Source of the DNA: a virus
IMG/VR virus record: IMGVR_UViG_3300037246_001346
Location: 1 to 52,911 of that record
Direction: 5' to 3' (one strand)
DNA: 52,911 bases
Position numbers and translations under genes: made by a program. Below, piece by piece: positions 1 through 52,911 of this stretch. Each line of letters opens with the position of its first letter. Within the stretch, counting starts at the first letter, position 1. A model generated the notes under the pieces. It was not told the origin of the DNA. It made no database searches and worked only from the letters and a program-made list of their open reading frames with translations.

Positions 1-126
1 TGCTGGATACGAAATTGACTCAACTGCAGCTGCTCAAATAACTGCTGGTGCCTCTTCTGCGACTGTAGTGGATTCTACGGGATTTTCTCCTGGCATGGGG
101 TTTAGAATATATGGGGCTGGCGTAGC
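1..126. repeat. Circular assembly overlap, left copy
   Basis: These 126 bases are identical to 52778-52903. The repeat falls inside one reading frame that continues in phase across the join, so it is most simply the overlap left when a circular (or circularly permuted) genome is assembled, rather than a functional repeat. The corrected genome length would be 52,777 bp. Confidence 0.93.
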
Positions 127-1657
127 CACTGTTCCCTTTGTTGGTCGTATTACTACAGTAGTTGGTAACGTAGTTAGCTTTACTGGCACTACATCAACAA
201 CTGTTGCAATAGGTACCGCAGTTCATAATGAGGATAGCTATGCTATCCAAGACATAATTGACGGGGCTAATTATTCTACAGCAGTCCATCCTCATTTAGC
301 GAGAATGACCATAGACGTTCCTTCTGGACAGTACTTCATATCCAAAACTGTCATTATCAATAATAATCAATTTACTATTAGGGGTGAGGGGACTACTGCA
401 TCTAATTTTTATGCCTTTGGTTCTGACGATGTTTTTGATTTCGACCAAGTTACCAATGTTGTAACTAATGTAGATATTGAAAACTTAACTGTAAACATTG
501 CTGGGGCATACACTATATCAGCATTTGGTACTGTTGCGGGTATTGCAGATTCTCTCGATGATATAAATTTTCGTAATGTTTGGATACAGGGAAATAACGC
601 CAACTCTACAGGGATAAGTGGTCAACTCTCTTTTTATTTTAACCGTCTTACAATTGAAGGCATCGGTAAAGGGATAGATGTTCTTGGTAGTCGTATATAT
701 GGCGATACTTTGCACTTATGGAACTTATCTGGCAATTGCATTACTATGGATGAATTAGTTAATAATGGATTAACCTATGTTCCCGAATTATCCATATCAA
801 ATGTTAGGGTAGAGATATATTCGACCCTTCTCTCTACTAAAAGTGTTTTTGAACTTGCCAACATGGGAGCTGTTAATATCGCAAACTTTCACGGTAAGGT
901 TAATCCATCTGTAACAACGTCATGGAGATATTATTATGTGGCTCGTTTTATAGACAGTAAAAATATTAACATAACAAATTTATCATCAGTTGATTTTCTT
1001 AGAAAAGGTTCAACTGCTCAGGGACTTTACTTTGAAAACTGCGAAAATGTTTTTGGTAGAAATATTACAATTGAAGCCGATCTTGTTCTTGATGCTCGCC
1101 CTTCTTATGGAGTGTATATAAGAAACTGTAAACAAGTGGATATAGTAGCAAATATTATAGGTGTTGAGATTGCAGGATTTGAACTTGTTACGACAGGAGC
1201 AGGGGTCAATTCATATATTACTCTTGGTGGAGTAGTGACAGAAGCATTAGCGAGTGCTGTAAGGTTTGTAGGAGCAACACAGACACAAGTTGATGGTATT
1301 GACCTCAGTGGTTTAAAATTATATGATAATGATACTGGAGTGTCGGGAGCGTTGCCAGTAGTATACAACACATCTGCATATACAACAGTTAATGCCACAG
1401 CCTTACCGATAGATTGCCCGAGTATTATAGACAGTAGTGGTGGGGGGTTAGCTTTAACACTTGCAGATGGCCAGCATGTCGGTCAGCAAAAATATATATC
1501 AATGGTAACTGCAGGTAATAATGCCGACGTTACTATTGCCCATCACGAAACGAATGATAATGAAGTAGCGAGATTTGATGCAGCTGATGAATATTTATTG
1601 CTCGTGTGGACTGGTACTGAATGGGCTACCGTAAATAGTAGCTGTACATTTCCGTAA
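1..1657 (+). CDS. Tailspike / pectate-lyase-like beta-helix protein, C-terminal part
   Basis: This is the 3' part of a gene that starts at 52305; joining the ends gives one open frame of 709 codons. The visible part has short strand-turn repeats typical of a right-handed parallel beta-helix, including a stretch near ISKTVIINNNQFTIRGEG that resembles pectate-lyase-like phage tailspikes. The C-terminus (ADGQHVGQQKYISMV and the following W-rich segment) resembles the small beta domain that closes many phage fibres. Such proteins bind and often cut host surface polysaccharide; no catalytic residues can be assigned here. It is followed by the endolysin gene after 32 bases. Confidence 0.8.
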   Translation, partial: AGYEIDSTAAAQITAGASSATVVDSTGFSPGMGFRIYGAGVATVPFVGRITTVVGNVVSFTGTTSTTVAIGTAVHNEDSYAIQDIIDGANYSTAVHPHLARMTIDVPSGQYFISKTVIINNNQFTIRGEGTTASNFYAFGSDDVFDFDQVTNVVTNVDIENLTVNIAGAYTISAFGTVAGIADSLDDINFRNVWIQGNNANSTGISGQLSFYFNRLTIEGIGKGIDVLGSRIYGDTLHLWNLSGNCITMDELVNNGLTYVPELSISNVRVEIYSTLLSTKSVFELANMGAVNIANFHGKVNPSVTTSWRYYYVARFIDSKNINITNLSSVDFLRKGSTAQGLYFENCENVFGRNITIEADLVLDARPSYGVYIRNCKQVDIVANIIGVEIAGFELVTTGAGVNSYITLGGVVTEALASAVRFVGATQTQVDGIDLSGLKLYDNDTGVSGALPVVYNTSAYTTVNATALPIDCPSIIDSSGGGLALTLADGQHVGQQKYISMVTAGNNADVTIAHHETNDNEVARFDAADEYLLLVWTGTEWATVNSSCTFP

Positions 1658-1689
1658 AAATAAACGGGAAGTATGAAAGTAATAACCAA

Positions 1690-2154
1690 GTGAAAAAACA
1701 CATCGCACCCTTCATTCTATACTCGGAGTACCAGTGCAGATGCTGCTCGAGACTTCCGCCCGACTTTTACTACAACGGCGGGGGCAGGGTAGATAGCCCT
1801 CCGTATCTTTATAGGGAACTCTTTGGTGGCTTTAAGACAATTCGTGAGAAATGGGGCAGACCCATAGATATAACTTCTGGTTATGTGTGTTTGAGGCATC
1901 AAAAAGACCTCTATAAGCAGGGAGTAAAAAGCACATTAATCTCTGTTCACAATTTCGGGCTTGCCTGCGACCTCGATTGTAGCGACGAAGAAGAAACAAA
2001 GAGTCTGGCTAAGTTTATAAAAAGACACTGCCCTGACCTGAGACTGGGCTGGCAAACTTATATATACAAAGGGCAGAGCTTCATACATATCGACACGGGC
2101 TACCGGATAAACCCAAGTTATAGTAAGAAATTAGTGAGAGGTGCGGAATGGTAG
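1690..2154 (+). CDS. Endolysin, peptidase M15 family (D-Ala-D-Ala carboxypeptidase-like)
   Basis: The 154-residue product carries the zinc-peptidase M15 signature: SVHNFGLACDLD at residues 85-96 (metal ligands His87 and Asp94) and FIHIDTG at 131-137 (His133). The family cuts stem peptides of peptidoglycan and is a common phage lysin. There is no signal peptide, so release would need a holin. The N-terminus has an unusual CRCC cluster (residues 16-19). The start is a GTG, and the end overlaps the next gene by 7 bases. It lies between the tailspike and the internal-protein genes, so a virion-associated role is also possible. Confidence 0.82.
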   Translation: MKKHIAPFILYSEYQCRCCSRLPPDFYYNGGGRVDSPPYLYRELFGGFKTIREKWGRPIDITSGYVCLRHQKDLYKQGVKSTLISVHNFGLACDLDCSDEEETKSLAKFIKRHCPDLRLGWQTYIYKGQSFIHIDTGYRINPSYSKKLVRGAEW

Positions 2155-2663
2155 CCTTTGACTTTAAGAAAATAGACTGGGAGAAACTGGAGAAGCCCTC
2201 ACCTTTGTTTAGAGTCTTACAGCGTACCGAGGCAAAGGATAAAAAAATAGCACATGAACTAATGAATGGGTTCTTGAATCTTGATGACCGTTTCAGGGAT
2301 TACGAGAGTATTTATAAGTCCATGAACTACTACTTCTACTACTCGTTCAGTATTTTCTACGAGGTGGGGAAATTTCAAGCATTACTGGGTCTGACGAACA
2401 TCATCCCCAGGCATAAGTGTGATATTATGCTAAAGATATTCGACGCAGACTTCTGGGGCAGAGACTTTGTAAGGGAAACAAGGAGTCTACTGAGACTCTA
2501 TATGAAGGAGTTGGAACTGAAGAGAATCTCAGCGGAGTCACCTGACCCAAGAATTGTACGTATAGCAAAAATTATCGGCTTCAAGGTCGAGGGAATACGA
2601 AACAAGGACTTTAAATTCAACGATAAATACTATGACCTTTTCGTCATGGGAATGGAGGAATAA
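2148..2663 (+). CDS. Hypothetical protein, 171 aa
   Basis: Product not recognised. It is charged and predicted helical, with a strikingly aromatic stretch at about residues 58-70 (NYYFYYSFSIFYE). It overlaps the endolysin stop and abuts the next gene without a gap, so it is co-transcribed with the endolysin and the internal virion genes. A structural or lysis-related role is inferred only from position. Confidence 0.6.
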   Translation: MVAFDFKKIDWEKLEKPSPLFRVLQRTEAKDKKIAHELMNGFLNLDDRFRDYESIYKSMNYYFYYSFSIFYEVGKFQALLGLTNIIPRHKCDIMLKIFDADFWGRDFVRETRSLLRLYMKELELKRISAESPDPRIVRIAKIIGFKVEGIRNKDFKFNDKYYDLFVMGMEE

Positions 2664-2993
2664 ATGTGTTGCGAAGGAAAACCCGTAGAACAAATTTCAC
2701 AAATAAGCCCGTGGGCTGAACAACTGGGTCAGCAGACGGCAGAAATGATAGGGCAAGGAATGCAGCAAGGGGCGACACCAATGCCGCAAGATTTATTCGG
2801 GGCATACATGGGTGCTGCTCAGATGCCGAGTTTTTCGTTTGGGCCGTTACAATACCTAGACCAGATGTATGGAGGTGGGGGAAATCAGTGGCAACCCCAG
2901 CAGTTTAACCCGATGGATTTTTACCAGTCCATATATCAGCAACAACAGCCGATGCCGCAGAGACAATATGCGCAACCAGCTTCAAGAGGCTAA
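2664..2993 (+). CDS. Gln/Met/Gly-rich hypothetical protein
   Basis: A 109-residue protein rich in Q, M, P and G, with a C-terminal run of glutamines and no recognisable fold. The composition matches the 4030-4629 product, and both lie in the block that precedes the large internal protein. This is the composition often seen in ejected or internal virion proteins of podovirus-like phages, so I infer that role tentatively. It starts directly after the preceding stop. Confidence 0.55.
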   Translation: MCCEGKPVEQISQISPWAEQLGQQTAEMIGQGMQQGATPMPQDLFGAYMGAAQMPSFSFGPLQYLDQMYGGGGNQWQPQQFNPMDFYQSIYQQQQPMPQRQYAQPASRG

Positions 2994-3174
2994 ACACAGA
3001 TTCGATAATCGTTTTCCCAAAAATCCGACTCAAACGATATATTTTCGATTTGAAAGGACGCCAAAGGCTCCGCTAAAGACAATGTTTACAGAATCCGTGG
3101 AAAATTTTGCTAGACTACAAAAGGATATAAATAGAAATCGTCTGGAAACAAAATATTCGAGGTTTTTAGAGTAA
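2968..3174 (+). CDS. Small basic protein, overlaps upstream gene
   Basis: A 68-residue frame beginning at the ATG at 2968, inside the end of the preceding gene in another frame. The product starts MRNQLQEAKHRF and is basic (many K/R/N) with no recognised domain. I chose this start rather than upstream in-frame codons because the region before it is already coding. It is the last reading frame before the inserted homing endonuclease gene. The overlap makes the call moderately uncertain. Confidence 0.5.
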   Translation: MRNQLQEAKHRFDNRFPKNPTQTIYFRFERTPKAPLKTMFTESVENFARLQKDINRNRLETKYSRFLE

Positions 3175-3175
3175 C

Positions 3176-3204
3176 TTGACTTCCACTTAAGTCTTTGATA
3201 TAAT
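3176..3204 (+). promoter_or_regulatory. Sigma70-type promoter for the homing endonuclease
   Basis: TTGACT at 3176-3181 and TATAAT at 3199-3204 are separated by exactly 17 bases. Transcription would begin near 3211, directly at the ATG at 3212, so the message would be essentially leaderless. Confidence 0.8.
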
Positions 3205-3211
3205 TATGATT

Positions 3212-4027
3212 ATGAAACAATACAAAGACAAAAATTGGTTACATAAAATGTACTGGGATAAGAAATTATCGATAAGAAAAATTGCTAAAATTTGTAATAT
3301 CGGCAGGACTACGGTTTTTTATTGGATGAATAAACTTGGTATTCCTCGGCAAGACAAAGCAGACGCGTCTAAAAAATATCTAATAAATGATGCTATATTT
3401 GAGAATTGTGACACTCCAGAAAAGGCATATTGGTTGGGGTTTATTATGGCTGATGGATGTGTACATAAAACGAGTGATAAAAGTTACACCTTAGAAATAA
3501 AATTAAATCATAAAGACAAGGAACATCTATATAAATTTAGGGAGTTTCTTAATTCTGATGTGCCCATAAAAGAACGGTGGGAAACGAGCCCCCTTGTTGG
3601 AATGCGTAAATCCGCCCTAATTGTGATACACCGAAAGAAGATTGTCGAAAGTGTGGAGAAGTATGGAATTATTCAAAGAAAAACTGGCAAAGAACAAATC
3701 AAGAATATCCCCGAGAAATATTACCCCGATTTCATTCGAGGCTATTTTGATGGGGATGGTTGCCTCTGTGGTACTAGAAAAAAAGAGCGAGCGGGGATAG
3801 ATTTGTATTTTACTATTACATGCGCATCAAAATTACTCTTGACGCAGATTCAAAACATTTTAATTAAAAATCGCGGTTTATCTAAGACAAAAATTTACAG
3901 TTCAAAGAAATATTGTTATAATCTGATTTATGGTGGGAATCTTCAAGTCCCAAGGATTTTTAATTATTTATTACAAAACTCTAACGTGAAATTAGAGAGA
4001 AAATATAAAGCATTAACGGAGATATAA
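3212..4027 (+). CDS. LAGLIDADG homing endonuclease with N-terminal helix-turn-helix
   Basis: Two LAGLIDADG helices are visible: WLGFIMADG about 75 residues in and FIRGYFDGDG about 180 residues in, each ending in the catalytic acidic residue. The N-terminus (SIRKIAKICNIGRTTVFYW) is a helix-turn-helix like those of resolvases. This is a free-standing homing nuclease, expected to cut a phage allele lacking the gene and spread by repair. There is no ribosome binding site; the gene has its own consensus promoter ending just before the ATG, so I favour the ATG at 3212 over the one at 3206. It interrupts the run of virion genes and is AT-rich compared with its neighbours, both signs of insertion. 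Confidence 0.88.
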   Translation: MKQYKDKNWLHKMYWDKKLSIRKIAKICNIGRTTVFYWMNKLGIPRQDKADASKKYLINDAIFENCDTPEKAYWLGFIMADGCVHKTSDKSYTLEIKLNHKDKEHLYKFREFLNSDVPIKERWETSPLVGMRKSALIVIHRKKIVESVEKYGIIQRKTGKEQIKNIPEKYYPDFIRGYFDGDGCLCGTRKKERAGIDLYFTITCASKLLLTQIQNILIKNRGLSKTKIYSSKKYCYNLIYGGNLQVPRIFNYLLQNSNVKLERKYKALTEI

Positions 4028-4029
4028 TT

Positions 4030-4629
4030 ATGATAGACTTTACAAATTTTCCCTACCCAGAACAGTGGGGCGAAGCCAGTGATTTTTGGTCACAGATGTT
4101 AAAAACGGGGATGCCGACAGATATTTCTGATTGGTGGAAGTCCCAGCAGACCAAGGCAGGATATAACATAACAAGAGCAGGTAAAGAAGCTGCCGAGCAA
4201 TTCGGACTAGGTGGAATGCGTTATAGCACGCCTTTGGGACAACAGTTAGGGCGCATAGGTGCTGAAACTACTGCAGGAATTATGCCCGAGTATTGGCGTA
4301 TGGGCATGGGTGCTCAGGAAGCCGCTAGGGGACGACAGATGGGTGCAGCACAGAATCTTTGGGGAGCAGGTGGTGATTATGCCAGGTTGCCCATGGAAGT
4401 AGGTGAGAGAATGCTAGGAATGGGTGGGGAAGTACAACGACAGCAGATGGTTGCGCAGTACCCAGCAACGCAGGAATGGTCTCGCATGAGGCCAGAGGCC
4501 AACCCATACCTACAAATGGGTCAACAGTTTCCTTATGGACAGTTTGGACAGATGCCGCAAATGTACCAACCTAGCTTCGGTGGTCAGTTACTAGAAACGG
4601 GTGCCTCGATAGCACCTTGGTTATTATAG
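4030..4629 (+). CDS. Probable internal/ejected virion protein
   Basis: The 199-residue product is rich in G, M and Q, with repeated GMG and AAR-type helices and a C-terminus of PYGQFGQMPQMYQPSFGG style. No catalytic motif is visible. Its place directly before two further proteins of this kind, and the podovirus-like tail genes elsewhere, suggest a protein ejected with DNA. The gene begins 3 bases after the homing endonuclease stop. The family assignment is inference. Confidence 0.55.
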   Translation: MIDFTNFPYPEQWGEASDFWSQMLKTGMPTDISDWWKSQQTKAGYNITRAGKEAAEQFGLGGMRYSTPLGQQLGRIGAETTAGIMPEYWRMGMGAQEAARGRQMGAAQNLWGAGGDYARLPMEVGERMLGMGGEVQRQQMVAQYPATQEWSRMRPEANPYLQMGQQFPYGQFGQMPQMYQPSFGGQLLETGASIAPWLL

Positions 4630-4639
4630 AGGTGATGAA

Positions 4640-5452
4640 ATGAATGGATACGGAAGAAGAGGATACCCCATGCCGCAAGGTGGTGCGGGCTATAATCCCT
4701 ACAGTAAGTACCCTAATTTCGCGGGCATAGCACAACAGTTCATGCAGAACATGATGATGATGAAGCAGATGAAACAACAAAGAGAACAGCAGACGTGGCA
4801 GAGGGGAATGAGAGAAAAAGAATTTGGATTAAAAGAAAGACAAGCTGAACAAGTACAGCCAACTAAACCACCCACAATACCAGCAAGAGTACAAGAAGCA
4901 ATCGCAGCTACAGATCAGGGTGGTATACCATACGAAGAAATAAACTGGAGTCCTGTAGGGAAGAAGTTAGATGAGTGGCGTGCTAGACCAGAGAAGAAAG
5001 AGGAAGAAGATACGGCAAGAGCAGATGCATATACAAGGCACCGAAATTTGTTAAAAAGTGCACTGACACGATTAGGGAAAGAAAGAACAACATTAAATCA
5101 ACGGTCAAGACCCAGCCAATCAGAACTTGAATCTGGGATAATGCCAGAAAGAAAAAAAGCATTCATGGATGAGTCAAAAAACGTAGAAGAGGCACTTAAT
5201 TTATTAAGCAAGATGGAATCTTATATGGAGAGTGGGTCACCCCTTGGCAAGAGACAAGAAGCTGCCTTGAAGAAAATTATAGGAGACATTGGTGGCGTAA
5301 GAAGCGGGAAAGCATTAGAGGACATTAGAGCTTTATGGGCTAAGGAATTAGAATCACCTCCCCAAATTACCACACGGAAGCAATTTAAAAATAAAAAGAC
5401 AGGTAAATTAGACTGGTTTAGATGGGACGGGAGTAAGTGGATTAAAGAATGA
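4640..5452 (+). CDS. Probable internal virion protein, coiled-coil
   Basis: A 270-residue protein with a Met/Gln-rich N-terminal third (a run of four Met near residue 38), a long charged helical middle part with a conserved-looking ALEDIRALWAKE segment, and a short C-terminal beta-type tail (KLDWFRWDGSKWIKE). A good ribosome binding site (GAGGTGA) precedes the ATG. It overlaps the next, large gene by 4 bases, consistent with co-assembly in the same internal complex. Function inferred from context only. Confidence 0.55.
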   Translation: MNGYGRRGYPMPQGGAGYNPYSKYPNFAGIAQQFMQNMMMMKQMKQQREQQTWQRGMREKEFGLKERQAEQVQPTKPPTIPARVQEAIAATDQGGIPYEEINWSPVGKKLDEWRARPEKKEEEDTARADAYTRHRNLLKSALTRLGKERTTLNQRSRPSQSELESGIMPERKKAFMDESKNVEEALNLLSKMESYMESGSPLGKRQEAALKKIIGDIGGVRSGKALEDIRALWAKELESPPQITTRKQFKNKKTGKLDWFRWDGSKWIKE

Positions 5453-7725
5453 ACGGATTACAAGCCCCCCCAGGGTACGAGGAAATAGAAGAGAAAAAGA
5501 AACCTCTTGCTATGCCTCGAATACTGCCTCCTGGGTATGAAGAAGCACCCAAGAAAGAACTTGAGCCAATCAGAAGAGAACCCGAACTGGGTGATTGGAA
5601 AAAAGAACTTCCAGGGGCAATCAAGGAAACATTAGGGGAGTTACCTGTAGCACAACTCGGGAAAAAGAAATACTGGATAGAGGCTGGTGAGAATCTTAGT
5701 AAGGGGATATCTGGGTTTCTTCAAGCTATAACTGGTATGCCAGGAAGACAGGTAGAAGAAGAAGCGAGGTTAGCCGCCATGAGAGGAGCGGTGGGAGAAA
5801 GACCGTCTCCCGTTAAGGTGGCTGGTATGATCGGAAAAGAAGTGGGGAAGATGGGTTTTGAGTTTGTGGCATTCCTACCGAAAATCGCCATCGCACTCGC
5901 CAAAGACCCAATCAAAGAAGTGAGGGACAATCCTCTCGGAGTCGGACTTCTGGTTGCTTCGGTAGTAGGAGTTTCGGGAGCTAGAATAAGGAGTAAGGCA
6001 AGGACAGGTAAACCGATACTTAAACAGGATATGGCTAAGGCTATAGATTCAATCCCCGAAAGTATTTTAACCAAGAAACAAAAAGCTAAGATAAAACCAG
6101 CACTCCCCGAGCAGATGGAGTTATCATTTGGTAAAGCAGAAGCAATAACTCCAGTACAAAAGATTATAACCGCCCTCAAGGAAGCGAAGCCACTCAGGGC
6201 AAAACAGGAAGTATTATATACGGCAGAGCGTGCCAAGAGGTTCCCAAAAGCAATGGAAGCTCTCGAAAAAGTCAGGGGAAGAAAGGGGTTTGAGGCTGCA
6301 AAAGCAAAGCTGAAAGGTGAAATGGAGAAGGTTGAATTCGAGTCTCTCAAATTGACGCAAGCTGATGTTGAATCGTTATTTAATCAAATTATTGATAGCC
6401 CAGCAGTAGCAGGTATTGAAAAAATACCAGCAGGACTAGGGCTTGCTAAGTTACTCGGAGAAAAGGGCGGTGTAGTACCCACCGCAGGTGAATTAGTACT
6501 ACTCAATAGAGTTTTTCCCAAAGAACTCGTTCAAACCATATTAAGTAAGCGTCCCCGATGGGAAAAGATTAAAGCTGGCTTAATAGAGGCAGCAAATGTT
6601 CCCCGTGCTCTCATGGCATCATACGATTTGTCTTTTATGCTCAGGCAGGGTATATTTCTTGCGGCTCGTTATCCCAAAGAGTTTCTCTCTTCTTTTGCCA
6701 AACAATTTAAGCTATTTGGAAGTGAAAAAGCATTTAAAGCATTAACTGAAAATATAGTTAATCGCCCAACTTATAAATTAGCGAAGCGTGGCAGAGGACA
6801 AAAGGAGTTGGCACTTACAGAGCTAGGTGGGCCTCTTAGCTTGCGAGAAGAGGCGTTTTTTGGAGCAGCGATGGCAGAGAAAATACCCATCGTTGGTCTT
6901 GGCGTCAGGGCATCAAACCGAGCATATACAGGTGCTGCGAATAAACTAAGAATGGATGTGTTTGATCACTTAATAAAGGGAGCCGAGAAAACTGGACGAA
7001 ATCCATGGAAAGACCCTGGGCTTGTAGACAGCATCATTGATTTTATTAATGCGGGGAGTGGGCGTGGTGCGATGCCGAAAGCACTTCAAAAATCTGCCGT
7101 TGCTCTTAATACGGCTCTATTCTCGCCTCGATTGATGAGTTCTCGGATGAGTTTACTTAGTCCCCGTTTTTATTATAAGTTAGACAAGTTTACTAGGAGG
7201 CAGGCATTACAATCTTTATTCGCATTCGCTGGGATGACCACGACTGTTTTAGCGTTAGCGAAGGCGAGTGGTGCTGAGGTAGAAACTAATCTTCTCAGCT
7301 CTGATTTTGGTAAGATTAAAATTGGAGACACCCGCATAGATATTATGGGTGGTTTTCAACAATACATCAGAACAGCAGCACAGTTTACGATGGGCAAAAC
7401 CATCAGCACAACAACGGGAAAGGTCACGAAAACTGGAGAGGGATACAAACCCATATCTAGGGGGCAAATTGTAGGCAGGGGATTAGAATATAAGTTAGCT
7501 CCTGTTGCATCTTTCGCCATTGCTTTATACCGTGGACGGAATATCTTCGGTGGGCCACTCGACATACCCGAAGAGGTTGCCAAGCGGTTCGTGCCGATGG
7601 TCATACAGGATGTAATTGATTTAGCTAAAGATGACCCCGAATTATTACCAGTATCTATTCTGGGTTTTTTCGGTACTGGGATACAAACATACGGGGCAAA
7701 GAAAAAGAAGGGGGTTATTTATTGA
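5449..7725 (+). CDS. Large internal virion / polyvalent-type ejection protein
   Basis: A 758-residue protein starting with two APPGYEE/LPPGYEE repeats, then alternating hydrophobic and charged helices. The C-terminal half (around MASYDLSFMLRQGIFLAARY, ASNRAYTGAANKLRMDVFDH and RFVPMVIQDVIDLAKDDPEL) resembles segments I associate with large polyvalent or ejection proteins of podovirus-like phages. In that group such proteins leave the capsid with the DNA and help cross the cell envelope. No lytic transglycosylase motif is visible. It ends TTGA, overlapping the next start. Confidence 0.65.
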   Translation: MNGLQAPPGYEEIEEKKKPLAMPRILPPGYEEAPKKELEPIRREPELGDWKKELPGAIKETLGELPVAQLGKKKYWIEAGENLSKGISGFLQAITGMPGRQVEEEARLAAMRGAVGERPSPVKVAGMIGKEVGKMGFEFVAFLPKIAIALAKDPIKEVRDNPLGVGLLVASVVGVSGARIRSKARTGKPILKQDMAKAIDSIPESILTKKQKAKIKPALPEQMELSFGKAEAITPVQKIITALKEAKPLRAKQEVLYTAERAKRFPKAMEALEKVRGRKGFEAAKAKLKGEMEKVEFESLKLTQADVESLFNQIIDSPAVAGIEKIPAGLGLAKLLGEKGGVVPTAGELVLLNRVFPKELVQTILSKRPRWEKIKAGLIEAANVPRALMASYDLSFMLRQGIFLAARYPKEFLSSFAKQFKLFGSEKAFKALTENIVNRPTYKLAKRGRGQKELALTELGGPLSLREEAFFGAAMAEKIPIVGLGVRASNRAYTGAANKLRMDVFDHLIKGAEKTGRNPWKDPGLVDSIIDFINAGSGRGAMPKALQKSAVALNTALFSPRLMSSRMSLLSPRFYYKLDKFTRRQALQSLFAFAGMTTTVLALAKASGAEVETNLLSSDFGKIKIGDTRIDIMGGFQQYIRTAAQFTMGKTISTTTGKVTKTGEGYKPISRGQIVGRGLEYKLAPVASFAIALYRGRNIFGGPLDIPEEVAKRFVPMVIQDVIDLAKDDPELLPVSILGFFGTGIQTYGAKKKKGVIY

Positions 7726-7925
7726 AAAAATCAAAAATAAGAACAGGCGTAGCCTTTGTAATTTGGGCTGTCTTGCTTACTGGTGCTTTTACATTTACCG
7801 CGAAATTCCCCGACGCCAAGTTTGACATATACGCCATGTGGCTGACGGTGGGACTAACAGCATATACGGGGAAGAGATTATTTCAGAGGCATCCAAAGTT
7901 AAATGGTCACTTAAGGGAAAAATAA
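7722..7925 (+). CDS. Two-helix membrane protein, holin candidate
   Basis: The 67-residue product has a basic N-terminus, a hydrophobic segment at about residues 9-26, a short linker, a second hydrophobic segment at about 38-52, and a charged tail. Size and two-helix topology fit small holins. The start is a TTG overlapping the preceding stop. The endolysin is several genes upstream, so a holin role is inference from topology only. Confidence 0.5.
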   Translation: MKKSKIRTGVAFVIWAVLLTGAFTFTAKFPDAKFDIYAMWLTVGLTAYTGKRLFQRHPKLNGHLREK

Positions 7926-8180
7926 ATGCATGAAGACGATTATCTAACTGTCGGAGATTTAAAGCGTTGGATAAAAGAATATAAATTACCAGATGATACC
8001 AAGATTTATGTTGAAATGCCATGCAATTGTACTGCGAAATCTCTTAAGGAGGCAAACCTGTCAGACTTAATATTAAAAAGGTCAAAATGGGAAGGAACTC
8101 AAAGATATATTCGAGCATGGGGGCCCTGCCTGAGACTTAAAGAAAAGAAAAGGAATTTATATATAGAGATTTATTACTAA
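7926..8180 (+). CDS. Small protein of a DLKRW family, paralogue of 30075-30311
   Basis: An 84-residue protein with the N-terminal pattern VGDLKRWIKEYKLPDDTKIY and a C-terminal WG..L..KEKKRNLYIEIYY. The early-region protein at 30075-30311 has VEDLKRWLKK-LPDETRIYY and a matching C-terminus, so the two are paralogues on opposite sides of the genome. The biochemical function is unknown. It begins directly after the preceding stop, within the late operon. Confidence 0.6.
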   Translation: MHEDDYLTVGDLKRWIKEYKLPDDTKIYVEMPCNCTAKSLKEANLSDLILKRSKWEGTQRYIRAWGPCLRLKEKKRNLYIEIYY

Positions 8181-8181
8181 G

Positions 8182-8835
8182 ATGAAAAAACTAAGTTCAT
8201 GGATATTAGTTGGCATACTTGTCCTTGGCATAGTTTTTCTTGCCCTCGACAACTGCGGCAACACCGACAAGTACAACAAGCTCAAGGGTGAATACGAAAC
8301 ATACTCTACAATATCGAAGATAATTATAAAAGAGTCTATCCAAGCTATAGATGTACAGAATGATGAAATCGGTATCTTAGCAAAGAAGATAACCTACCTG
8401 CATGGTATTATCGAGGTAAAGGATGAAGACCTTGCCGACAAAGAAGAAGAACTCGGGGAACTTAAGAGAGACTTTGCTGACCTTGAGGAGTGCCAGGCTC
8501 AGTATGATAAGCTAGTCGAGGCATTCTCGCTAGCGAAGGGCATAATAAAAGAACTGGGAAAACCGATAAAATATTATGATGAACATGGAAATAGGAAATT
8601 TAGATACCCAGAGGGAACTGTTACATTTAACTTGAATGAAAAATACGAGAAACAAATCAAAATCTCAACTTCTTATAAAACGATGTATGAATCAGAACAC
8701 ACCCTTAGATTAAGCGGTGAGAGAGTTATTGGGGAAGGTGACAAAGCCCTCAAGAAGATACGGTTATTTTCAAAAGCTAAGACAGGTATCGTCGTAGGAT
8801 TGTCTTTACTTATTCTTTATAATATGGTAAAATAA
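8182..8835 (+). CDS. Membrane-anchored coiled-coil protein, spanin candidate
   Basis: The 217-residue product has one hydrophobic segment at each end (about residues 7-24 and 199-215) and a long charged coiled coil between (about 40-115). An envelope-spanning protein with two anchors and a coiled coil resembles one-protein spanins, which fuse inner and outer membranes during lysis. The N-terminal Cys in LDNC does not match a standard lipobox. Its place between two small membrane genes supports a lysis or envelope role, but this remains a candidate. Confidence 0.45.
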   Translation: MKKLSSWILVGILVLGIVFLALDNCGNTDKYNKLKGEYETYSTISKIIIKESIQAIDVQNDEIGILAKKITYLHGIIEVKDEDLADKEEELGELKRDFADLEECQAQYDKLVEAFSLAKGIIKELGKPIKYYDEHGNRKFRYPEGTVTFNLNEKYEKQIKISTSYKTMYESEHTLRLSGERVIGEGDKALKKIRLFSKAKTGIVVGLSLLILYNMVK

Positions 8836-8839
8836 ATCC

Positions 8840-9097
8840 ATGCCTCACCTCGATTCTAAAAAGTGGGAGAGAGTTATTCTGGGTATACTTGAAAAAGAAG
8901 ATGATTTTCGCGGAGCTTCCTTGAGTAAGAGCTTAGATTCTTTCTTTGCCCCGAGACAAAAGGAAATTATTTTCAGAAGATTATATGGATTCCCCCAGTC
9001 TAAGACGGAAAAAGAGTATTATTCCCGTATAATAAAAAAGAAACTACGAGCTTTGGCGAATCCAATGCTACAAAGACTTGTAAATTATTTACCATAA
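8840..9097 (+). CDS. Hypothetical basic protein, 85 aa
   Basis: A small basic, helical protein (MPHLDSKKWERVILGIL...) in which two helices flank a turn (RQKEIIFRRLYG; YYSRIIKKKLRALANP), a layout compatible with a small DNA-binding fold, though no helix-turn-helix motif is convincing. It sits just before the packaging genes. Function not recognised. Confidence 0.55.
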   Translation: MPHLDSKKWERVILGILEKEDDFRGASLSKSLDSFFAPRQKEIIFRRLYGFPQSKTEKEYYSRIIKKKLRALANPMLQRLVNYLP

Positions 9098-9106
9098 GGA
9101 AATAAC

Positions 9107-9244
9107 ATGACAGCTGATGATGTGTATCAAGTACTCAAAGACTTTATTAAAAACGATTTTTGCCATCTTCGAAAGAAGGTAGACAAGCTACTCTGGATTA
9201 TTATTACAGGGCTGGTAACTATCATCTTTTTGCTGGTAAGATGA
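9107..9244 (+). CDS. Short XhlA-like membrane protein
   Basis: A 45-codon gene with ribosome binding site AAGGAA and an ATGA overlap with the following gene. The product has an amphipathic N-terminal half (DDVYQVLKDFIKN), a basic turn (HLRKKVDKLLW) and one hydrophobic C-terminal helix (IIITGLVTIIFLLV) ending in Arg. This is the layout of haemolysin XhlA-like proteins found beside phage holins. It adds a third candidate to the membrane proteins of this late block. Confidence 0.6.
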   Translation: MTADDVYQVLKDFIKNDFCHLRKKVDKLLWIIITGLVTIIFLLVR

Positions 9245-9537
9245 CGAAAAAAATATCACCCATAGAAGAACATAAGCAGGCTGACCTGATTCTCATACGT
9301 GAGAAACTTTTAGGTATTATAAGGAATGAATATAAGTGTGATGTGTGTAAGGTTGCCCTAAGAGAAAAAAACCCTGTTTCTAAGGACATAACAGATGCTT
9401 CAAAACTACTTGCCCGTATGCACAAGGCTTTAAGCCCAGAGAAGATACAAGAAAGAACTCCTCAAGAAAAGAAAGCCCCTGAGCTTTCCCCTTCCGAAAA
9501 AGTAGAGGTAGACGACTTATTGAAAAATGAATCTTAA
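9241..9537 (+). CDS. Probable small terminase subunit
   Basis: The 98-residue, charged, helical product starts at the ATG overlapping the previous stop (ATGA); an in-frame ATG at 9160 would overlap the membrane gene and lacks this coupling. A CDVC motif lies near residue 35 and the C-terminus is acidic. It lies directly upstream of, and overlaps by 11 bases, the large terminase gene, the usual place for the DNA-recognition subunit. No sequence motif proves the call. Confidence 0.5.
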   Translation: MTKKISPIEEHKQADLILIREKLLGIIRNEYKCDVCKVALREKNPVSKDITDASKLLARMHKALSPEKIQERTPQEKKAPELSPSEKVEVDDLLKNES

Positions 9538-11110
9538 TCAGGTTCGTTACCTCTGCGACAAATCCTTCTATCATTTTGTCCGCATAATTGGCGGGTCAGT
9601 AAACCAAGGGCGAGATATTATCCCAGAAATCCACAAAAAATTCTGCGATGCATGGCAAGACCCCTCCAACAAACGCATAGGTGCTGGTATGGCTAGAGGG
9701 TGGAGGAAGACGGTAGTTCTCACTGGATGGGATATAATTTATACTTACCTTCGGGATATAGAAGAACGACAACTAATAGGCACAGAAAAAGAGCGACTAG
9801 GAACAGACATATTGAAATGGGTAAAGTTACAACTCATGCAGAATAAACTACTGAGAAAGGTATATGAAGACAAGCTCAAATATATTGATAACATGTGGAC
9901 TAAGAATAATCCATGGAAGGCTACGGCAATAGAGTTACCCAAGAAGGGGTTATATACTTCTCCTAGTGCTCAAGTACTTGGCATCAGGGGTGCTGCCCAA
10001 GGTGGGCATTTCACCACAATACATCTAGACGACATAATCGGGCAGGCAGCCATCGAGTCTGAAATTGTCATGACAGATGCCTTTGACTGGATTGATAACC
10101 TTACCGAACTTTTAGTAGAACCAGATTACATGAAGCTCCATGCAAGTAGGGTGAAGATAACGGGTTCTCCTTGGGGTTCGGGGGATATATATGACTATGT
10201 TAGGAGAGAATTCCCCGAATATAAATGGTTGGTTGCTCCCTGTCAGAAGAATGTAAATTTGAAGGACAAAGAGAATTTTAAATGGATTCAGCACCCTGGG
10301 GTAGCCCACGGAGAATCAAATTTCCCCCTCTTCCCTACAAGTTATTATGAAGACCTGAAGATTAAGAAACCATTTGTATACTGGACACAGCACGCCTGTC
10401 AGCCAGAAGAGGCAACAAGTCTTCATAAATTTGACTCCAAGTGGCTCAAGTATTTTAGATTCGATAAGAGAGACAAGGGACTATATATTATTTGCCTCGA
10501 TGATAAGATGGAGGACACAGAAGAGATTTTCCCGTTATCTGACATTAAACTCTATGGAATTATAGACCCAGGTGCATTTGCCGAAGTTAGGTCAAAGAGA
10601 GGTTCTCGCAATGCCCTTCTTATAGGTGGTCAAGCAAAAGATTCGCACAAGAAGTTTGTAGTACACACAGAAGCCAATAGGATAAAAGAACCAGAGAAGT
10701 TTATTGATATCATATTTGATGCCGACAAAGAATGGAAACCAAGGAAGTGGGAGATAGAAACAGTTGCTGCCCAGAACTATATTTATGAAGACATAAAAGA
10801 AGCACGGAGAAGGCGAGGAACACACCTAAGCATTTCACCCCTTGAAAGAGATGTGAAAAAAGATGCCAAGGACAGTGACATACAAGCTCTTGTCAACTCT
10901 TTTTACATGGGCGAAATATACATAATTCAGGGCATGAAAGATTTTATCTCAGAGTATAGAGATTATCCTGGTGGGTTAACTAATGATTTAATAGATTGCC
11001 TCGGTAAGTTGTTTAAGTATCATATGTCGAGGAAAGAGAAAAAAGACACCCGCCCGAAGCACGCAATGGATGACACACAAGCGGGGAGGTCTTCGGTGAG
11101 CGGTTACTGA
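9527..11110 (+). CDS. terL: Terminase large subunit (DNA packaging ATPase/nuclease)
   Basis: The 527-residue protein shows an ATPase domain with a variant Walker A loop, ARGWRKT at residues 56-62, and a Walker B-like strand TIHLDD at 164-169. In the C-terminal RNase H-like nuclease, the acidic residues lie in YGIIDPGA (Asp347), WEIETVAAQN (Glu411) and TNDLID (Asp487/490). It drives DNA into the prohead through the portal and cuts concatemers. It is the last gene of the rightward arm, ending base-to-base against the first convergent gene; no obvious terminator lies between them. Confidence 0.85.
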   Translation: MNLNQVRYLCDKSFYHFVRIIGGSVNQGRDIIPEIHKKFCDAWQDPSNKRIGAGMARGWRKTVVLTGWDIIYTYLRDIEERQLIGTEKERLGTDILKWVKLQLMQNKLLRKVYEDKLKYIDNMWTKNNPWKATAIELPKKGLYTSPSAQVLGIRGAAQGGHFTTIHLDDIIGQAAIESEIVMTDAFDWIDNLTELLVEPDYMKLHASRVKITGSPWGSGDIYDYVRREFPEYKWLVAPCQKNVNLKDKENFKWIQHPGVAHGESNFPLFPTSYYEDLKIKKPFVYWTQHACQPEEATSLHKFDSKWLKYFRFDKRDKGLYIICLDDKMEDTEEIFPLSDIKLYGIIDPGAFAEVRSKRGSRNALLIGGQAKDSHKKFVVHTEANRIKEPEKFIDIIFDADKEWKPRKWEIETVAAQNYIYEDIKEARRRRGTHLSISPLERDVKKDAKDSDIQALVNSFYMGEIYIIQGMKDFISEYRDYPGGLTNDLIDCLGKLFKYHMSRKEKKDTRPKHAMDDTQAGRSSVSGY

Positions 11111-11302
11111 CTACTTACCCGATTTTAGTTCTTTTCTATAATGAATATCCCTGATTCCTGTTCCGATCTCAACACCGCTTCCCATAAAAGTTAATCCATA
11201 TTTCTCAGCAAGTTTTTCAATCTCCTTATCAAAATCAGAATTTATTGTTGGAGTTGTAGAACCTGGAGAACTATTTTGATAATAAATTTTTAAATCTTTC
11301 AT
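11111..11302 (-). CDS. Hypothetical protein, 63 aa, last gene of leftward arm
   Basis: Start chosen at the second ATG (11302), because the upstream ATG at 11314 lies within the ribosome binding site GGGAGGTAAT. The product (MKDLKIYYQNSSPGS...) has a helical, acidic middle and ends -KSGK*, encoded by the gene-end word AAATCGGG of this region. Its stop touches the terminase stop on the other strand. Function unknown; the fold could be a small alpha/beta domain. Confidence 0.6.
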   Translation of the reverse strand: MKDLKIYYQNSSPGSTTPTINSDFDKEIEKLAEKYGLTFMGSGVEIGTGIRDIHYRKELKSGK

Positions 11303-11360
11303 ATTACCTCCCATTGGTGGGTGAGGGGTATGTAATTAGCGCAATTTACATCCCCCCGTT

Positions 11361-11404
11361 AGGTCAAAAAACGTCTTTCTTGACCTCGGCACCCCACCAT
11401 GCCG
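11361..11404 (-). promoter_or_regulatory. Two adjacent hairpins in the leader of the terminal gene
   Basis: Within the ~108-base gap between two genes, AGGTCAA (11361-11367) pairs with TTGACCT (11380-11386), and CGGCA (11387-11391) pairs with TGCCG (11400-11404). Neither hairpin is followed by a T run on the transcribed strand, so a leader structure or binding site is more likely than a simple terminator. Confidence 0.4.
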
Positions 11405-11409
11405 TGTAT

Positions 11410-11760
11410 TTACAATCCAATCTTCTTAATATCATCACTTAACTCCTTATCCTCACTTACCTTTTCAAATGCCGCCGTTTCTGGCACTTCCTCACCACTC
11501 AACTCCACATACTGCTCTTGTAAAATCTTTATCAGCGGTAGAATAAGGTCGGGGGCAATAGAGAGCCAGTCGTTTGACCTATGAATCCTCCTCTCTACTG
11601 CGTTGTGACGGTGACTCTGCATCTTTAACTCATCCTTGCCCTTAACTTTATAAACCCTTGCTATTTTTAGATACTTCTCCAGCTTAAAGACAAAGACACC
11701 TGCCCGTCGCGGGGTAAGTTCTACGTATCCCCTGTATTTACCTACTGTTGTTTTATTCAT
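11410..11760 (-). CDS. Hypothetical basic protein, 116 aa
   Basis: The product starts MNKTTVGKYRGYVELTP and continues as a beta-rich N-terminal half followed by helices (WLSIAPDLILPLIKILQ) and an acidic tail. It may be a nucleic-acid-binding domain, given the basic beta-rich start, but I cannot name a family. Its start is coupled to the preceding gene (ATGA overlap with the stop at 11757). Confidence 0.55.
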   Translation of the reverse strand: MNKTTVGKYRGYVELTPRRAGVFVFKLEKYLKIARVYKVKGKDELKMQSHRHNAVERRIHRSNDWLSIAPDLILPLIKILQEQYVELSGEEVPETAAFEKVSEDKELSDDIKKIGL

Positions 11761-11927
11761 TTTTGCCCCGATTTCTTGAGTAGCTTTACCAGCATCCCCT
11801 CTATGTGGTCTAGTTGCTTTTCTTTTAGTTTTTCTGGGTTAACACAAGCACGATGAAGATAATACCTTCCGTAGTGAATCCCATCCCCGATGCCTTGAAT
11901 CGGCGTGTTACATAAATCACATATCAT
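11757..11927 (-). CDS. Zinc-ribbon microprotein, 56 aa
   Basis: A short gene with CDLC at residues 3-6 and HRAC at about 25-28, a single zinc-binding site of treble-clef or ribbon type. It ends -KKSGQK*, the read-through version of the regional gene-end word, and its TGA overlaps the next ATG. The ribosome binding site GGAGGAG lies inside the end of the upstream gene. Role unknown. Confidence 0.6.
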   Translation of the reverse strand: MICDLCNTPIQGIGDGIHYGRYYLHRACVNPEKLKEKQLDHIEGMLVKLLKKSGQK

Positions 11928-12177
11928 TTACTCCTCCTCTTTTAGACTCGGTTAATCGTTGAATATTATTCACCCTTTTCCACTCATTCTTTACCCAAGT
12001 TGTTTCGGGTATGCCCTTTAAGATGCCGCCGTACTCCCAGTTGCCACAATTACACCAGTAATCCCATTCCCGTCTGTCGTCTAGCTCAGTAGACATCTCT
12101 CTTTTTATCATCAACTTCTCACATCGCGGGCATCTCTTATGTTCCTTGTAGTTCAAATCAGGAAATTTATACTTCAT
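11917..12177 (-). CDS. Zinc-ribbon protein, 86 aa
   Basis: Two cysteine pairs, CPRC near residue 16 and CNCG near residue 42, enclose a charged loop, as in rubredoxin-like zinc ribbons; WDYWCNCGNWEYGG is a recognisable second knuckle. The gene is coupled by ATGA to its upstream neighbour and overlaps the next start by 11 bases. Probably an accessory protein binding nucleic acid or a host protein, but there is no direct evidence. Confidence 0.6.
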   Translation of the reverse strand: MKYKFPDLNYKEHKRCPRCEKLMIKREMSTELDDRREWDYWCNCGNWEYGGILKGIPETTWVKNEWKRVNNIQRLTESKRGGVNDM

Positions 12178-12470
12178 TTTACCTTCTCAAAGAAACAACT
12201 TAAGAAATTCTTCAGCCTCATTATCACAAAGGCGTTGTCATCCTTCCTGCCCTTCTCTTTCACGACACAAATGGGATGTTTCCCAATCGGGCAGTTATTG
12301 TTACTCTGCTCATAAACATCAGTAAGCCACTTAGGGAGCTTTTGTAATACCTTCGTTTCTCCAGCCAAATGTTCAGTCTCAAAGTCGGCACCACCCAATA
12401 TACCCTTCCTTTCCACACCAAAGAGGCGTGAAATCCTTCGCTCGAACTGCTTCCATCCTGGGTTACCCAT
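12174..12470 (-). CDS. Predicted PD-(D/E)XK-type nuclease, 98 aa
   Basis: The sequence FERRISRLFGVERKGILGGADFE, then GETKVLQKLPKWLTDVYEQ and PICVVKEKG...FVIMRLKNF, follows the pattern of small phage Holliday-junction/PD-(D/E)XK nucleases (acidic residue in GGADF, then E-x-K in GETK). These proteins resolve branched DNA before packaging. It overlaps the next gene start by 8 bases. The assignment rests on motif order only; the catalytic Lys in ETK is present. Confidence 0.55.
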   Translation of the reverse strand: MGNPGWKQFERRISRLFGVERKGILGGADFETEHLAGETKVLQKLPKWLTDVYEQSNNNCPIGKHPICVVKEKGRKDDNAFVIMRLKNFLSCFFEKVK

Positions 12471-12678
12471 TTTTCATTCCTACCCCTGTTGGGGGTTTTT
12501 TACCCTTACTAGGCCTCGCGCCACGTACCTTACGTGCAGTGGCGGGGCTTACAGAGCGTCTGAGAGGGATATTTTTAGTCCCGACGAGCCTCTGCACACA
12601 CGCGGGGCAAATAATCCCCCTATTATGATTAAGGTTCTTTTCTTTAATCTTTTTCGTGCAGTACATACAGTAGGTCAT
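12463..12678 (-). CDS. Zinc-ribbon protein with basic tail
   Basis: The 71-residue product has CMYC at residues 4-7 and CPAC at about 24-27, then a strongly basic Pro/Lys-rich C-terminus (ARKVRGARPSKGKKPPTG). A zinc knuckle with a basic tail suggests nucleic-acid binding. It is coupled to both neighbours through short overlaps. Confidence 0.55.
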   Translation of the reverse strand: MTYCMYCTKKIKEKNLNHNRGIICPACVQRLVGTKNIPLRRSVSPATARKVRGARPSKGKKPPTGVGMKNG

Positions 12679-12884
12679 TTGCCGCGATTTCTTGTTAATT
12701 CAAGTATTAATATGTCTTGAGAAATCTCCAATGATGATAACTTCGGTTCAAGATTAACAGAGTCAGATGTTATTATAGTAGAGCTAGGTACCCTGCAATG
12801 GATTAAACCGCAATAGTAATGGTCTATTGATTTCTCTGGGGTAAAGACAACCGTCCCCCTTCCTTTCTTAATTTCAATCTTCAC
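12675..12884 (-). CDS. Hypothetical protein, 69 aa, ending -NRGK
   Basis: A short beta-rich protein (MKIEIKKGRGTVVFTPEKS...) with no recognised domain. The last residues are TRNRGK*, encoded by a form of the regional gene-end word read one frame away from the -KSGK* version. Overlaps the neighbouring start (ATGA). Confidence 0.5.
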   Translation of the reverse strand: MKIEIKKGRGTVVFTPEKSIDHYYCGLIHCRVPSSTIITSDSVNLEPKLSSLEISQDILILELTRNRGK

Positions 12885-13096
12885 TCTTTCCTCCTTTGAT
12901 AAACCACGATTCTATTTTTCTTTCTATATTTTACCGTCTTATAATCATCCCTGAAGTAACACAGAGAAACTGTTTTCTTTTTATAGTCTATATCTACCGT
13001 GAAAAAGTGGGTGAGTTCACAATCACAGCAGAATTCAGAATATGCCCCACCATCCTGTAGGACTCGGGGTTCACCACCTATGAGTTTCAGCCTCAT
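12881..13096 (-). CDS. Hypothetical Cys-containing protein, 71 aa
   Basis: Contains CCDC at about residues 23-26 and a lone Cys later, so metal binding is possible but incomplete; the C-terminus is basic (YRKKNRIVVYQRRKE). No family recognised. It has a good ribosome binding site (GGAGG upstream within the previous gene) and 4-base overlaps on both sides. Confidence 0.5.
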   Translation of the reverse strand: MRLKLIGGEPRVLQDGGAYSEFCCDCELTHFFTVDIDYKKKTVSLCYFRDDYKTVKYRKKNRIVVYQRRKE

Positions 13097-13221
13097 TTAT
13101 TATCCTCGGGTGGATGCCACCGTATAAGATAACGCCCGATAATTATATAAATTCCTATAGTAATAACCGCTAATACTGGTGCCGCGAAGGGGAATAACCA
13201 ATCTGTCCACGAACCCATCAT
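13093..13221 (-). CDS. Single-pass membrane microprotein, 42 aa
   Basis: The product MMGSWTDWLFPFAAP... continues into one hydrophobic helix (VLAVITIGIYIII) and ends with a short basic tail. An ATGA overlap at each end and a GGAGG site before the start support expression. One of at least six tiny membrane proteins in the leftward arm; function unknown. Confidence 0.6.
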   Translation of the reverse strand: MMGSWTDWLFPFAAPVLAVITIGIYIIIGRYLIRWHPPEDNK

Positions 13222-13409
13222 TTCTTTTCCCTCCATGAGTATGTCCCGTCTCTTTTTAAATTCGCGGCAGTAGGTAATTTAATCCAATCACACTTAAAAC
13301 ATTTCTCACACGGCATCATGGATACTATCCTTTCATAGTCTGCGTAAGAAGTCAAGAGTAGGGGGCGTTCAAACTTACAATGCCCGCAACGGATCATATA
13401 TTGTGGCAT
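13218..13409 (-). CDS. Zinc-ribbon protein, 63 aa
   Basis: CGHC (residues 8-11) and CEKC (34-37), followed by a further Cys at about residue 40, form a clear zinc-ribbon pattern. The gene starts one base from the neighbouring stop and overlaps the next start. Accessory function unknown. Confidence 0.6.
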   Translation of the reverse strand: MPQYMIRCGHCKFERPLLLTSYADYERIVSMMPCEKCFKCDWIKLPTAANLKRDGTYSWREKK

Positions 13410-13724
13410 CTAATTCCTAATAGGCTCTCTTTGTAACCACCTTACTGCTGCCGACCTCCCCACGTTTAGCTCCTTATGCCGCGGACACAGACTCCAGCGT
13501 GGGTTCTGCCAAGGCTGGGCACGGAATTTCCTATCACAATCCGTCCTACAGCATACCGTCCACCCACCACTACGCACCCCCCTTGACTGTCTCTGGGGTA
13601 TAGCCCTAGTGGTATTTAATGCCCGATACCGCTTCAGATATTTCCGTTTGCGGACAATCCAGCACTCATCACAGAGTTGTAGTGTGGTATGCTTGGTTAC
13701 CTCTTGCCCGCAGTTACAGTTCAT
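13410..13724 (-). CDS. Multi-cysteine zinc-binding basic protein, 104 aa
   Basis: Cysteines occur as CNCG, CDEC, CCRTDC and CPRH, enough for two zinc sites, in a very basic Arg/Trp-rich chain. The N-terminal pair and the later CCRTDC...CPRH group may be separate modules. No Shine-Dalgarno sequence precedes the ATG at 13724; instead the regional word AAAATCGGGCAA lies directly upstream, so translation is probably coupled to the upstream membrane protein gene. Confidence 0.55.
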   Translation of the reverse strand: MNCNCGQEVTKHTTLQLCDECWIVRKRKYLKRYRALNTTRAIPQRQSRGVRSGGWTVCCRTDCDRKFRAQPWQNPRWSLCPRHKELNVGRSAAVRWLQREPIRN

Positions 13725-13736
13725 TTGCCCGATTTT

Positions 13737-13925
13737 TCATTTACAAATATCGTTATGTAGTTGTATTGCTATTATTACTAAGAGAATAAGTGCAATTATC
13801 CCCAGGAATATAGCATCGAATGGGTGGGGCAATTTCTCAAGAAGCCAAGTAAAAAAGATTCCAAAAGCAAGGATGGCAATAAGCCCCACGATAACGATTC
13901 CGAAAGTTAATAACCAACACCACAT
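13737..13925 (-). CDS. Two-helix membrane protein, duplicate of 22811-22999
   Basis: The 62-residue product has two hydrophobic helices (about residues 3-27 and 39-55) joined by LLEKLPHPFDAI. A second copy at 22811-22999 is identical at about 49 of 62 positions by hand alignment and also similar at the DNA level, including the ATTTACCTCC leader. Holin-like size, but lying in the early arm it could equally be a host-interference protein. Confidence 0.7.
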   Translation of the reverse strand: MWCWLLTFGIVIVGLIAILAFGIFFTWLLEKLPHPFDAIFLGIIALILLVIIAIQLHNDICK

Positions 13926-13934
13926 ATTTACCTC

Positions 13935-14180
13935 CTAATGTCGGGCATCTTTATTCCATTCGATGCCCCGATTTAAGTCATATATCAAGTTGTCTATCTG
14001 GCTAGACATCTCTTCTATCTCTGCCCCTAAATCAGCGAGGGCATTTTTCAGCATATGGTTCTCTTCTGTTAGTAAGTTATTCTCTTTAACTAAAGAAGTA
14101 ACAACTCCCGCGGCAAGTACACACATAATAAGGAATATTGCCGCCAAAACGATGACAACAGCATGCTCATATCTTCTCAT
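13935..14180 (-). CDS. Membrane-anchored coiled-coil protein, 81 aa
   Basis: I place the start at 14180 (MRRYEHAVVIVL) because that ATG overlaps the stop of the gene upstream; a GTG/ATG 18 bases earlier lacks such coupling. One N-terminal transmembrane helix is followed by a heptad-rich coiled coil (VKENNLLTEENHMLKNALAD). The ending ...DARH* is encoded over a gene-end GATGCCCGACATTAG. Resembles small Rz-like or septum-protein-like architecture, but the function is unknown. Confidence 0.55.
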   Translation of the reverse strand: MRRYEHAVVIVLAAIFLIMCVLAAGVVTSLVKENNLLTEENHMLKNALADLGAEIEEMSSQIDNLIYDLNRGIEWNKDARH

Positions 14181-14350
14181 GCCCACACCTTCCACCATTT
14201 GCGTTCATATCTCCAACAAGCATCGAATTCCGTGGGTATGTGATAGACTTTTCCTGGCGTATGTTTAGTATTCCTGGTTACGTTATAAATGGCTGTCCCA
14301 CATATATTTCTTCCTGGTTGATGCTTGCAATTATGGCAATAAACTTTCAT
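14177..14350 (-). CDS. Small Cys/Trp-rich protein, 57 aa
   Basis: Starts MKVYCHNCKH and carries further cysteines at about residues 17 and 45, giving a CxxC plus C..C zinc-like set, with a Trp-rich C-terminus (KWWKVWA). Coupled to the next gene by ATGA; its start lies 20 bases inside the end of the phosphoesterase gene. Confidence 0.55.
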   Translation of the reverse strand: MKVYCHNCKHQPGRNICGTAIYNVTRNTKHTPGKVYHIPTEFDACWRYERKWWKVWA

Positions 14351-15131
14351 GATTATCTCCTGGTGTTATAACCTTATATGTTTGACGGCGGTTATCCGTC
14401 TTGCCGCTGGTACACCCCCTGAAATTCACGACTATATGTTCTACGGTAGCAGCAGGTTTACCCTTTTCTTCGGCATAACTACCACTCCACTCAAGGGCAG
14501 AACCGATGATGTAATTATACCCAACACGCGTTATGATCTTTTTTCTCCCCACATCATACCACGTATAGGGAATTCTGCTTGTGATGTGGAAATGCCCGCT
14601 AAACGTGGCATCTGCGGTAGGCACTATCCTCCGTAGAGCATCAGAGCGGTTTATCTTCCCCCCTGCCGTATATCCTCCGCCGACATTATGATGAAAATAG
14701 CACTTAAAAGAACAGGGGGTCTTACTTTCTACCTGAAAAACGGCATAGCAAGAGAAGCCCTTAAAAGGAACATCTAACTGATAACCAATATATTCTTCTG
14801 GAGTCAGCCCCACTAATCTGTGTGTGCGGCTCTCGTGGTTTCCTGCGATCATAAACAACCCCTTCTCTTTTATAGGTTCAAGCAACTCTACTACATATTT
14901 CATCTGCTCTTTCGGCGGCATAATTTGGGTATACACATCAGACTTACTCCCAATTATTGCATTTTCCATCCAGTCGCCCATCCCTACCCAGTAACCAACG
15001 GGGTCGAGGTAAATTTCCTTAATGACTTTTTTTATAAACCCCTCTTTACACTGCTGACTGCCCATGTGCCAGTCACCGATGGGGTAAAGATTGAAATCTT
15101 TCATTGGGAACTTCTTGTAAAAAAACTTCAT
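14331..15131 (-). CDS. Calcineurin-like metallophosphoesterase
   Basis: The 266-residue protein has the full motif set of the family: GDWHMG (residues 19-24), GD (52-53), GNHE (97-100), a His pair in FHHN (147-148) and GHFH (179-182). These residues bind two metal ions. Relatives include Mre11/SbcD nucleases, 2',3'-cyclic phosphodiesterases and phage phosphoesterases; the size lacks an SbcD capping domain, so the substrate is open. Ribosome binding site GGAGG precedes the ATG, and the start overlaps the preceding stop. Confidence 0.8.
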   Translation of the reverse strand: MKFFYKKFPMKDFNLYPIGDWHMGSQQCKEGFIKKVIKEIYLDPVGYWVGMGDWMENAIIGSKSDVYTQIMPPKEQMKYVVELLEPIKEKGLFMIAGNHESRTHRLVGLTPEEYIGYQLDVPFKGFSCYAVFQVESKTPCSFKCYFHHNVGGGYTAGGKINRSDALRRIVPTADATFSGHFHITSRIPYTWYDVGRKKIITRVGYNYIIGSALEWSGSYAEEKGKPAATVEHIVVNFRGCTSGKTDNRRQTYKVITPGDNHESLLP

Positions 15132-15304
15132 CTTACCTCCTGGTTTACATTGTTATGCGACACGCTATTCTTATCTTTAATTTCCCTCATGGTTTTTTCT
15201 AGCCTTCGGAAAGCATCGCCACAAATATCTTCCCACAAAAGACTTTGATATAATGTGGGGTTCTCTTCTTCCCATGTTAATTTCGTTGGGTATTTAGTTG
15301 ACAT
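15128..15304 (-). CDS. Hypothetical protein beginning MSTK, 58 aa
   Basis: Translation starts at the ATGTCAACTA word that also occurs at the next five junctions upstream in this array; here it opens a full gene rather than a tiny frame. The product (MSTKYPTKLTWEEENPTL...) is helical and acidic. Near its 3' end (15153-15163) it carries the complement of GTGTCGCATAA, the companion signal of the same junction type. It overlaps the phosphoesterase start (ATGA). Function unknown. Confidence 0.6.
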   Translation of the reverse strand: MSTKYPTKLTWEEENPTLYQSLLWEDICGDAFRRLEKTMREIKDKNSVSHNNVNQEVR

Positions 15305-15325
15305 AATATCCCTTATCCGACACAG

Positions 15326-15535
15326 TTATCTCACTCTCCGTGCTTTATTCATGCAATCTAAACATCTTCTTGCTGAAGGAATACTTCCCAAAATTGTATA
15401 GAGATATTTTCTTCCAGCTTTAATTTTTGTGCCACATTCAAAACACAAATAATTATTTATCGCCGTTCTTATAGAATCGCTTGCGAATAAACTTATGAAT
15501 CTTCCATTAATATATACTGATCGTAACTTGGTCAT
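15326..15535 (-). CDS. Zinc-ribbon protein, 69 aa
   Basis: CFEC (about residues 31-34) and CLDC (58-61) form a zinc ribbon; the C-terminus is basic (MNKARRVR). The ATG overlaps the TGA of a 6-codon upstream frame (MSTKGQ*, 15532-15552). Confidence 0.6.
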   Translation of the reverse strand: MTKLRSVYINGRFISLFASDSIRTAINNYLCFECGTKIKAGRKYLYTILGSIPSARRCLDCMNKARRVR

Positions 15536-15552
15536 TGTCCTTTAGTTGACAT
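15532..15552 (-). other. Upstream mini-frame MSTKGQ*
   Basis: Six codons beginning ATGTCAACT; the stop overlaps the next ATG as ATGA. Part of the six-copy MST junction set. Whether it is translated cannot be told from sequence. Confidence 0.4.
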
Positions 15553-15560
15553 ACTTCTCC

Positions 15561-15773
15561 CTATTTACCGCCGATTTCCATGAATCGTCCATAACAAAGA
15601 TAGCAACATATCTTTGGGGATATTCTCCAACCATTCCAAATTATTGGAAGATTCTGTGTTGCTCTTTTTTTATTTGTCTCATTGCTATAGTAGGTGGTTT
15701 TTCTTCCACAAGCACACTTAATATCCAAGACATATCTTGTTATTTTACGTGGTGTTATCGTTCCTTTCTCCAT
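15561..15773 (-). CDS. Cys-rich small protein, 70 aa, ending -IGGK
   Basis: CACG near residue 20 and CCYLC near residue 59 suggest a zinc site. The product ends EIGGK*, another reading of the gene-end word. An upstream mini-frame MSTSGE* (15775-15795) ends 1 base before the ATG and contains the ribosome binding site GGAG. Confidence 0.6.
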   Translation of the reverse strand: MEKGTITPRKITRYVLDIKCACGRKTTYYSNETNKKRATQNLPIIWNGWRISPKICCYLCYGRFMEIGGK

Positions 15774-15774
15774 T

Positions 15775-15795
15775 TCATTCTCCTGAAGTTGACAT
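15775..15795 (-). other. Upstream mini-frame MSTSGE*
   Basis: Copy of the MST junction: ATGTCAACTT followed by GGAGAATGA. Preceded by GTGTCGCATAA, which provides the stop of the upstream gene region. Confidence 0.4.
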
Positions 15796-15813
15796 AATTA
15801 CTATTATGCGACA

Positions 15814-15999
15814 CTATGAAATTGCCCTCCAGGGCAACCTTAAATAGCCATACACACAGCCACCTGTTGTGTCACATGGACACCCAGAACAACGATAATA
15901 TTTGTGTCCTTCTGGACATAGTGGAATCTTTTCTCCATTTTCCCAGCCCATCCACACTATATGCCAAACTATGTGATGAGCTTCTCTAATTTCAACCAT
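15814..15999 (-). CDS. Cys-rich small protein, 61 aa
   Basis: The product has an N-terminal His/Trp-rich segment (HHIVWHIVWMGW) and a dense cysteine cluster CPEGH...CSGCPCDTTGGC, a possible metal site of unusual spacing. Its ATG lies inside the mini-frame MSTKGGKDG* (15992-16021), with GGAGG between. Confidence 0.6.
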   Translation of the reverse strand: MVEIREAHHIVWHIVWMGWENGEKIPLCPEGHKYYRCSGCPCDTTGGCVYGYLRLPWRAIS

Positions 16000-16021
16000 C
16001 CTTACCTCCTTTAGTTGACAT
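15992..16021 (-). other. Upstream mini-frame MSTKGGKDG*
   Basis: Nine codons starting at the conserved ATGTCAACTAAAGGAGG; the frame overlaps the start of the downstream gene in another phase, so its translation would compete with or couple to that gene. Confidence 0.4.
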
Positions 16022-16029
16022 AATCCTCT

Positions 16030-16221
16030 CTATTTGCCCCGTTTTTTTAATCTAAAGATAATATCGGGAACTACATGAAAATGTGAAATACTCATAAGTT
16101 CTAATTCAACCTCATTCTTACTTTGCTCTAACTCAAAGTGAATATTTGAATCATCCGATTTAGTGCATTTTCTTGTATCTTTAATGGCTTTCTCTAATTG
16201 TTTTAATGTAAATTTTTTCAT
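16030..16221 (-). CDS. Hypothetical protein, 63 aa, ending -KRGK
   Basis: A charged alpha/beta protein (MKKFTLKQLEKAIKD...) with His-rich SISHFHVV; no family recognised. It ends KKRGK*, from the gene-end word. The preceding junction carries the mini-frame MSTRG* (16225-16242). Confidence 0.55.
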   Translation of the reverse strand: MKKFTLKQLEKAIKDTRKCTKSDDSNIHFELEQSKNEVELELMSISHFHVVPDIIFRLKKRGK

Positions 16222-16224
16222 TCT

Positions 16225-16242
16225 CTACCCTCTAGTTGACAT
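16225..16242 (-). other. Upstream mini-frame MSTRG*
   Basis: Five codons from the ATGTCAACTA word, with TAG three bases before the next ATG; preceded by GTGTCGCATAAGAAGG, which contains the stop of the upstream gene. Confidence 0.4.
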
Positions 16243-16250
16243 AATCCTTC

Positions 16251-16433
16251 TTATGCGACACTGATTTTTCTTCCGTTATAAGTAAAAGCTATGCCAAGTT
16301 CACCATATACTTTATGTCCATGTTTTTTGGCGTGAATCTTTGCGATTGCTTGAGCATTTTTATAACTCTGGGTTTCCCAATCACAATCATCACATTTTAC
16401 AATGGCATGAATAACACCATATGAATATTTCAT
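16251..16433 (-). CDS. Hypothetical protein, 60 aa, CDDC motif
   Basis: Contains CDDC at about residues 14-17 and histidines in KIHAKKHGHK, a possible C2H2 zinc site. The final codons read ...ISVA* over GTGTCGCATAA, the conserved junction signal. The start overlaps the mini-frame MSTRKRG* (ATGA). Confidence 0.55.
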   Translation of the reverse strand: MKYSYGVIHAIVKCDDCDWETQSYKNAQAIAKIHAKKHGHKVYGELGIAFTYNGRKISVA

Positions 16434-16453
16434 CCTCTCTTCCTAGTTGACAT
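16430..16453 (-). other. Upstream mini-frame MSTRKRG*
   Basis: Seven codons from the ATGTCAACTA word, stop overlapping the next ATG. Upstream lies GTGTCGCATAAG, and before that the gene-end word of the preceding gene. Confidence 0.4.
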
Positions 16454-16471
16454 ATTCTTATGCGACACAGG

Positions 16472-16627
16472 TTATTTATCCGATTTTTCCCCTTCTAGTA
16501 ATTCTTCTATTCTGGAAATTAATTTAGTTGCTTCTTCCCTGTCTTTCTTTCCAGCTTTAATATCATCCTTGATTCTCTTGGCTATCTTTAAGTATCCCTT
16601 AGCAGTTTTTGTCCTAATGTTTCTCAT
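16472..16627 (-). CDS. Small basic helical protein, 51 aa
   Basis: Predicted helical hairpin (MRNIRTKTAKGYLKIAKRI ... LISRIEELLEGEK) ending KSDK*, a variant of the gene-end word. It overlaps the end of the preceding gene by 14 bases. No function recognised. Confidence 0.55.
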   Translation of the reverse strand: MRNIRTKTAKGYLKIAKRIKDDIKAGKKDREEATKLISRIEELLEGEKSDK

Positions 16628-16760
16628 CAATCAATTCCCTAATTTGTTCATAGGCTACTTCATCATTTGCACCAGACCAAATTTTCGCTTCCTTTGCCTG
16701 TCCCCGTAGCCAAGAAAACCAGTAAAGTAATTCTTCTTTGTTTAATTCAATATTATTCAT
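16614..16760 (-). CDS. Small acidic protein, 48 aa
   Basis: Starts at 16760 after TAGGAGGTAAT; an in-frame ATG at 16823 would run through the end of the ATPase gene. The product is a short acidic helical protein (MNNIELNKEELLYWFSWLRG...). Function unknown. Confidence 0.55.
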   Translation of the reverse strand: MNNIELNKEELLYWFSWLRGQAKEAKIWSGANDEVAYEQIRELIDEKH

Positions 16761-16768
16761 ATTACCTC

Positions 16769-17770
16769 CTACCATATTGGTCTTGTCCAACAGCCCACAT
16801 CTGAGAAGTCGTGGCCGTCGCATATCTTGAAAGTCCTCGTCATCCCATTGGGGCTTTCCTTACCACGCCTATTCTTAGCCTTGACTATCTTTATTATCCC
16901 ATCATCTATAGAAAGATAAAGGCGTGACTTCCCGATGCTTTTTGCCCCACCAATACCAAGGTCTACGTCTATGTATTTACCAGCCTTAAAGTCATACCGT
17001 TTTGGGTTCTTTTGAATGGCTACTAGGGCAATACCCTTATCTAACTTGTTGTGTATCTCTTTAAGTGGTGTGCCAATTTCAGCGAAACCCTCTGTCACAT
17101 CAAGGTAGTCTATTAGATTGATTGCGTTTGGTTTAATAACATCCGCAAAGGCATCCTCTCTTTCCCAGAAAGTACATTTCCAGTCTTCCTTTCTTATATC
17201 CCTAAACAACCCCAGGCGTACCGCTAATTCAGAATCACCTGCTTCGTTGATGAATAAATGAATTTCGTGTTTATCCATATTGAGCTTTGCAAACTCTAAC
17301 AGGAATCCCGACTTGCCTGCATCGCTCTTTCCCGCTACCACGATCAGACTCTTGGGATATATCTTAACATACTCCTCTATTCCCAGTGGGAACTTCAACG
17401 GTATTTCTATGGTTGGGGCATCCTGCCAGTTCATAATCTCGCACTCTCTCTCTATCCTACGGTATACCCCCTGTTTTGAACCATACTTCTCAATAACCCC
17501 ACCCTCTCTCAACCGCCTGAGAATGATGCTAATATTCTTCATGTCTTTCCTATGTTGCTCTGGTTCTGTAGACAGGTGTAGACTTTTGACGACTTCCGTA
17601 GAGAAAAAGTAGCCATCTGTAGACATTACGAATTCCTTAACTTCTTCTGCCAGTGACTTTTTATTGGTGATTTCATCCAGTGCCTCGTCTATTGCGGCTT
17701 GTATGTCCTTGTCCTTGCCGAGTTTTGCCGCGACACGTATCTTGCCTAGAGCCTCTTGTGATAGTTTCAT
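16769..17770 (-). CDS. Winged-helix P-loop ATPase, likely replication protein
   Basis: Residues 44-106 have the order and hydrophobic pattern of a winged helix (GYFFSTEVVKSLHLS, then ISIILRRLREGGVIEKYG and GVYRRI). Residues 140-160 hold a Walker A loop GKSDAGKS, followed by RecA/DnaB-like strands (LIDYLDVTE; KGIALVAIQKNP). This combination fits a phage replication or recombination ATPase, such as a helicase or a loader. The DNA coding for the wing (17566-17625) holds four phased GTAGA boxes that recur at 22234-22294. It overlaps its upstream neighbour (ATGA). Confidence 0.7.
   Translation of the reverse strand: MKLSQEALGKIRVAAKLGKDKDIQAAIDEALDEITNKKSLAEEVKEFVMSTDGYFFSTEVVKSLHLSTEPEQHRKDMKNISIILRRLREGGVIEKYGSKQGVYRRIERECEIMNWQDAPTIEIPLKFPLGIEEYVKIYPKSLIVVAGKSDAGKSGFLLEFAKLNMDKHEIHLFINEAGDSELAVRLGLFRDIRKEDWKCTFWEREDAFADVIKPNAINLIDYLDVTEGFAEIGTPLKEIHNKLDKGIALVAIQKNPKRYDFKAGKYIDVDLGIGGAKSIGKSRLYLSIDDGIIKIVKAKNRRGKESPNGMTRTFKICDGHDFSDVGCWTRPIW
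17566..17625. repeat. Phased GTAGA boxes inside the ATPase gene (array A)
   Basis: GTAGA begins at 17568, 17578, 17598 and 17619, i.e. steps of 10, 20 and 21 bases, keeping all boxes on one face of the helix. The noncoding array at 22236-22292 has the same order with steps of 10, 20 and 22. Confidence 0.5.
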
Positions 17771-18030
17771 CCATTGTCCGATTTTACTAACTTCAATAAG
17801 TCCCTCATTGTTTGGTCTTGGGTAAGGTGGGGATCAATTGTGATTGCTCGTATCTCATCAAGTTCTTCCAACCTTGCCTCGATTTGCCGACATGCTTGTT
17901 GTAGCCTTTCTTTTCTTTCACCAAGTTCTGCGGGGGGAATGTCATATCTGAGGCTCTCTAGGTTCGTTACGCTTAATGCAAAAGTATCTATTAATGCTTC
18001 CAAAAGTTCTTCCTTATTTAGTTTACTCAC
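17767..18030 (-). CDS. Hypothetical coiled-coil protein, 87 aa
   Basis: Helical, acidic (MSKLNKEELLEALIDTFAL ... RLQQACRQIEARLEELDEIRAI). A GTG start follows GGAGGTAAAG, with a TCTA-N6-TAGA palindrome (18043-18056) immediately upstream. Directly precedes and overlaps the ATPase gene, so a replication accessory role is possible. Confidence 0.55.
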   Translation of the reverse strand: MSKLNKEELLEALIDTFALSVTNLESLRYDIPPAELGERKERLQQACRQIEARLEELDEIRAITIDPHLTQDQTMRDLLKLVKSDNG

Positions 18031-18046
18031 CTTTACCTCCTATCTA

Positions 18047-18265
18047 TCACGTTAGATTTCTTATTTGTCCAATTACAAATCTCGCACAAGATTCGCATAA
18101 ATCAATCATTTCTCCGCTTCCATCAAGATAATCGTTCCACGCTATTGAAATTAACTCCCCCAATACCTGCATTTTCTTATTGCACATCTTACATGTTGAA
18201 TGACATTTCCTTGTCGGCAAATCGGGTAATACCTCATATAGAACCTTAGTGTCTATTGTTTTCAT
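18047..18265 (-). CDS. Zinc-ribbon protein, 72 aa
   Basis: Cysteines CHSTCKMC (residues 21-28) and CESC (57-60) form a zinc ribbon. The stop TGA lies inside the palindrome at 18043-18056, so gene end and regulatory site are merged. Function unknown. Confidence 0.6.
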   Translation of the reverse strand: MKTIDTKVLYEVLPDLPTRKCHSTCKMCNKKMQVLGELISIAWNDYLDGSGEMIDLCESCARFVIGQIRNLT

Positions 18266-18268
18266 TAC

Positions 18269-18457
18269 CTATCTCCTTAGACTTGGTATTTCTTTCAGAC
18301 TCCGTAAAATGAATTCTAGCTCATCAACCTGTTTTTTCCTGCTCATCTTATAGAAATCTTTCCAATCCAAATCAATTTTAGTTATACAATTCTCCTTATT
18401 GAATTCAATGGCAGTTCCCCATTTAGGGTGTGCAATCGGGATATTGTTTTTATTCAA
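18269..18457 (-). CDS. Hypothetical protein, 62 aa, TTG start
   Basis: I place the start at a TTG (18457) preceded by GGGAGGTAAAA; the frame is open further upstream, but that part runs through a palindrome (18471-18484) and the preceding gene's stop. The product (MNKNNIPIAHPKWGTAI...) is a small alpha/beta protein of unknown function. Confidence 0.5.
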   Translation of the reverse strand: MNKNNIPIAHPKWGTAIEFNKENCITKIDLDWKDFYKMSRKKQVDELEFILRSLKEIPSLRR

Positions 18458-18497
18458 TTTTACCTCCCTGTCTATCACGTTAGATTTTTGCGGGCAT

Positions 18498-18710
18498 CTA
18501 ATAGTCATCGCCCTTTTTGGTTAAACACTTGTACCGCCATGCCTCCCGTATACTCCAGATAGTGCCCCTGTTGAAACACTTTTCGCAAATCATTTCAGAG
18601 TACCCCTCGATATTATAGATAAGACTGTATACGTCATGTTCAAACTGTCGGTGGCAGATGTCACAGCACCAAAATCCCTCAACTTCCTTTATATCTACTG
18701 AGTTAGACAC
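18498..18710 (-). CDS. Zinc-ribbon protein, 70 aa
   Basis: CCDIC (about residues 15-19) and CEKC (42-45) give a zinc ribbon. The likely start is GTG at 18710, immediately after the TAA of a gene-end word and with no Shine-Dalgarno sequence. The first codons (MSNSVD) are themselves the palindrome TCTAACTCAGTAGA (18694-18707). The same arrangement occurs at 31135 on the other strand. Confidence 0.55.
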   Translation of the reverse strand: MSNSVDIKEVEGFWCCDICHRQFEHDVYSLIYNIEGYSEMICEKCFNRGTIWSIREAWRYKCLTKKGDDY

Positions 18711-18724
18711 TTACTTGCCCGATT

Positions 18725-18985
18725 TTATGTCCCTATTACAGATATTCCTATCGTAGCCTCGCCACCTTTTTGGTGTTTGTGCGCCTTGAGGATAGTTCCT
18801 GTCCTGTGCATTTCCTTATTCAATTTTTCAACCTCTTTTTCTAATCCTTGTATCTTTTCCTCTATGTATGCGAATGGAGTTCTCTCATCAATCTCATCTA
18901 TCAATTCACCAAATAATACATCGTCATCTCCCGTATCTTCAACCTTGTCTAGTAATTGAGATGTTTTTAATTTTTTTATATCCAT
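18725..18985 (-). CDS. Acidic coiled-coil protein, 86 aa
   Basis: Acidic N-terminal half (VEDTGDDDVLFGELIDEIDE) and heptad-rich second half (EEKIQGLEKEVEKLNKEMH). Ribosome binding site GGAGG lies inside a small upstream frame (18987-19013). Not recognised. Confidence 0.55.
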   Translation of the reverse strand: MDIKKLKTSQLLDKVEDTGDDDVLFGELIDEIDERTPFAYIEEKIQGLEKEVEKLNKEMHRTGTILKAHKHQKGGEATIGISVIGT

Positions 18986-18986
18986 T

Positions 18987-19013
18987 TTAACCTCCTAGGT
19001 TATTTTGTGGCAT
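18987..19013 (-). other. Upstream mini-frame MPQNNLGG*
   Basis: Eight codons whose last part (GGAGGTTAA) is the ribosome binding site of the following gene. The ATG lies in the left direct repeat of the structured element at 19002-19146. Confidence 0.35.
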
Positions 19014-19146
19014 TTTAGTTCTGCTCTGAATGAGGGTTTCATGGTGTCTAACGAAGGAGCCCACGAACGTCATTGGTTCGTTGCGGGCCTTACAGCCCAC
19101 CTTCTTTGGTTATAAGTCACCAATTCACCCTCATTTTGTGGCATTT
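19002..19146 (-). ncRNA. Candidate structured RNA element flanked by direct repeats
   Basis: A 14-base direct repeat (ATTTTGTGGCATTT) lies at 19002-19015 and 19133-19146. Inside it, AATGAGGGT (19029-19037) pairs with ACCCTCATT (19127-19135), GGTG (19043-19046) with CACC (19118-19121), GAAGG (19053-19057) with CCTTC (19100-19104), ACGAAC (19063-19068) with GTTCGT (19076-19081), and GGGC (19085-19088) with GCCC (19095-19098). GGGC can also pair with GCCC at 19059-19062, an alternative state. No coding frame explains this nested pattern. Confidence 0.5.
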
Positions 19147-19835
19147 AATTCCTCATATAATTTATCTATTAAATCAAAGACATAATCAAAAATCTGGTTC
19201 TTATAGAGACAAAGGAAACTATCCACACCTATCCCATGCAGTTCCCTAATATGACATTCATGACATAAGGGCAGAAGATGAGAAGAAAGACCGCCAGCCT
19301 TATCAGTCCTTGGAAAATGAGCTTTTTCGCTCTTCCTTTTCTCATGAAATATACAACTATGTTCTCCCACGTAATCTGTATAATTTTTATTTATTCCCCG
19401 TTGCACCTCCTTTTGTGCTGGCATAGGCTGGCGACCCTTCTCTTTGCGTATCTGGTTAAGAAGGTCTTTATATGACCATGTTTTTGCTCGTGAGAGCCAC
19501 TCTACGGGGTCTTTATCAACAAAAGGTAGTATTAGCTGTAGTCTTTTATGCCCAATTTCTGCGAGATACCCGACATCGTAGTTGAGTTCTTCCACGTATT
19601 TCTCAAATAACCTAATATATGAGTAGCAAGTAGATCGGGCAAATCCAATTTCAGGCATAGCTAAGAACTCATTAAAACTACCACACTCTGAATCAAGGTG
19701 TTTAAAAAGTTTCTTATCCCTTATCTGCTTGAACAAATGCCCGAGGTAAATAACTCGGTTAGTTTCGGCAGACTTGGCTTCTACGATTTTGGTGTACAGG
19801 TCAAAGGCTACGTCAGCTTTCTCTGCTTTGTTCAC
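19131..19835 (-). CDS. HNH-type nuclease with N-terminal DNA-binding segment
   Basis: The 234-residue protein has a helical N-terminal half containing FNEFLAMPEIGFARSTCYSY, similar to helix-turn-helix segments of phage DNA-binding proteins. In the C-terminal half, CIFHEKRKSEKAHFPRTDK, then HLLPLCHECHIRELHG, resembles the His/Cys layout of HNH nucleases. The last codons (NATK*) are the right direct repeat of the structured element. Role in DNA processing is inferred. Confidence 0.55.
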   Translation of the reverse strand: MNKAEKADVAFDLYTKIVEAKSAETNRVIYLGHLFKQIRDKKLFKHLDSECGSFNEFLAMPEIGFARSTCYSYIRLFEKYVEELNYDVGYLAEIGHKRLQLILPFVDKDPVEWLSRAKTWSYKDLLNQIRKEKGRQPMPAQKEVQRGINKNYTDYVGEHSCIFHEKRKSEKAHFPRTDKAGGLSSHLLPLCHECHIRELHGIGVDSFLCLYKNQIFDYVFDLIDKLYEELNATK

Positions 19836-20108
19836 TTATTTGCCCCGATTTCGTGTTCTCCCATGTAATAAATCATGATATCCCGTTGTTACTAAAGCTA
19901 GATTGAGAATATAATTGTTGCGTATATTTCCGTCAACATGATGTACCTCATAATTAGCTGGAATATCTTGCCTCCAATATCGTATCCAATTTGTTTTTGC
20001 CCTCACCCCAAGATTTCTACGTCTTTTTTGTCGCCCATTTCTTTTACTCGATTTATATTCAATGTGCCCATAACGCTCCCTGAGAATTAATTCCCACTTC
20101 TCACGCAT
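19836..20108 (-). CDS. HNH homing-type endonuclease, 90 aa
   Basis: The motif YEVHHVDGNIRNNYILNL (about residues 53-70) followed by a final His in YHDLLHG is a standard HNH_3 site. The basic N-terminal half would contact DNA. The ATG at 20108 is preceded by AGAAGG, so I prefer it to the GTG two codons earlier. It ends -NRGK*, from the gene-end word, and a perfect TGTCTA-N6-TAGACA palindrome (20119-20136) lies just upstream. Confidence 0.75.
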   Translation of the reverse strand: MREKWELILRERYGHIEYKSSKRNGRQKRRRNLGVRAKTNWIRYWRQDIPANYEVHHVDGNIRNNYILNLALVTTGYHDLLHGRTRNRGK

Positions 20109-20118
20109 TATCACCTTC

Positions 20119-20136
20119 TGTCTACCCCGTTAGACA
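20119..20136 (-). promoter_or_regulatory. Perfect 18-base palindrome TGTCTA-N6-TAGACA
   Basis: TGTCTA CCCCGT TAGACA on the plus strand. On the transcribed strand it holds the stop codon (TAA) of the upstream gene and precedes the AGAAGG ribosome binding site of the HNH gene. Confidence 0.6.
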
Positions 20137-20417
20137 TCGGGGCATCCCTCATAGTCCTTAATTTCCCTTAATAACATCTGCACTATCTCCAGTGGCATAT
20201 TCATCTTTTCTTCTAATATTTTGCGGGCATCTTCTACGGGTATAGAAGTCCTGCCAAAATGCCGTATAGCTTGTTGTAATGTCCATCCCTTGTCATAAAT
20301 CTTATTATCACACCACAATAACCCGTATAGGGCGCAAGTGTGGCATGGTTTACAATTAAACTCCTTCGCCCACAAGAGACAAAAGTTCCGCAATATATCT
20401 TTATCGTGTTCCTTCAT
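20130..20417 (-). CDS. Cys-rich hypothetical protein, 95 aa
   Basis: N-terminal cysteines FNCKPCHTCALYGLLWC (about residues 20-36) could hold a metal or Fe-S centre; the rest is helical. Its stop lies in the 20119-20136 palindrome. The family is not recognised; its neighbours are an exonuclease and HNH genes. Confidence 0.55.
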   Translation of the reverse strand: MKEHDKDILRNFCLLWAKEFNCKPCHTCALYGLLWCDNKIYDKGWTLQQAIRHFGRTSIPVEDARKILEEKMNMPLEIVQMLLREIKDYEGCPDV

Positions 20418-20554
20418 TTCCTAAAACAGTCCCTTATATCTGCCGTGAGGCATAATAAAAAAGCAAGTAATATAAGCCACCCGTGATTATCTTTTATTAC
20501 TACGTGAAAATGGTCAAACACAATAGATGCGATAAGGAAAAGTAGTAGCCTCAC
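20414..20554 (-). CDS. Membrane microprotein, 46 aa
   Basis: Starts at a GTG overlapping the exonuclease stop (GTGA) and ends with an ATGA overlap to the next gene. Two hydrophobic stretches (LLLFLIASIVF and WLILLAFLLCLTA) separated by a short polar loop. Function unknown. Confidence 0.6.
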   Translation of the reverse strand: MRLLLFLIASIVFDHFHVVIKDNHGWLILLAFLLCLTADIRDCFRK

Positions 20555-21195
20555 CTCAACTCCTTCTTTAGTTTATAAATCTCTAGTAGTTTAATGAATA
20601 TTTCCCATGCCGCGCTACCCATCTCGGGGGTAACCTCCTTCTCTATGAAAGACTCACCCTTGGTGCGTGGTATATTTAGTATCCTCACCTTCTCTCCTTC
20701 ATGCCCGTTTTCATATAGTAACTGCTGATACGCGGTGACTTGTATCACCATCTCTGGGTAAAGTCCCTTCCCTGTTTTGAGGTCAATCAGTTCGTTTACT
20801 CCGTCTACCTTAGCGTAGATGTCAGGTGTACCCCCATATCCAAGTCTTTCATTTACCAGGGGAGTTTCTATAAGTATGGGTTCTATCTTCTTCCCCTTTG
20901 CCCAGTGAAAGAAGCTGTCTGCCGCGTTCTGGGCAAAATTAATCTGGTTCATCGAGTAATCATCTGTGCATGTAGTGTTGCCCAGTAGGCTGTCTGTGAC
21001 AATTTTGTGCGCGAGTGTCCCTATCTCAGCCTTATCGTCCACGAATTTGGTTGTGTCAATTCCTTCCAGCCCCTTCCTATTAGCCCAGTTCACCAGTATT
21101 TGCTTATTCCACCCCAGTTGCCCCGTGATGGTAGTTACACCAGGGCATCTCTTACCAGTTTCTAATCTATATCGTTGGTGCGCTTTTGATTTCAC
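20551..21195 (-). CDS. PD-(D/E)XK exonuclease, RecB/Cas4-like
   Basis: The 214-residue protein has GTLAHK (residue 59 onward), YGGTPDIYAKV with the metal-binding Asp125, IDLKTGK (137-143) with the catalytic Asp-x-Lys pair, and a following QVTAYQQ motif (152-158). This is the PDDEXK_1 order found in phage recombination exonucleases. Together with the OB-fold protein just upstream it probably forms the recombination/replication set. Overlaps the 46-aa membrane gene. Confidence 0.78.
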   Translation of the reverse strand: MKSKAHQRYRLETGKRCPGVTTITGQLGWNKQILVNWANRKGLEGIDTTKFVDDKAEIGTLAHKIVTDSLLGNTTCTDDYSMNQINFAQNAADSFFHWAKGKKIEPILIETPLVNERLGYGGTPDIYAKVDGVNELIDLKTGKGLYPEMVIQVTAYQQLLYENGHEGEKVRILNIPRTKGESFIEKEVTPEMGSAAWEIFIKLLEIYKLKKELR

Positions 21196-21384
21196 TTACT
21201 TGCCGCCGATTCTTATCTCTTGATCGTAAGGAAATTCTACACTTACCCCAAAGTTGAAAAGGGTTATTCCGAAGAACCGAAATGATGGGTGTATATCTGC
21301 GTAAATCTCAAGAAGATGAATCGGGAAACAATGACCATCTTTCATGGAACAACTAAGCCAATAATTAGAAAATTCTATCTTCAT
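21196..21384 (-). CDS. Hypothetical beta-rich protein, 62 aa, ending -IGGK
   Basis: Start taken at 21384, overlapping the stop of the OB-fold gene (ATGA) and preceded by GGAGGGG. The product (MKIEFSNYWLSCSMKDGHC...) is beta-rich with an aromatic core. It ends EIRIGGK*, a version of the gene-end word (ATCGGCGGCAAG). Function unknown. Confidence 0.55.
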   Translation of the reverse strand: MKIEFSNYWLSCSMKDGHCFPIHLLEIYADIHPSFRFFGITLFNFGVSVEFPYDQEIRIGGK

Positions 21385-22067
21385 TTCCCCTCCAAGACAT
21401 ATTTTTCCCACCTTCTTGCTATTGCCACGCCTACCTCGGCATCGTTTTCATTCTCAAGCCTCATCCCACTACCCACGGCCTTCACACAACATTCTCTGAT
21501 AATGTGAACATCCTTAGTGGTCATGTCTACTGTGGTAGACGGGACAGGCTTCATTTCTACCCTTGACTCTTCCTCAACCGACCTATTAATTAATTCTTCT
21601 TGGCTAAGTTCGCTTAGTTCTTTTCTGGAAAGGTCTTTTAAATCTGGTGGTCGTGGTTCTTTTTCAAGCATCCTCTCTACCTCTGCTTCGGGGCTATCCT
21701 TGGGTCGTTGGTCAGATGATGGTTCATCTGGTGGCTTTAAGTCCGCATTCACATCTACATCGGGTACTTTTAACTGGATATTGTTTATGTTCAAAAATCC
21801 CTTCTCGGTTTTGAATATCTCCACCTCGACTTCCGAGCCTTTTTCTATTACCTTACATGCCTGAAATACTTCGGGGGCACTTTGTTCAAAAGCACTTACC
21901 CAGACATCACCCTTTTTGTACCCACCCTTCTTAAGTAGTTCCCAGTCTGTCCATTGTTTCCAGTCCCCCTCGTTAGAGAAAAACGTAGTATTCTCCAGCA
22001 AGACAGAAACGCGGGCATCCTTAAACGTGACAGCTTTTATTGTTCCGTTAAATCTATACTGTGGCAT
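21381..22067 (-). CDS. OB-fold protein, probable single-stranded DNA-binding protein
   Basis: The 228-residue product has an N-terminal ~100-residue beta domain (FNGTIKAVTFKDARVSVLLE ... EVEVEIFKTEKGFLNINNIQL) with the strand pattern of an OB fold. It is followed by a long acidic, Pro-rich linker and a helical C-terminal domain. The layout and its position next to the exonuclease suggest an SSB-like role. The typical acidic tip of SSB is absent; the acidic part is internal. Confidence 0.55.
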   Translation of the reverse strand: MPQYRFNGTIKAVTFKDARVSVLLENTTFFSNEGDWKQWTDWELLKKGGYKKGDVWVSAFEQSAPEVFQACKVIEKGSEVEVEIFKTEKGFLNINNIQLKVPDVDVNADLKPPDEPSSDQRPKDSPEAEVERMLEKEPRPPDLKDLSRKELSELSQEELINRSVEEESRVEMKPVPSTTVDMTTKDVHIIRECCVKAVGSGMRLENENDAEVGVAIARRWEKYVLEGK

Positions 22068-22082
22068 CTTCTAAACCTCCTT

Positions 22083-22099
22083 GCCCGCTATATGCGGGC
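22083..22099 (-). promoter_or_regulatory. Hairpin GCCCGC-TATAT-GCGGGC upstream of the OB-fold gene
   Basis: A 6-base-pair, GC-rich perfect stem with a 5-base loop, built from the regional word TGCCCGC and its complement. It lies 16 bases before the OB-fold start and could act as a leader hairpin or binding site. Confidence 0.45.
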
Positions 22100-22409
22100 A
22101 TCTTATAGTCTATTCTTCTTTCACGGGTACGTCAAGAACTTTCTTTATAGAACACACCCACCTAGGGAAAAAGGAGTTGATGCCCCAAGGTGGACTGTTC
22201 GGAGCACCTGTAAAACCCTTCGATGAGTGTGTCTTGTAGACAGTTGTGGACGTTTGATGACACTCGTAGAAAGCATGACGACAAACTGTAGACACTTTCT
22301 TAAACATCTCCCCCCGAGAACACCCCACGCGCACAGGTGCGTGCGTATAAAGAATATAAGAATATTATATAAAGACTAAGTACTAAAACCTTTCTCATAA
22401 AGGGACGCA
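22100..22409. other. Gene-poor gap, candidate replication origin
   Basis: This 310-base gap has no convincing gene. It holds four phased GTAGA/GTGGA boxes (22236, 22246, 22266, 22288), a GC-rich imperfect hairpin (around 22328-22346), and a strongly AT-rich tract (about 22347-22388). Repeated binding boxes followed by an AT-rich segment are the classic layout of an initiator-dependent origin. The array matches one inside the replication ATPase gene. The reading frame at 22110-22334 has unusual composition and is probably not translated. Confidence 0.45.
22234..22294. repeat. Phased GTAGA boxes (array B)
   Basis: Boxes start at 22236, 22246 (GTGGA), 22266 and 22288, steps of 10, 20 and 22 bases. 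Flanking bases also match array A (CTGTAGACA at the right edge; TTTGA-GAC between boxes). Confidence 0.5.
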
Positions 22410-22670
22410 TTATTTGCCCGATTTTGTGATAGTCACGCCGATTTCGTTGAGCATCTCTTTCATGACATCTGCTACATATCCCCAGTTTTTATGTGTTTCC
22501 ACTCTATACTGTGCCTCGTATGCCCACTCCTTGATGTTTTTCTCTATGATAGTAGGTTGGTTCTTTATGATTGCCACGATTTGGTTATATGCCCGCAAGT
22601 CTTTCGGGGGCTTTGTGCGGGGAAATCTATAGGCATATTCCAGGGATTCCAAGAGTTCTTCTTTTTTCAT
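22410..22670 (-). CDS. Hypothetical helical protein, 86 aa
   Basis: Mostly helical (MKKEELLESLEYAYRFPRTKP ... VADVMKEMLNEIGVTI), ending TKSGK* from the gene-end word. It starts with an ATGA overlap after GGAGGG, and the palindrome 22682-22695 is just upstream. Unknown function. Confidence 0.55.
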   Translation of the reverse strand: MKKEELLESLEYAYRFPRTKPPKDLRAYNQIVAIIKNQPTIIEKNIKEWAYEAQYRVETHKNWGYVADVMKEMLNEIGVTITKSGK

Positions 22671-22798
22671 TTTTCCCTCCGTCTACCGCGATAGATGAAT
22701 TGGTTGCCGTGTGAGCCTCTACTTGCCGCGGCACACAGCGCGGCAGTAAAAAATCCTACTATACCTCCAATGAAAAGTCCTATAATAAACCATAACAT
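22667..22798 (-). CDS. Membrane microprotein, 43 aa
   Basis: The product MLWFIIGLFIGGIVGFFTAAL is one glycine-zipper-like membrane helix, followed by a short basic tail (FIYRGRRREK). Ribosome binding site GGAGG is 6 bases before the ATG, and the TGA overlaps the next ATG. Its last codons contain the palindrome TCTATCGCGGTAGA and the next gene's GGAGGG site. Confidence 0.65.
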   Translation of the reverse strand: MLWFIIGLFIGGIVGFFTAALCAAASRGSHGNQFIYRGRRREK

Positions 22799-22810
22799 CT
22801 TAGACCTCCT

Positions 22811-22999
22811 TTACTTACAAATATCGTCATGGAGTTTAATTACTATTATTATTATGAGAATAAGTGTTATCGTTCCTATGAATATCGCATCAAATGGGCG
22901 AGGCAATTTCTCAAGAAGCCAAGTAAAAAATACCCCAAAGGCGATAACAGCGATTGTTCCCACAATAACGATTCCAAATGTTAATAGCCAACACCACAT
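22811..22999 (-). CDS. Two-helix membrane protein, duplicate of 13737-13925
   Basis: A 62-residue protein with both ends (MWCWLLTFGIVIVG; LHDDICK) shared with the copy at 13737-13925; most differences are hydrophobic exchanges, so the fold is maintained. The start follows AGGAGGTAAAT. Two retained copies 9 kb apart suggest duplication or capture of the same cassette twice. Confidence 0.7.
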   Translation of the reverse strand: MWCWLLTFGIVIVGTIAVIAFGVFFTWLLEKLPRPFDAIFIGTITLILIIIIVIKLHDDICK

Positions 23000-23008
23000 A
23001 TTTACCTC

Positions 23009-23215
23009 CTATTTGTTTAAATCCCTAGACGCGGGCATATTTTGACCACATCTCTTACATACTTTTTTCTTATTAAATGCCGCGAAATACCTTAGCTCGA
23101 TCATTCCGAAATTCCAAAACTTAAATTCGGGTTCACGTCTATTGGGATAGACACCTTTAGACCAGAGCCAGGATCGCGGCATCCAAAAGAGTATCTCCCA
23201 CTTACCGAAATTCAT
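23009..23215 (-). CDS. Aromatic-rich protein with zinc knuckle, 68 aa
   Basis: Trp/Phe-rich N-terminal part (MNFGKWEILFWMPRSW) and a C-terminal CKRCGQ knuckle, so only half of a zinc site is evident. Starts in an ATGA overlap. A gene-end word (GCCCGCGTC) lies across its last codons. Unknown function. Confidence 0.55.
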   Translation of the reverse strand: MNFGKWEILFWMPRSWLWSKGVYPNRREPEFKFWNFGMIELRYFAAFNKKKVCKRCGQNMPASRDLNK

Positions 23216-23382
23216 TTTTCTGTCTCATTTATTCCCCATTTTTCTATGTTATAGCTGGTGAAATATTTTTTCTTGGCTTTTTGTTCCCTGAGAAATTGAT
23301 GGGCTACTGCACTCTTGGAAAATACGCCCAAAATATCCACATCTTCATAACCAGTGTATTTAAGGACTATCCAAACTTTCAT
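23212..23382 (-). CDS. Small conserved protein, paralogue of 24914-25096
   Basis: The 56-residue product begins MKVWIVLKYTGYEDVDILGV and has the segment SAVAHQFLREQKAKK. The copy at 24914-25096 shares about 36 of the first 50 residues by hand alignment. Ribosome binding site AAGGAG precedes the ATG. Short alpha/beta fold; function unknown. Confidence 0.65.
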   Translation of the reverse strand: MKVWIVLKYTGYEDVDILGVFSKSAVAHQFLREQKAKKKYFTSYNIEKWGINETEK

Positions 23383-23405
23383 TTTATTTCTCCTTGTCTA
23401 CCTTG

Positions 23406-23564
23406 TCAGTCATCATCTCCTCCCTTTTCATACCAGCATTTCAAGCACATATACCCCGATTCCGTGGCAGCAACCTCATCTCTACTCAAATTAGATCGCG
23501 GGCATTTACAACAGTTGTAATGGTAGATTTCACCAAGCCAGTCAAGGATGTCTTCGTTTCTCAT
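23406..23564 (-). CDS. Zinc-ribbon protein, 52 aa
   Basis: CCKC (residues 18-21) and CLKC (40-43) enclose a loop containing ATESGY. It starts at ATG 23564 and ends in DDD*, next to a partial palindrome (TGACAAGGTAGACA on the transcribed strand) and the next ribosome binding site. Confidence 0.6.
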   Translation of the reverse strand: MRNEDILDWLGEIYHYNCCKCPRSNLSRDEVAATESGYMCLKCWYEKGGDDD

Positions 23565-23575
23565 TTTTGCCTCGA

Positions 23576-24034
23576 TTAACCATTAAATCCTGGGTTCTCC
23601 TTATCCCATTTCTGCCAACACTCTTCTTTCGATGAGAATTTCTTACATGAAGAAAACGCCCCACACGCCCAACATTCTTTCCAATCTGGTTTTAGTTTGT
23701 AATTAGCTGACTGATACCACCATGCGGGACAAGTGTACTTCCTCATTTCTGTCCCTTTGATGAATTTGTCACCCCGTAGCCAATCCTTGTAGGGTAATCC
23801 TCCGAATACGGAACTCTCATCAATTCCTATGCCTGGATTACACTTAACTACCCTAATAATGTCATGCCTCTCTCTTCGTTCCTTAAATGGTGTGTACTTG
23901 TGCTTAAAACGGAAACACCCCGTACCTTCACATTTGTGACAAATTACTCCTGCTTTCTTCAACTCGGCAAGACCCTTGTAAATCCCAGTTCCTTCACATG
24001 ACTTACATTCTTCATTAAATTCTATTTCTTTCAT
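23576..24034 (-). CDS. DnaJ-type zinc-finger protein, 152 aa
   Basis: Two CxxCxGxG repeats, CKSCEGTG (residues 10-17) and CHKCEGTG (32-39), are the hallmark of the DnaJ cysteine-rich domain; the J domain itself is absent. The C-terminal half has more cysteines (CPAWW, CWACGAFSSC). Such truncated DnaJ zinc fingers occur in phages, with unclear roles. Start overlaps the upstream stop (ATGA). Confidence 0.65.
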   Translation of the reverse strand: MKEIEFNEECKSCEGTGIYKGLAELKKAGVICHKCEGTGCFRFKHKYTPFKERRERHDIIRVVKCNPGIGIDESSVFGGLPYKDWLRGDKFIKGTEMRKYTCPAWWYQSANYKLKPDWKECWACGAFSSCKKFSSKEECWQKWDKENPGFNG

Positions 24035-24228
24035 TCTTTCCTCCCATCTACCCCGCTAGACAGATCGCGGCATAACTTCTCTATACTCTCTTTTAACTTA
24101 TCATATGCCCGCAACCTTGCCACGATTTCATGCGTGTACTCTTCTATTTCATTAGGAGTGTAATCAGTTTGTTCTGGGTGATAAATTATATTGTCGAAAA
24201 ATCCCACAAGGTCTTCTGTTCTTATCAT
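24031..24228 (-). CDS. Hypothetical helical protein, 65 aa
   Basis: Acidic helical protein (MIRTEDLVGFFDNII...). Its last codons, DLSSGVDGRKE*, are simply the palindrome TCTAGCGGGGTAGA (24047-24060) plus the next gene's GGAGG site and ATGA, read in frame. Unknown function. Confidence 0.55.
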   Translation of the reverse strand: MIRTEDLVGFFDNIIYHPEQTDYTPNEIEEYTHEIVARLRAYDKLKESIEKLCRDLSSGVDGRKE

Positions 24229-24593
24229 GTTACCTCCTTATTTGCCCCAATTTTCTTACCGCAAAATGGGCAGTGGGTAATTTCAAATATTAAATTATCC
24301 CTCTCATCTACTATATAAACTTCTCCCCCTGAACTAATTTCAATGTATCCATAATCGCACTCTACGAACCCCCCGAAATCTTTGCAACAATATTTCATTT
24401 TAGTAATTCGGTTTTTGTCACCTTGCTTCCTTATTTGTCCTGATTTTTCTTCGACTGTGCAAGGTTTACCGCACTTGGCGCATACCCAATTTATTTTTGA
24501 CAAATCCCAAGATTTGGGCAATGAATCTTCTCCATTGTACAAAATATAATCTTCTGGAGTCATTACTCCCAGGTTGCAACACTTACTTTTCAT
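24225..24593 (-). CDS. Apparent fusion of two zinc-ribbon cassettes, 122 aa
   Basis: The first half begins MKSKCCNLGV and has CAKCGKPC. The second begins MKYCCKDFGGFVECDYGY and ends CPFCGKK, matching stand-alone small proteins at 31711 and 43017. Between the halves the DNA AAATCAGGACAAATAAGG (24429-24446) is nearly the normal gene-end word plus ribosome binding site, but in a frame without a stop. The second half may also start alone at the ATG at 24398. Fusion by loss of a stop is the simplest reading. Confidence 0.65.
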   Translation of the reverse strand: MKSKCCNLGVMTPEDYILYNGEDSLPKSWDLSKINWVCAKCGKPCTVEEKSGQIRKQGDKNRITKMKYCCKDFGGFVECDYGYIEISSGGEVYIVDERDNLIFEITHCPFCGKKIGANKEVT

Positions 24594-24859
24594 TTCCCCA
24601 AGGCTCTCCCTATTGCTTGTTGCCGATATTTATTATAAGCTTTTTCTGTAACAAATCTTATCCCACAGTGTCCCAAGTATTCATCTGAAAAATTAGCAAG
24701 TGTAAGCCCATTGAATTCCCTTCCATCATCCATCTTGAGGTTAACAAATACCCCAAACTTATCTTGTTGTTGACTTGTTATGATCCCACATCCCCCATCA
24801 TTCGCCATATCTCCAGTGTAATAAATCCTCGTTCCTTTTTCAAGGTTTTCCTTATTCAT
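24590..24859 (-). CDS. Hypothetical protein, 89 aa, ending -LGK
   Basis: Starts MNKENLEKGTRIYYTGDMAN, beta-rich like small SH3-type barrels (GTRIYYTGD; DKFGVFVNLKMDDGREF), with a helical C-terminus. No firm family. Its ribosome binding site overlaps the mini-frame 24861-24917. Confidence 0.55.
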   Translation of the reverse strand: MNKENLEKGTRIYYTGDMANDGGCGIITSQQQDKFGVFVNLKMDDGREFNGLTLANFSDEYLGHCGIRFVTEKAYNKYRQQAIGRALGK

Positions 24860-24860
24860 T

Positions 24861-24917
24861 TCATCTCCTTTTATTAAATTTATTACTTGCCCGATTTTCG
24901 GGCATCTCTAATATCAT
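24861..24917 (-). other. 18-codon mini-frame between two genes
   Basis: The frame MILEMPENRASNKFNKRR* is coupled by ATGA to the upstream gene and ends just before the next ATG, with its own upstream AAAGGAG. Its middle is the hairpin-forming GCCCGAAAATCGGGC. It may be a decayed cassette or a leader frame. Confidence 0.4.
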
Positions 24918-25096
24918 GTTATCTCCTTTTGCCCCGATTTTACTTCCCATTTTTCTACATTATACGAGACGAAATGCTCTTTTTTTGCTTTCTGTTCTTT
25001 CATAAATTGGTGAGCTACTGCACTTCTATGGAATACACCCATGATATAGACATCTTCATAGCCTCTGTATTCGATAACTATCCAAACCTTCATTTT
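24914..25096 (-). CDS. Small conserved protein, paralogue of 23212-23382
   Basis: The 60-residue product begins MKVWIVIEYRGYEDVYIMGV. Compared with its paralogue it has extra C-terminal residues, VKSGQKEIT, which are the read-through of the gene-end word and the next ribosome binding site. Start at 25096 after AAGGAGG. Confidence 0.65.
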   Translation of the reverse strand, partial: KMKVWIVIEYRGYEDVYIMGVFHRSAVAHQFMKEQKAKKEHFVSYNVEKWEVKSGQKEIT

Positions 25097-25313
25097 TCCT
25101 CCTTGCCTCCTCCTTATTTGTCTTACCCGATAGACGTTTCGGGGCAATACCTCTGCTTAACCACCTACTAGCTCTATTCTCCCACTTCAGCACCTTATTA
25201 CTCCCATAAATCCTCAGACCACATTCGGGGCAAATAATCTTAACCTCATCTGCGGGCAATACAAAGAATAAGGGCATCATACAGTTGGGACAAAATGTTG
25301 TTATTTCGTTCAT
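25056..25313 (-). CDS. Zinc-ribbon protein with run-on tail, 85 aa
   Basis: CPNC (residues 8-11) and CPEC (about 26-29) form a zinc ribbon. The start at 25313 follows AAAGGTGAAGAA; an upstream in-frame ATG overlaps the previous gene. The C-terminal part after about residue 57 is the gene-end word and palindrome (25121-25134) read through, so the tail overlaps the next gene by 41 bases and may be non-functional. Confidence 0.55.
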   Translation of the reverse strand: MNEITTFCPNCMMPLFFVLPADEVKIICPECGLRIYGSNKVLKWENRASRWLSRGIAPKRLSGKTNKEEARRKNEGLDSYRIQRL

Positions 25314-25317
25314 TTCT

Positions 25318-25491
25318 TCACCTTTCTTTATGAAAATCTTGAATAGCCTGAAACCGCACCCCCTCAAAATCTTCCCATTTTAAATTATTTTCTGCGCAAT
25401 AATCCTTGACGGCTTCTAGGGTATCCCCACAAAAATCAAGAGTATTGTGAACTACCCAAGAAATCTCGACCTCATGTTTACTTTTTTCCAT
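25318..25491 (-). CDS. Hypothetical protein, 57 aa
   Basis: A compact acidic protein (MEKSKHEVEISWVVHNTL ... WEDFEGVRFQAIQDFH). Start coupled as TAATG to the preceding gene; AAGGAGA lies upstream. No domain recognised. Confidence 0.55.
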   Translation of the reverse strand: MEKSKHEVEISWVVHNTLDFCGDTLEAVKDYCAENNLKWEDFEGVRFQAIQDFHKER

Positions 25492-25649
25492 TACATTCTC
25501 CTTTCTATTTGCCCCGATTCAACCTCTTCAATAAGTGAGCGAATAAAGTCAGTTACCTGTTTTAGACTGAATGTTTCGTAATACAGATAATTATAAAGCT
25601 CTACTGCCTTTCCTTTTAACCATTCCTCTGTAATCTCCGACTTTATCAT
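25491..25649 (-). CDS. Hypothetical helical protein, 52 aa
   Basis: Helical (MIKSEITEEWLKGKAVELYNY ... DFIRSLIEEVE), ending ESGQIERRM* where the gene-end word and ribosome binding site are read through. Ribosome binding site AAGGGGATG upstream. Unknown function. Confidence 0.5.
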   Translation of the reverse strand: MIKSEITEEWLKGKAVELYNYLYYETFSLKQVTDFIRSLIEEVESGQIERRM

Positions 25650-26038
25650 TTCATCCCCTTATTTTGCTCCGATTTTCCCTCCTCAAGCACGGCTAATACG
25701 GCTTTCAGGCAAGCTTCGAGTGGGGTTTTGCCACTCCCTACTTGTTGAGTTTCCGTATACTCATCCATCCATAACCACCACTCTTTTTCATCTCCCTCAT
25801 CGTGGATTAAAAGCACATGGTCTTGGCATCGTTCCCTCAAAAACTCCAAGCAGTCGGATATAGTCCAGAGAGGGATAATCTCATCTGTAGTAACAATGTC
25901 CTTGGTTTGTTTAAATGGCATTGACCACAAATGTATTTCATCTTGATAAAAATACATATCACTTTTTTCGATGTCTTTCCTGTGCTTCTCCGCTACCTGC
26001 CTACACAGGCTTATTTCTTTTTTGGTGAATTTATTCAT
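25646..26038 (-). CDS. Hypothetical protein, 130 aa
   Basis: An alpha/beta protein with Trp-rich centre (EKEWWLWMDEYTET) and a helical end (PLEACLKAVLAVLEEG), similar in style to small phage proteins of unknown role. It ends GKSEQNKGMK*, a read-through of the gene-end word. Ribosome binding site AAAGGAG precedes the ATG. Confidence 0.55.
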   Translation of the reverse strand: MNKFTKKEISLCRQVAEKHRKDIEKSDMYFYQDEIHLWSMPFKQTKDIVTTDEIIPLWTISDCLEFLRERCQDHVLLIHDEGDEKEWWLWMDEYTETQQVGSGKTPLEACLKAVLAVLEEGKSEQNKGMK

Positions 26039-26070
26039 TTTTATTCTCCTTTATTTAAATTACCCGATGT

Positions 26071-26313
26071 CTAACCCGATAGATTCCTTATTGCTTCTTT
26101 AATGTCTTTTAATCTGGAGTGTCCAAGCTCTTCTCCACTTGGCATAACTAATACAAAGCACAAGGGAATAGCTGAGACACTTTGAGGAAAGCCACAATAC
26201 CAGATGATTTTTCCCCCTTGCCTCCCAAATTCCCTCAAATTCTTACTCCAGGCGGTTTTCCCACACCATTTTTCCCATTGTTTAGCTACATAATTACATT
26301 CTAACTTATCCAT
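26071..26313 (-). CDS. Hypothetical protein, 80 aa
   Basis: Contains scattered cysteines and a hydrophobic centre (GGKIIWYCGFPQSVSAIPLCF), likely a small beta-sheet protein. The stop TAG lies within the palindrome at 26070-26083. Ribosome binding site AAAGGAGG upstream. Not recognised. Confidence 0.5.
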   Translation of the reverse strand: MDKLECNYVAKQWEKWCGKTAWSKNLREFGRQGGKIIWYCGFPQSVSAIPLCFVLVMPSGEELGHSRLKDIKEAIRNLSG

Positions 26314-26323
26314 TTAACCTCCT

Positions 26324-26431
26324 TTATTTGTCTACCACGTTAGAATCGTGGCAAGTATAATCTTCTAAGTCCCATAGTAAATCCATTTGATCTACCCATT
26401 CATTACAGCACTCGCATAATTGTTTAATCAT
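26324..26431 (-). CDS. Cys-rich microprotein, 35 aa
   Basis: The product begins MIKQLCECCNEW and is acidic; the end SNVVDK* is the palindrome TCTAACGTGGTAGA (26331-26344) translated. It overlaps the upstream gene by 8 bases. At 35 codons, with no strong ribosome binding site, the call is moderate. Confidence 0.45.
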   Translation of the reverse strand: MIKQLCECCNEWVDQMDLLWDLEDYTCHDSNVVDK

Positions 26432-26582
26432 TTGCTTGCCCTCTTCTATTCTTCTTATCCTCGGTTTTTATTTCTACTCCCAGTTCTTGGAGCATTTTAA
26501 TTAATTCCCCTCTAATAAATTCGGCATCGTCTTGCATCCATCGGCGAACCCACTTATCTATAAACTCTTTACCTGCTTTCAT
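26424..26582 (-). CDS. Hypothetical helical protein, 52 aa
   Basis: Helical, charged (MKAGKEFIDKWVRRWMQDDAE ... IKMLQELGVEIKTEDK). Start overlaps the previous stop (ATGA), with AAAGGAGAAAGG upstream. Resembles the 31135 product in its acidic helix around a Trp, but homology is not certain. Confidence 0.5.
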   Translation of the reverse strand: MKAGKEFIDKWVRRWMQDDAEFIRGELIKMLQELGVEIKTEDKKNRRGQAND

Positions 26583-26725
26583 TTTTTATTCCTTTCTCCT
26601 TTTATTACTTGCCCCGATTTTATATCCTTTTCGATCTTATAGAATACATACTCTGCTACCTTCCTGAATAGTCCTTGACTCATAAATATCTTAACCCATT
26701 TCTTTTTTATTTGTTGTTTAGTCAT
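26579..26725 (-). CDS. Small basic protein, 48 aa
   Basis: Basic helical protein (MTKQQIKKKWVKIFMSQGLF...). The last 14 residues (KSGQVIKGERNKK) are the gene-end word, spacer and ribosome binding site of the next gene read in frame. TAATG coupling at the start. Confidence 0.5.
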   Translation of the reverse strand: MTKQQIKKKWVKIFMSQGLFRKVAEYVFYKIEKDIKSGQVIKGERNKK

Positions 26726-26895
26726 TATTTAATCCTTGATGAATAAACCTGGTGTTTTCCCTTGTTGTGGGTAGCACAGGCCGTATGGCCATGCCGATTT
26801 TCAAAGTCAAGTAACGCCTGGGCTACGTCAACGTCATCGGTTTCAGTTATTAATTCAAGCTCTTGACTAAAATACCAAATTGTCTTATTCGTCAT
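26725..26895 (-). CDS. Hypothetical protein, 56 aa
   Basis: Starts MTNKTIWYFSQELELI, acidic then His/Cys-containing (RHGHTACATHNKGKH); metal binding is possible. GGAGA precedes the ATG. Unknown function. Confidence 0.5.
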   Translation of the reverse strand: MTNKTIWYFSQELELITETDDVDVAQALLDFENRHGHTACATHNKGKHQVYSSRIK

Positions 26896-26919
26896 GTTGT
26901 CTCCTTTTTATTCATTTAG

Positions 26920-27102
26920 TTATTTGCCCCGATTTAATATAATCTTAATCTGCTTCAATAATACTATCTTTGTTTCCATTTCTAATTGGATTAAAGCTAA
27001 TGGGGCGTTGATTTCGATAAGTGCAGGCTTATAATGAAAACGTGCATCATCCTCTATTTCTTTAATACCCTTATCAATAAACTTAATTAATTCGTTCATC
27101 AT
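26920..27102 (-). CDS. Hypothetical helical protein, 60 aa, ending -NRGK
   Basis: Start chosen at 27102, where ATG overlaps the previous TAA (TAATG) after AGAGG. A coiled helical protein (NELIKFIDKGIKEIEDD ... IQLEMETKIVLLKQIKIIL) ending LNRGK* from the gene-end word. Unknown. Confidence 0.55.
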   Translation of the reverse strand: MMNELIKFIDKGIKEIEDDARFHYKPALIEINAPLALIQLEMETKIVLLKQIKIILNRGK

Positions 27103-27284
27103 TATATAAGCCTCTGATTTGTGTTTATCTTTATTACACACTCTCTTTCTTCTAAATTATTAAGCGGTCTACATTCCTTAACTTTACAATCTTGACAATA
27201 CCAAGTTACGTTGATTCTCCTTTCCCATGTATCTGATTTGGGACAATGAAAATGTAATAGCCTTACAGTTTTTTTTTCAATCAT
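27102..27284 (-). CDS. Cys/His small protein, 60 aa, first gene of a leftward unit
   Basis: HFHCPKSD and CQDCKVKEC suggest a zinc site. The start at 27284 follows AAGGAGAATATA; the ATG seven codons upstream is less well placed. It is the first gene after the leftward promoter at 27314-27341. Confidence 0.55.
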   Translation of the reverse strand: MIEKKTVRLLHFHCPKSDTWERRINVTWYCQDCKVKECRPLNNLEERECVIKINTNQRLI

Positions 27285-27313
27285 TATATTCTCCTTTTTA
27301 TTCATTTGCCCTT

Positions 27314-27341
27314 ATAATACGCCCATTAAAGTAAAAGTCAA
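27314..27341 (-). promoter_or_regulatory. Leftward sigma70-type promoter (second early promoter)
   Basis: On the minus strand TTGACT (27341-27336) and TATTAT (27319-27314) are 16 bases apart, followed by AAGG. The promoter at 28027-28054 has the same TTGACTTTT start, 16-base spacer and TATTATAAGG end. Confidence 0.7.
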
Positions 27342-27527
27342 GTCTTTTCTTTCATCACCCCTGTAAAATAATTATCCAACAGGGTAGACAGCTATTTGTT
27401 TATTTCTTTTGGTAAAGTTACGATATACATAACTTCATTAAACAAGATAAATCGCGGCATCCTATACCTACCCCTTGCGGACTAACCAGATCACCCACTG
27501 GTGAGGCTCTCATACGTTTTGGCCTAG

Positions 27528-27545
27528 TGTCTACCTTGATAGACA
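27528..27545. promoter_or_regulatory. Perfect 18-base palindrome, possible operator
   Basis: TGTCTA CCTTGA TAGACA, both arms perfect. It lies upstream of the second leftward promoter and downstream of the 27614-27994 gene. Confidence 0.6.
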
Positions 27546-27613
27546 AATAGCAATAGACAAAGAAATAGGGCAGTTTAAAGTCATGCCCAGGACTATGGAT
27601 TATTGTTCGATTA

Positions 27614-27994
27614 TTAGCCTAATAACCCCTCTACATCTCTTTGAAAGTTTAATAAGGATGTGTAACAATTAGCTCCACCCGTATAATCTTCTTCACTTTG
27701 TGCTGTTCTTATTAGGATATCATCTACCCATTTACTAGGAAAGTGTCTTACATCTGAAATGGAAAAGTAAACGAATTTGTCATGTTTTCTAATAAATCCA
27801 CTGAGAATATAATGCCCTCTTGAATAATTGAGTAAACTGGCGTCTAGTTGAGATTTAATATAACTTTTGAATTTCCTTGCGAATACAATAAAATCTTCTC
27901 CAGTTATCCCACCGCTTGAAAATTCCCATGCCTTGAAATCTTCTAAGTTACTGGGAACCTCCTCCTCATAAGTTACAACTTTTGTTCTTATCAT
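27614..27994 (-). CDS. Hypothetical protein, 126 aa, first leftward gene
   Basis: The first gene of the leftward arm, translated from AAGGAGATGATA and ATG at 27994, about 30 bases after the promoter. The product (MIRTKVVTYEEEVPSNLEDFKAWEFSS...) is a mixed alpha/beta protein with FIVFARKFKSYIKSQLDA and FVYFSISDVRHFP. No family recognised. First-expressed phage genes often act on the host, but that is inference. Confidence 0.6.
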   Translation of the reverse strand: MIRTKVVTYEEEVPSNLEDFKAWEFSSGGITGEDFIVFARKFKSYIKSQLDASLLNYSRGHYILSGFIRKHDKFVYFSISDVRHFPSKWVDDILIRTAQSEEDYTGGANCYTSLLNFQRDVEGLLG

Positions 27995-28026
27995 ATTATC
28001 ATCTCCTTTTATTTGATTTACTCCTT

Positions 28027-28054
28027 ATAATATATCCACAAACACAAAAGTCAA
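28027..28054 (-). promoter_or_regulatory. Main leftward early promoter
   Basis: TTGACT (28054-28049) and TATTAT (28032-28027) on the minus strand, spacer 16. It shares its core with the 27314-27341 promoter. It points away from the rightward promoter at 28096-28124. Confidence 0.75.
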
Positions 28055-28075
28055 GCTTTATTTTCATTTATTTTA

Positions 28076-28089
28076 TCTAACCAGGTAGA
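28076..28089. promoter_or_regulatory. Palindrome between divergent promoters, probable operator
   Basis: TCTA-ACCAGG-TAGA (with CA following) lies 21 bases from the leftward -35 and 6 bases from the rightward -35, the expected place for a site controlling both early promoters. Confidence 0.6.
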
Positions 28090-28095
28090 CAATCC

Positions 28096-28124
28096 TTGAC
28101 ACAAGTCGCGGCATGACTTATAAT
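28096..28124 (+). promoter_or_regulatory. Rightward consensus promoter
   Basis: TTGACA (28096-28101), 17-base spacer, TATAAT (28119-28124): a full-consensus sigma70 promoter. The spacer contains the regional word GTCGCGGCATGAC, so a protein binding that word would block it. Confidence 0.85.
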
Positions 28125-28144
28125 AAATAAAGAGGTAAAGAACA

Positions 28145-28288
28145 ATGACTACTAAAGATTTAATTGAATGGTTAAATAAGATTGTCCTTGGTAATGATAT
28201 TCCAAGAGAAGAGCAACTAAGGGAAGAGATTATCAAGAGATTGGAATGGGCTAGGTTACAAGGATACGATTTTAGAAAGTCGGGATAA
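28145..28288 (+). CDS. Small acidic protein, 47 aa, first rightward gene
   Basis: The ATG at 28145 follows AGAGGTAAAGAACA and the consensus promoter. The product MTTKDLIEWLNKIVLGN... is helical and ends FRKSG*, using the gene-end word AAAGTCGGGATAAGG. It is isolated, with over 600 bases of noncoding DNA after it. An early regulator is plausible but unproven. Confidence 0.6.
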   Translation: MTTKDLIEWLNKIVLGNDIPREEQLREEIIKRLEWARLQGYDFRKSG

Positions 28289-28404
28289 GGAGATAACGAA
28301 GTAGATAAGAGTGAGGGCGTAGTATGGTGCTAACAATACATAGTCCTGTTCTGTCCTGTGTGTTGCTATTAAGTTAGTCTACTATGCCCCTTTCACTCCC
28401 AGTC

Positions 28405-28417
28405 TGTAATGATTACA
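28405..28417. promoter_or_regulatory. Palindrome TGTAAT-G-ATTACA
   Basis: Perfect 13-base inverted repeat; its centre is 17 bases from the centre of the next palindrome. Related half-sites (TGTAA) suggest binding of one dimeric protein at both. Confidence 0.5.
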
Positions 28418-28420
28418 AGT

Positions 28421-28435
28421 TTGTAACGGTTACAA
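28421..28435. promoter_or_regulatory. Palindrome TTGTAAC-G-GTTACAA
   Basis: Perfect 15-base inverted repeat typical of a repressor operator. It differs in sequence from the TGTCTA palindromes, so it would be read by a different protein. Confidence 0.55.
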
Positions 28436-28870
28436 TTCATTAGAGTGTATGACGTTCGGTGCTTGTCTCGGTTCACCCTCACGCCTCACCCTCACCATAT
28501 CCAAACTCCCCATTACAGGGTAGATTACCCCATGATCACGCCTAAATAGGGTAGATAACGCACTCCCGACACGCCCAACAGGGGTGGAGTGGTTCGCATA
28601 ACAGTTATTATGTCTACTACACACACCATCCACTATGCCCATAGACACCACAAAGAGACCCGTTACCCCCTGGGGGTGATTAGTGTTGAAGATAACCTCG
28701 ATTTAAGTACAGAGGGTATTTCACAGCATAAAGGGGTCTATCAGGGGTGGGGGTGTTTATGGTGTATGTGGTATTTAAATACGGGGTATATTTTGGGAGC
28801 ATATCGGGTACTGTGCTTATAATTGTCTCTCGGGGAAAAGGCTTAAATCTCCATGGGCGGGATAAAACAC

Positions 28871-28899
28871 TTGACAATAGATATGCCACGGTGTATATT
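28871..28899 (+). promoter_or_regulatory. Rightward promoter for the small-gene operon
   Basis: TTGACA (28871-28876), 17-base spacer, TATATT (28894-28899). A strong ribosome binding site (AAGGAGG) and ATG at 28916 follow within 20 bases. The spacer holds GCCACGG, a relative of the regional GC-rich word. Confidence 0.8.
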
Positions 28900-36196: not shown

Positions 36197-36657
36197 TGTT
36201 ATTAAGAGACATTAAGCTCGTAGACTTGAATCGTTCAAAGATTAATAAGAAGAAATCCAACCCTGAAAAGGGGATATATGAATTCGAGCCTAACGGTAAG
36301 GTATATGTATCTTGGAATGACCCCGCTACTCGTCCGCAGCATTATGTCAAGTGGAATAGAAATACTGATTACGACATTGCGAAGTGGAGAACCTTGTGGA
36401 ATTATTCAGAAGTTACTACAAAAGACCCATATTGGCCTGAAGGAATGAAAATCAACAATGAGGGTCATTATGTGTATCGAACTGATATGATTCTCATGAA
36501 GTGTCCACTGGCAGATTATGTGGCGAAGCGAAAGCGGGAGATTGAGAAGTCAGAACTTGCCGTGGCATCTAAGCGGAAAGAATACGAAGCGATGGCGAGA
36601 CAGAAGGGTGTAGAGGTGATTGATATAGAGCAGAGAATCTTCAGCGAATCAAAGTAA
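36196..36657 (+). CDS. Hypothetical protein, 153 aa, head region
   Basis: TAATG coupling to the scaffold gene. A mixed protein with VYVSWNDPATRPQHYVKW and a charged C-terminal helix. Not recognised; its position suggests a capsid-associated role. Confidence 0.5.
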   Translation: MLLRDIKLVDLNRSKINKKKSNPEKGIYEFEPNGKVYVSWNDPATRPQHYVKWNRNTDYDIAKWRTLWNYSEVTTKDPYWPEGMKINNEGHYVYRTDMILMKCPLADYVAKRKREIEKSELAVASKRKEYEAMARQKGVEVIDIEQRIFSESK

Positions 36658-36711
36658 ACTTTTTCTTCTAATCCTAAACCAGCGAAAAATTTAAATGGAG
36701 GAAATTTAGTT

Positions 36712-37155
36712 ATGGCGACGATAGGTTTTCAATTAGCATATGGTAATCCCCATGTAGTACATCTTCCCGAGCACGGGACTTCCAGTAGTTTTACTCCTGG
36801 TGATTTGGTTGCAGTTGCTGGCGGGAAGGTTCAGCTTATTGCTGACGGTACTTCAACTTCTCAAGTTTTTGGCGTGGCCCTGAAAGGTTATACTGGCACC
36901 ACGAATTCATCAATTCCTGTGCATGTGATTTCACCAGAGGATATTTTCATTGCACAAATGGAAACAACCTCAACCACGACTGATATTGGACAAGACCTTG
37001 GAGTAATTACTACGGCTGGCAGTCAAGTAGTTGATACCGATAGTGCCACTGGGGTGGTTTCTGTTATTGACTTTTTTGAACCAGTGGGTACGGGAGATAA
37101 GGTTCTAGTTAAGTTCATTCCCGCTATTTTACAGGGTTCTGGGTATTCAACCTAA
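36712..37155 (+). CDS. Probable head decoration protein, 147 aa
   Basis: Thr/Ser/Gly/Val-rich beta protein with FTPGDLVAVAGGKVQLIADG and VFGVALKGYTGTT, a pattern I know from small capsid decoration or stabilising proteins encoded just before the major capsid gene. GGAGG precedes the ATG. Trimeric decoration is inferred. Confidence 0.55.
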   Translation: MATIGFQLAYGNPHVVHLPEHGTSSSFTPGDLVAVAGGKVQLIADGTSTSQVFGVALKGYTGTTNSSIPVHVISPEDIFIAQMETTSTTTDIGQDLGVITTAGSQVVDTDSATGVVSVIDFFEPVGTGDKVLVKFIPAILQGSGYST

Positions 37156-37170
37156 TAAGGAGAAAATGAT

Positions 37171-38097
37171 ATGGGCGTATTAAGAACAAATTGGGATACC
37201 AGTACAAATAAAGATGTCTTTAAAACTTTGGTTGATGATTGGTTTAATAGTACCGATAGAGCACCTATGGTTGAATGGCCTAGTATGTTTCTAGACCTTA
37301 AAACCAAGGACGAGTACGAAAGAAGGGGTAGAATCGCTGGATTAACGCTTCCACAAGCTGTTCCTGAAGGCGAAAATATCCCCATCCAAAAACCCAAGTT
37401 TGATGACACTATGGATCATACACAGGCATCTTACGGGACTGGTTATAGGATTACCGACAGGATGAAAAAGTTTGAGAAGATTGGACTTTTTGAGTTCTTG
37501 ACAAAGAATCTCAGAATGAACATGGATGAAGGTAAAGATGTAGAGGTTGCAAAGTTGTGGAATAATGTTGCTGCTACGACTTATGCTACGGGTTTTGATG
37601 GAACATCTACCCCATTAGCATCTGCAACTCATTACTGCCTTGATGATACACCAACTGCATATAGCAACTATTTGAATGCGGCTCTGAGCACAAGTTCCTT
37701 AGAGTCTGCTTTGAATTATTTCGATTACATGTACGACGACCAGGCAAATATCTTTACAGCTAGTCCAGATACTCTCTATGTGAGTTACGCATTAAGGGTA
37801 ACGGCAGGAGAGATTCTTAGAAGCGACAACAAGGCTGACGAGATGTCCAACACACTCAATGTTTTCCCTGATTGGGGATTAAAGACATTTGTGTATCACA
37901 GATTGACGAGCGAGACGGCTTGGGGTTTACTAGCGAAGAATCATCCAAAATATGATATCTTTGTTTACAGTTCATATGATCCCGATGTCGTTGTTAAGCC
38001 TTCACCTGATAGGACTAGAGATACGGAAGTTAGTTCTTTGCAGTATTTCACTTTCGGGTTCGGCGATCCACGCTTTGCCTACATCGGAGATACTTGA
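37171..38097 (+). CDS. Major capsid protein
   Basis: The 308-residue protein occupies the capsid position (after scaffold and decoration genes). It shows an extended N-terminal arm, a long helix (YRITDRMKKFEKIGLFEFL...) and LVSYALRVTAGEIL-like A-domain strands, consistent with an HK97-fold capsid. It ends in a Thr/Phe-rich strand (LQYFTFGFGDPRFAY). Strong AAGGAGA upstream and several hairpins downstream fit high expression. Confidence 0.68.
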   Translation: MGVLRTNWDTSTNKDVFKTLVDDWFNSTDRAPMVEWPSMFLDLKTKDEYERRGRIAGLTLPQAVPEGENIPIQKPKFDDTMDHTQASYGTGYRITDRMKKFEKIGLFEFLTKNLRMNMDEGKDVEVAKLWNNVAATTYATGFDGTSTPLASATHYCLDDTPTAYSNYLNAALSTSSLESALNYFDYMYDDQANIFTASPDTLYVSYALRVTAGEILRSDNKADEMSNTLNVFPDWGLKTFVYHRLTSETAWGLLAKNHPKYDIFVYSSYDPDVVVKPSPDRTRDTEVSSLQYFTFGFGDPRFAYIGDT

Positions 38098-38111
38098 TTT
38101 ATGGGAATAGT

Positions 38112-38207
38112 AGGGATTAGCAAGATAATCCCTTAGTAAAAAAATTGGGGAGTCGCTTTTTATATATATTGTCCCTAGGGACTTTCTTGGAAGGGAGTGG
38201 CTCCCTT
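38112..38207 (+). terminator. Three consecutive hairpins after the capsid gene
   Basis: AGGGATTA/TAATCCCT (38112-38133, 6-base loop), GTCCC-TA-GGGAC (38171-38182) and AAGGGAG/CTCCCTT (38191-38207, 3-base loop). None has a long T run directly after it, so they may protect or process the capsid mRNA as well as slow transcription. Confidence 0.45.
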
Positions 38208-38233
38208 TACTACAAATTTAATGGAGGAAAAAT

Positions 38234-39181
38234 ATGACTGTTGCACCTGATATGTTACAACAATTTGGTGGAGCACCCGTTGGTTCAGACCATAGGTTTG
38301 AGGGCTGGTGGGGTGCAACTACCTTTTTTGTAGATTATGACCATGGTACTGCTGGCGCACGGGGAGATAGTATGGATGCACCCACGAAACATATACGTGT
38401 TGCCATTGCCAATGCTAGCGCAGGTGATACGATTTACGTGCGTCCCCGTGATTTTTCAAGTGGTACATACGGAGAAGACCCACGGAAGATAACACCTGAT
38501 ACAGCAGCTAATTGGACTACGGTCGGAAAACCCAATCTGAGTATTATTGGAACAGGGAAAGGAATGGGACACGCTGGTGTTCATAAGTGTTGGGTTGGTG
38601 GATATAGTGGAGTTACTACTGCTGTTTTCAACCTCTACTCACCTGGGTGTGTTATAGAGAATTTTAGAATGCAGCCGCACACTGGGGCTACAAGTGGGCT
38701 GATTTATAGCATAAACAATGCTACTGCTAATTACAATGGTGGAAACGAGACGATTATCAATAATGATTTTCATGATGGTACTTCTACTTGCCCAGCATTG
38801 AAATTTAATGCTACTTGGCAGATGGAAATTGCTTACAATCGGTTTTTAAATTGTGATATAGGGATGTATTGGGACGCCACTTATAGTAATCCAGCGATTA
38901 TCCAAATACACGATAATAAATTTCTAATTACGGCTTCTGAGGGAAAATGTGATTGTCAAACAGCTGGTGTTGTAAATCGATTTTTTGCCTATAGGAATTA
39001 TCATGCTGGTGCTCAATATACTGGGGGTTCGCCGAATAAGTATTTTAGTTTTGCTTCCGCAAGTACAGGTTCTATTCAGAATAGTTATTTTGGAGTTGCT
39101 GATACAACTGATACTGCTTCATTCTCGTTAAATAATATAACACAAAGTGGAAATTACAGTTCGGTAGGGCTAATAATTTAA
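38234..39181 (+). CDS. Beta-helix virion protein, 315 aa
   Basis: Repeating short strands (PGCVIENFRMQPH; NETIINNDFHDGTS; AIIQIHDNKFLIT) with Asn ladders indicate a right-handed parallel beta-helix, preceded by a DSMDAPTKHIRVAIANASAGDTIYV segment typical of pectate-lyase-like folds. Placed after the capsid gene and before the glycosyltransferase block; could be a head fibre or an enzyme for host glycan. Confidence 0.6.
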   Translation: MTVAPDMLQQFGGAPVGSDHRFEGWWGATTFFVDYDHGTAGARGDSMDAPTKHIRVAIANASAGDTIYVRPRDFSSGTYGEDPRKITPDTAANWTTVGKPNLSIIGTGKGMGHAGVHKCWVGGYSGVTTAVFNLYSPGCVIENFRMQPHTGATSGLIYSINNATANYNGGNETIINNDFHDGTSTCPALKFNATWQMEIAYNRFLNCDIGMYWDATYSNPAIIQIHDNKFLITASEGKCDCQTAGVVNRFFAYRNYHAGAQYTGGSPNKYFSFASASTGSIQNSYFGVADTTDTASFSLNNITQSGNYSSVGLII

Positions 39182-39202
39182 GATATCTAATAGCTAAAAA
39201 TA

Positions 39203-39230
39203 AAGAGGGGAGATTGAATTCTCCTCTCTT
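39203..39230 (+). terminator. Hairpin before the glycan-modification genes
   Basis: AAGAGGGGAGA pairs with TCTCCTCTCTT around TTGAAT (11 pairs, one G-T). Only a weak T-rich tail follows, so termination may be partial. The next gene lacks a Shine-Dalgarno site. Confidence 0.55.
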
Positions 39231-39242
39231 ATCCTTAATTTC

Positions 39243-39890
39243 ATGAAGACTGTCATTTGTTGTATGCATTTATCTTGGGAGTATGTACCCAAGGTATTCG
39301 CATTGAGTCTTTTTGATATGGCTCAATATGCCGCTGGGAAATATAATTTGGGAATAATCACCAACGGTGGTTGTTACGGAGATTCATCAAGAGATAACAT
39401 TGCTCGGAAAGCAATGAAGTACAACCCAGATTATATTCTCTGGCTTGATGCCGACCAAACCTATCCCGCTAATACCCCCGAAATCTTAATGAAGCATATT
39501 GATGATGGTAAATTAGTGGTGGGTGGAGTTAGTCCACTGAAGAAGAAATCAGACAATGGGTTAGATGGCAAGCCTTCGATATGGGATTTAGATATTGTGT
39601 CTAACCGTGTTAGACATCGTGAGATTTTTTTGCATCAGGGTTTAGTTAAGGTAGAAGGAATGGGGTTGGGGGGAATCATGGTTAATCCAGAAGTGTTTAA
39701 AACCATGGAATATCCTTGGTTTCGCCGTGTGTGGAATGAAAATGAAAAAGTGTTATTGGGAGCTGACTTTTCGTTTTATGCAAATTGTAAGAAAGCAGGT
39801 ATAGATGTCTGGTGTGATACTGATTTGATTTTCGGGCACATGGAAGTAAGGCCGATAGAATTGAAGGAGAAAAAAAGACTATTGATATAA
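39243..39890 (+). CDS. GT-A-type glycosyltransferase, copy 1
   Basis: The 215-residue protein has the Rossmann-like start of GT-A enzymes, a run RDNIARKAMKYNPDYILWLDADQTYP with the metal-binding DAD (residues 69-71), then GGVSPLKKK and a C-terminal FYANCKKAGIDVWCDTDLIFGH. Copies at 40637 and 42397 share every block. These enzymes move a sugar from a nucleotide donor; the acceptor is probably a virion protein, because the block sits among virion genes and has no membrane segments. Confidence 0.72.
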   Translation: MKTVICCMHLSWEYVPKVFALSLFDMAQYAAGKYNLGIITNGGCYGDSSRDNIARKAMKYNPDYILWLDADQTYPANTPEILMKHIDDGKLVVGGVSPLKKKSDNGLDGKPSIWDLDIVSNRVRHREIFLHQGLVKVEGMGLGGIMVNPEVFKTMEYPWFRRVWNENEKVLLGADFSFYANCKKAGIDVWCDTDLIFGHMEVRPIELKEKKRLLI

Positions 39891-40465
39891 TGTCGCATGA
39901 CCCATACATTGTCATTGGCACAGGAAGAAGTGGCTCAAGTACAGTTGCGGGGATATTGCACAATAAGATGGAAGTTTTCATGGGTCAGGAGTTTCGCAAA
40001 CCAGATGAAAAGAACCCAGATGGATTTTGGGAAGATGTTGAGTTCGCGAGTCCAAACTGGAAATTCCTCAACGGGAAGATTAATTATCCAGAATGGATAG
40101 AGAAGATTTTCGCGGTAATTGCAAAGAGAAAAAATCAAGGTATCCCGTGGGGATTTAAAGACCCAGATGCCACTCATTTTCTTGGTATGTATTTATCGTT
40201 CTTCAAAAATCCTAGGATTATTAGATGCCAGAGAAAGAAGGAACTTGTTGTTGCAAGCCTTATCAAGAGCTTCGGGCATACTAAAGAATATGCAAAGAAC
40301 CTCTGGGATATGAAGGAGACAATCCTTGACTACATTCTTGCTGATAGAGATTGTCTTATTATCTATTTTGATGAAAGAAAAATTTCAGATGTAGAGATAA
40401 TAACAGCGGTAGGAGAGAAATGGAATGGTGGAAATAATTATCAAGTGGAAGTCCAAGCACGGTAA
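39890..40465 (+). CDS. Sulfotransferase-family protein
   Basis: The N-terminus YIVIGTGRSGSSTVAGIL matches the PAPS-binding loop (5'-phosphosulfate loop GRSGSS at residues 12-17) of sulfotransferases. WGFKDPDATHF and the later IIRCQRKKELVVASLIK resemble the strand and helix that bind the 3'-phosphate. It would move sulfate from PAPS to a hydroxyl or sugar. Overlaps both neighbours, so it is made with the glycosyltransferases. Confidence 0.72.
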   Translation: MSHDPYIVIGTGRSGSSTVAGILHNKMEVFMGQEFRKPDEKNPDGFWEDVEFASPNWKFLNGKINYPEWIEKIFAVIAKRKNQGIPWGFKDPDATHFLGMYLSFFKNPRIIRCQRKKELVVASLIKSFGHTKEYAKNLWDMKETILDYILADRDCLIIYFDERKISDVEIITAVGEKWNGGNNYQVEVQAR

Positions 40466-40640
40466 AACCCGAAGCGAAATAGAGAAAAATATGATAAAGG
40501 CTGGTTTCGGGAGTAGTTTAACGGCAGAACAGATTGATAAATGTGCATACTTAGAAAGAAGGGCGAAAGAAAAACATGGTTTAACCGAAAGCTCCATGAG
40601 AACAACAAATATTAATAGGGTAAAAACAGGAAAGAAGTGA
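40425..40640 (+). CDS. Hypothetical basic protein, 71 aa
   Basis: Basic, helical (MVEIIIKWKSKHGKTRSEIEKNM...). Overlaps the sulfotransferase by 41 bases after AGGAGAG and couples to the next glycosyltransferase (GTGA). Not recognised. Confidence 0.55.
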   Translation: MVEIIIKWKSKHGKTRSEIEKNMIKAGFGSSLTAEQIDKCAYLERRAKEKHGLTESSMRTTNINRVKTGKK

Positions 40641-41278
40641 TTCCTGTAATTGGGAAGAAGCGTCCAGAGATAGCGTGTTGTATACCGCTTTCATGGGAGT
40701 TCATTCCCAAGTATTTCTTTCTTAGCTGGTATTTGATGCAGGCCTATTCTCTTGGGCGTTATGAGATGAGGTTGCTTTTCGGTAACAACTGTTACTTGGA
40801 CGAAATGCGAGACAATCTAGGAAAGTCTGCCATGGAACACAATCCTGATTACATCTTATTCTTAGACGCAGACCAGTTCTACCCCCAAAAAACACCTGAA
40901 ATCCTGATGAAACACGTTGACAGTGGTAAGTCTGTAGTCGGGGGATTAACACCAGGCAAGGGTACTCAGATACCATTGGTGTATAGCATAACTAATCCCG
41001 AGGGAATAATTAAAAGAAGAAAAGACGTCAAGCTGGGGCAGGGAGTGATTAAGGTAGATGCGATGGGTTTTGGCGGAATTATGATGACCCCGAGGGTTCT
41101 TGAGGATATGGATTTCCCCTGGTTTAAAACTCAGTGGAATCCGAAGATAAAAGAACGTCCAGGTGAGGACACTAAATTTTATGTCAACTGTAAGGAGTTC
41201 AACATCGACGTTTGGTGTGATACGAACTTGGCTTTCGACCACATCATAACGCATCCAGTAAGCATTGAGGAATCGTGA
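40637..41278 (+). CDS. GT-A-type glycosyltransferase, copy 2
   Basis: GTG start in a GTGA overlap. Shares with copy 1 the blocks RDNLGKSAMEHNPDYILFLD and ADQFYPQKTPE, then GGLTPGKG, the GFGGIMMTP strand and FYVNCKEFNIDVWCDTNLAF. The DxD-type acidic pair is intact, so it is likely active. The loop after DADQF differs from copies 1 and 3, suggesting a different donor or acceptor. Confidence 0.7.
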   Translation: MIPVIGKKRPEIACCIPLSWEFIPKYFFLSWYLMQAYSLGRYEMRLLFGNNCYLDEMRDNLGKSAMEHNPDYILFLDADQFYPQKTPEILMKHVDSGKSVVGGLTPGKGTQIPLVYSITNPEGIIKRRKDVKLGQGVIKVDAMGFGGIMMTPRVLEDMDFPWFKTQWNPKIKERPGEDTKFYVNCKEFNIDVWCDTNLAFDHIITHPVSIEES

Positions 41279-41832
41279 AAGTAATTATTATTGGAAAGGG
41301 TGCGGGTTGGCAGAGAGCACCTGATGAGGGCGAGACTTGGGGAGTTAATAACCTATGTCTAAGGAGAGATGTGGAACTTTCATTTAATATGCACGATTTG
41401 GATAAACATCGAGACCACCCACTTTTTAAGAAAACCATAGAACATGTGAACAGGTATAGTATTCCTATAGTAACCCAGAAAAAATATCCTCATATCCCAA
41501 CCTCTATTCCGTTCCCCCTAAAAGAGATGCCGCGGAAGTATTTCGGTAACAGCATAGACTACATGATTGCTTACGCTATTCATCAAAGAGCTACGCATAT
41601 AGATATGTACGGAGTTGTGATGGAGGTCGGTACAGAATATACACTACAGAGACCAAGCTTAGAATACTGGATAGGATATGCAGAGGGATGTAGAACCATA
41701 GTTACGATTCATGAACCAACTTGTGTTTTATATAATTCCAACGGATTATATGGCTACGATTGGGATGAAGAACATTGCGAACATGTTCTGTCAAGGTCGG
41801 AAAATCAAGTAAGTATTGAGGAGACTTCATGA
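41275..41832 (+). CDS. Rossmann-like protein of the glycan block, 185 aa
   Basis: GTG start overlapping the previous stop. MKVIIIGKGAGWQRAPDEGETWGVNN begins like a nucleotide-binding Rossmann strand-loop; SIDYMIAYAIHQRATHIDMYGVVM is a second strand-helix unit. I have seen comparable proteins next to phage glycosyltransferases, but their reaction is not established. Confidence 0.5.
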   Translation: MKVIIIGKGAGWQRAPDEGETWGVNNLCLRRDVELSFNMHDLDKHRDHPLFKKTIEHVNRYSIPIVTQKKYPHIPTSIPFPLKEMPRKYFGNSIDYMIAYAIHQRATHIDMYGVVMEVGTEYTLQRPSLEYWIGYAEGCRTIVTIHEPTCVLYNSNGLYGYDWDEEHCEHVLSRSENQVSIEETS

Positions 41833-41833
41833 C

Positions 41834-42400
41834 ATGTGTCCACTTTGCTTTATAGGCATAAAGGGTGTTTCGGAATTTCGGGCATTCGGTTACCAGAGCA
41901 ATATACCAGGATGGACAAAATCAATGGAACTAAGTTGGCTTTATGTGGTAGCCCAAGTAATGGATAGCATCGTAGAGATTGGCAGTTGGGTGGGCAGGTC
42001 AACAGATGCCCTATTGAGTGGATGTAAGGGAGCTGTTTGGACAGTTGACCATTTTAGGGGAAATGGGGAGCACACAAAAGAACAAGTGAAGGGCATTCAA
42101 AAAGCCTTCCTTAGAAATGTTGGTCATTATAAGAATCTTGAACTTTTAAAAATGAGTAGCTTAGAGGCTGTTAAAAAATTTGAAAACAAATCTGTAGACA
42201 TGGTTTTCATTGATGGTGGGCATGAATATAAGGAGGTAATGGCTGATATAAAAGCATGGTTGCCGAAGACCAAGAAGTTAATATGTGGTCATGATTACGG
42301 CGAGGGTTTTAAGGGAGTGAAACGTGCTGTGGATGAAATTTTCGATGATGTAAATATTTTTAGTTCAATTTGGATAAAACCAATTAAGGAGGCTTCATGA
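41834..42400 (+). CDS. SAM-dependent methyltransferase (class I)
   Basis: The motif VEIGSWVGRST (SAM-binding loop) is followed by an acidic VDHFRG strand end and SVDMVFIDGGHEYKEVMADI with the second acidic pair, as in Methyltransf_24 enzymes. ATG at 41834 follows GAGGAG; an in-frame TTG at 41816 overlaps the previous gene. Likely methylates a sugar or the product of its neighbours. Confidence 0.72.
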   Translation: MCPLCFIGIKGVSEFRAFGYQSNIPGWTKSMELSWLYVVAQVMDSIVEIGSWVGRSTDALLSGCKGAVWTVDHFRGNGEHTKEQVKGIQKAFLRNVGHYKNLELLKMSSLEAVKKFENKSVDMVFIDGGHEYKEVMADIKAWLPKTKKLICGHDYGEGFKGVKRAVDEIFDDVNIFSSIWIKPIKEAS

Positions 42401-43020
42401 AGCGCATAGTTGTATGTGTCCCACTTTCTTGGAGTTTTGTTCCAACTTTGTTTTTTCATAGTTGGAATCAAATGATGTATTATTCACAGGGCAAATATGA
42501 ATTACTACTTCTTTCTAGCAGTAGTTGCTACATGGATACGATGCGCAATAATTTAGTTGATGCAGCTCGCCGCCACAAGCCTGATTATATATTATGGTTG
42601 GATGCAGACCAACTTTATCCAGCGAATACCCCCGAGGTCTTAATGGCGCATATTAATAGTGGGAAATCTGTGGTTGGTGGATTAACGCCCAGGAGCGTGG
42701 ATGGTGATGTAAACGTGTATGAACTTGTCCATAGTGAAGGAATTATTTCACCATTACTAAATGTTGTGCCAGGTCGTGGTTTAATTAAGGTTGGTGCTAT
42801 GGGGATGGGTGGAGTGATGGTAGATCCCGAGGTATTTGATAAACTCGACTTGCCATGTTTCACGATGCGCTGGAATTCACAACTTGCACGCTACCCAGGT
42901 GAGGATATCCAGTTCTATGCTAATTGCAAGAAGAAGGGAATTGATGTTTGGTGCGATACTAACTTAGTTTTCGGGCATATAGTTACTAGGGCATTAACTA
43001 TTGAGACAGATAAGAAATGA
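42397..43020 (+). CDS. GT-A-type glycosyltransferase, copy 3
   Basis: Starts in an ATGA overlap after AAGGAGG. Contains MRNNLVDAARRHKPDYILWL and DADQLYPANTPEVLM, GGLTPRSVDG, and a C-terminal FYANCKKKGIDVWCDTNLVFGH. Closer to copy 1 in the ADQxYPANTPE segment. Predicted intact and cytoplasmic. Confidence 0.72.
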   Translation: MKRIVVCVPLSWSFVPTLFFHSWNQMMYYSQGKYELLLLSSSSCYMDTMRNNLVDAARRHKPDYILWLDADQLYPANTPEVLMAHINSGKSVVGGLTPRSVDGDVNVYELVHSEGIISPLLNVVPGRGLIKVGAMGMGGVMVDPEVFDKLDLPCFTMRWNSQLARYPGEDIQFYANCKKKGIDVWCDTNLVFGHIVTRALTIETDKK

Positions 43021-43211
43021 AATATTGTTGCAACAGGTTCAAGATGGCTGTGGTAGATGAAGTTATTAGTTCACCAGGACACAGGTTGCCTTGTTCTGAG
43101 TTCTTTTCAAAGAAATTTTTTATAAAAAAAGCTAAAGAGCCTAGTGGTCTTTGGTTTTATATGTATGTCGAATATTGCCCCTCTTGCGGGGAAAAGGTAA
43201 TGGAGAAATAA
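43017..43211 (+). CDS. Zinc-ribbon protein of the MKxxC...CPxCGxK type, 64 aa
   Basis: MKYCCNRFKM at the start and YCPSCGEKV at the end match the second half of 24225-24593 and the 31711 product. Here it sits in the late arm between a glycosyltransferase and a beta-helix protein, coupled to both (ATGA; adjacent start). Confidence 0.6.
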   Translation: MKYCCNRFKMAVVDEVISSPGHRLPCSEFFSKKFFIKKAKEPSGLWFYMYVEYCPSCGEKVMEK

Positions 43212-45410
43212 ATGGCAGACCAAGCAAATTTTCCTGATATTTATATAGATGGCAGTTCGGCTGGAGATGGTTCATTGGCAAGTCCGTATAGTGATTTCGG
43301 TGATATAAACTGGGATGGCGGAGGTGACAATGATGTTTCTGTTGCTGTAGCTGCCAATGAGGATGTTGTGATTCATCTCTTGGAAGGTATCGAGTGGCAA
43401 GAGCAGTTGACAATTGGCACATCTGGTTCGGCGGCACATCCGATTACTATTACAAGCTACGGGAGCGATGTTGCCCCGATTGTATCTGGAATGAGGGACG
43501 TAGTTGGATGGAGCACGGGAGGAAACTGGGTAGAACCAGGAGAGCAAGAGGATAACGGACTAGGGGTAACAATGGATACCGATAGTACGTTTGACCCCTA
43601 TAATTTCCGTATGTGGATAGCTGCTGCTACAATGTCAATAGATGGAGATGAGGTTAGAGTAGAGCTGACAGCTCATTCAACTGATGAAACCACCATAGCA
43701 ACAGTATTCATTGGCGAAAAGGCTGCTTCTGGTGATGATTGGGACATGGAACCTGGGACTATTAAAGAGTTGCTTTTTAGTGCTGGTTCTGGTTGTGTAA
43801 TGGCTGGTGGAACGACATTATATAGTGATTGGGAGACGTATAATTTCGATAAAACTAAGGACTACATTATTTCAATTGGTCAGACAAATAATTATCGTAA
43901 AGACAATGTTTGGGTTGCAGACCACGGTTTTTATAAACAAAATGGAGAGGCAGAGGCAGGGGACGCAAATGTGACTGGATTTAGTGTAAATGCTACATCT
44001 TATCTCTTAAGTGAATTGGGGGTTAAAAGTGGTGGTGGTACAGGTACTTATGTTCTGAGTTTAGCGAACAATCCCCGAAGATTGGTAATAGACGAAACAG
44101 AGTATATTCAAGCTGAGTCGGCAGAAGACATAGATTCTACCTACAGATGGTTTTATGATCCTGGGGGGACGGAGTTACACCTTTACGCTACAGAAAACCC
44201 TGCTACTGATTATTCAAGTATGTATTATGCTGCTAATGTTCATGGTATCTTTATAGATGGTGAATCATACATAACTATTCAAGACCTAGAGGTTCAGGGT
44301 GGTGTGTATGGGATTACAATATATGAAGAAAGCTCTAATATTCTTATACACGATTGTACTGTTGCTAAATATACAGCTATCCAAGGAATTAGGATTATAG
44401 GAGAAACAGATGATGATTATACTCAAGTCGAGGACGTTGAGATTTATGATTGCACGATTGATGCCGATTTTCATAACTCTGCTGCCGATTGGCAGAATGC
44501 TTTTCCTGCTGACGGTATTCTTGTTGGCGATAGTGTTATTAACTGTAAAATTCACGACAATTTTATTGCCGATTGGGTTCACTCTTGCATACACATAGCT
44601 GGTATTACTGCTAATTGTGAGACTCAATACATCGAAGTATACGACAACACTCTGGATGCAGCGAATACAAATTACTGTAGAGGTTTGAGCATGGTTGGGT
44701 TAGCGGACGGACAAGTAGCATTTTGTAAGGCTTATCGAAACCTCATCCAGAATACTACCGTAAGAAATCAGATTCTTGGCGACCATAATGAGTTTTACTA
44801 CAACATTATTCATACTGTAACTGAAGCTCCCTACAAGGGTGCTACTAATGTTTCTGATGGTATCGGGCTTTTTGCATCGGCAGCAAATAAGAAATGCCAC
44901 GATAATAAAATCTACAATAATGTTATTTACAATACCGCAGACCACGGAATATTTGTTTACGGCAATACTGGTTACGGAGATGTTGTGGACAATCTGCTAA
45001 GAAATAACATCGTTATGAATTGGGGTGCTGGCATGTATGGGATTCATGTAGAAGACGATGCCACAGTTTTAAACAACACATATCAAAATAACCTACTCTA
45101 TAAATCAGGTGAAAGTGACGTTGTTTCTTATCGAGGAACACTCAGGACAATAGCAGAGTTTAATGGCGAGGATGGTGGTGATGGTGATGTGATACAAAAT
45201 AATATTGGTGGCGACCCCCTTATGACCGACCCCGCAGGTGATGATTTCACTCTTCAACTTACTTCGCCCTGCATTAATACGGGAATAGACGTTTCTCTAA
45301 CTACGGATTATGCGGGAGCTATAGTTACTGCCCCACCTAATATAGGGGCTTATGAAACCGTGCTTCCAGGTGGGGGTGGGCTTTCTATGTCCATGGGTAT
45401 GAAATTATAA
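43212..45410 (+). CDS. Large beta-helix virion protein (pectate-lyase-like)
   Basis: The 732-residue protein opens with DIYIDGSSAGDGSLASPYSD, the entry seen in pectate-lyase-like phage proteins. A jelly-roll-like insert (about residues 120-230) follows, then long Asn-rich repeats (SNILIHDCTVAKY; CKIHDNFIADW; NKIYNNVIYNTADHGIFV) of a right-handed beta-helix. C-terminus is Gly/Met-rich. Likely binds or cuts glycans, as a fibre or a decoration, and could be a target of the adjacent modification enzymes. Confidence 0.7.
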   Translation: MADQANFPDIYIDGSSAGDGSLASPYSDFGDINWDGGGDNDVSVAVAANEDVVIHLLEGIEWQEQLTIGTSGSAAHPITITSYGSDVAPIVSGMRDVVGWSTGGNWVEPGEQEDNGLGVTMDTDSTFDPYNFRMWIAAATMSIDGDEVRVELTAHSTDETTIATVFIGEKAASGDDWDMEPGTIKELLFSAGSGCVMAGGTTLYSDWETYNFDKTKDYIISIGQTNNYRKDNVWVADHGFYKQNGEAEAGDANVTGFSVNATSYLLSELGVKSGGGTGTYVLSLANNPRRLVIDETEYIQAESAEDIDSTYRWFYDPGGTELHLYATENPATDYSSMYYAANVHGIFIDGESYITIQDLEVQGGVYGITIYEESSNILIHDCTVAKYTAIQGIRIIGETDDDYTQVEDVEIYDCTIDADFHNSAADWQNAFPADGILVGDSVINCKIHDNFIADWVHSCIHIAGITANCETQYIEVYDNTLDAANTNYCRGLSMVGLADGQVAFCKAYRNLIQNTTVRNQILGDHNEFYYNIIHTVTEAPYKGATNVSDGIGLFASAANKKCHDNKIYNNVIYNTADHGIFVYGNTGYGDVVDNLLRNNIVMNWGAGMYGIHVEDDATVLNNTYQNNLLYKSGESDVVSYRGTLRTIAEFNGEDGGDGDVIQNNIGGDPLMTDPAGDDFTLQLTSPCINTGIDVSLTTDYAGAIVTAPPNIGAYETVLPGGGGLSMSMGMKL

Positions 45411-45426
45411 ATTATGGAGGAAAATA

Positions 45427-45729
45427 ATGGCGAATGTATGGAATAAAACCAGTATGCTTTGGAAGGTAGACAGTAAGGATACTAACGCTGCCTTGACTGA
45501 CCTTGCACCTGGATTCATTAATCCAATTGTTTATGATGTTGTTTACATCCCCGCTGCTGCGGATAATGCCGTAACCTTTCAGACAGGGAGTAGCGAGGAT
45601 GCTATTGTTTTAAAGGCTGGTGCTTCTGATGCTTCTCCAGTTCATCTACCTTTTATTGGTGGAAGACATGTTCCAGGGTTAAAATGTACAGCTATTACTG
45701 CTGGCACAGTATATGTTTATCTTAAATGA
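45427..45729 (+). CDS. Small virion protein, 100 aa
   Basis: Beta-rich (FINPIVYDVVYIPAAADNAVTF ... AGTVYVYLK), with GGAGG upstream. Comparable to small phage proteins of head or tail decoration found after fibre genes; the exact role is open. Confidence 0.5.
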   Translation: MANVWNKTSMLWKVDSKDTNAALTDLAPGFINPIVYDVVYIPAAADNAVTFQTGSSEDAIVLKAGASDASPVHLPFIGGRHVPGLKCTAITAGTVYVYLK

Positions 45730-45998
45730 AATTCATGCGCTTCAACCCCGAAGACCATATCGGGGAGAAGTTTAGAGCATGTCATTTGTGCGGTGGAGAT
45801 TGGTTTGAAACTGACGAAGATACCGAGCAAACAAACTACTATGGTAGATTGTACCCAGAGAGTTTAATGGCGGAAAGAGATGGTTTTTGGTACTGCTTGA
45901 GTCATTACACATGGCGTTTTCAGCACAAGGACGAAGATGATGAGCCTTGGGACGAACCCGACCACGATCGGGAATTACCAGAAAAGGGGATTGTATGA
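45726..45998 (+). CDS. Acidic Cys-containing protein, 90 aa
   Basis: CHLCGGDWFETDEDTEQ and an acidic C-terminus (DEDDEPWDEPDHD); a single CxxC zinc knuckle with a later Cys (WYCLSHY). Couples to both neighbours by overlaps. Unknown role. Confidence 0.5.
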   Translation: MKFMRFNPEDHIGEKFRACHLCGGDWFETDEDTEQTNYYGRLYPESLMAERDGFWYCLSHYTWRFQHKDEDDEPWDEPDHDRELPEKGIV

Positions 45999-46315
45999 TG
46001 CCTAAAATACCCGACGAGATATTAAAAGAAGCCCTCAAGGGAATAAGACCCCTCGGAAGTAATCTTTACATCTATGTCTTACCAAGGGCTGAAAAGATTG
46101 GTTTAATTGTAACTGCAGGTGCTGCCCAGCGAACCGAAGAGGCTATTGTTATAGCCAAGGGTAAGGGAGTGGAAGAACTGGACATTGGGGATAAGATACT
46201 CATTTCTTATAGCGAAGGAACTCATATACAATTACCAGAAACTTATTCTAAAGAGCCGCGGCATAGAATCATTATTGAGCACAATATTCTTGCAGGGGTG
46301 AGTGAAGATGTATGA
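45995..46315 (+). CDS. GroES-like co-chaperonin (cpn10 fold)
   Basis: The 106-residue product has the strand order of cpn10 proteins: YIYVLPRAEKIGLIVTAGAA, then EEAIVIAKGKGVEELDIGDKILI and a final RHRIIIEHNILAGV, equivalent to the ...DILAVI end of GroES. The mobile loop region is short. T4 gp31 and other phage GroES proteins assist folding of capsid proteins with the host GroEL. Start at 45995 (ATGATG) overlapping the previous stop. Confidence 0.72.
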   Translation: MMPKIPDEILKEALKGIRPLGSNLYIYVLPRAEKIGLIVTAGAAQRTEEAIVIAKGKGVEELDIGDKILISYSEGTHIQLPETYSKEPRHRIIIEHNILAGVSEDV

Positions 46316-46499
46316 CCCCAAAACGGTTAAACTCACTGAACCCATTAAGAGTATTGTGGAGTGGGTTGAAGAGCTTGAGAGTGATATTGGTCTATACAAC
46401 GAGAAGTTGGCTCGATTTGAGAAGAGGATGAAACAGTTCGAGAAGGGTATCAAGGCTTTTGATGAGAAGATGGACAGAATAGAGAAGTACGCAAAATGA
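46308..46499 (+). CDS. Coiled-coil protein, 63 aa
   Basis: A repeating heptad (EELESDIGLYNEKLARFEKRM KQFEKG) indicates a short coiled coil. Start at 46308 after GGGGTGAG. A fibre-linking or accessory role is possible. Confidence 0.5.
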   Translation: MYDPKTVKLTEPIKSIVEWVEELESDIGLYNEKLARFEKRMKQFEKGIKAFDEKMDRIEKYAK

Positions 46500-46813
46500 T
46501 ATCACACATTATGAAGGTGTACAGTGGTACTGCTACCACAGATGGCAATACACACGCCACCCCAGTAAAGACGAAGTTTTCTGGGGAAGCTGTATTCTTT
46601 CTTGACATTACTGCCATTACTGGCACTCTCGATTTAGAGATTCAAACTTATAACCCACGGACGAAAAAGTGGCATAAACTGGCAACATTTGACCAGAAGA
46701 ACGGGACGGGACAAGATGAGGGATTCATTGAATACGGGTTGGGAGAAAAGATAGCTTTAAAATACAAGGTGAGTACGAGTGCTACTTTCACCTTGGATGT
46801 GAGCTTGAAATGA
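46496..46813 (+). CDS. Small virion beta-sandwich, paralogue of 48150-48491
   Basis: The 105-residue protein and the 113-residue product at 48150 share the blocks GTATTDGNTHATPV / GTVTENGDSYAAPI, GEAVFFLDIT / GEVVLFLDVT and a C-terminal FTLDVSLK / FALNASIK. Beta-sandwich proteins of this size decorate heads or tails. Overlaps its neighbours (ATGA). Confidence 0.55.
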   Translation: MISHIMKVYSGTATTDGNTHATPVKTKFSGEAVFFLDITAITGTLDLEIQTYNPRTKKWHKLATFDQKNGTGQDEGFIEYGLGEKIALKYKVSTSATFTLDVSLK

Positions 46814-46947
46814 GTTTACGGCTACATAATCGCCTCAAGGCGAGGTCGCCTAGTTTTAAAATATGGATACCAGAACCACCTTGGTGGAGAAAACTTTGGT
46901 GGGGGATTAGAAAATGGCTGATACGTTTCATTTACATAATAGATTAA
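46810..46947 (+). CDS. Trp-rich small protein, 45 aa
   Basis: MSLRLHNRLKARSPSF then a Trp-rich stretch (PPWWRKLWWGIRKWLI); the N-terminal LHNRL recurs in the next gene. Coupled by ATGA. The amphipathic, Trp-rich end could bind membrane, but no function is known. Confidence 0.5.
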   Translation: MSLRLHNRLKARSPSFKIWIPEPPWWRKLWWGIRKWLIRFIYIID

Positions 46948-47090
46948 GAACAGACGTTTCTGCAGACTTATGTAACTTAGAAGTGTCTGCTCTTGAGCGA
47001 AAAGATTTATTGCAAAGACTTCTTTTGCAACTTAAAAAATCAAATAAACACCTCCAGTCTATGACTGATGAGGAAATTTTGGAGGATTAA
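46914..47090 (+). CDS. Small helical protein, 58 aa
   Basis: MADTFHLHNRLRTDV repeats the LHNRL motif of the preceding gene, then a Leu-rich helix (LQRLLLQLKKSNK) and acidic end. The start overlaps the preceding gene; the next gene's GGAGG lies at its end. Confidence 0.5.
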   Translation: MADTFHLHNRLRTDVSADLCNLEVSALERKDLLQRLLLQLKKSNKHLQSMTDEEILED

Positions 47091-47092
47091 CA

Positions 47093-47677
47093 ATGAGTTT
47101 AATTGAAGATGGTAAAGGCAAGGGATATAAAGCAGAGGTTGATAATGAAAATATGTTAAAAGTCCATGCTGTATCACAGACAGTAGAACATCATGTCAAT
47201 GAAGAACACGGTGACGCATACCATTGCGTATTTAGCCAATCGCCAACCGCAGCCGATGATTGTATTTTTTACATGATTAATAACAGTGATGACCATGACC
47301 TGATTGTAGAGGGTGTGTGCCTTGGATTTAAAAATGCTGATGGTGATGACCCAGAAATTTATTTTCAGATTAGTGATACAGGAACAAGGAATAGTGCAAC
47401 TGCATTAACGCCAACTAATTGTAATGGAAGTAGTGGTAAAGCTGCCGATGGGACTTTTGAGAAGGGTGCTGATTTAGATGGCAGTCCTGCTACATTGACG
47501 GGTGGAGTAGTAATTGAAAGATACTTATTTGCCAGTGTGCAAGACCAAACCTCAACGCTTTTTAATTTTGAACAGGATATTATTTTACCAAAAAATAAGA
47601 CCCTGACTATATGGGCGAATGATGCACAAGCGACTTATTATGTGACTGTAATTTTTAATTTCCACATGCCTAAATAA
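47093..47677 (+). CDS. Virion protein, 194 aa
   Basis: Beta-rich with an N-terminal charged segment and acidic loops (NADGDDPEIYFQISDTGT; GADLDGSPATLTGG). GGAGG precedes the ATG. Its place among small decoration and fibre-base proteins suggests a tail or head surface protein. Confidence 0.5.
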   Translation: MSLIEDGKGKGYKAEVDNENMLKVHAVSQTVEHHVNEEHGDAYHCVFSQSPTAADDCIFYMINNSDDHDLIVEGVCLGFKNADGDDPEIYFQISDTGTRNSATALTPTNCNGSSGKAADGTFEKGADLDGSPATLTGGVVIERYLFASVQDQTSTLFNFEQDIILPKNKTLTIWANDAQATYYVTVIFNFHMPK

Positions 47678-48153
47678 TGCCAGTAAAATCTACTATAATA
47701 AAACCAGGGACGGGTAAAGCTATCTGGACACCAGATGGGATGTATGCCCCTCTCGTGGGGACAACTACAGAAGCTCGGACATATGGGCAGTTCAAGACTG
47801 CTTCTATTACAGAAATAACGCTGGGCACAACAATCGTTGCTCCACCATCGAATGAATCTATTGTTCTGACGGACTTGATAATCTCGGCGGAGAAGAAGAA
47901 TCTGGGCATAGATACATTAAGATTCCACGATGGAACAAACACGGTGAATATTATGGTTACTAGTGTTGCTGACTCTCCAGTTAATATAGCGATTGCATTT
48001 GCGGGACATTGGCATGGATGGAAAGACGCATATCTTCAGGTAGTGCAAGCTGGGGCGAACCATTATTATAGTGTGTCAATAGGATATTATTTTATGCCTA
48101 AAGAATTGACAGAGCTGTATGCTAGATGGAATAACCTACGAGACGTGAGATGA
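47677..48153 (+). CDS. Virion protein, 158 aa
   Basis: Beta-rich protein (IIKPGTGKAIWTPDGMYAPLVG ... VVQAGANHYYSVSIGYYFM). TAATG coupling to the previous gene and ATGA coupling to the next. Comparable to small tail-associated proteins; no family assigned. Confidence 0.5.
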   Translation: MPVKSTIIKPGTGKAIWTPDGMYAPLVGTTTEARTYGQFKTASITEITLGTTIVAPPSNESIVLTDLIISAEKKNLGIDTLRFHDGTNTVNIMVTSVADSPVNIAIAFAGHWHGWKDAYLQVVQAGANHYYSVSIGYYFMPKELTELYARWNNLRDVR

Positions 48154-48491
48154 GAACATCCGATGAACAAATATACGGTGGGACAGTTACGGAGAATGGA
48201 GACTCTTACGCTGCCCCGATTAACGTCAAGGGTGCTGGTGAGGTTGTCTTATTCTTAGACGTAACGGTAGCAAGTGGCACAAACCCGACTTTAATAGTAA
48301 AACTAATGACCCAGGATACGATAAGTACCAAGTGGTTTGAGATAGGAAAGTTTGATACAGTATCGAGTGTAACAACCGATACTACTCCTATCATAAATGG
48401 ACTTGGTTCATTTTTAGGGTGTGTTTGGGAAGTTGGCGGTACTGATAACCCAAGTTTCACATTTGCTTTAAACGCAAGTATAAAGGATTAA
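48150..48491 (+). CDS. Small virion beta-sandwich, paralogue of 46496-46813
   Basis: Shares the block pattern of the 46496 product (GTVTENGDSY; GEVVLFLDVTVASGT; FTFALNASIKD). The two genes are separated by three or four others, so this is a duplication kept within the late operon. Confidence 0.55.
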   Translation: MRTSDEQIYGGTVTENGDSYAAPINVKGAGEVVLFLDVTVASGTNPTLIVKLMTQDTISTKWFEIGKFDTVSSVTTDTTPIINGLGSFLGCVWEVGGTDNPSFTFALNASIKD

Positions 48492-48495
48492 AAAA

Positions 48496-48669
48496 ATGGC
48501 ATTCACTCGAAATGGAAATGATATAACACTTAATGTTGATTTTTCTATATCTTATAAAGATCACGTAACTACTGTTCCCCCCACGGGGATGCACAAAGTA
48601 AAAAATATTTATTGGAACCCTGAAACAGGGAACTATGATGTGGAGCATGAAGATACTCCACAAGAATAA
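48496..48669 (+). CDS. Hypothetical protein, 57 aa
   Basis: Small polar beta protein (MAFTRNGNDITLNVDFSISYK ... NPETGNYDVE). It lacks a good ribosome binding site but is close to the previous stop. Unknown. Confidence 0.45.
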   Translation: MAFTRNGNDITLNVDFSISYKDHVTTVPPTGMHKVKNIYWNPETGNYDVEHEDTPQE

Positions 48670-48686
48670 GAAATTAGGAGATATAA

Positions 48687-48716
48687 ATGGCTTGGAAAAA
48701 ACTTTTATATAATTAG
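48687..48716 (+). other. Nine-codon mini-frame MAWKKLLYN*
   Basis: Has its own TAGGAGATATAAATG and ends at the next TAGGAGA site, so two ribosome binding sites lie 30 bases apart. Either a remnant of a deleted gene or a leader frame. Confidence 0.35.
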
Positions 48717-48725
48717 GAGAAAAAC

Positions 48726-49409
48726 ATGGGAGACAAAACTTTCACAGAATTCAAGTCAGAACTACTCTGGGCGTTGGGCAATCTTGACTCAAGCGATGTA
48801 AATTCCATGGAAGGAATCTGGGTGAATTCTAGTTATCGTTCACTAACGAGTCGGAATAAATTTTACAAGTTTAAAGTTCCCAAGACGTTCACCTTCCCCG
48901 AACTCGACACCTCGACCACAGCGACGGGCAATGATGGGGATGCTTATATATCGAAACCTTCAGATAGCATATTTGTTCATACGGTCTGGGACATGACCAC
49001 CGACAATATGTTGAACTACAAAGACCACAGTTGGTATGTAGAACAAACTGGGCGGGCAGATGCTAATAGTGAAGGCGAGGCATCTGACTGGACTCCATAC
49101 AGCAATAAACTCTACCTCTACCCAACACTCGACGATGAGTATAATTTTACGATTTACTACAGAAAGCGTGTCGCCGACTTGACGGGTACAGGAACTACTG
49201 TTATTGGTGCAGAATGGGATGAGCCGACTCTGATGTTTGCCGTAATGCGTGGGTATATGTTTTTGCGAGATTTTGATAAAGCTAAACAGTGGAGAGAGGA
49301 GTTTATATTAACGATACAAGACTTAATGGGTATGCAGGAGAGACAGGCAAGGTACACAAGAGACCGCCTTATACCCTCAGTAATGCAAACCCAGAAACAT
49401 GGATACTAA
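48726..49409 (+). CDS. Head-to-tail adaptor, P22 gp4-like
   Basis: The 227-residue protein begins with a helical FTEFKSELLWALGN and contains IWVNSSYRSLTSRNKFYKF, the layout of phage adaptor proteins that bind below the portal. It ends with long helices (MQERQARYTRDRLIPSVMQ). Neighbouring gp10-like and tailspike genes support a P22/podovirus-style tail. Confidence 0.6.
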   Translation: MGDKTFTEFKSELLWALGNLDSSDVNSMEGIWVNSSYRSLTSRNKFYKFKVPKTFTFPELDTSTTATGNDGDAYISKPSDSIFVHTVWDMTTDNMLNYKDHSWYVEQTGRADANSEGEASDWTPYSNKLYLYPTLDDEYNFTIYYRKRVADLTGTGTTVIGAEWDEPTLMFAVMRGYMFLRDFDKAKQWREEFILTIQDLMGMQERQARYTRDRLIPSVMQTQKHGY

Positions 49410-49612
49410 TGCCTGATAAGTTCAAGATAAAAGAAATTATATTAGAACAGATATATTTTAACTCTGAGGTTGCGAGATTCTTGGGCAGTTTCGATTCTCA
49501 ACATGATAAAGATATAATCGGGGCAACCCTGGATTTTATTAAAAAAACATACCCAGAATTTATTTCTACCCTAAACGGGGAGTTAGTTCTGGAAGAGACA
49601 ACGGAGGATTAA
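49409..49612 (+). CDS. Hypothetical helical protein, 67 aa
   Basis: Start at 49409 overlapping the previous TAA (TAATG); earlier in-frame starts lie inside the adaptor gene. Helical acidic protein (KFKIKEIILEQIYFNSEVARFLG). Tail-region position; role unknown. Confidence 0.5.
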   Translation: MPDKFKIKEIILEQIYFNSEVARFLGSFDSQHDKDIIGATLDFIKKTYPEFISTLNGELVLEETTED

Positions 49613-50020
49613 ATGGGGATTCCGAACGAAGGATTAGTCGAATTATGCGGATTGGCAGGGGATAGTGGCTCTCCAACTGAATTTACATACTTGGCAACGG
49701 GTCAGGGCGATACAGCTTTTGCAATTACCGACTCAGCTCTTGAGGATGAGATAGTTAATGCAGATAGCCTTGGGCTCAAGAGAGTAGTAGCGACGGTAAC
49801 AAAAGAAGACACAAACATAACAGACGACACGCTGCAACTCACAACAACATTCACGGTAGTAGGGACTACGACGATAAAAGAGGTTGGAGTAACTAATCAT
49901 GCTACTAAGGGTCACGCGAATGAAAGATGGCTCAGTAGAACCGTACTTACAACCCCGAAGGATGTCGTAAGTGGTTCGAGCTATACTTTGACTTATAAAA
50001 TAATTTTCACGAGGGCTTAA
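49613..50020 (+). CDS. Phage structural protein, 135 aa
   Basis: GLAGDSGSPTEFTYLATGQGDTAFAITDSALEDE and FTVVGTTTIKEVGVTNHAT follow a pattern (glycine-rich start, TALxxE, IxEVGL) seen in a widespread family of small phage tail or head proteins. Starts directly after the previous stop with GGAGG upstream. Confidence 0.58.
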   Translation: MGIPNEGLVELCGLAGDSGSPTEFTYLATGQGDTAFAITDSALEDEIVNADSLGLKRVVATVTKEDTNITDDTLQLTTTFTVVGTTTIKEVGVTNHATKGHANERWLSRTVLTTPKDVVSGSSYTLTYKIIFTRA

Positions 50021-51072
50021 TGCAGCGTTATATGATTCGTCCACTACAACACGGACTTGATTTAAGCCACTCGTCTCTTAATGCGCCCTTCCCCTACGCT
50101 TATTGGCCTTCAAAGAATTTCAGGGTTTCTCAGCATAGTGCACAAAAGCGATGGGGTTACAATACTACTGACAGGGAGTTGGGTGGGAGTGCTGAGGTTC
50201 AGGCGATTGTTCTCTATCAGATTAAGGATGGAACTCGCTTTACACTTTATCTAACTGATACTGATTTAATCAGGAAGGATGCAGGTTTAGCAACTGATGA
50301 CTGGACTTCTATTAAACAAGCTGCTTACACTGTGCCAACTGGTGATCGGTGGACATGGTGTATCATTGACGATACGTTTATTTTTACTAACGGCAATACT
50401 AATGTTCAAGTTTCATCTGGGGGTAATACTGCTACGGATTTAAGCGCAGATATCAAAAAGGCAAAGTACTGTATTCCATATGCCAATAGGCTCTTTGTTG
50501 CTAATTATGGCTCTACTCTTGACCCATTGGGTATTGCATGGTCTAAGGAAGGAGACCCGACAGATTGGACAGACAGTACCGCTGGTGCTGGGATATTAAT
50601 TGAAACAAAGGATTTCATCACAGGCTTGGGGGTAGTGGGTGCGAGTATTGTTATTTACAAGTCTGACTCCATAGCATTTGGGCACAGAACTGGTGATGCG
50701 GTAGCTCCCATAAGTATTCCCCAAACAAGAGAACGGCGTGGCATTGGCTTAGTGGCACCGTATAGCCTTATTGATTTCATGGGAACCAATGCCTTTATTG
50801 GCAGGAACGACTTCTATGTTATTGAGGGTGACCGTCCAGTTGCTATCGGGGAAAAAATGCGGGACAAGTTTTTTGACATAATTGACCTCGATGACATTAA
50901 GGAAGTTTATGGTTGGGAAAATAACATAACAAACGAACTTTGTTGGACAGCCAACACAAACGAAGGTAGACTTATCTTCGCCTGGGATTATAAATTAAGA
51001 GAGTGGAGTGTTTATGAGTTTGCGGCAGATTTTATAATGGCAGGAAAAGGTACAATATCAGAATCAACATGA
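50020..51072 (+). CDS. Tail hub / DNA-stabilisation protein, P22 gp10-like
   Basis: The 350-residue protein has repeated four-strand blades (VQAIVLYQIKDGTRFTLYLTD; CIIDDTFIFTNGNTNVQV; YANRLFVANYGSTLD; GASIVIYKSDSIAFG) like beta-propeller tail nozzles such as P22 gp10. It would close the portal channel and hold the tailspike. TAATG coupling upstream. Assignment rests on repeat pattern and position. Confidence 0.6.
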   Translation: MQRYMIRPLQHGLDLSHSSLNAPFPYAYWPSKNFRVSQHSAQKRWGYNTTDRELGGSAEVQAIVLYQIKDGTRFTLYLTDTDLIRKDAGLATDDWTSIKQAAYTVPTGDRWTWCIIDDTFIFTNGNTNVQVSSGGNTATDLSADIKKAKYCIPYANRLFVANYGSTLDPLGIAWSKEGDPTDWTDSTAGAGILIETKDFITGLGVVGASIVIYKSDSIAFGHRTGDAVAPISIPQTRERRGIGLVAPYSLIDFMGTNAFIGRNDFYVIEGDRPVAIGEKMRDKFFDIIDLDDIKEVYGWENNITNELCWTANTNEGRLIFAWDYKLREWSVYEFAADFIMAGKGTISEST

Positions 51073-51084
51073 GGATAATATAAA

Positions 51085-52308
51085 ATGGCTATTCCTGGTC
51101 AACCAAGTGCGCCTTCGAATTTGTCTGCCTCGACTACTGGCGATGAAAAAGTAACTAATGGAAAGTTTACCGCAGCTGCACCTTGGACATATGGACACAC
51201 TAATAGTCTAGATGGATGGTCTTACGACGGAACAAATAATGAAGCTGATTGTGATGGGAATCAAACTGCTGGAGTTGATTTAAAACAAGATATTTCAGCA
51301 GCTGCAAGTGAAAGATATAAACTACGATACAAGGTTAAAAATTATGTAACGGGAACGGTAACTTCTCGAATTGGTGGAGTTGATGGAGAGGAGAGGTCAG
51401 CAAATGGGACATATTATGATTATATCACTGCTACGGGAACGGGGAACCTTAAATTTCAGGCAGATGCAGATTTTACTGGAAGCGTTGATACCGTAAGTGT
51501 AAAAAGAATATTTACTGGAAATACCATACGGACAACTTGGACTAACGGTACTACTTATACTCTTATTTATATCTTACACAAAACAGTTGGAAGCTGGGAA
51601 ATTATAGATACATTGGGTGGGAGTGTAACTTCGTATGAACATGAAGGTGTTTCGACAAATGTTCTTCATTATTATCAGGTACAGGGGTATCGCGGTATAT
51701 ACGAGGAACCACTTTCAGACCTCTCAAATAGTGATTCTGCCGCATGTTGGGTAGATACCCTGACTGAAGAAGTTGCAATAGACGAATCTATAGCTGATTA
51801 CGCAACTGGTTCAACTATTTCAGACACTATAACCGAGACAGTAGCGGTAGCAGATTATGTAATAGATGCCAAGGATATAATAACGAATTATGTTTATTAT
51901 TTAGGCACAGCAACTGGTGGGATTTATGAATATGGCGGTTTTTACAAAAGCGATGCAGGGACGGCTATCACGGCACGATGGGAGAGTAAGGATACAGACT
52001 TTGCCGACCAGAGCATAGAAAACTCGGACAAGTTTAAGACAGTAGAGTTTGTGAGACTTCACTATATAGATAAATCTGCTGGTGCTCGCATTTCCATAAA
52101 GGTCAGTACAGATGGCGGGGCAAGTTGGACTACGAAAACAAAGAGCATCGGGACGGGAAACAGTAAGGGGAAGATTAAGGATTTCTACTTTATAAAAACG
52201 GGGCAGATATTCAGGTTTGCCATTGAGAGTATCTCTACCACCGACGAATTTCAATGGGTCGGGCTCGAAGCATTTTACTCTTTGGGCGGGGATGGTTTCG
52301 CAGCATGA
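51085..52308 (+). CDS. Tail protein with fibronectin-III-like and carbohydrate-binding-like segments
   Basis: The 407-residue protein has an N-terminal jelly-roll-like segment (WTYGHTNSLDGWSYDGTNNE ... FTGSVDTVSVKRI), a middle Ig/FN3-like segment (WTNGTTYTLIYILHKTVGSWE) and a C-terminal beta domain (FKTVEFVRLHYIDKSAGARI). It probably links the nozzle to the tailspike, whose start overlaps its stop. Base specificity and assembly role are inferred. Confidence 0.55.
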   Translation: MAIPGQPSAPSNLSASTTGDEKVTNGKFTAAAPWTYGHTNSLDGWSYDGTNNEADCDGNQTAGVDLKQDISAAASERYKLRYKVKNYVTGTVTSRIGGVDGEERSANGTYYDYITATGTGNLKFQADADFTGSVDTVSVKRIFTGNTIRTTWTNGTTYTLIYILHKTVGSWEIIDTLGGSVTSYEHEGVSTNVLHYYQVQGYRGIYEEPLSDLSNSDSAACWVDTLTEEVAIDESIADYATGSTISDTITETVAVADYVIDAKDIITNYVYYLGTATGGIYEYGGFYKSDAGTAITARWESKDTDFADQSIENSDKFKTVEFVRLHYIDKSAGARISIKVSTDGGASWTTKTKSIGTGNSKGKIKDFYFIKTGQIFRFAIESISTTDEFQWVGLEAFYSLGGDGFAA

Positions 52309-52911
52309 GCGTAGCGCGCATAAAAGACATACCTTACCCCGAGGATTTGCACGGAGTTCCCGAGATAAAGGAATACCTCAAGAGACTTTACACTGCATTA
52401 CAGGAAGAACAGTCGGAGAAGATAGAGGATTTTGATGTCTTGAAAATGGATAATGTTGGCTGGGAAGATGTTCGGGCATATGCAAATAATACAAACAAAC
52501 AAGATGGACTAGCCAATGCAATTAGTAAAATTGGCTCTACGGAAACAACGCTACTTATCCCCAACCAACAGGATGTAACCGCTAACGCTACTGTTCCCGC
52601 AAATGTTACTTTGTGGTTTTTACGGGGTGGTTCAATCAATGTGGGTGCCTTTGATTTGGATATTAATGGTAGAATAATAAACCCAGACAACCATTATATT
52701 CTTATTAAAAACAGTACTGGAACTTGGGCAATAAACAGGATACAGCAGCAAAACATGAATATATTATGGACTGGAGCTGCTGGATACGAAATTGACTCAA
52801 CTGCAGCTGCTCAAATAACTGCTGGTGCCTCTTCTGCGACTGTAGTGGATTCTACGGGATTTTCTCCTGGCATGGGGTTTAGAATATATGGGGCTGGCGT
52901 AGCAGATCGGA
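52305..52911 (+). CDS. Tailspike, N-terminal part (cut by window end)
   Basis: Starts with ATG at 52305, overlapping the stop of the previous tail gene (ATGA). The first ~60 residues are charged and helical, a likely particle-binding segment. A region around TLLIPNQQDVTANATVP and TLWFLRGGSINVG follows, which is the usual entry into a pectate-lyase-like beta-helix. The frame stays open to base 52903 and continues at base 1. The last codons at 52904-52911 are adapter sequence and not part of the protein. Confidence 0.85.
   Translation, partial: MSVARIKDIPYPEDLHGVPEIKEYLKRLYTALQEEQSEKIEDFDVLKMDNVGWEDVRAYANNTNKQDGLANAISKIGSTETTLLIPNQQDVTANATVPANVTLWFLRGGSINVGAFDLDINGRIINPDNHYILIKNSTGTWAINRIQQQNMNILWTGAAGYEIDSTAAAQITAGASSATVVDSTGFSPGMGFRIYGAGVADR
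52778..52903. repeat. Circular assembly overlap, right copy
   Basis: Exact copy of bases 1-126. Base 52904 departs from the expected sequence (position 127 is C, here A) where adapter sequence begins. Confidence 0.93.
52904..52911. other. Probable sequencing adapter remnant
   Basis: The last eight bases, AGATCGGA, equal the first eight bases of the widely used Illumina adapter that starts AGATCGGAAGAGC. They replace the phage sequence expected from position 127 onward, so they are most likely not biological. Confidence 0.85.

Follow-up and report, generated by a model that had tools for sequence, protein, structure and literature searches.

Behind a nuclease-like gene of a phage we find a strongly folded element whose minus strand resembles the DUF3800-VII RNA, and the reading that we put forward, tentatively and with a confidence slightly short of even, is that it is a divergent RNA of this type, inserted behind the nuclease gene and most likely acting in trans on a DUF3800 protein of the host or of a prophage. 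The window, i.e., the whole stretch of 52,911 nucleotides that was analysed, is a phage record whose two ends overlap exactly over 126 bases (1-126 and 52778-52903), and the record is therefore probably a complete genome. The element had been pointed out in an initial annotation as a nested, possibly two-state RNA structure. That observation is confirmed and its interpretation partly supported; the minus strand of the element may well give a structured RNA.

A folded element between two minus-strand genes

The five stems, the flanking repeats and the GGGC and GCCC segments named in the initial annotation are all present, and they are located, together with the parts recognised since, as follows:

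19131-19835, minus strand: nuclease-like gene P0001, upstream of the element (234 aa; weak HNH/DUF968 matches)
18725-18985, minus strand: gene P0002, downstream of the element (86 aa; no convincing family)
19133-19146, plus strand: direct repeat copy 1, ATTTTGTGGCATTT, within the terminal part of the nuclease gene P0001
19002-19015, plus strand: direct repeat copy 2, ATTTTGTGGCATTT, immediately ahead of the P0002 ribosome site
19016-19132, no strand assigned: 117-base insert, enclosed by the repeat copies (49.6% G+C against 40.8% in the window; junction empty in the relative G001)
19029-19135, minus strand: structured element resembling DUF3800-VII RNA, outer stem arms included (matched by Rfam over 19133-19026)
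19029-19037 and 19127-19135: arms of the closing stem, AATGAGGGT and ACCCTCATT, seen in the sequence
19085-19088 (GGGC), 19095-19098 and 19059-19062 (GCCC): segments with alternative pairing
19053-19104, minus strand: core of the element, delimited by the MFE helices and by agreement with near-invariant family columns
19104-19100/19057-19053, minus strand: stem P3 of the core
19098-19094/19089-19085, minus strand: hairpin P4 of the core
19081-19076/19068-19063, minus strand: hairpin P5 of the core
19064 down to 19056, minus strand: core motif GTGGGCTCC, after P5

Over 145 nt the element folds to -44.1 kcal/mol on the minus strand and to -47.5 kcal/mol on the plus strand (z -3.63 and -3.70), and its inner 117 nt give z -3.06 and -2.99. 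In each of these four tests none of the 200 dinucleotide shuffles matched it, so that the comparison with shuffled controls, proposed initially as a check, speaks for the fold on each strand. When 1760 overlapping 120-nt segments of the window are ranked, the element comes third (minus) and second (plus) by raw energy, and 7th and 9th by composition-corrected energy: the fold is strong, yet not unique in the window. The earlier statement that nothing like it occurs at other junctions does not hold, since the stretches 11303-11409 and 22068-22409 are likewise strongly folded, though unlike the element in sequence.

The first of these stretches is a junction of 107 nt upstream of a 67-aa gene (11111-11314). 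The second lies between two minus-strand genes and comprises a 74-aa frame that may not be real; 22050-22270 (221 nt) folds to -69.5 kcal/mol on the minus strand. A further folded junction, on the plus strand at 38098-38233, is found inside a long alignment to G001.

As to the mutually exclusive folds proposed initially, the GGGC segment can indeed pair with either GCCC segment, but the second pairing is weak: on the minus strand it reaches a probability of about 6% against some 94% for the main fold, the two states lying 2.0 kcal/mol apart, and on the plus strand 1.5%. An attenuator or a riboswitch, which had been suggested from these folds, needs exclusive folds that alter a terminator or a ribosome site. 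No terminator-like site was found at the element, which argues also against a terminator as such, and the ribosome site of P0002 is predicted to lie in its own small hairpin, with near-equal pairing whether the leader is complete, shortened (six forms) or deprived of the element. Furthermore, the main fold, and not the alternative one, corresponds to the conserved fold of the DUF3800-VII family, and a gathering-level cmscan of the window yielded no family at its gathering score. With a minor second state, no terminator and an unaffected ribosome site, these predictions leave the attenuator or riboswitch unsupported. More broadly, a role in cis on the flanking genes, be it that of one of these or of an RNase III processing site, appears quite improbable on the same three grounds, even if the element does lie between two same-strand genes, an alternative pairing exists and long imperfect stems can serve as RNase III sites.

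Several other candidates were considered and rejected. Of the two arms, one fits the R box of an integron attC site and the other does not, and a translational bypass such as that of T4 gene 60 would add no residue upon landing. A 24-aa frame starting in repeat copy 1, which could be taken for a leader peptide, finds no convincing counterpart in either the window or G001. As for a promoter, there is one promoter-like site at 19013-18984, the region holding 6 such sites against 5.4 expected.

Likely insertion with duplication of the gene tail

The sole relative found is the 44,245-base record IMGVR_UViG_3300038678_000102 (G001), which carries an orthologous nuclease (68% identity) and many matching segments elsewhere. 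Its nuclease gene ends with ACCACGAAATAG and is directly followed by the next gene's ribosome site, without the element. Indeed, once the element and one repeat copy are taken out, the window aligns to this junction with small gaps, whereas the unaltered window does not. It is thus likely that the element was gained by insertion with duplication of the tail of the nuclease gene, because G001 has the same gene end without the element. This agrees with the initial annotation, which had taken the right repeat copy for the end of the nuclease gene and the element for an insertion. Apart from this 14-base repeat, the window has no exact repeat of at least 14 bases whose copies lie within 200 bases, and among 60 simulated genomes a single one contained such a repeat. 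The insertion preserved the protein end of P0001, a TGA standing behind copy 1 and a TAA behind copy 2.

The gene behind the junction differs between the two phages: in G001 it encodes 53 aa, its relative in the window standing at 11111-11314 (E 8e-14), and P0002 was not found in G001. This points to a junction region that is reshuffled between them, and the element may have arrived as part of a larger event.

No second copy of the element was detected in the window or in G001. When the nuclease, the portal protein and a helicase-like neighbour served as queries for relatives, either none or G001 alone was recovered; BLAST of the element gave no match against phages and merely three 23-base matches at E 4 against plasmids. 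Patterns made of pieces of the element hit 1, 42 and 4 loci in viral contigs, in none of which the rest of the element occurred, and a 20-mer of the element was met at two loci of genome contigs, with unrelated flanks.

P0001 itself has weak family matches: DUF968 (E 0.084), an HNH endonuclease PHROG (E 0.012) and, over its N-terminal part, an uncharacterised PHROG (E 0.00017). Directly upstream, at 19836-20114, stands an HNH_3 gene (E 1.9e-8), a clear counterpart of which is absent from G001.

Likeness to the DUF3800-VII family

In a lax Rfam scan of 147 bases, the minus strand of the element matches DUF3800-VII (RF02967, listed as sRNA) over the full model with 27.5 bits, and this is its sole match better than E 1. 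The E value is 0.00081 over all 4227 families, and the gathering score of 36.2 is not reached. Other scans disagree: a lax scan of 351 bases returned four matches at E 3.8 to 7.2, RF02967 not among them, and a search of the window's own record with the RF02967 family, up to E 10, gave no match, which we counted against the identification. The scans differ because, according to the description of the tool, the filters become laxer as less sequence is submitted; scans with default filters miss the element. In lax control scans, the folded stretch 22068-22409 (342 bases) reached at best E 0.58 and 38098-38233 at best E 2.3, and 11303-11409 had no match up to E 10. How high chance scores rise in about a billion bases is shown by a false match of the RF02967 model at 31.2 bits, found among 299 genomes inside a protein gene (L074) which, by eye, we take to be fliR.

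Three models of our own were built without the window from 6 (R1), 8 (R2) and 12 (R3) true members and run with filters off. The false match L074 and the sub-threshold loci L067 and L068 were left out of them; L084, which repeats L083, was omitted from A8 and A9. The element was the top match of each: 18.4 bits and E 0.037 with R1 (next 10.7; 77,912 bases, i.e., the window and part of G001), 19.1 bits and E 0.06 with R2 (no other match up to E 10) and 20.2 bits and E 0.034 with R3 (next 10.0), the last two over the 97,157 bases of the window and all of G001. Chance matches of R1 went up to 14.5 bits in a cellular locus, and the best score of R2 was 12.9 bits in 437,638 bases of viral contigs (default filters).

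The structure of the family is well supported, 21 of its 28 pairs being changed on both sides, a value that none of 500 shuffles attained. The element agrees with the family at 11 of the 14 columns that are invariant in all 12 members, among them GTGGG, and at 16 of the 28 columns that are identical in at least 11 of the 12 (10/14 in the core, 6/14 outside it); in an 8-member alignment the agreement amounts to 19 of 39 columns (core 10/15, lower part 5/19). Moreover, GTGGGCTCCTTC is common to the element and to one member (L075), at the same place. The P3-P4-P5 fold with the conserved core letters is present, and the same helices form in the unconstrained fold. As to the P2 stem with its GCGC..GGGG motif, its columns are deleted or changed in the element, which has extra stems. 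The Rfam model and our own models pair different outer stems with P1.

Altogether, the element shares with the DUF3800-VII RNA the P3-P4-P5 core, the GCA between the hairpins, the GUGGG.UC after them and an outer closing stem. It differs in lying below the gathering score, in lacking the P2 motif and in having extra outer stems, as well as in its 14-base flanking repeats and in the absence of a DUF3800 gene, either adjoining or elsewhere in the phage. We regard it as DUF3800-VII-like and not as a member, an identity which these comparisons support moderately. The covariance search suggested initially thus produced a family match for the element itself, but no intermediates between it and RF02967 in the phages or viral contigs searched: a strict pattern of the family core had no match in viral contigs, three true RNAs, compared with phages by BLAST, had none or short matches at E 1 or worse, and one compared with plasmids had none.

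An unrelated inserted palindrome, MITE-like or born of template switching, could in principle resemble the family by chance. Nearly all pairs are of the Watson-Crick type (the 36 pairs on the minus strand include a single G-T), and the plus and minus strands give similar folds, as expected of a DNA palindrome; the Rfam score falls short of the cut-off; and a 14-base repeat flanks the element, compared with no flanking repeat above chance in any of the eight true members tested. We nevertheless hold this explanation unlikely, given that the element always came top with three models trained without it and that unpaired letters conserved in the family recur at their proper positions. As regards a MITE, the 14-base repeat and the empty junction of G001 have the appearance of a target site duplication, but the stem ends do not coincide with the repeats as terminal inverted repeats would, the left arm beginning 13 bases inside the insert and the right arm entering the repeat, and the element has a single copy in the window, none in G001 and none among the viral contigs scanned for its pieces.

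The main rival accepts the likeness to DUF3800-VII and sees in the element a relic or passenger, acquired by recombination with host or prophage DNA and functionless in the phage, which we consider possible though rather doubtful. It would accord with an insertion bearing a short repeat, with the absence of the element from the sole relative found and with the loss of the P2 motif; however, the core motif GTGGGCTCC and the folded core were retained while the lower parts changed, and the fold is still strong.

DUF3800 genes and a possible role in trans

Members above the cut-off were found in 1/299, 4/299, 2/154, 2/12, 4/369 and 2/17 genomes of overlapping sets, corresponding to ten different genomes; a phage and a plasmid were then reached by way of the DUF3800 protein (a second plasmid having the same sequence), giving 12 distinct loci. 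At nine of these 12 a DUF3800 gene adjoins the RNA, tail to tail in every case:

G022, G415, G424, G509, G1041 and G1101: DUF3800 gene by PF12686 match
G960: DUF3800 gene, the protein being 53% identical to that of G022 (Pfam silent at E 0.0001)
Rhizobium phage RHph_TM3_3_3 and a Cupriavidus plasmid: DUF3800 gene by annotation

PF12686 is absent from the whole genomes of G550 and G623, both of which carry a true RNA, and no PF12686 match occurs in the window phage or in G001.

Neighbouring genes were picked by eye and then scanned at some of the 12 loci, a choice that gives no rate of defence neighbours. They include type I restriction genes around the locus of G022, a nearby Mrr-type enzyme in G415, HmaB-, HmaC-, DarG- and AbiL-like proteins in G814 and an SspH-like, FtsK-like protein in G960. 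In G623, the contig of the RNA carries a serine recombinase, a CI-type repressor, an FtsK-like protein, a replication-relaxation protein and an amidase. PADLOC had no match for the three DUF3800 proteins submitted. From the neighbours we infer that DUF3800 and the DUF3800-VII RNA may form a defence system. DUF3800 is described as having an RNase H fold and a link to putative ncRNAs (PMC10910872), and as a nuclease with this fold that occurs in some CRISPR loci (PMC12669027); the descriptions of DUF3800 consulted give no function for the protein/RNA pair. DUF3800 together with phage defence does not appear in the literature searched, which covered few subscription papers and preprints.

In the reading that we favour, a DUF3800-VII-type RNA would have been inserted behind the nuclease gene, duplicating 14 bases of its tail, and would be transcribed along with the surrounding minus-strand genes. 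Its RNA would bind in trans a DUF3800 protein of the host or of a prophage, and would compete with the native RNA of that protein, much as is the case for pseudo-ToxI and Racr RNAs in other systems. The strand that matches RF02967 is that of the flanking genes. An RNA acting as decoy or substitute for the partner RNA of a host DUF3800 protein is the reading that makes use of all the facts, the strand and the missing PF12686 among them, and it has precedents.

These precedents concern the mechanism alone. The pseudo-ToxI RNA of phage TE mutants is a phage RNA that replaces the RNA partner of the defence protein of ToxIN, and one mutant acquired natural repeats by recombination (PMC5086642); ToxI is, however, a repeat array with a known toxin. 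Similarly, Racr RNA-based anti-CRISPRs are described as solitary viral copies of the RNA of a defence system (PMC10651486), yet they mimic CRISPR repeats and the element resembles a DUF3800-associated RNA.

A wider proposal seems to us doubtful: DUF3800 and the DUF3800-VII RNA would constitute an RNA-controlled defence of cells, plasmids and prophages, other phages would carry orphan RNA decoys, and the element would be one such decoy, captured. If true, this would be an RNA-based counter-defence outside CRISPR and ToxIN, as well as an example of a short insertion by which a phage acquires an RNA of this kind. Neither the candidate DUF3800 RNAs nor the protein beside them has an assigned function. 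Besides the orphan phage copy, true copies occur among restriction genes, on an integrated element and in a phage; together they point to defence or counter-defence, which is testable by simple co-expression.

Some of the loci deserve mention in their own right. In G814 (L091, 6119-6205) a true RNA stands between the HmaC- and HmaB-like defence genes with no DUF3800 gene in sight, none being recognised among the listed frames of at least 90 aa in 12 kb. Mycobacterium phage Mask (L081) has a DUF3800-like gene beside immunity repressor, IrrE-like and integrase genes, and no DUF3800-VII RNA was found near it. In Rhizobium phage RHph_TM3_3_3, the DUF3800-VII RNA (L082, 3328-3416; 50.1 bits), absent from the listed annotated features, and the DUF3800 gene adjoin a repressor-like gene.
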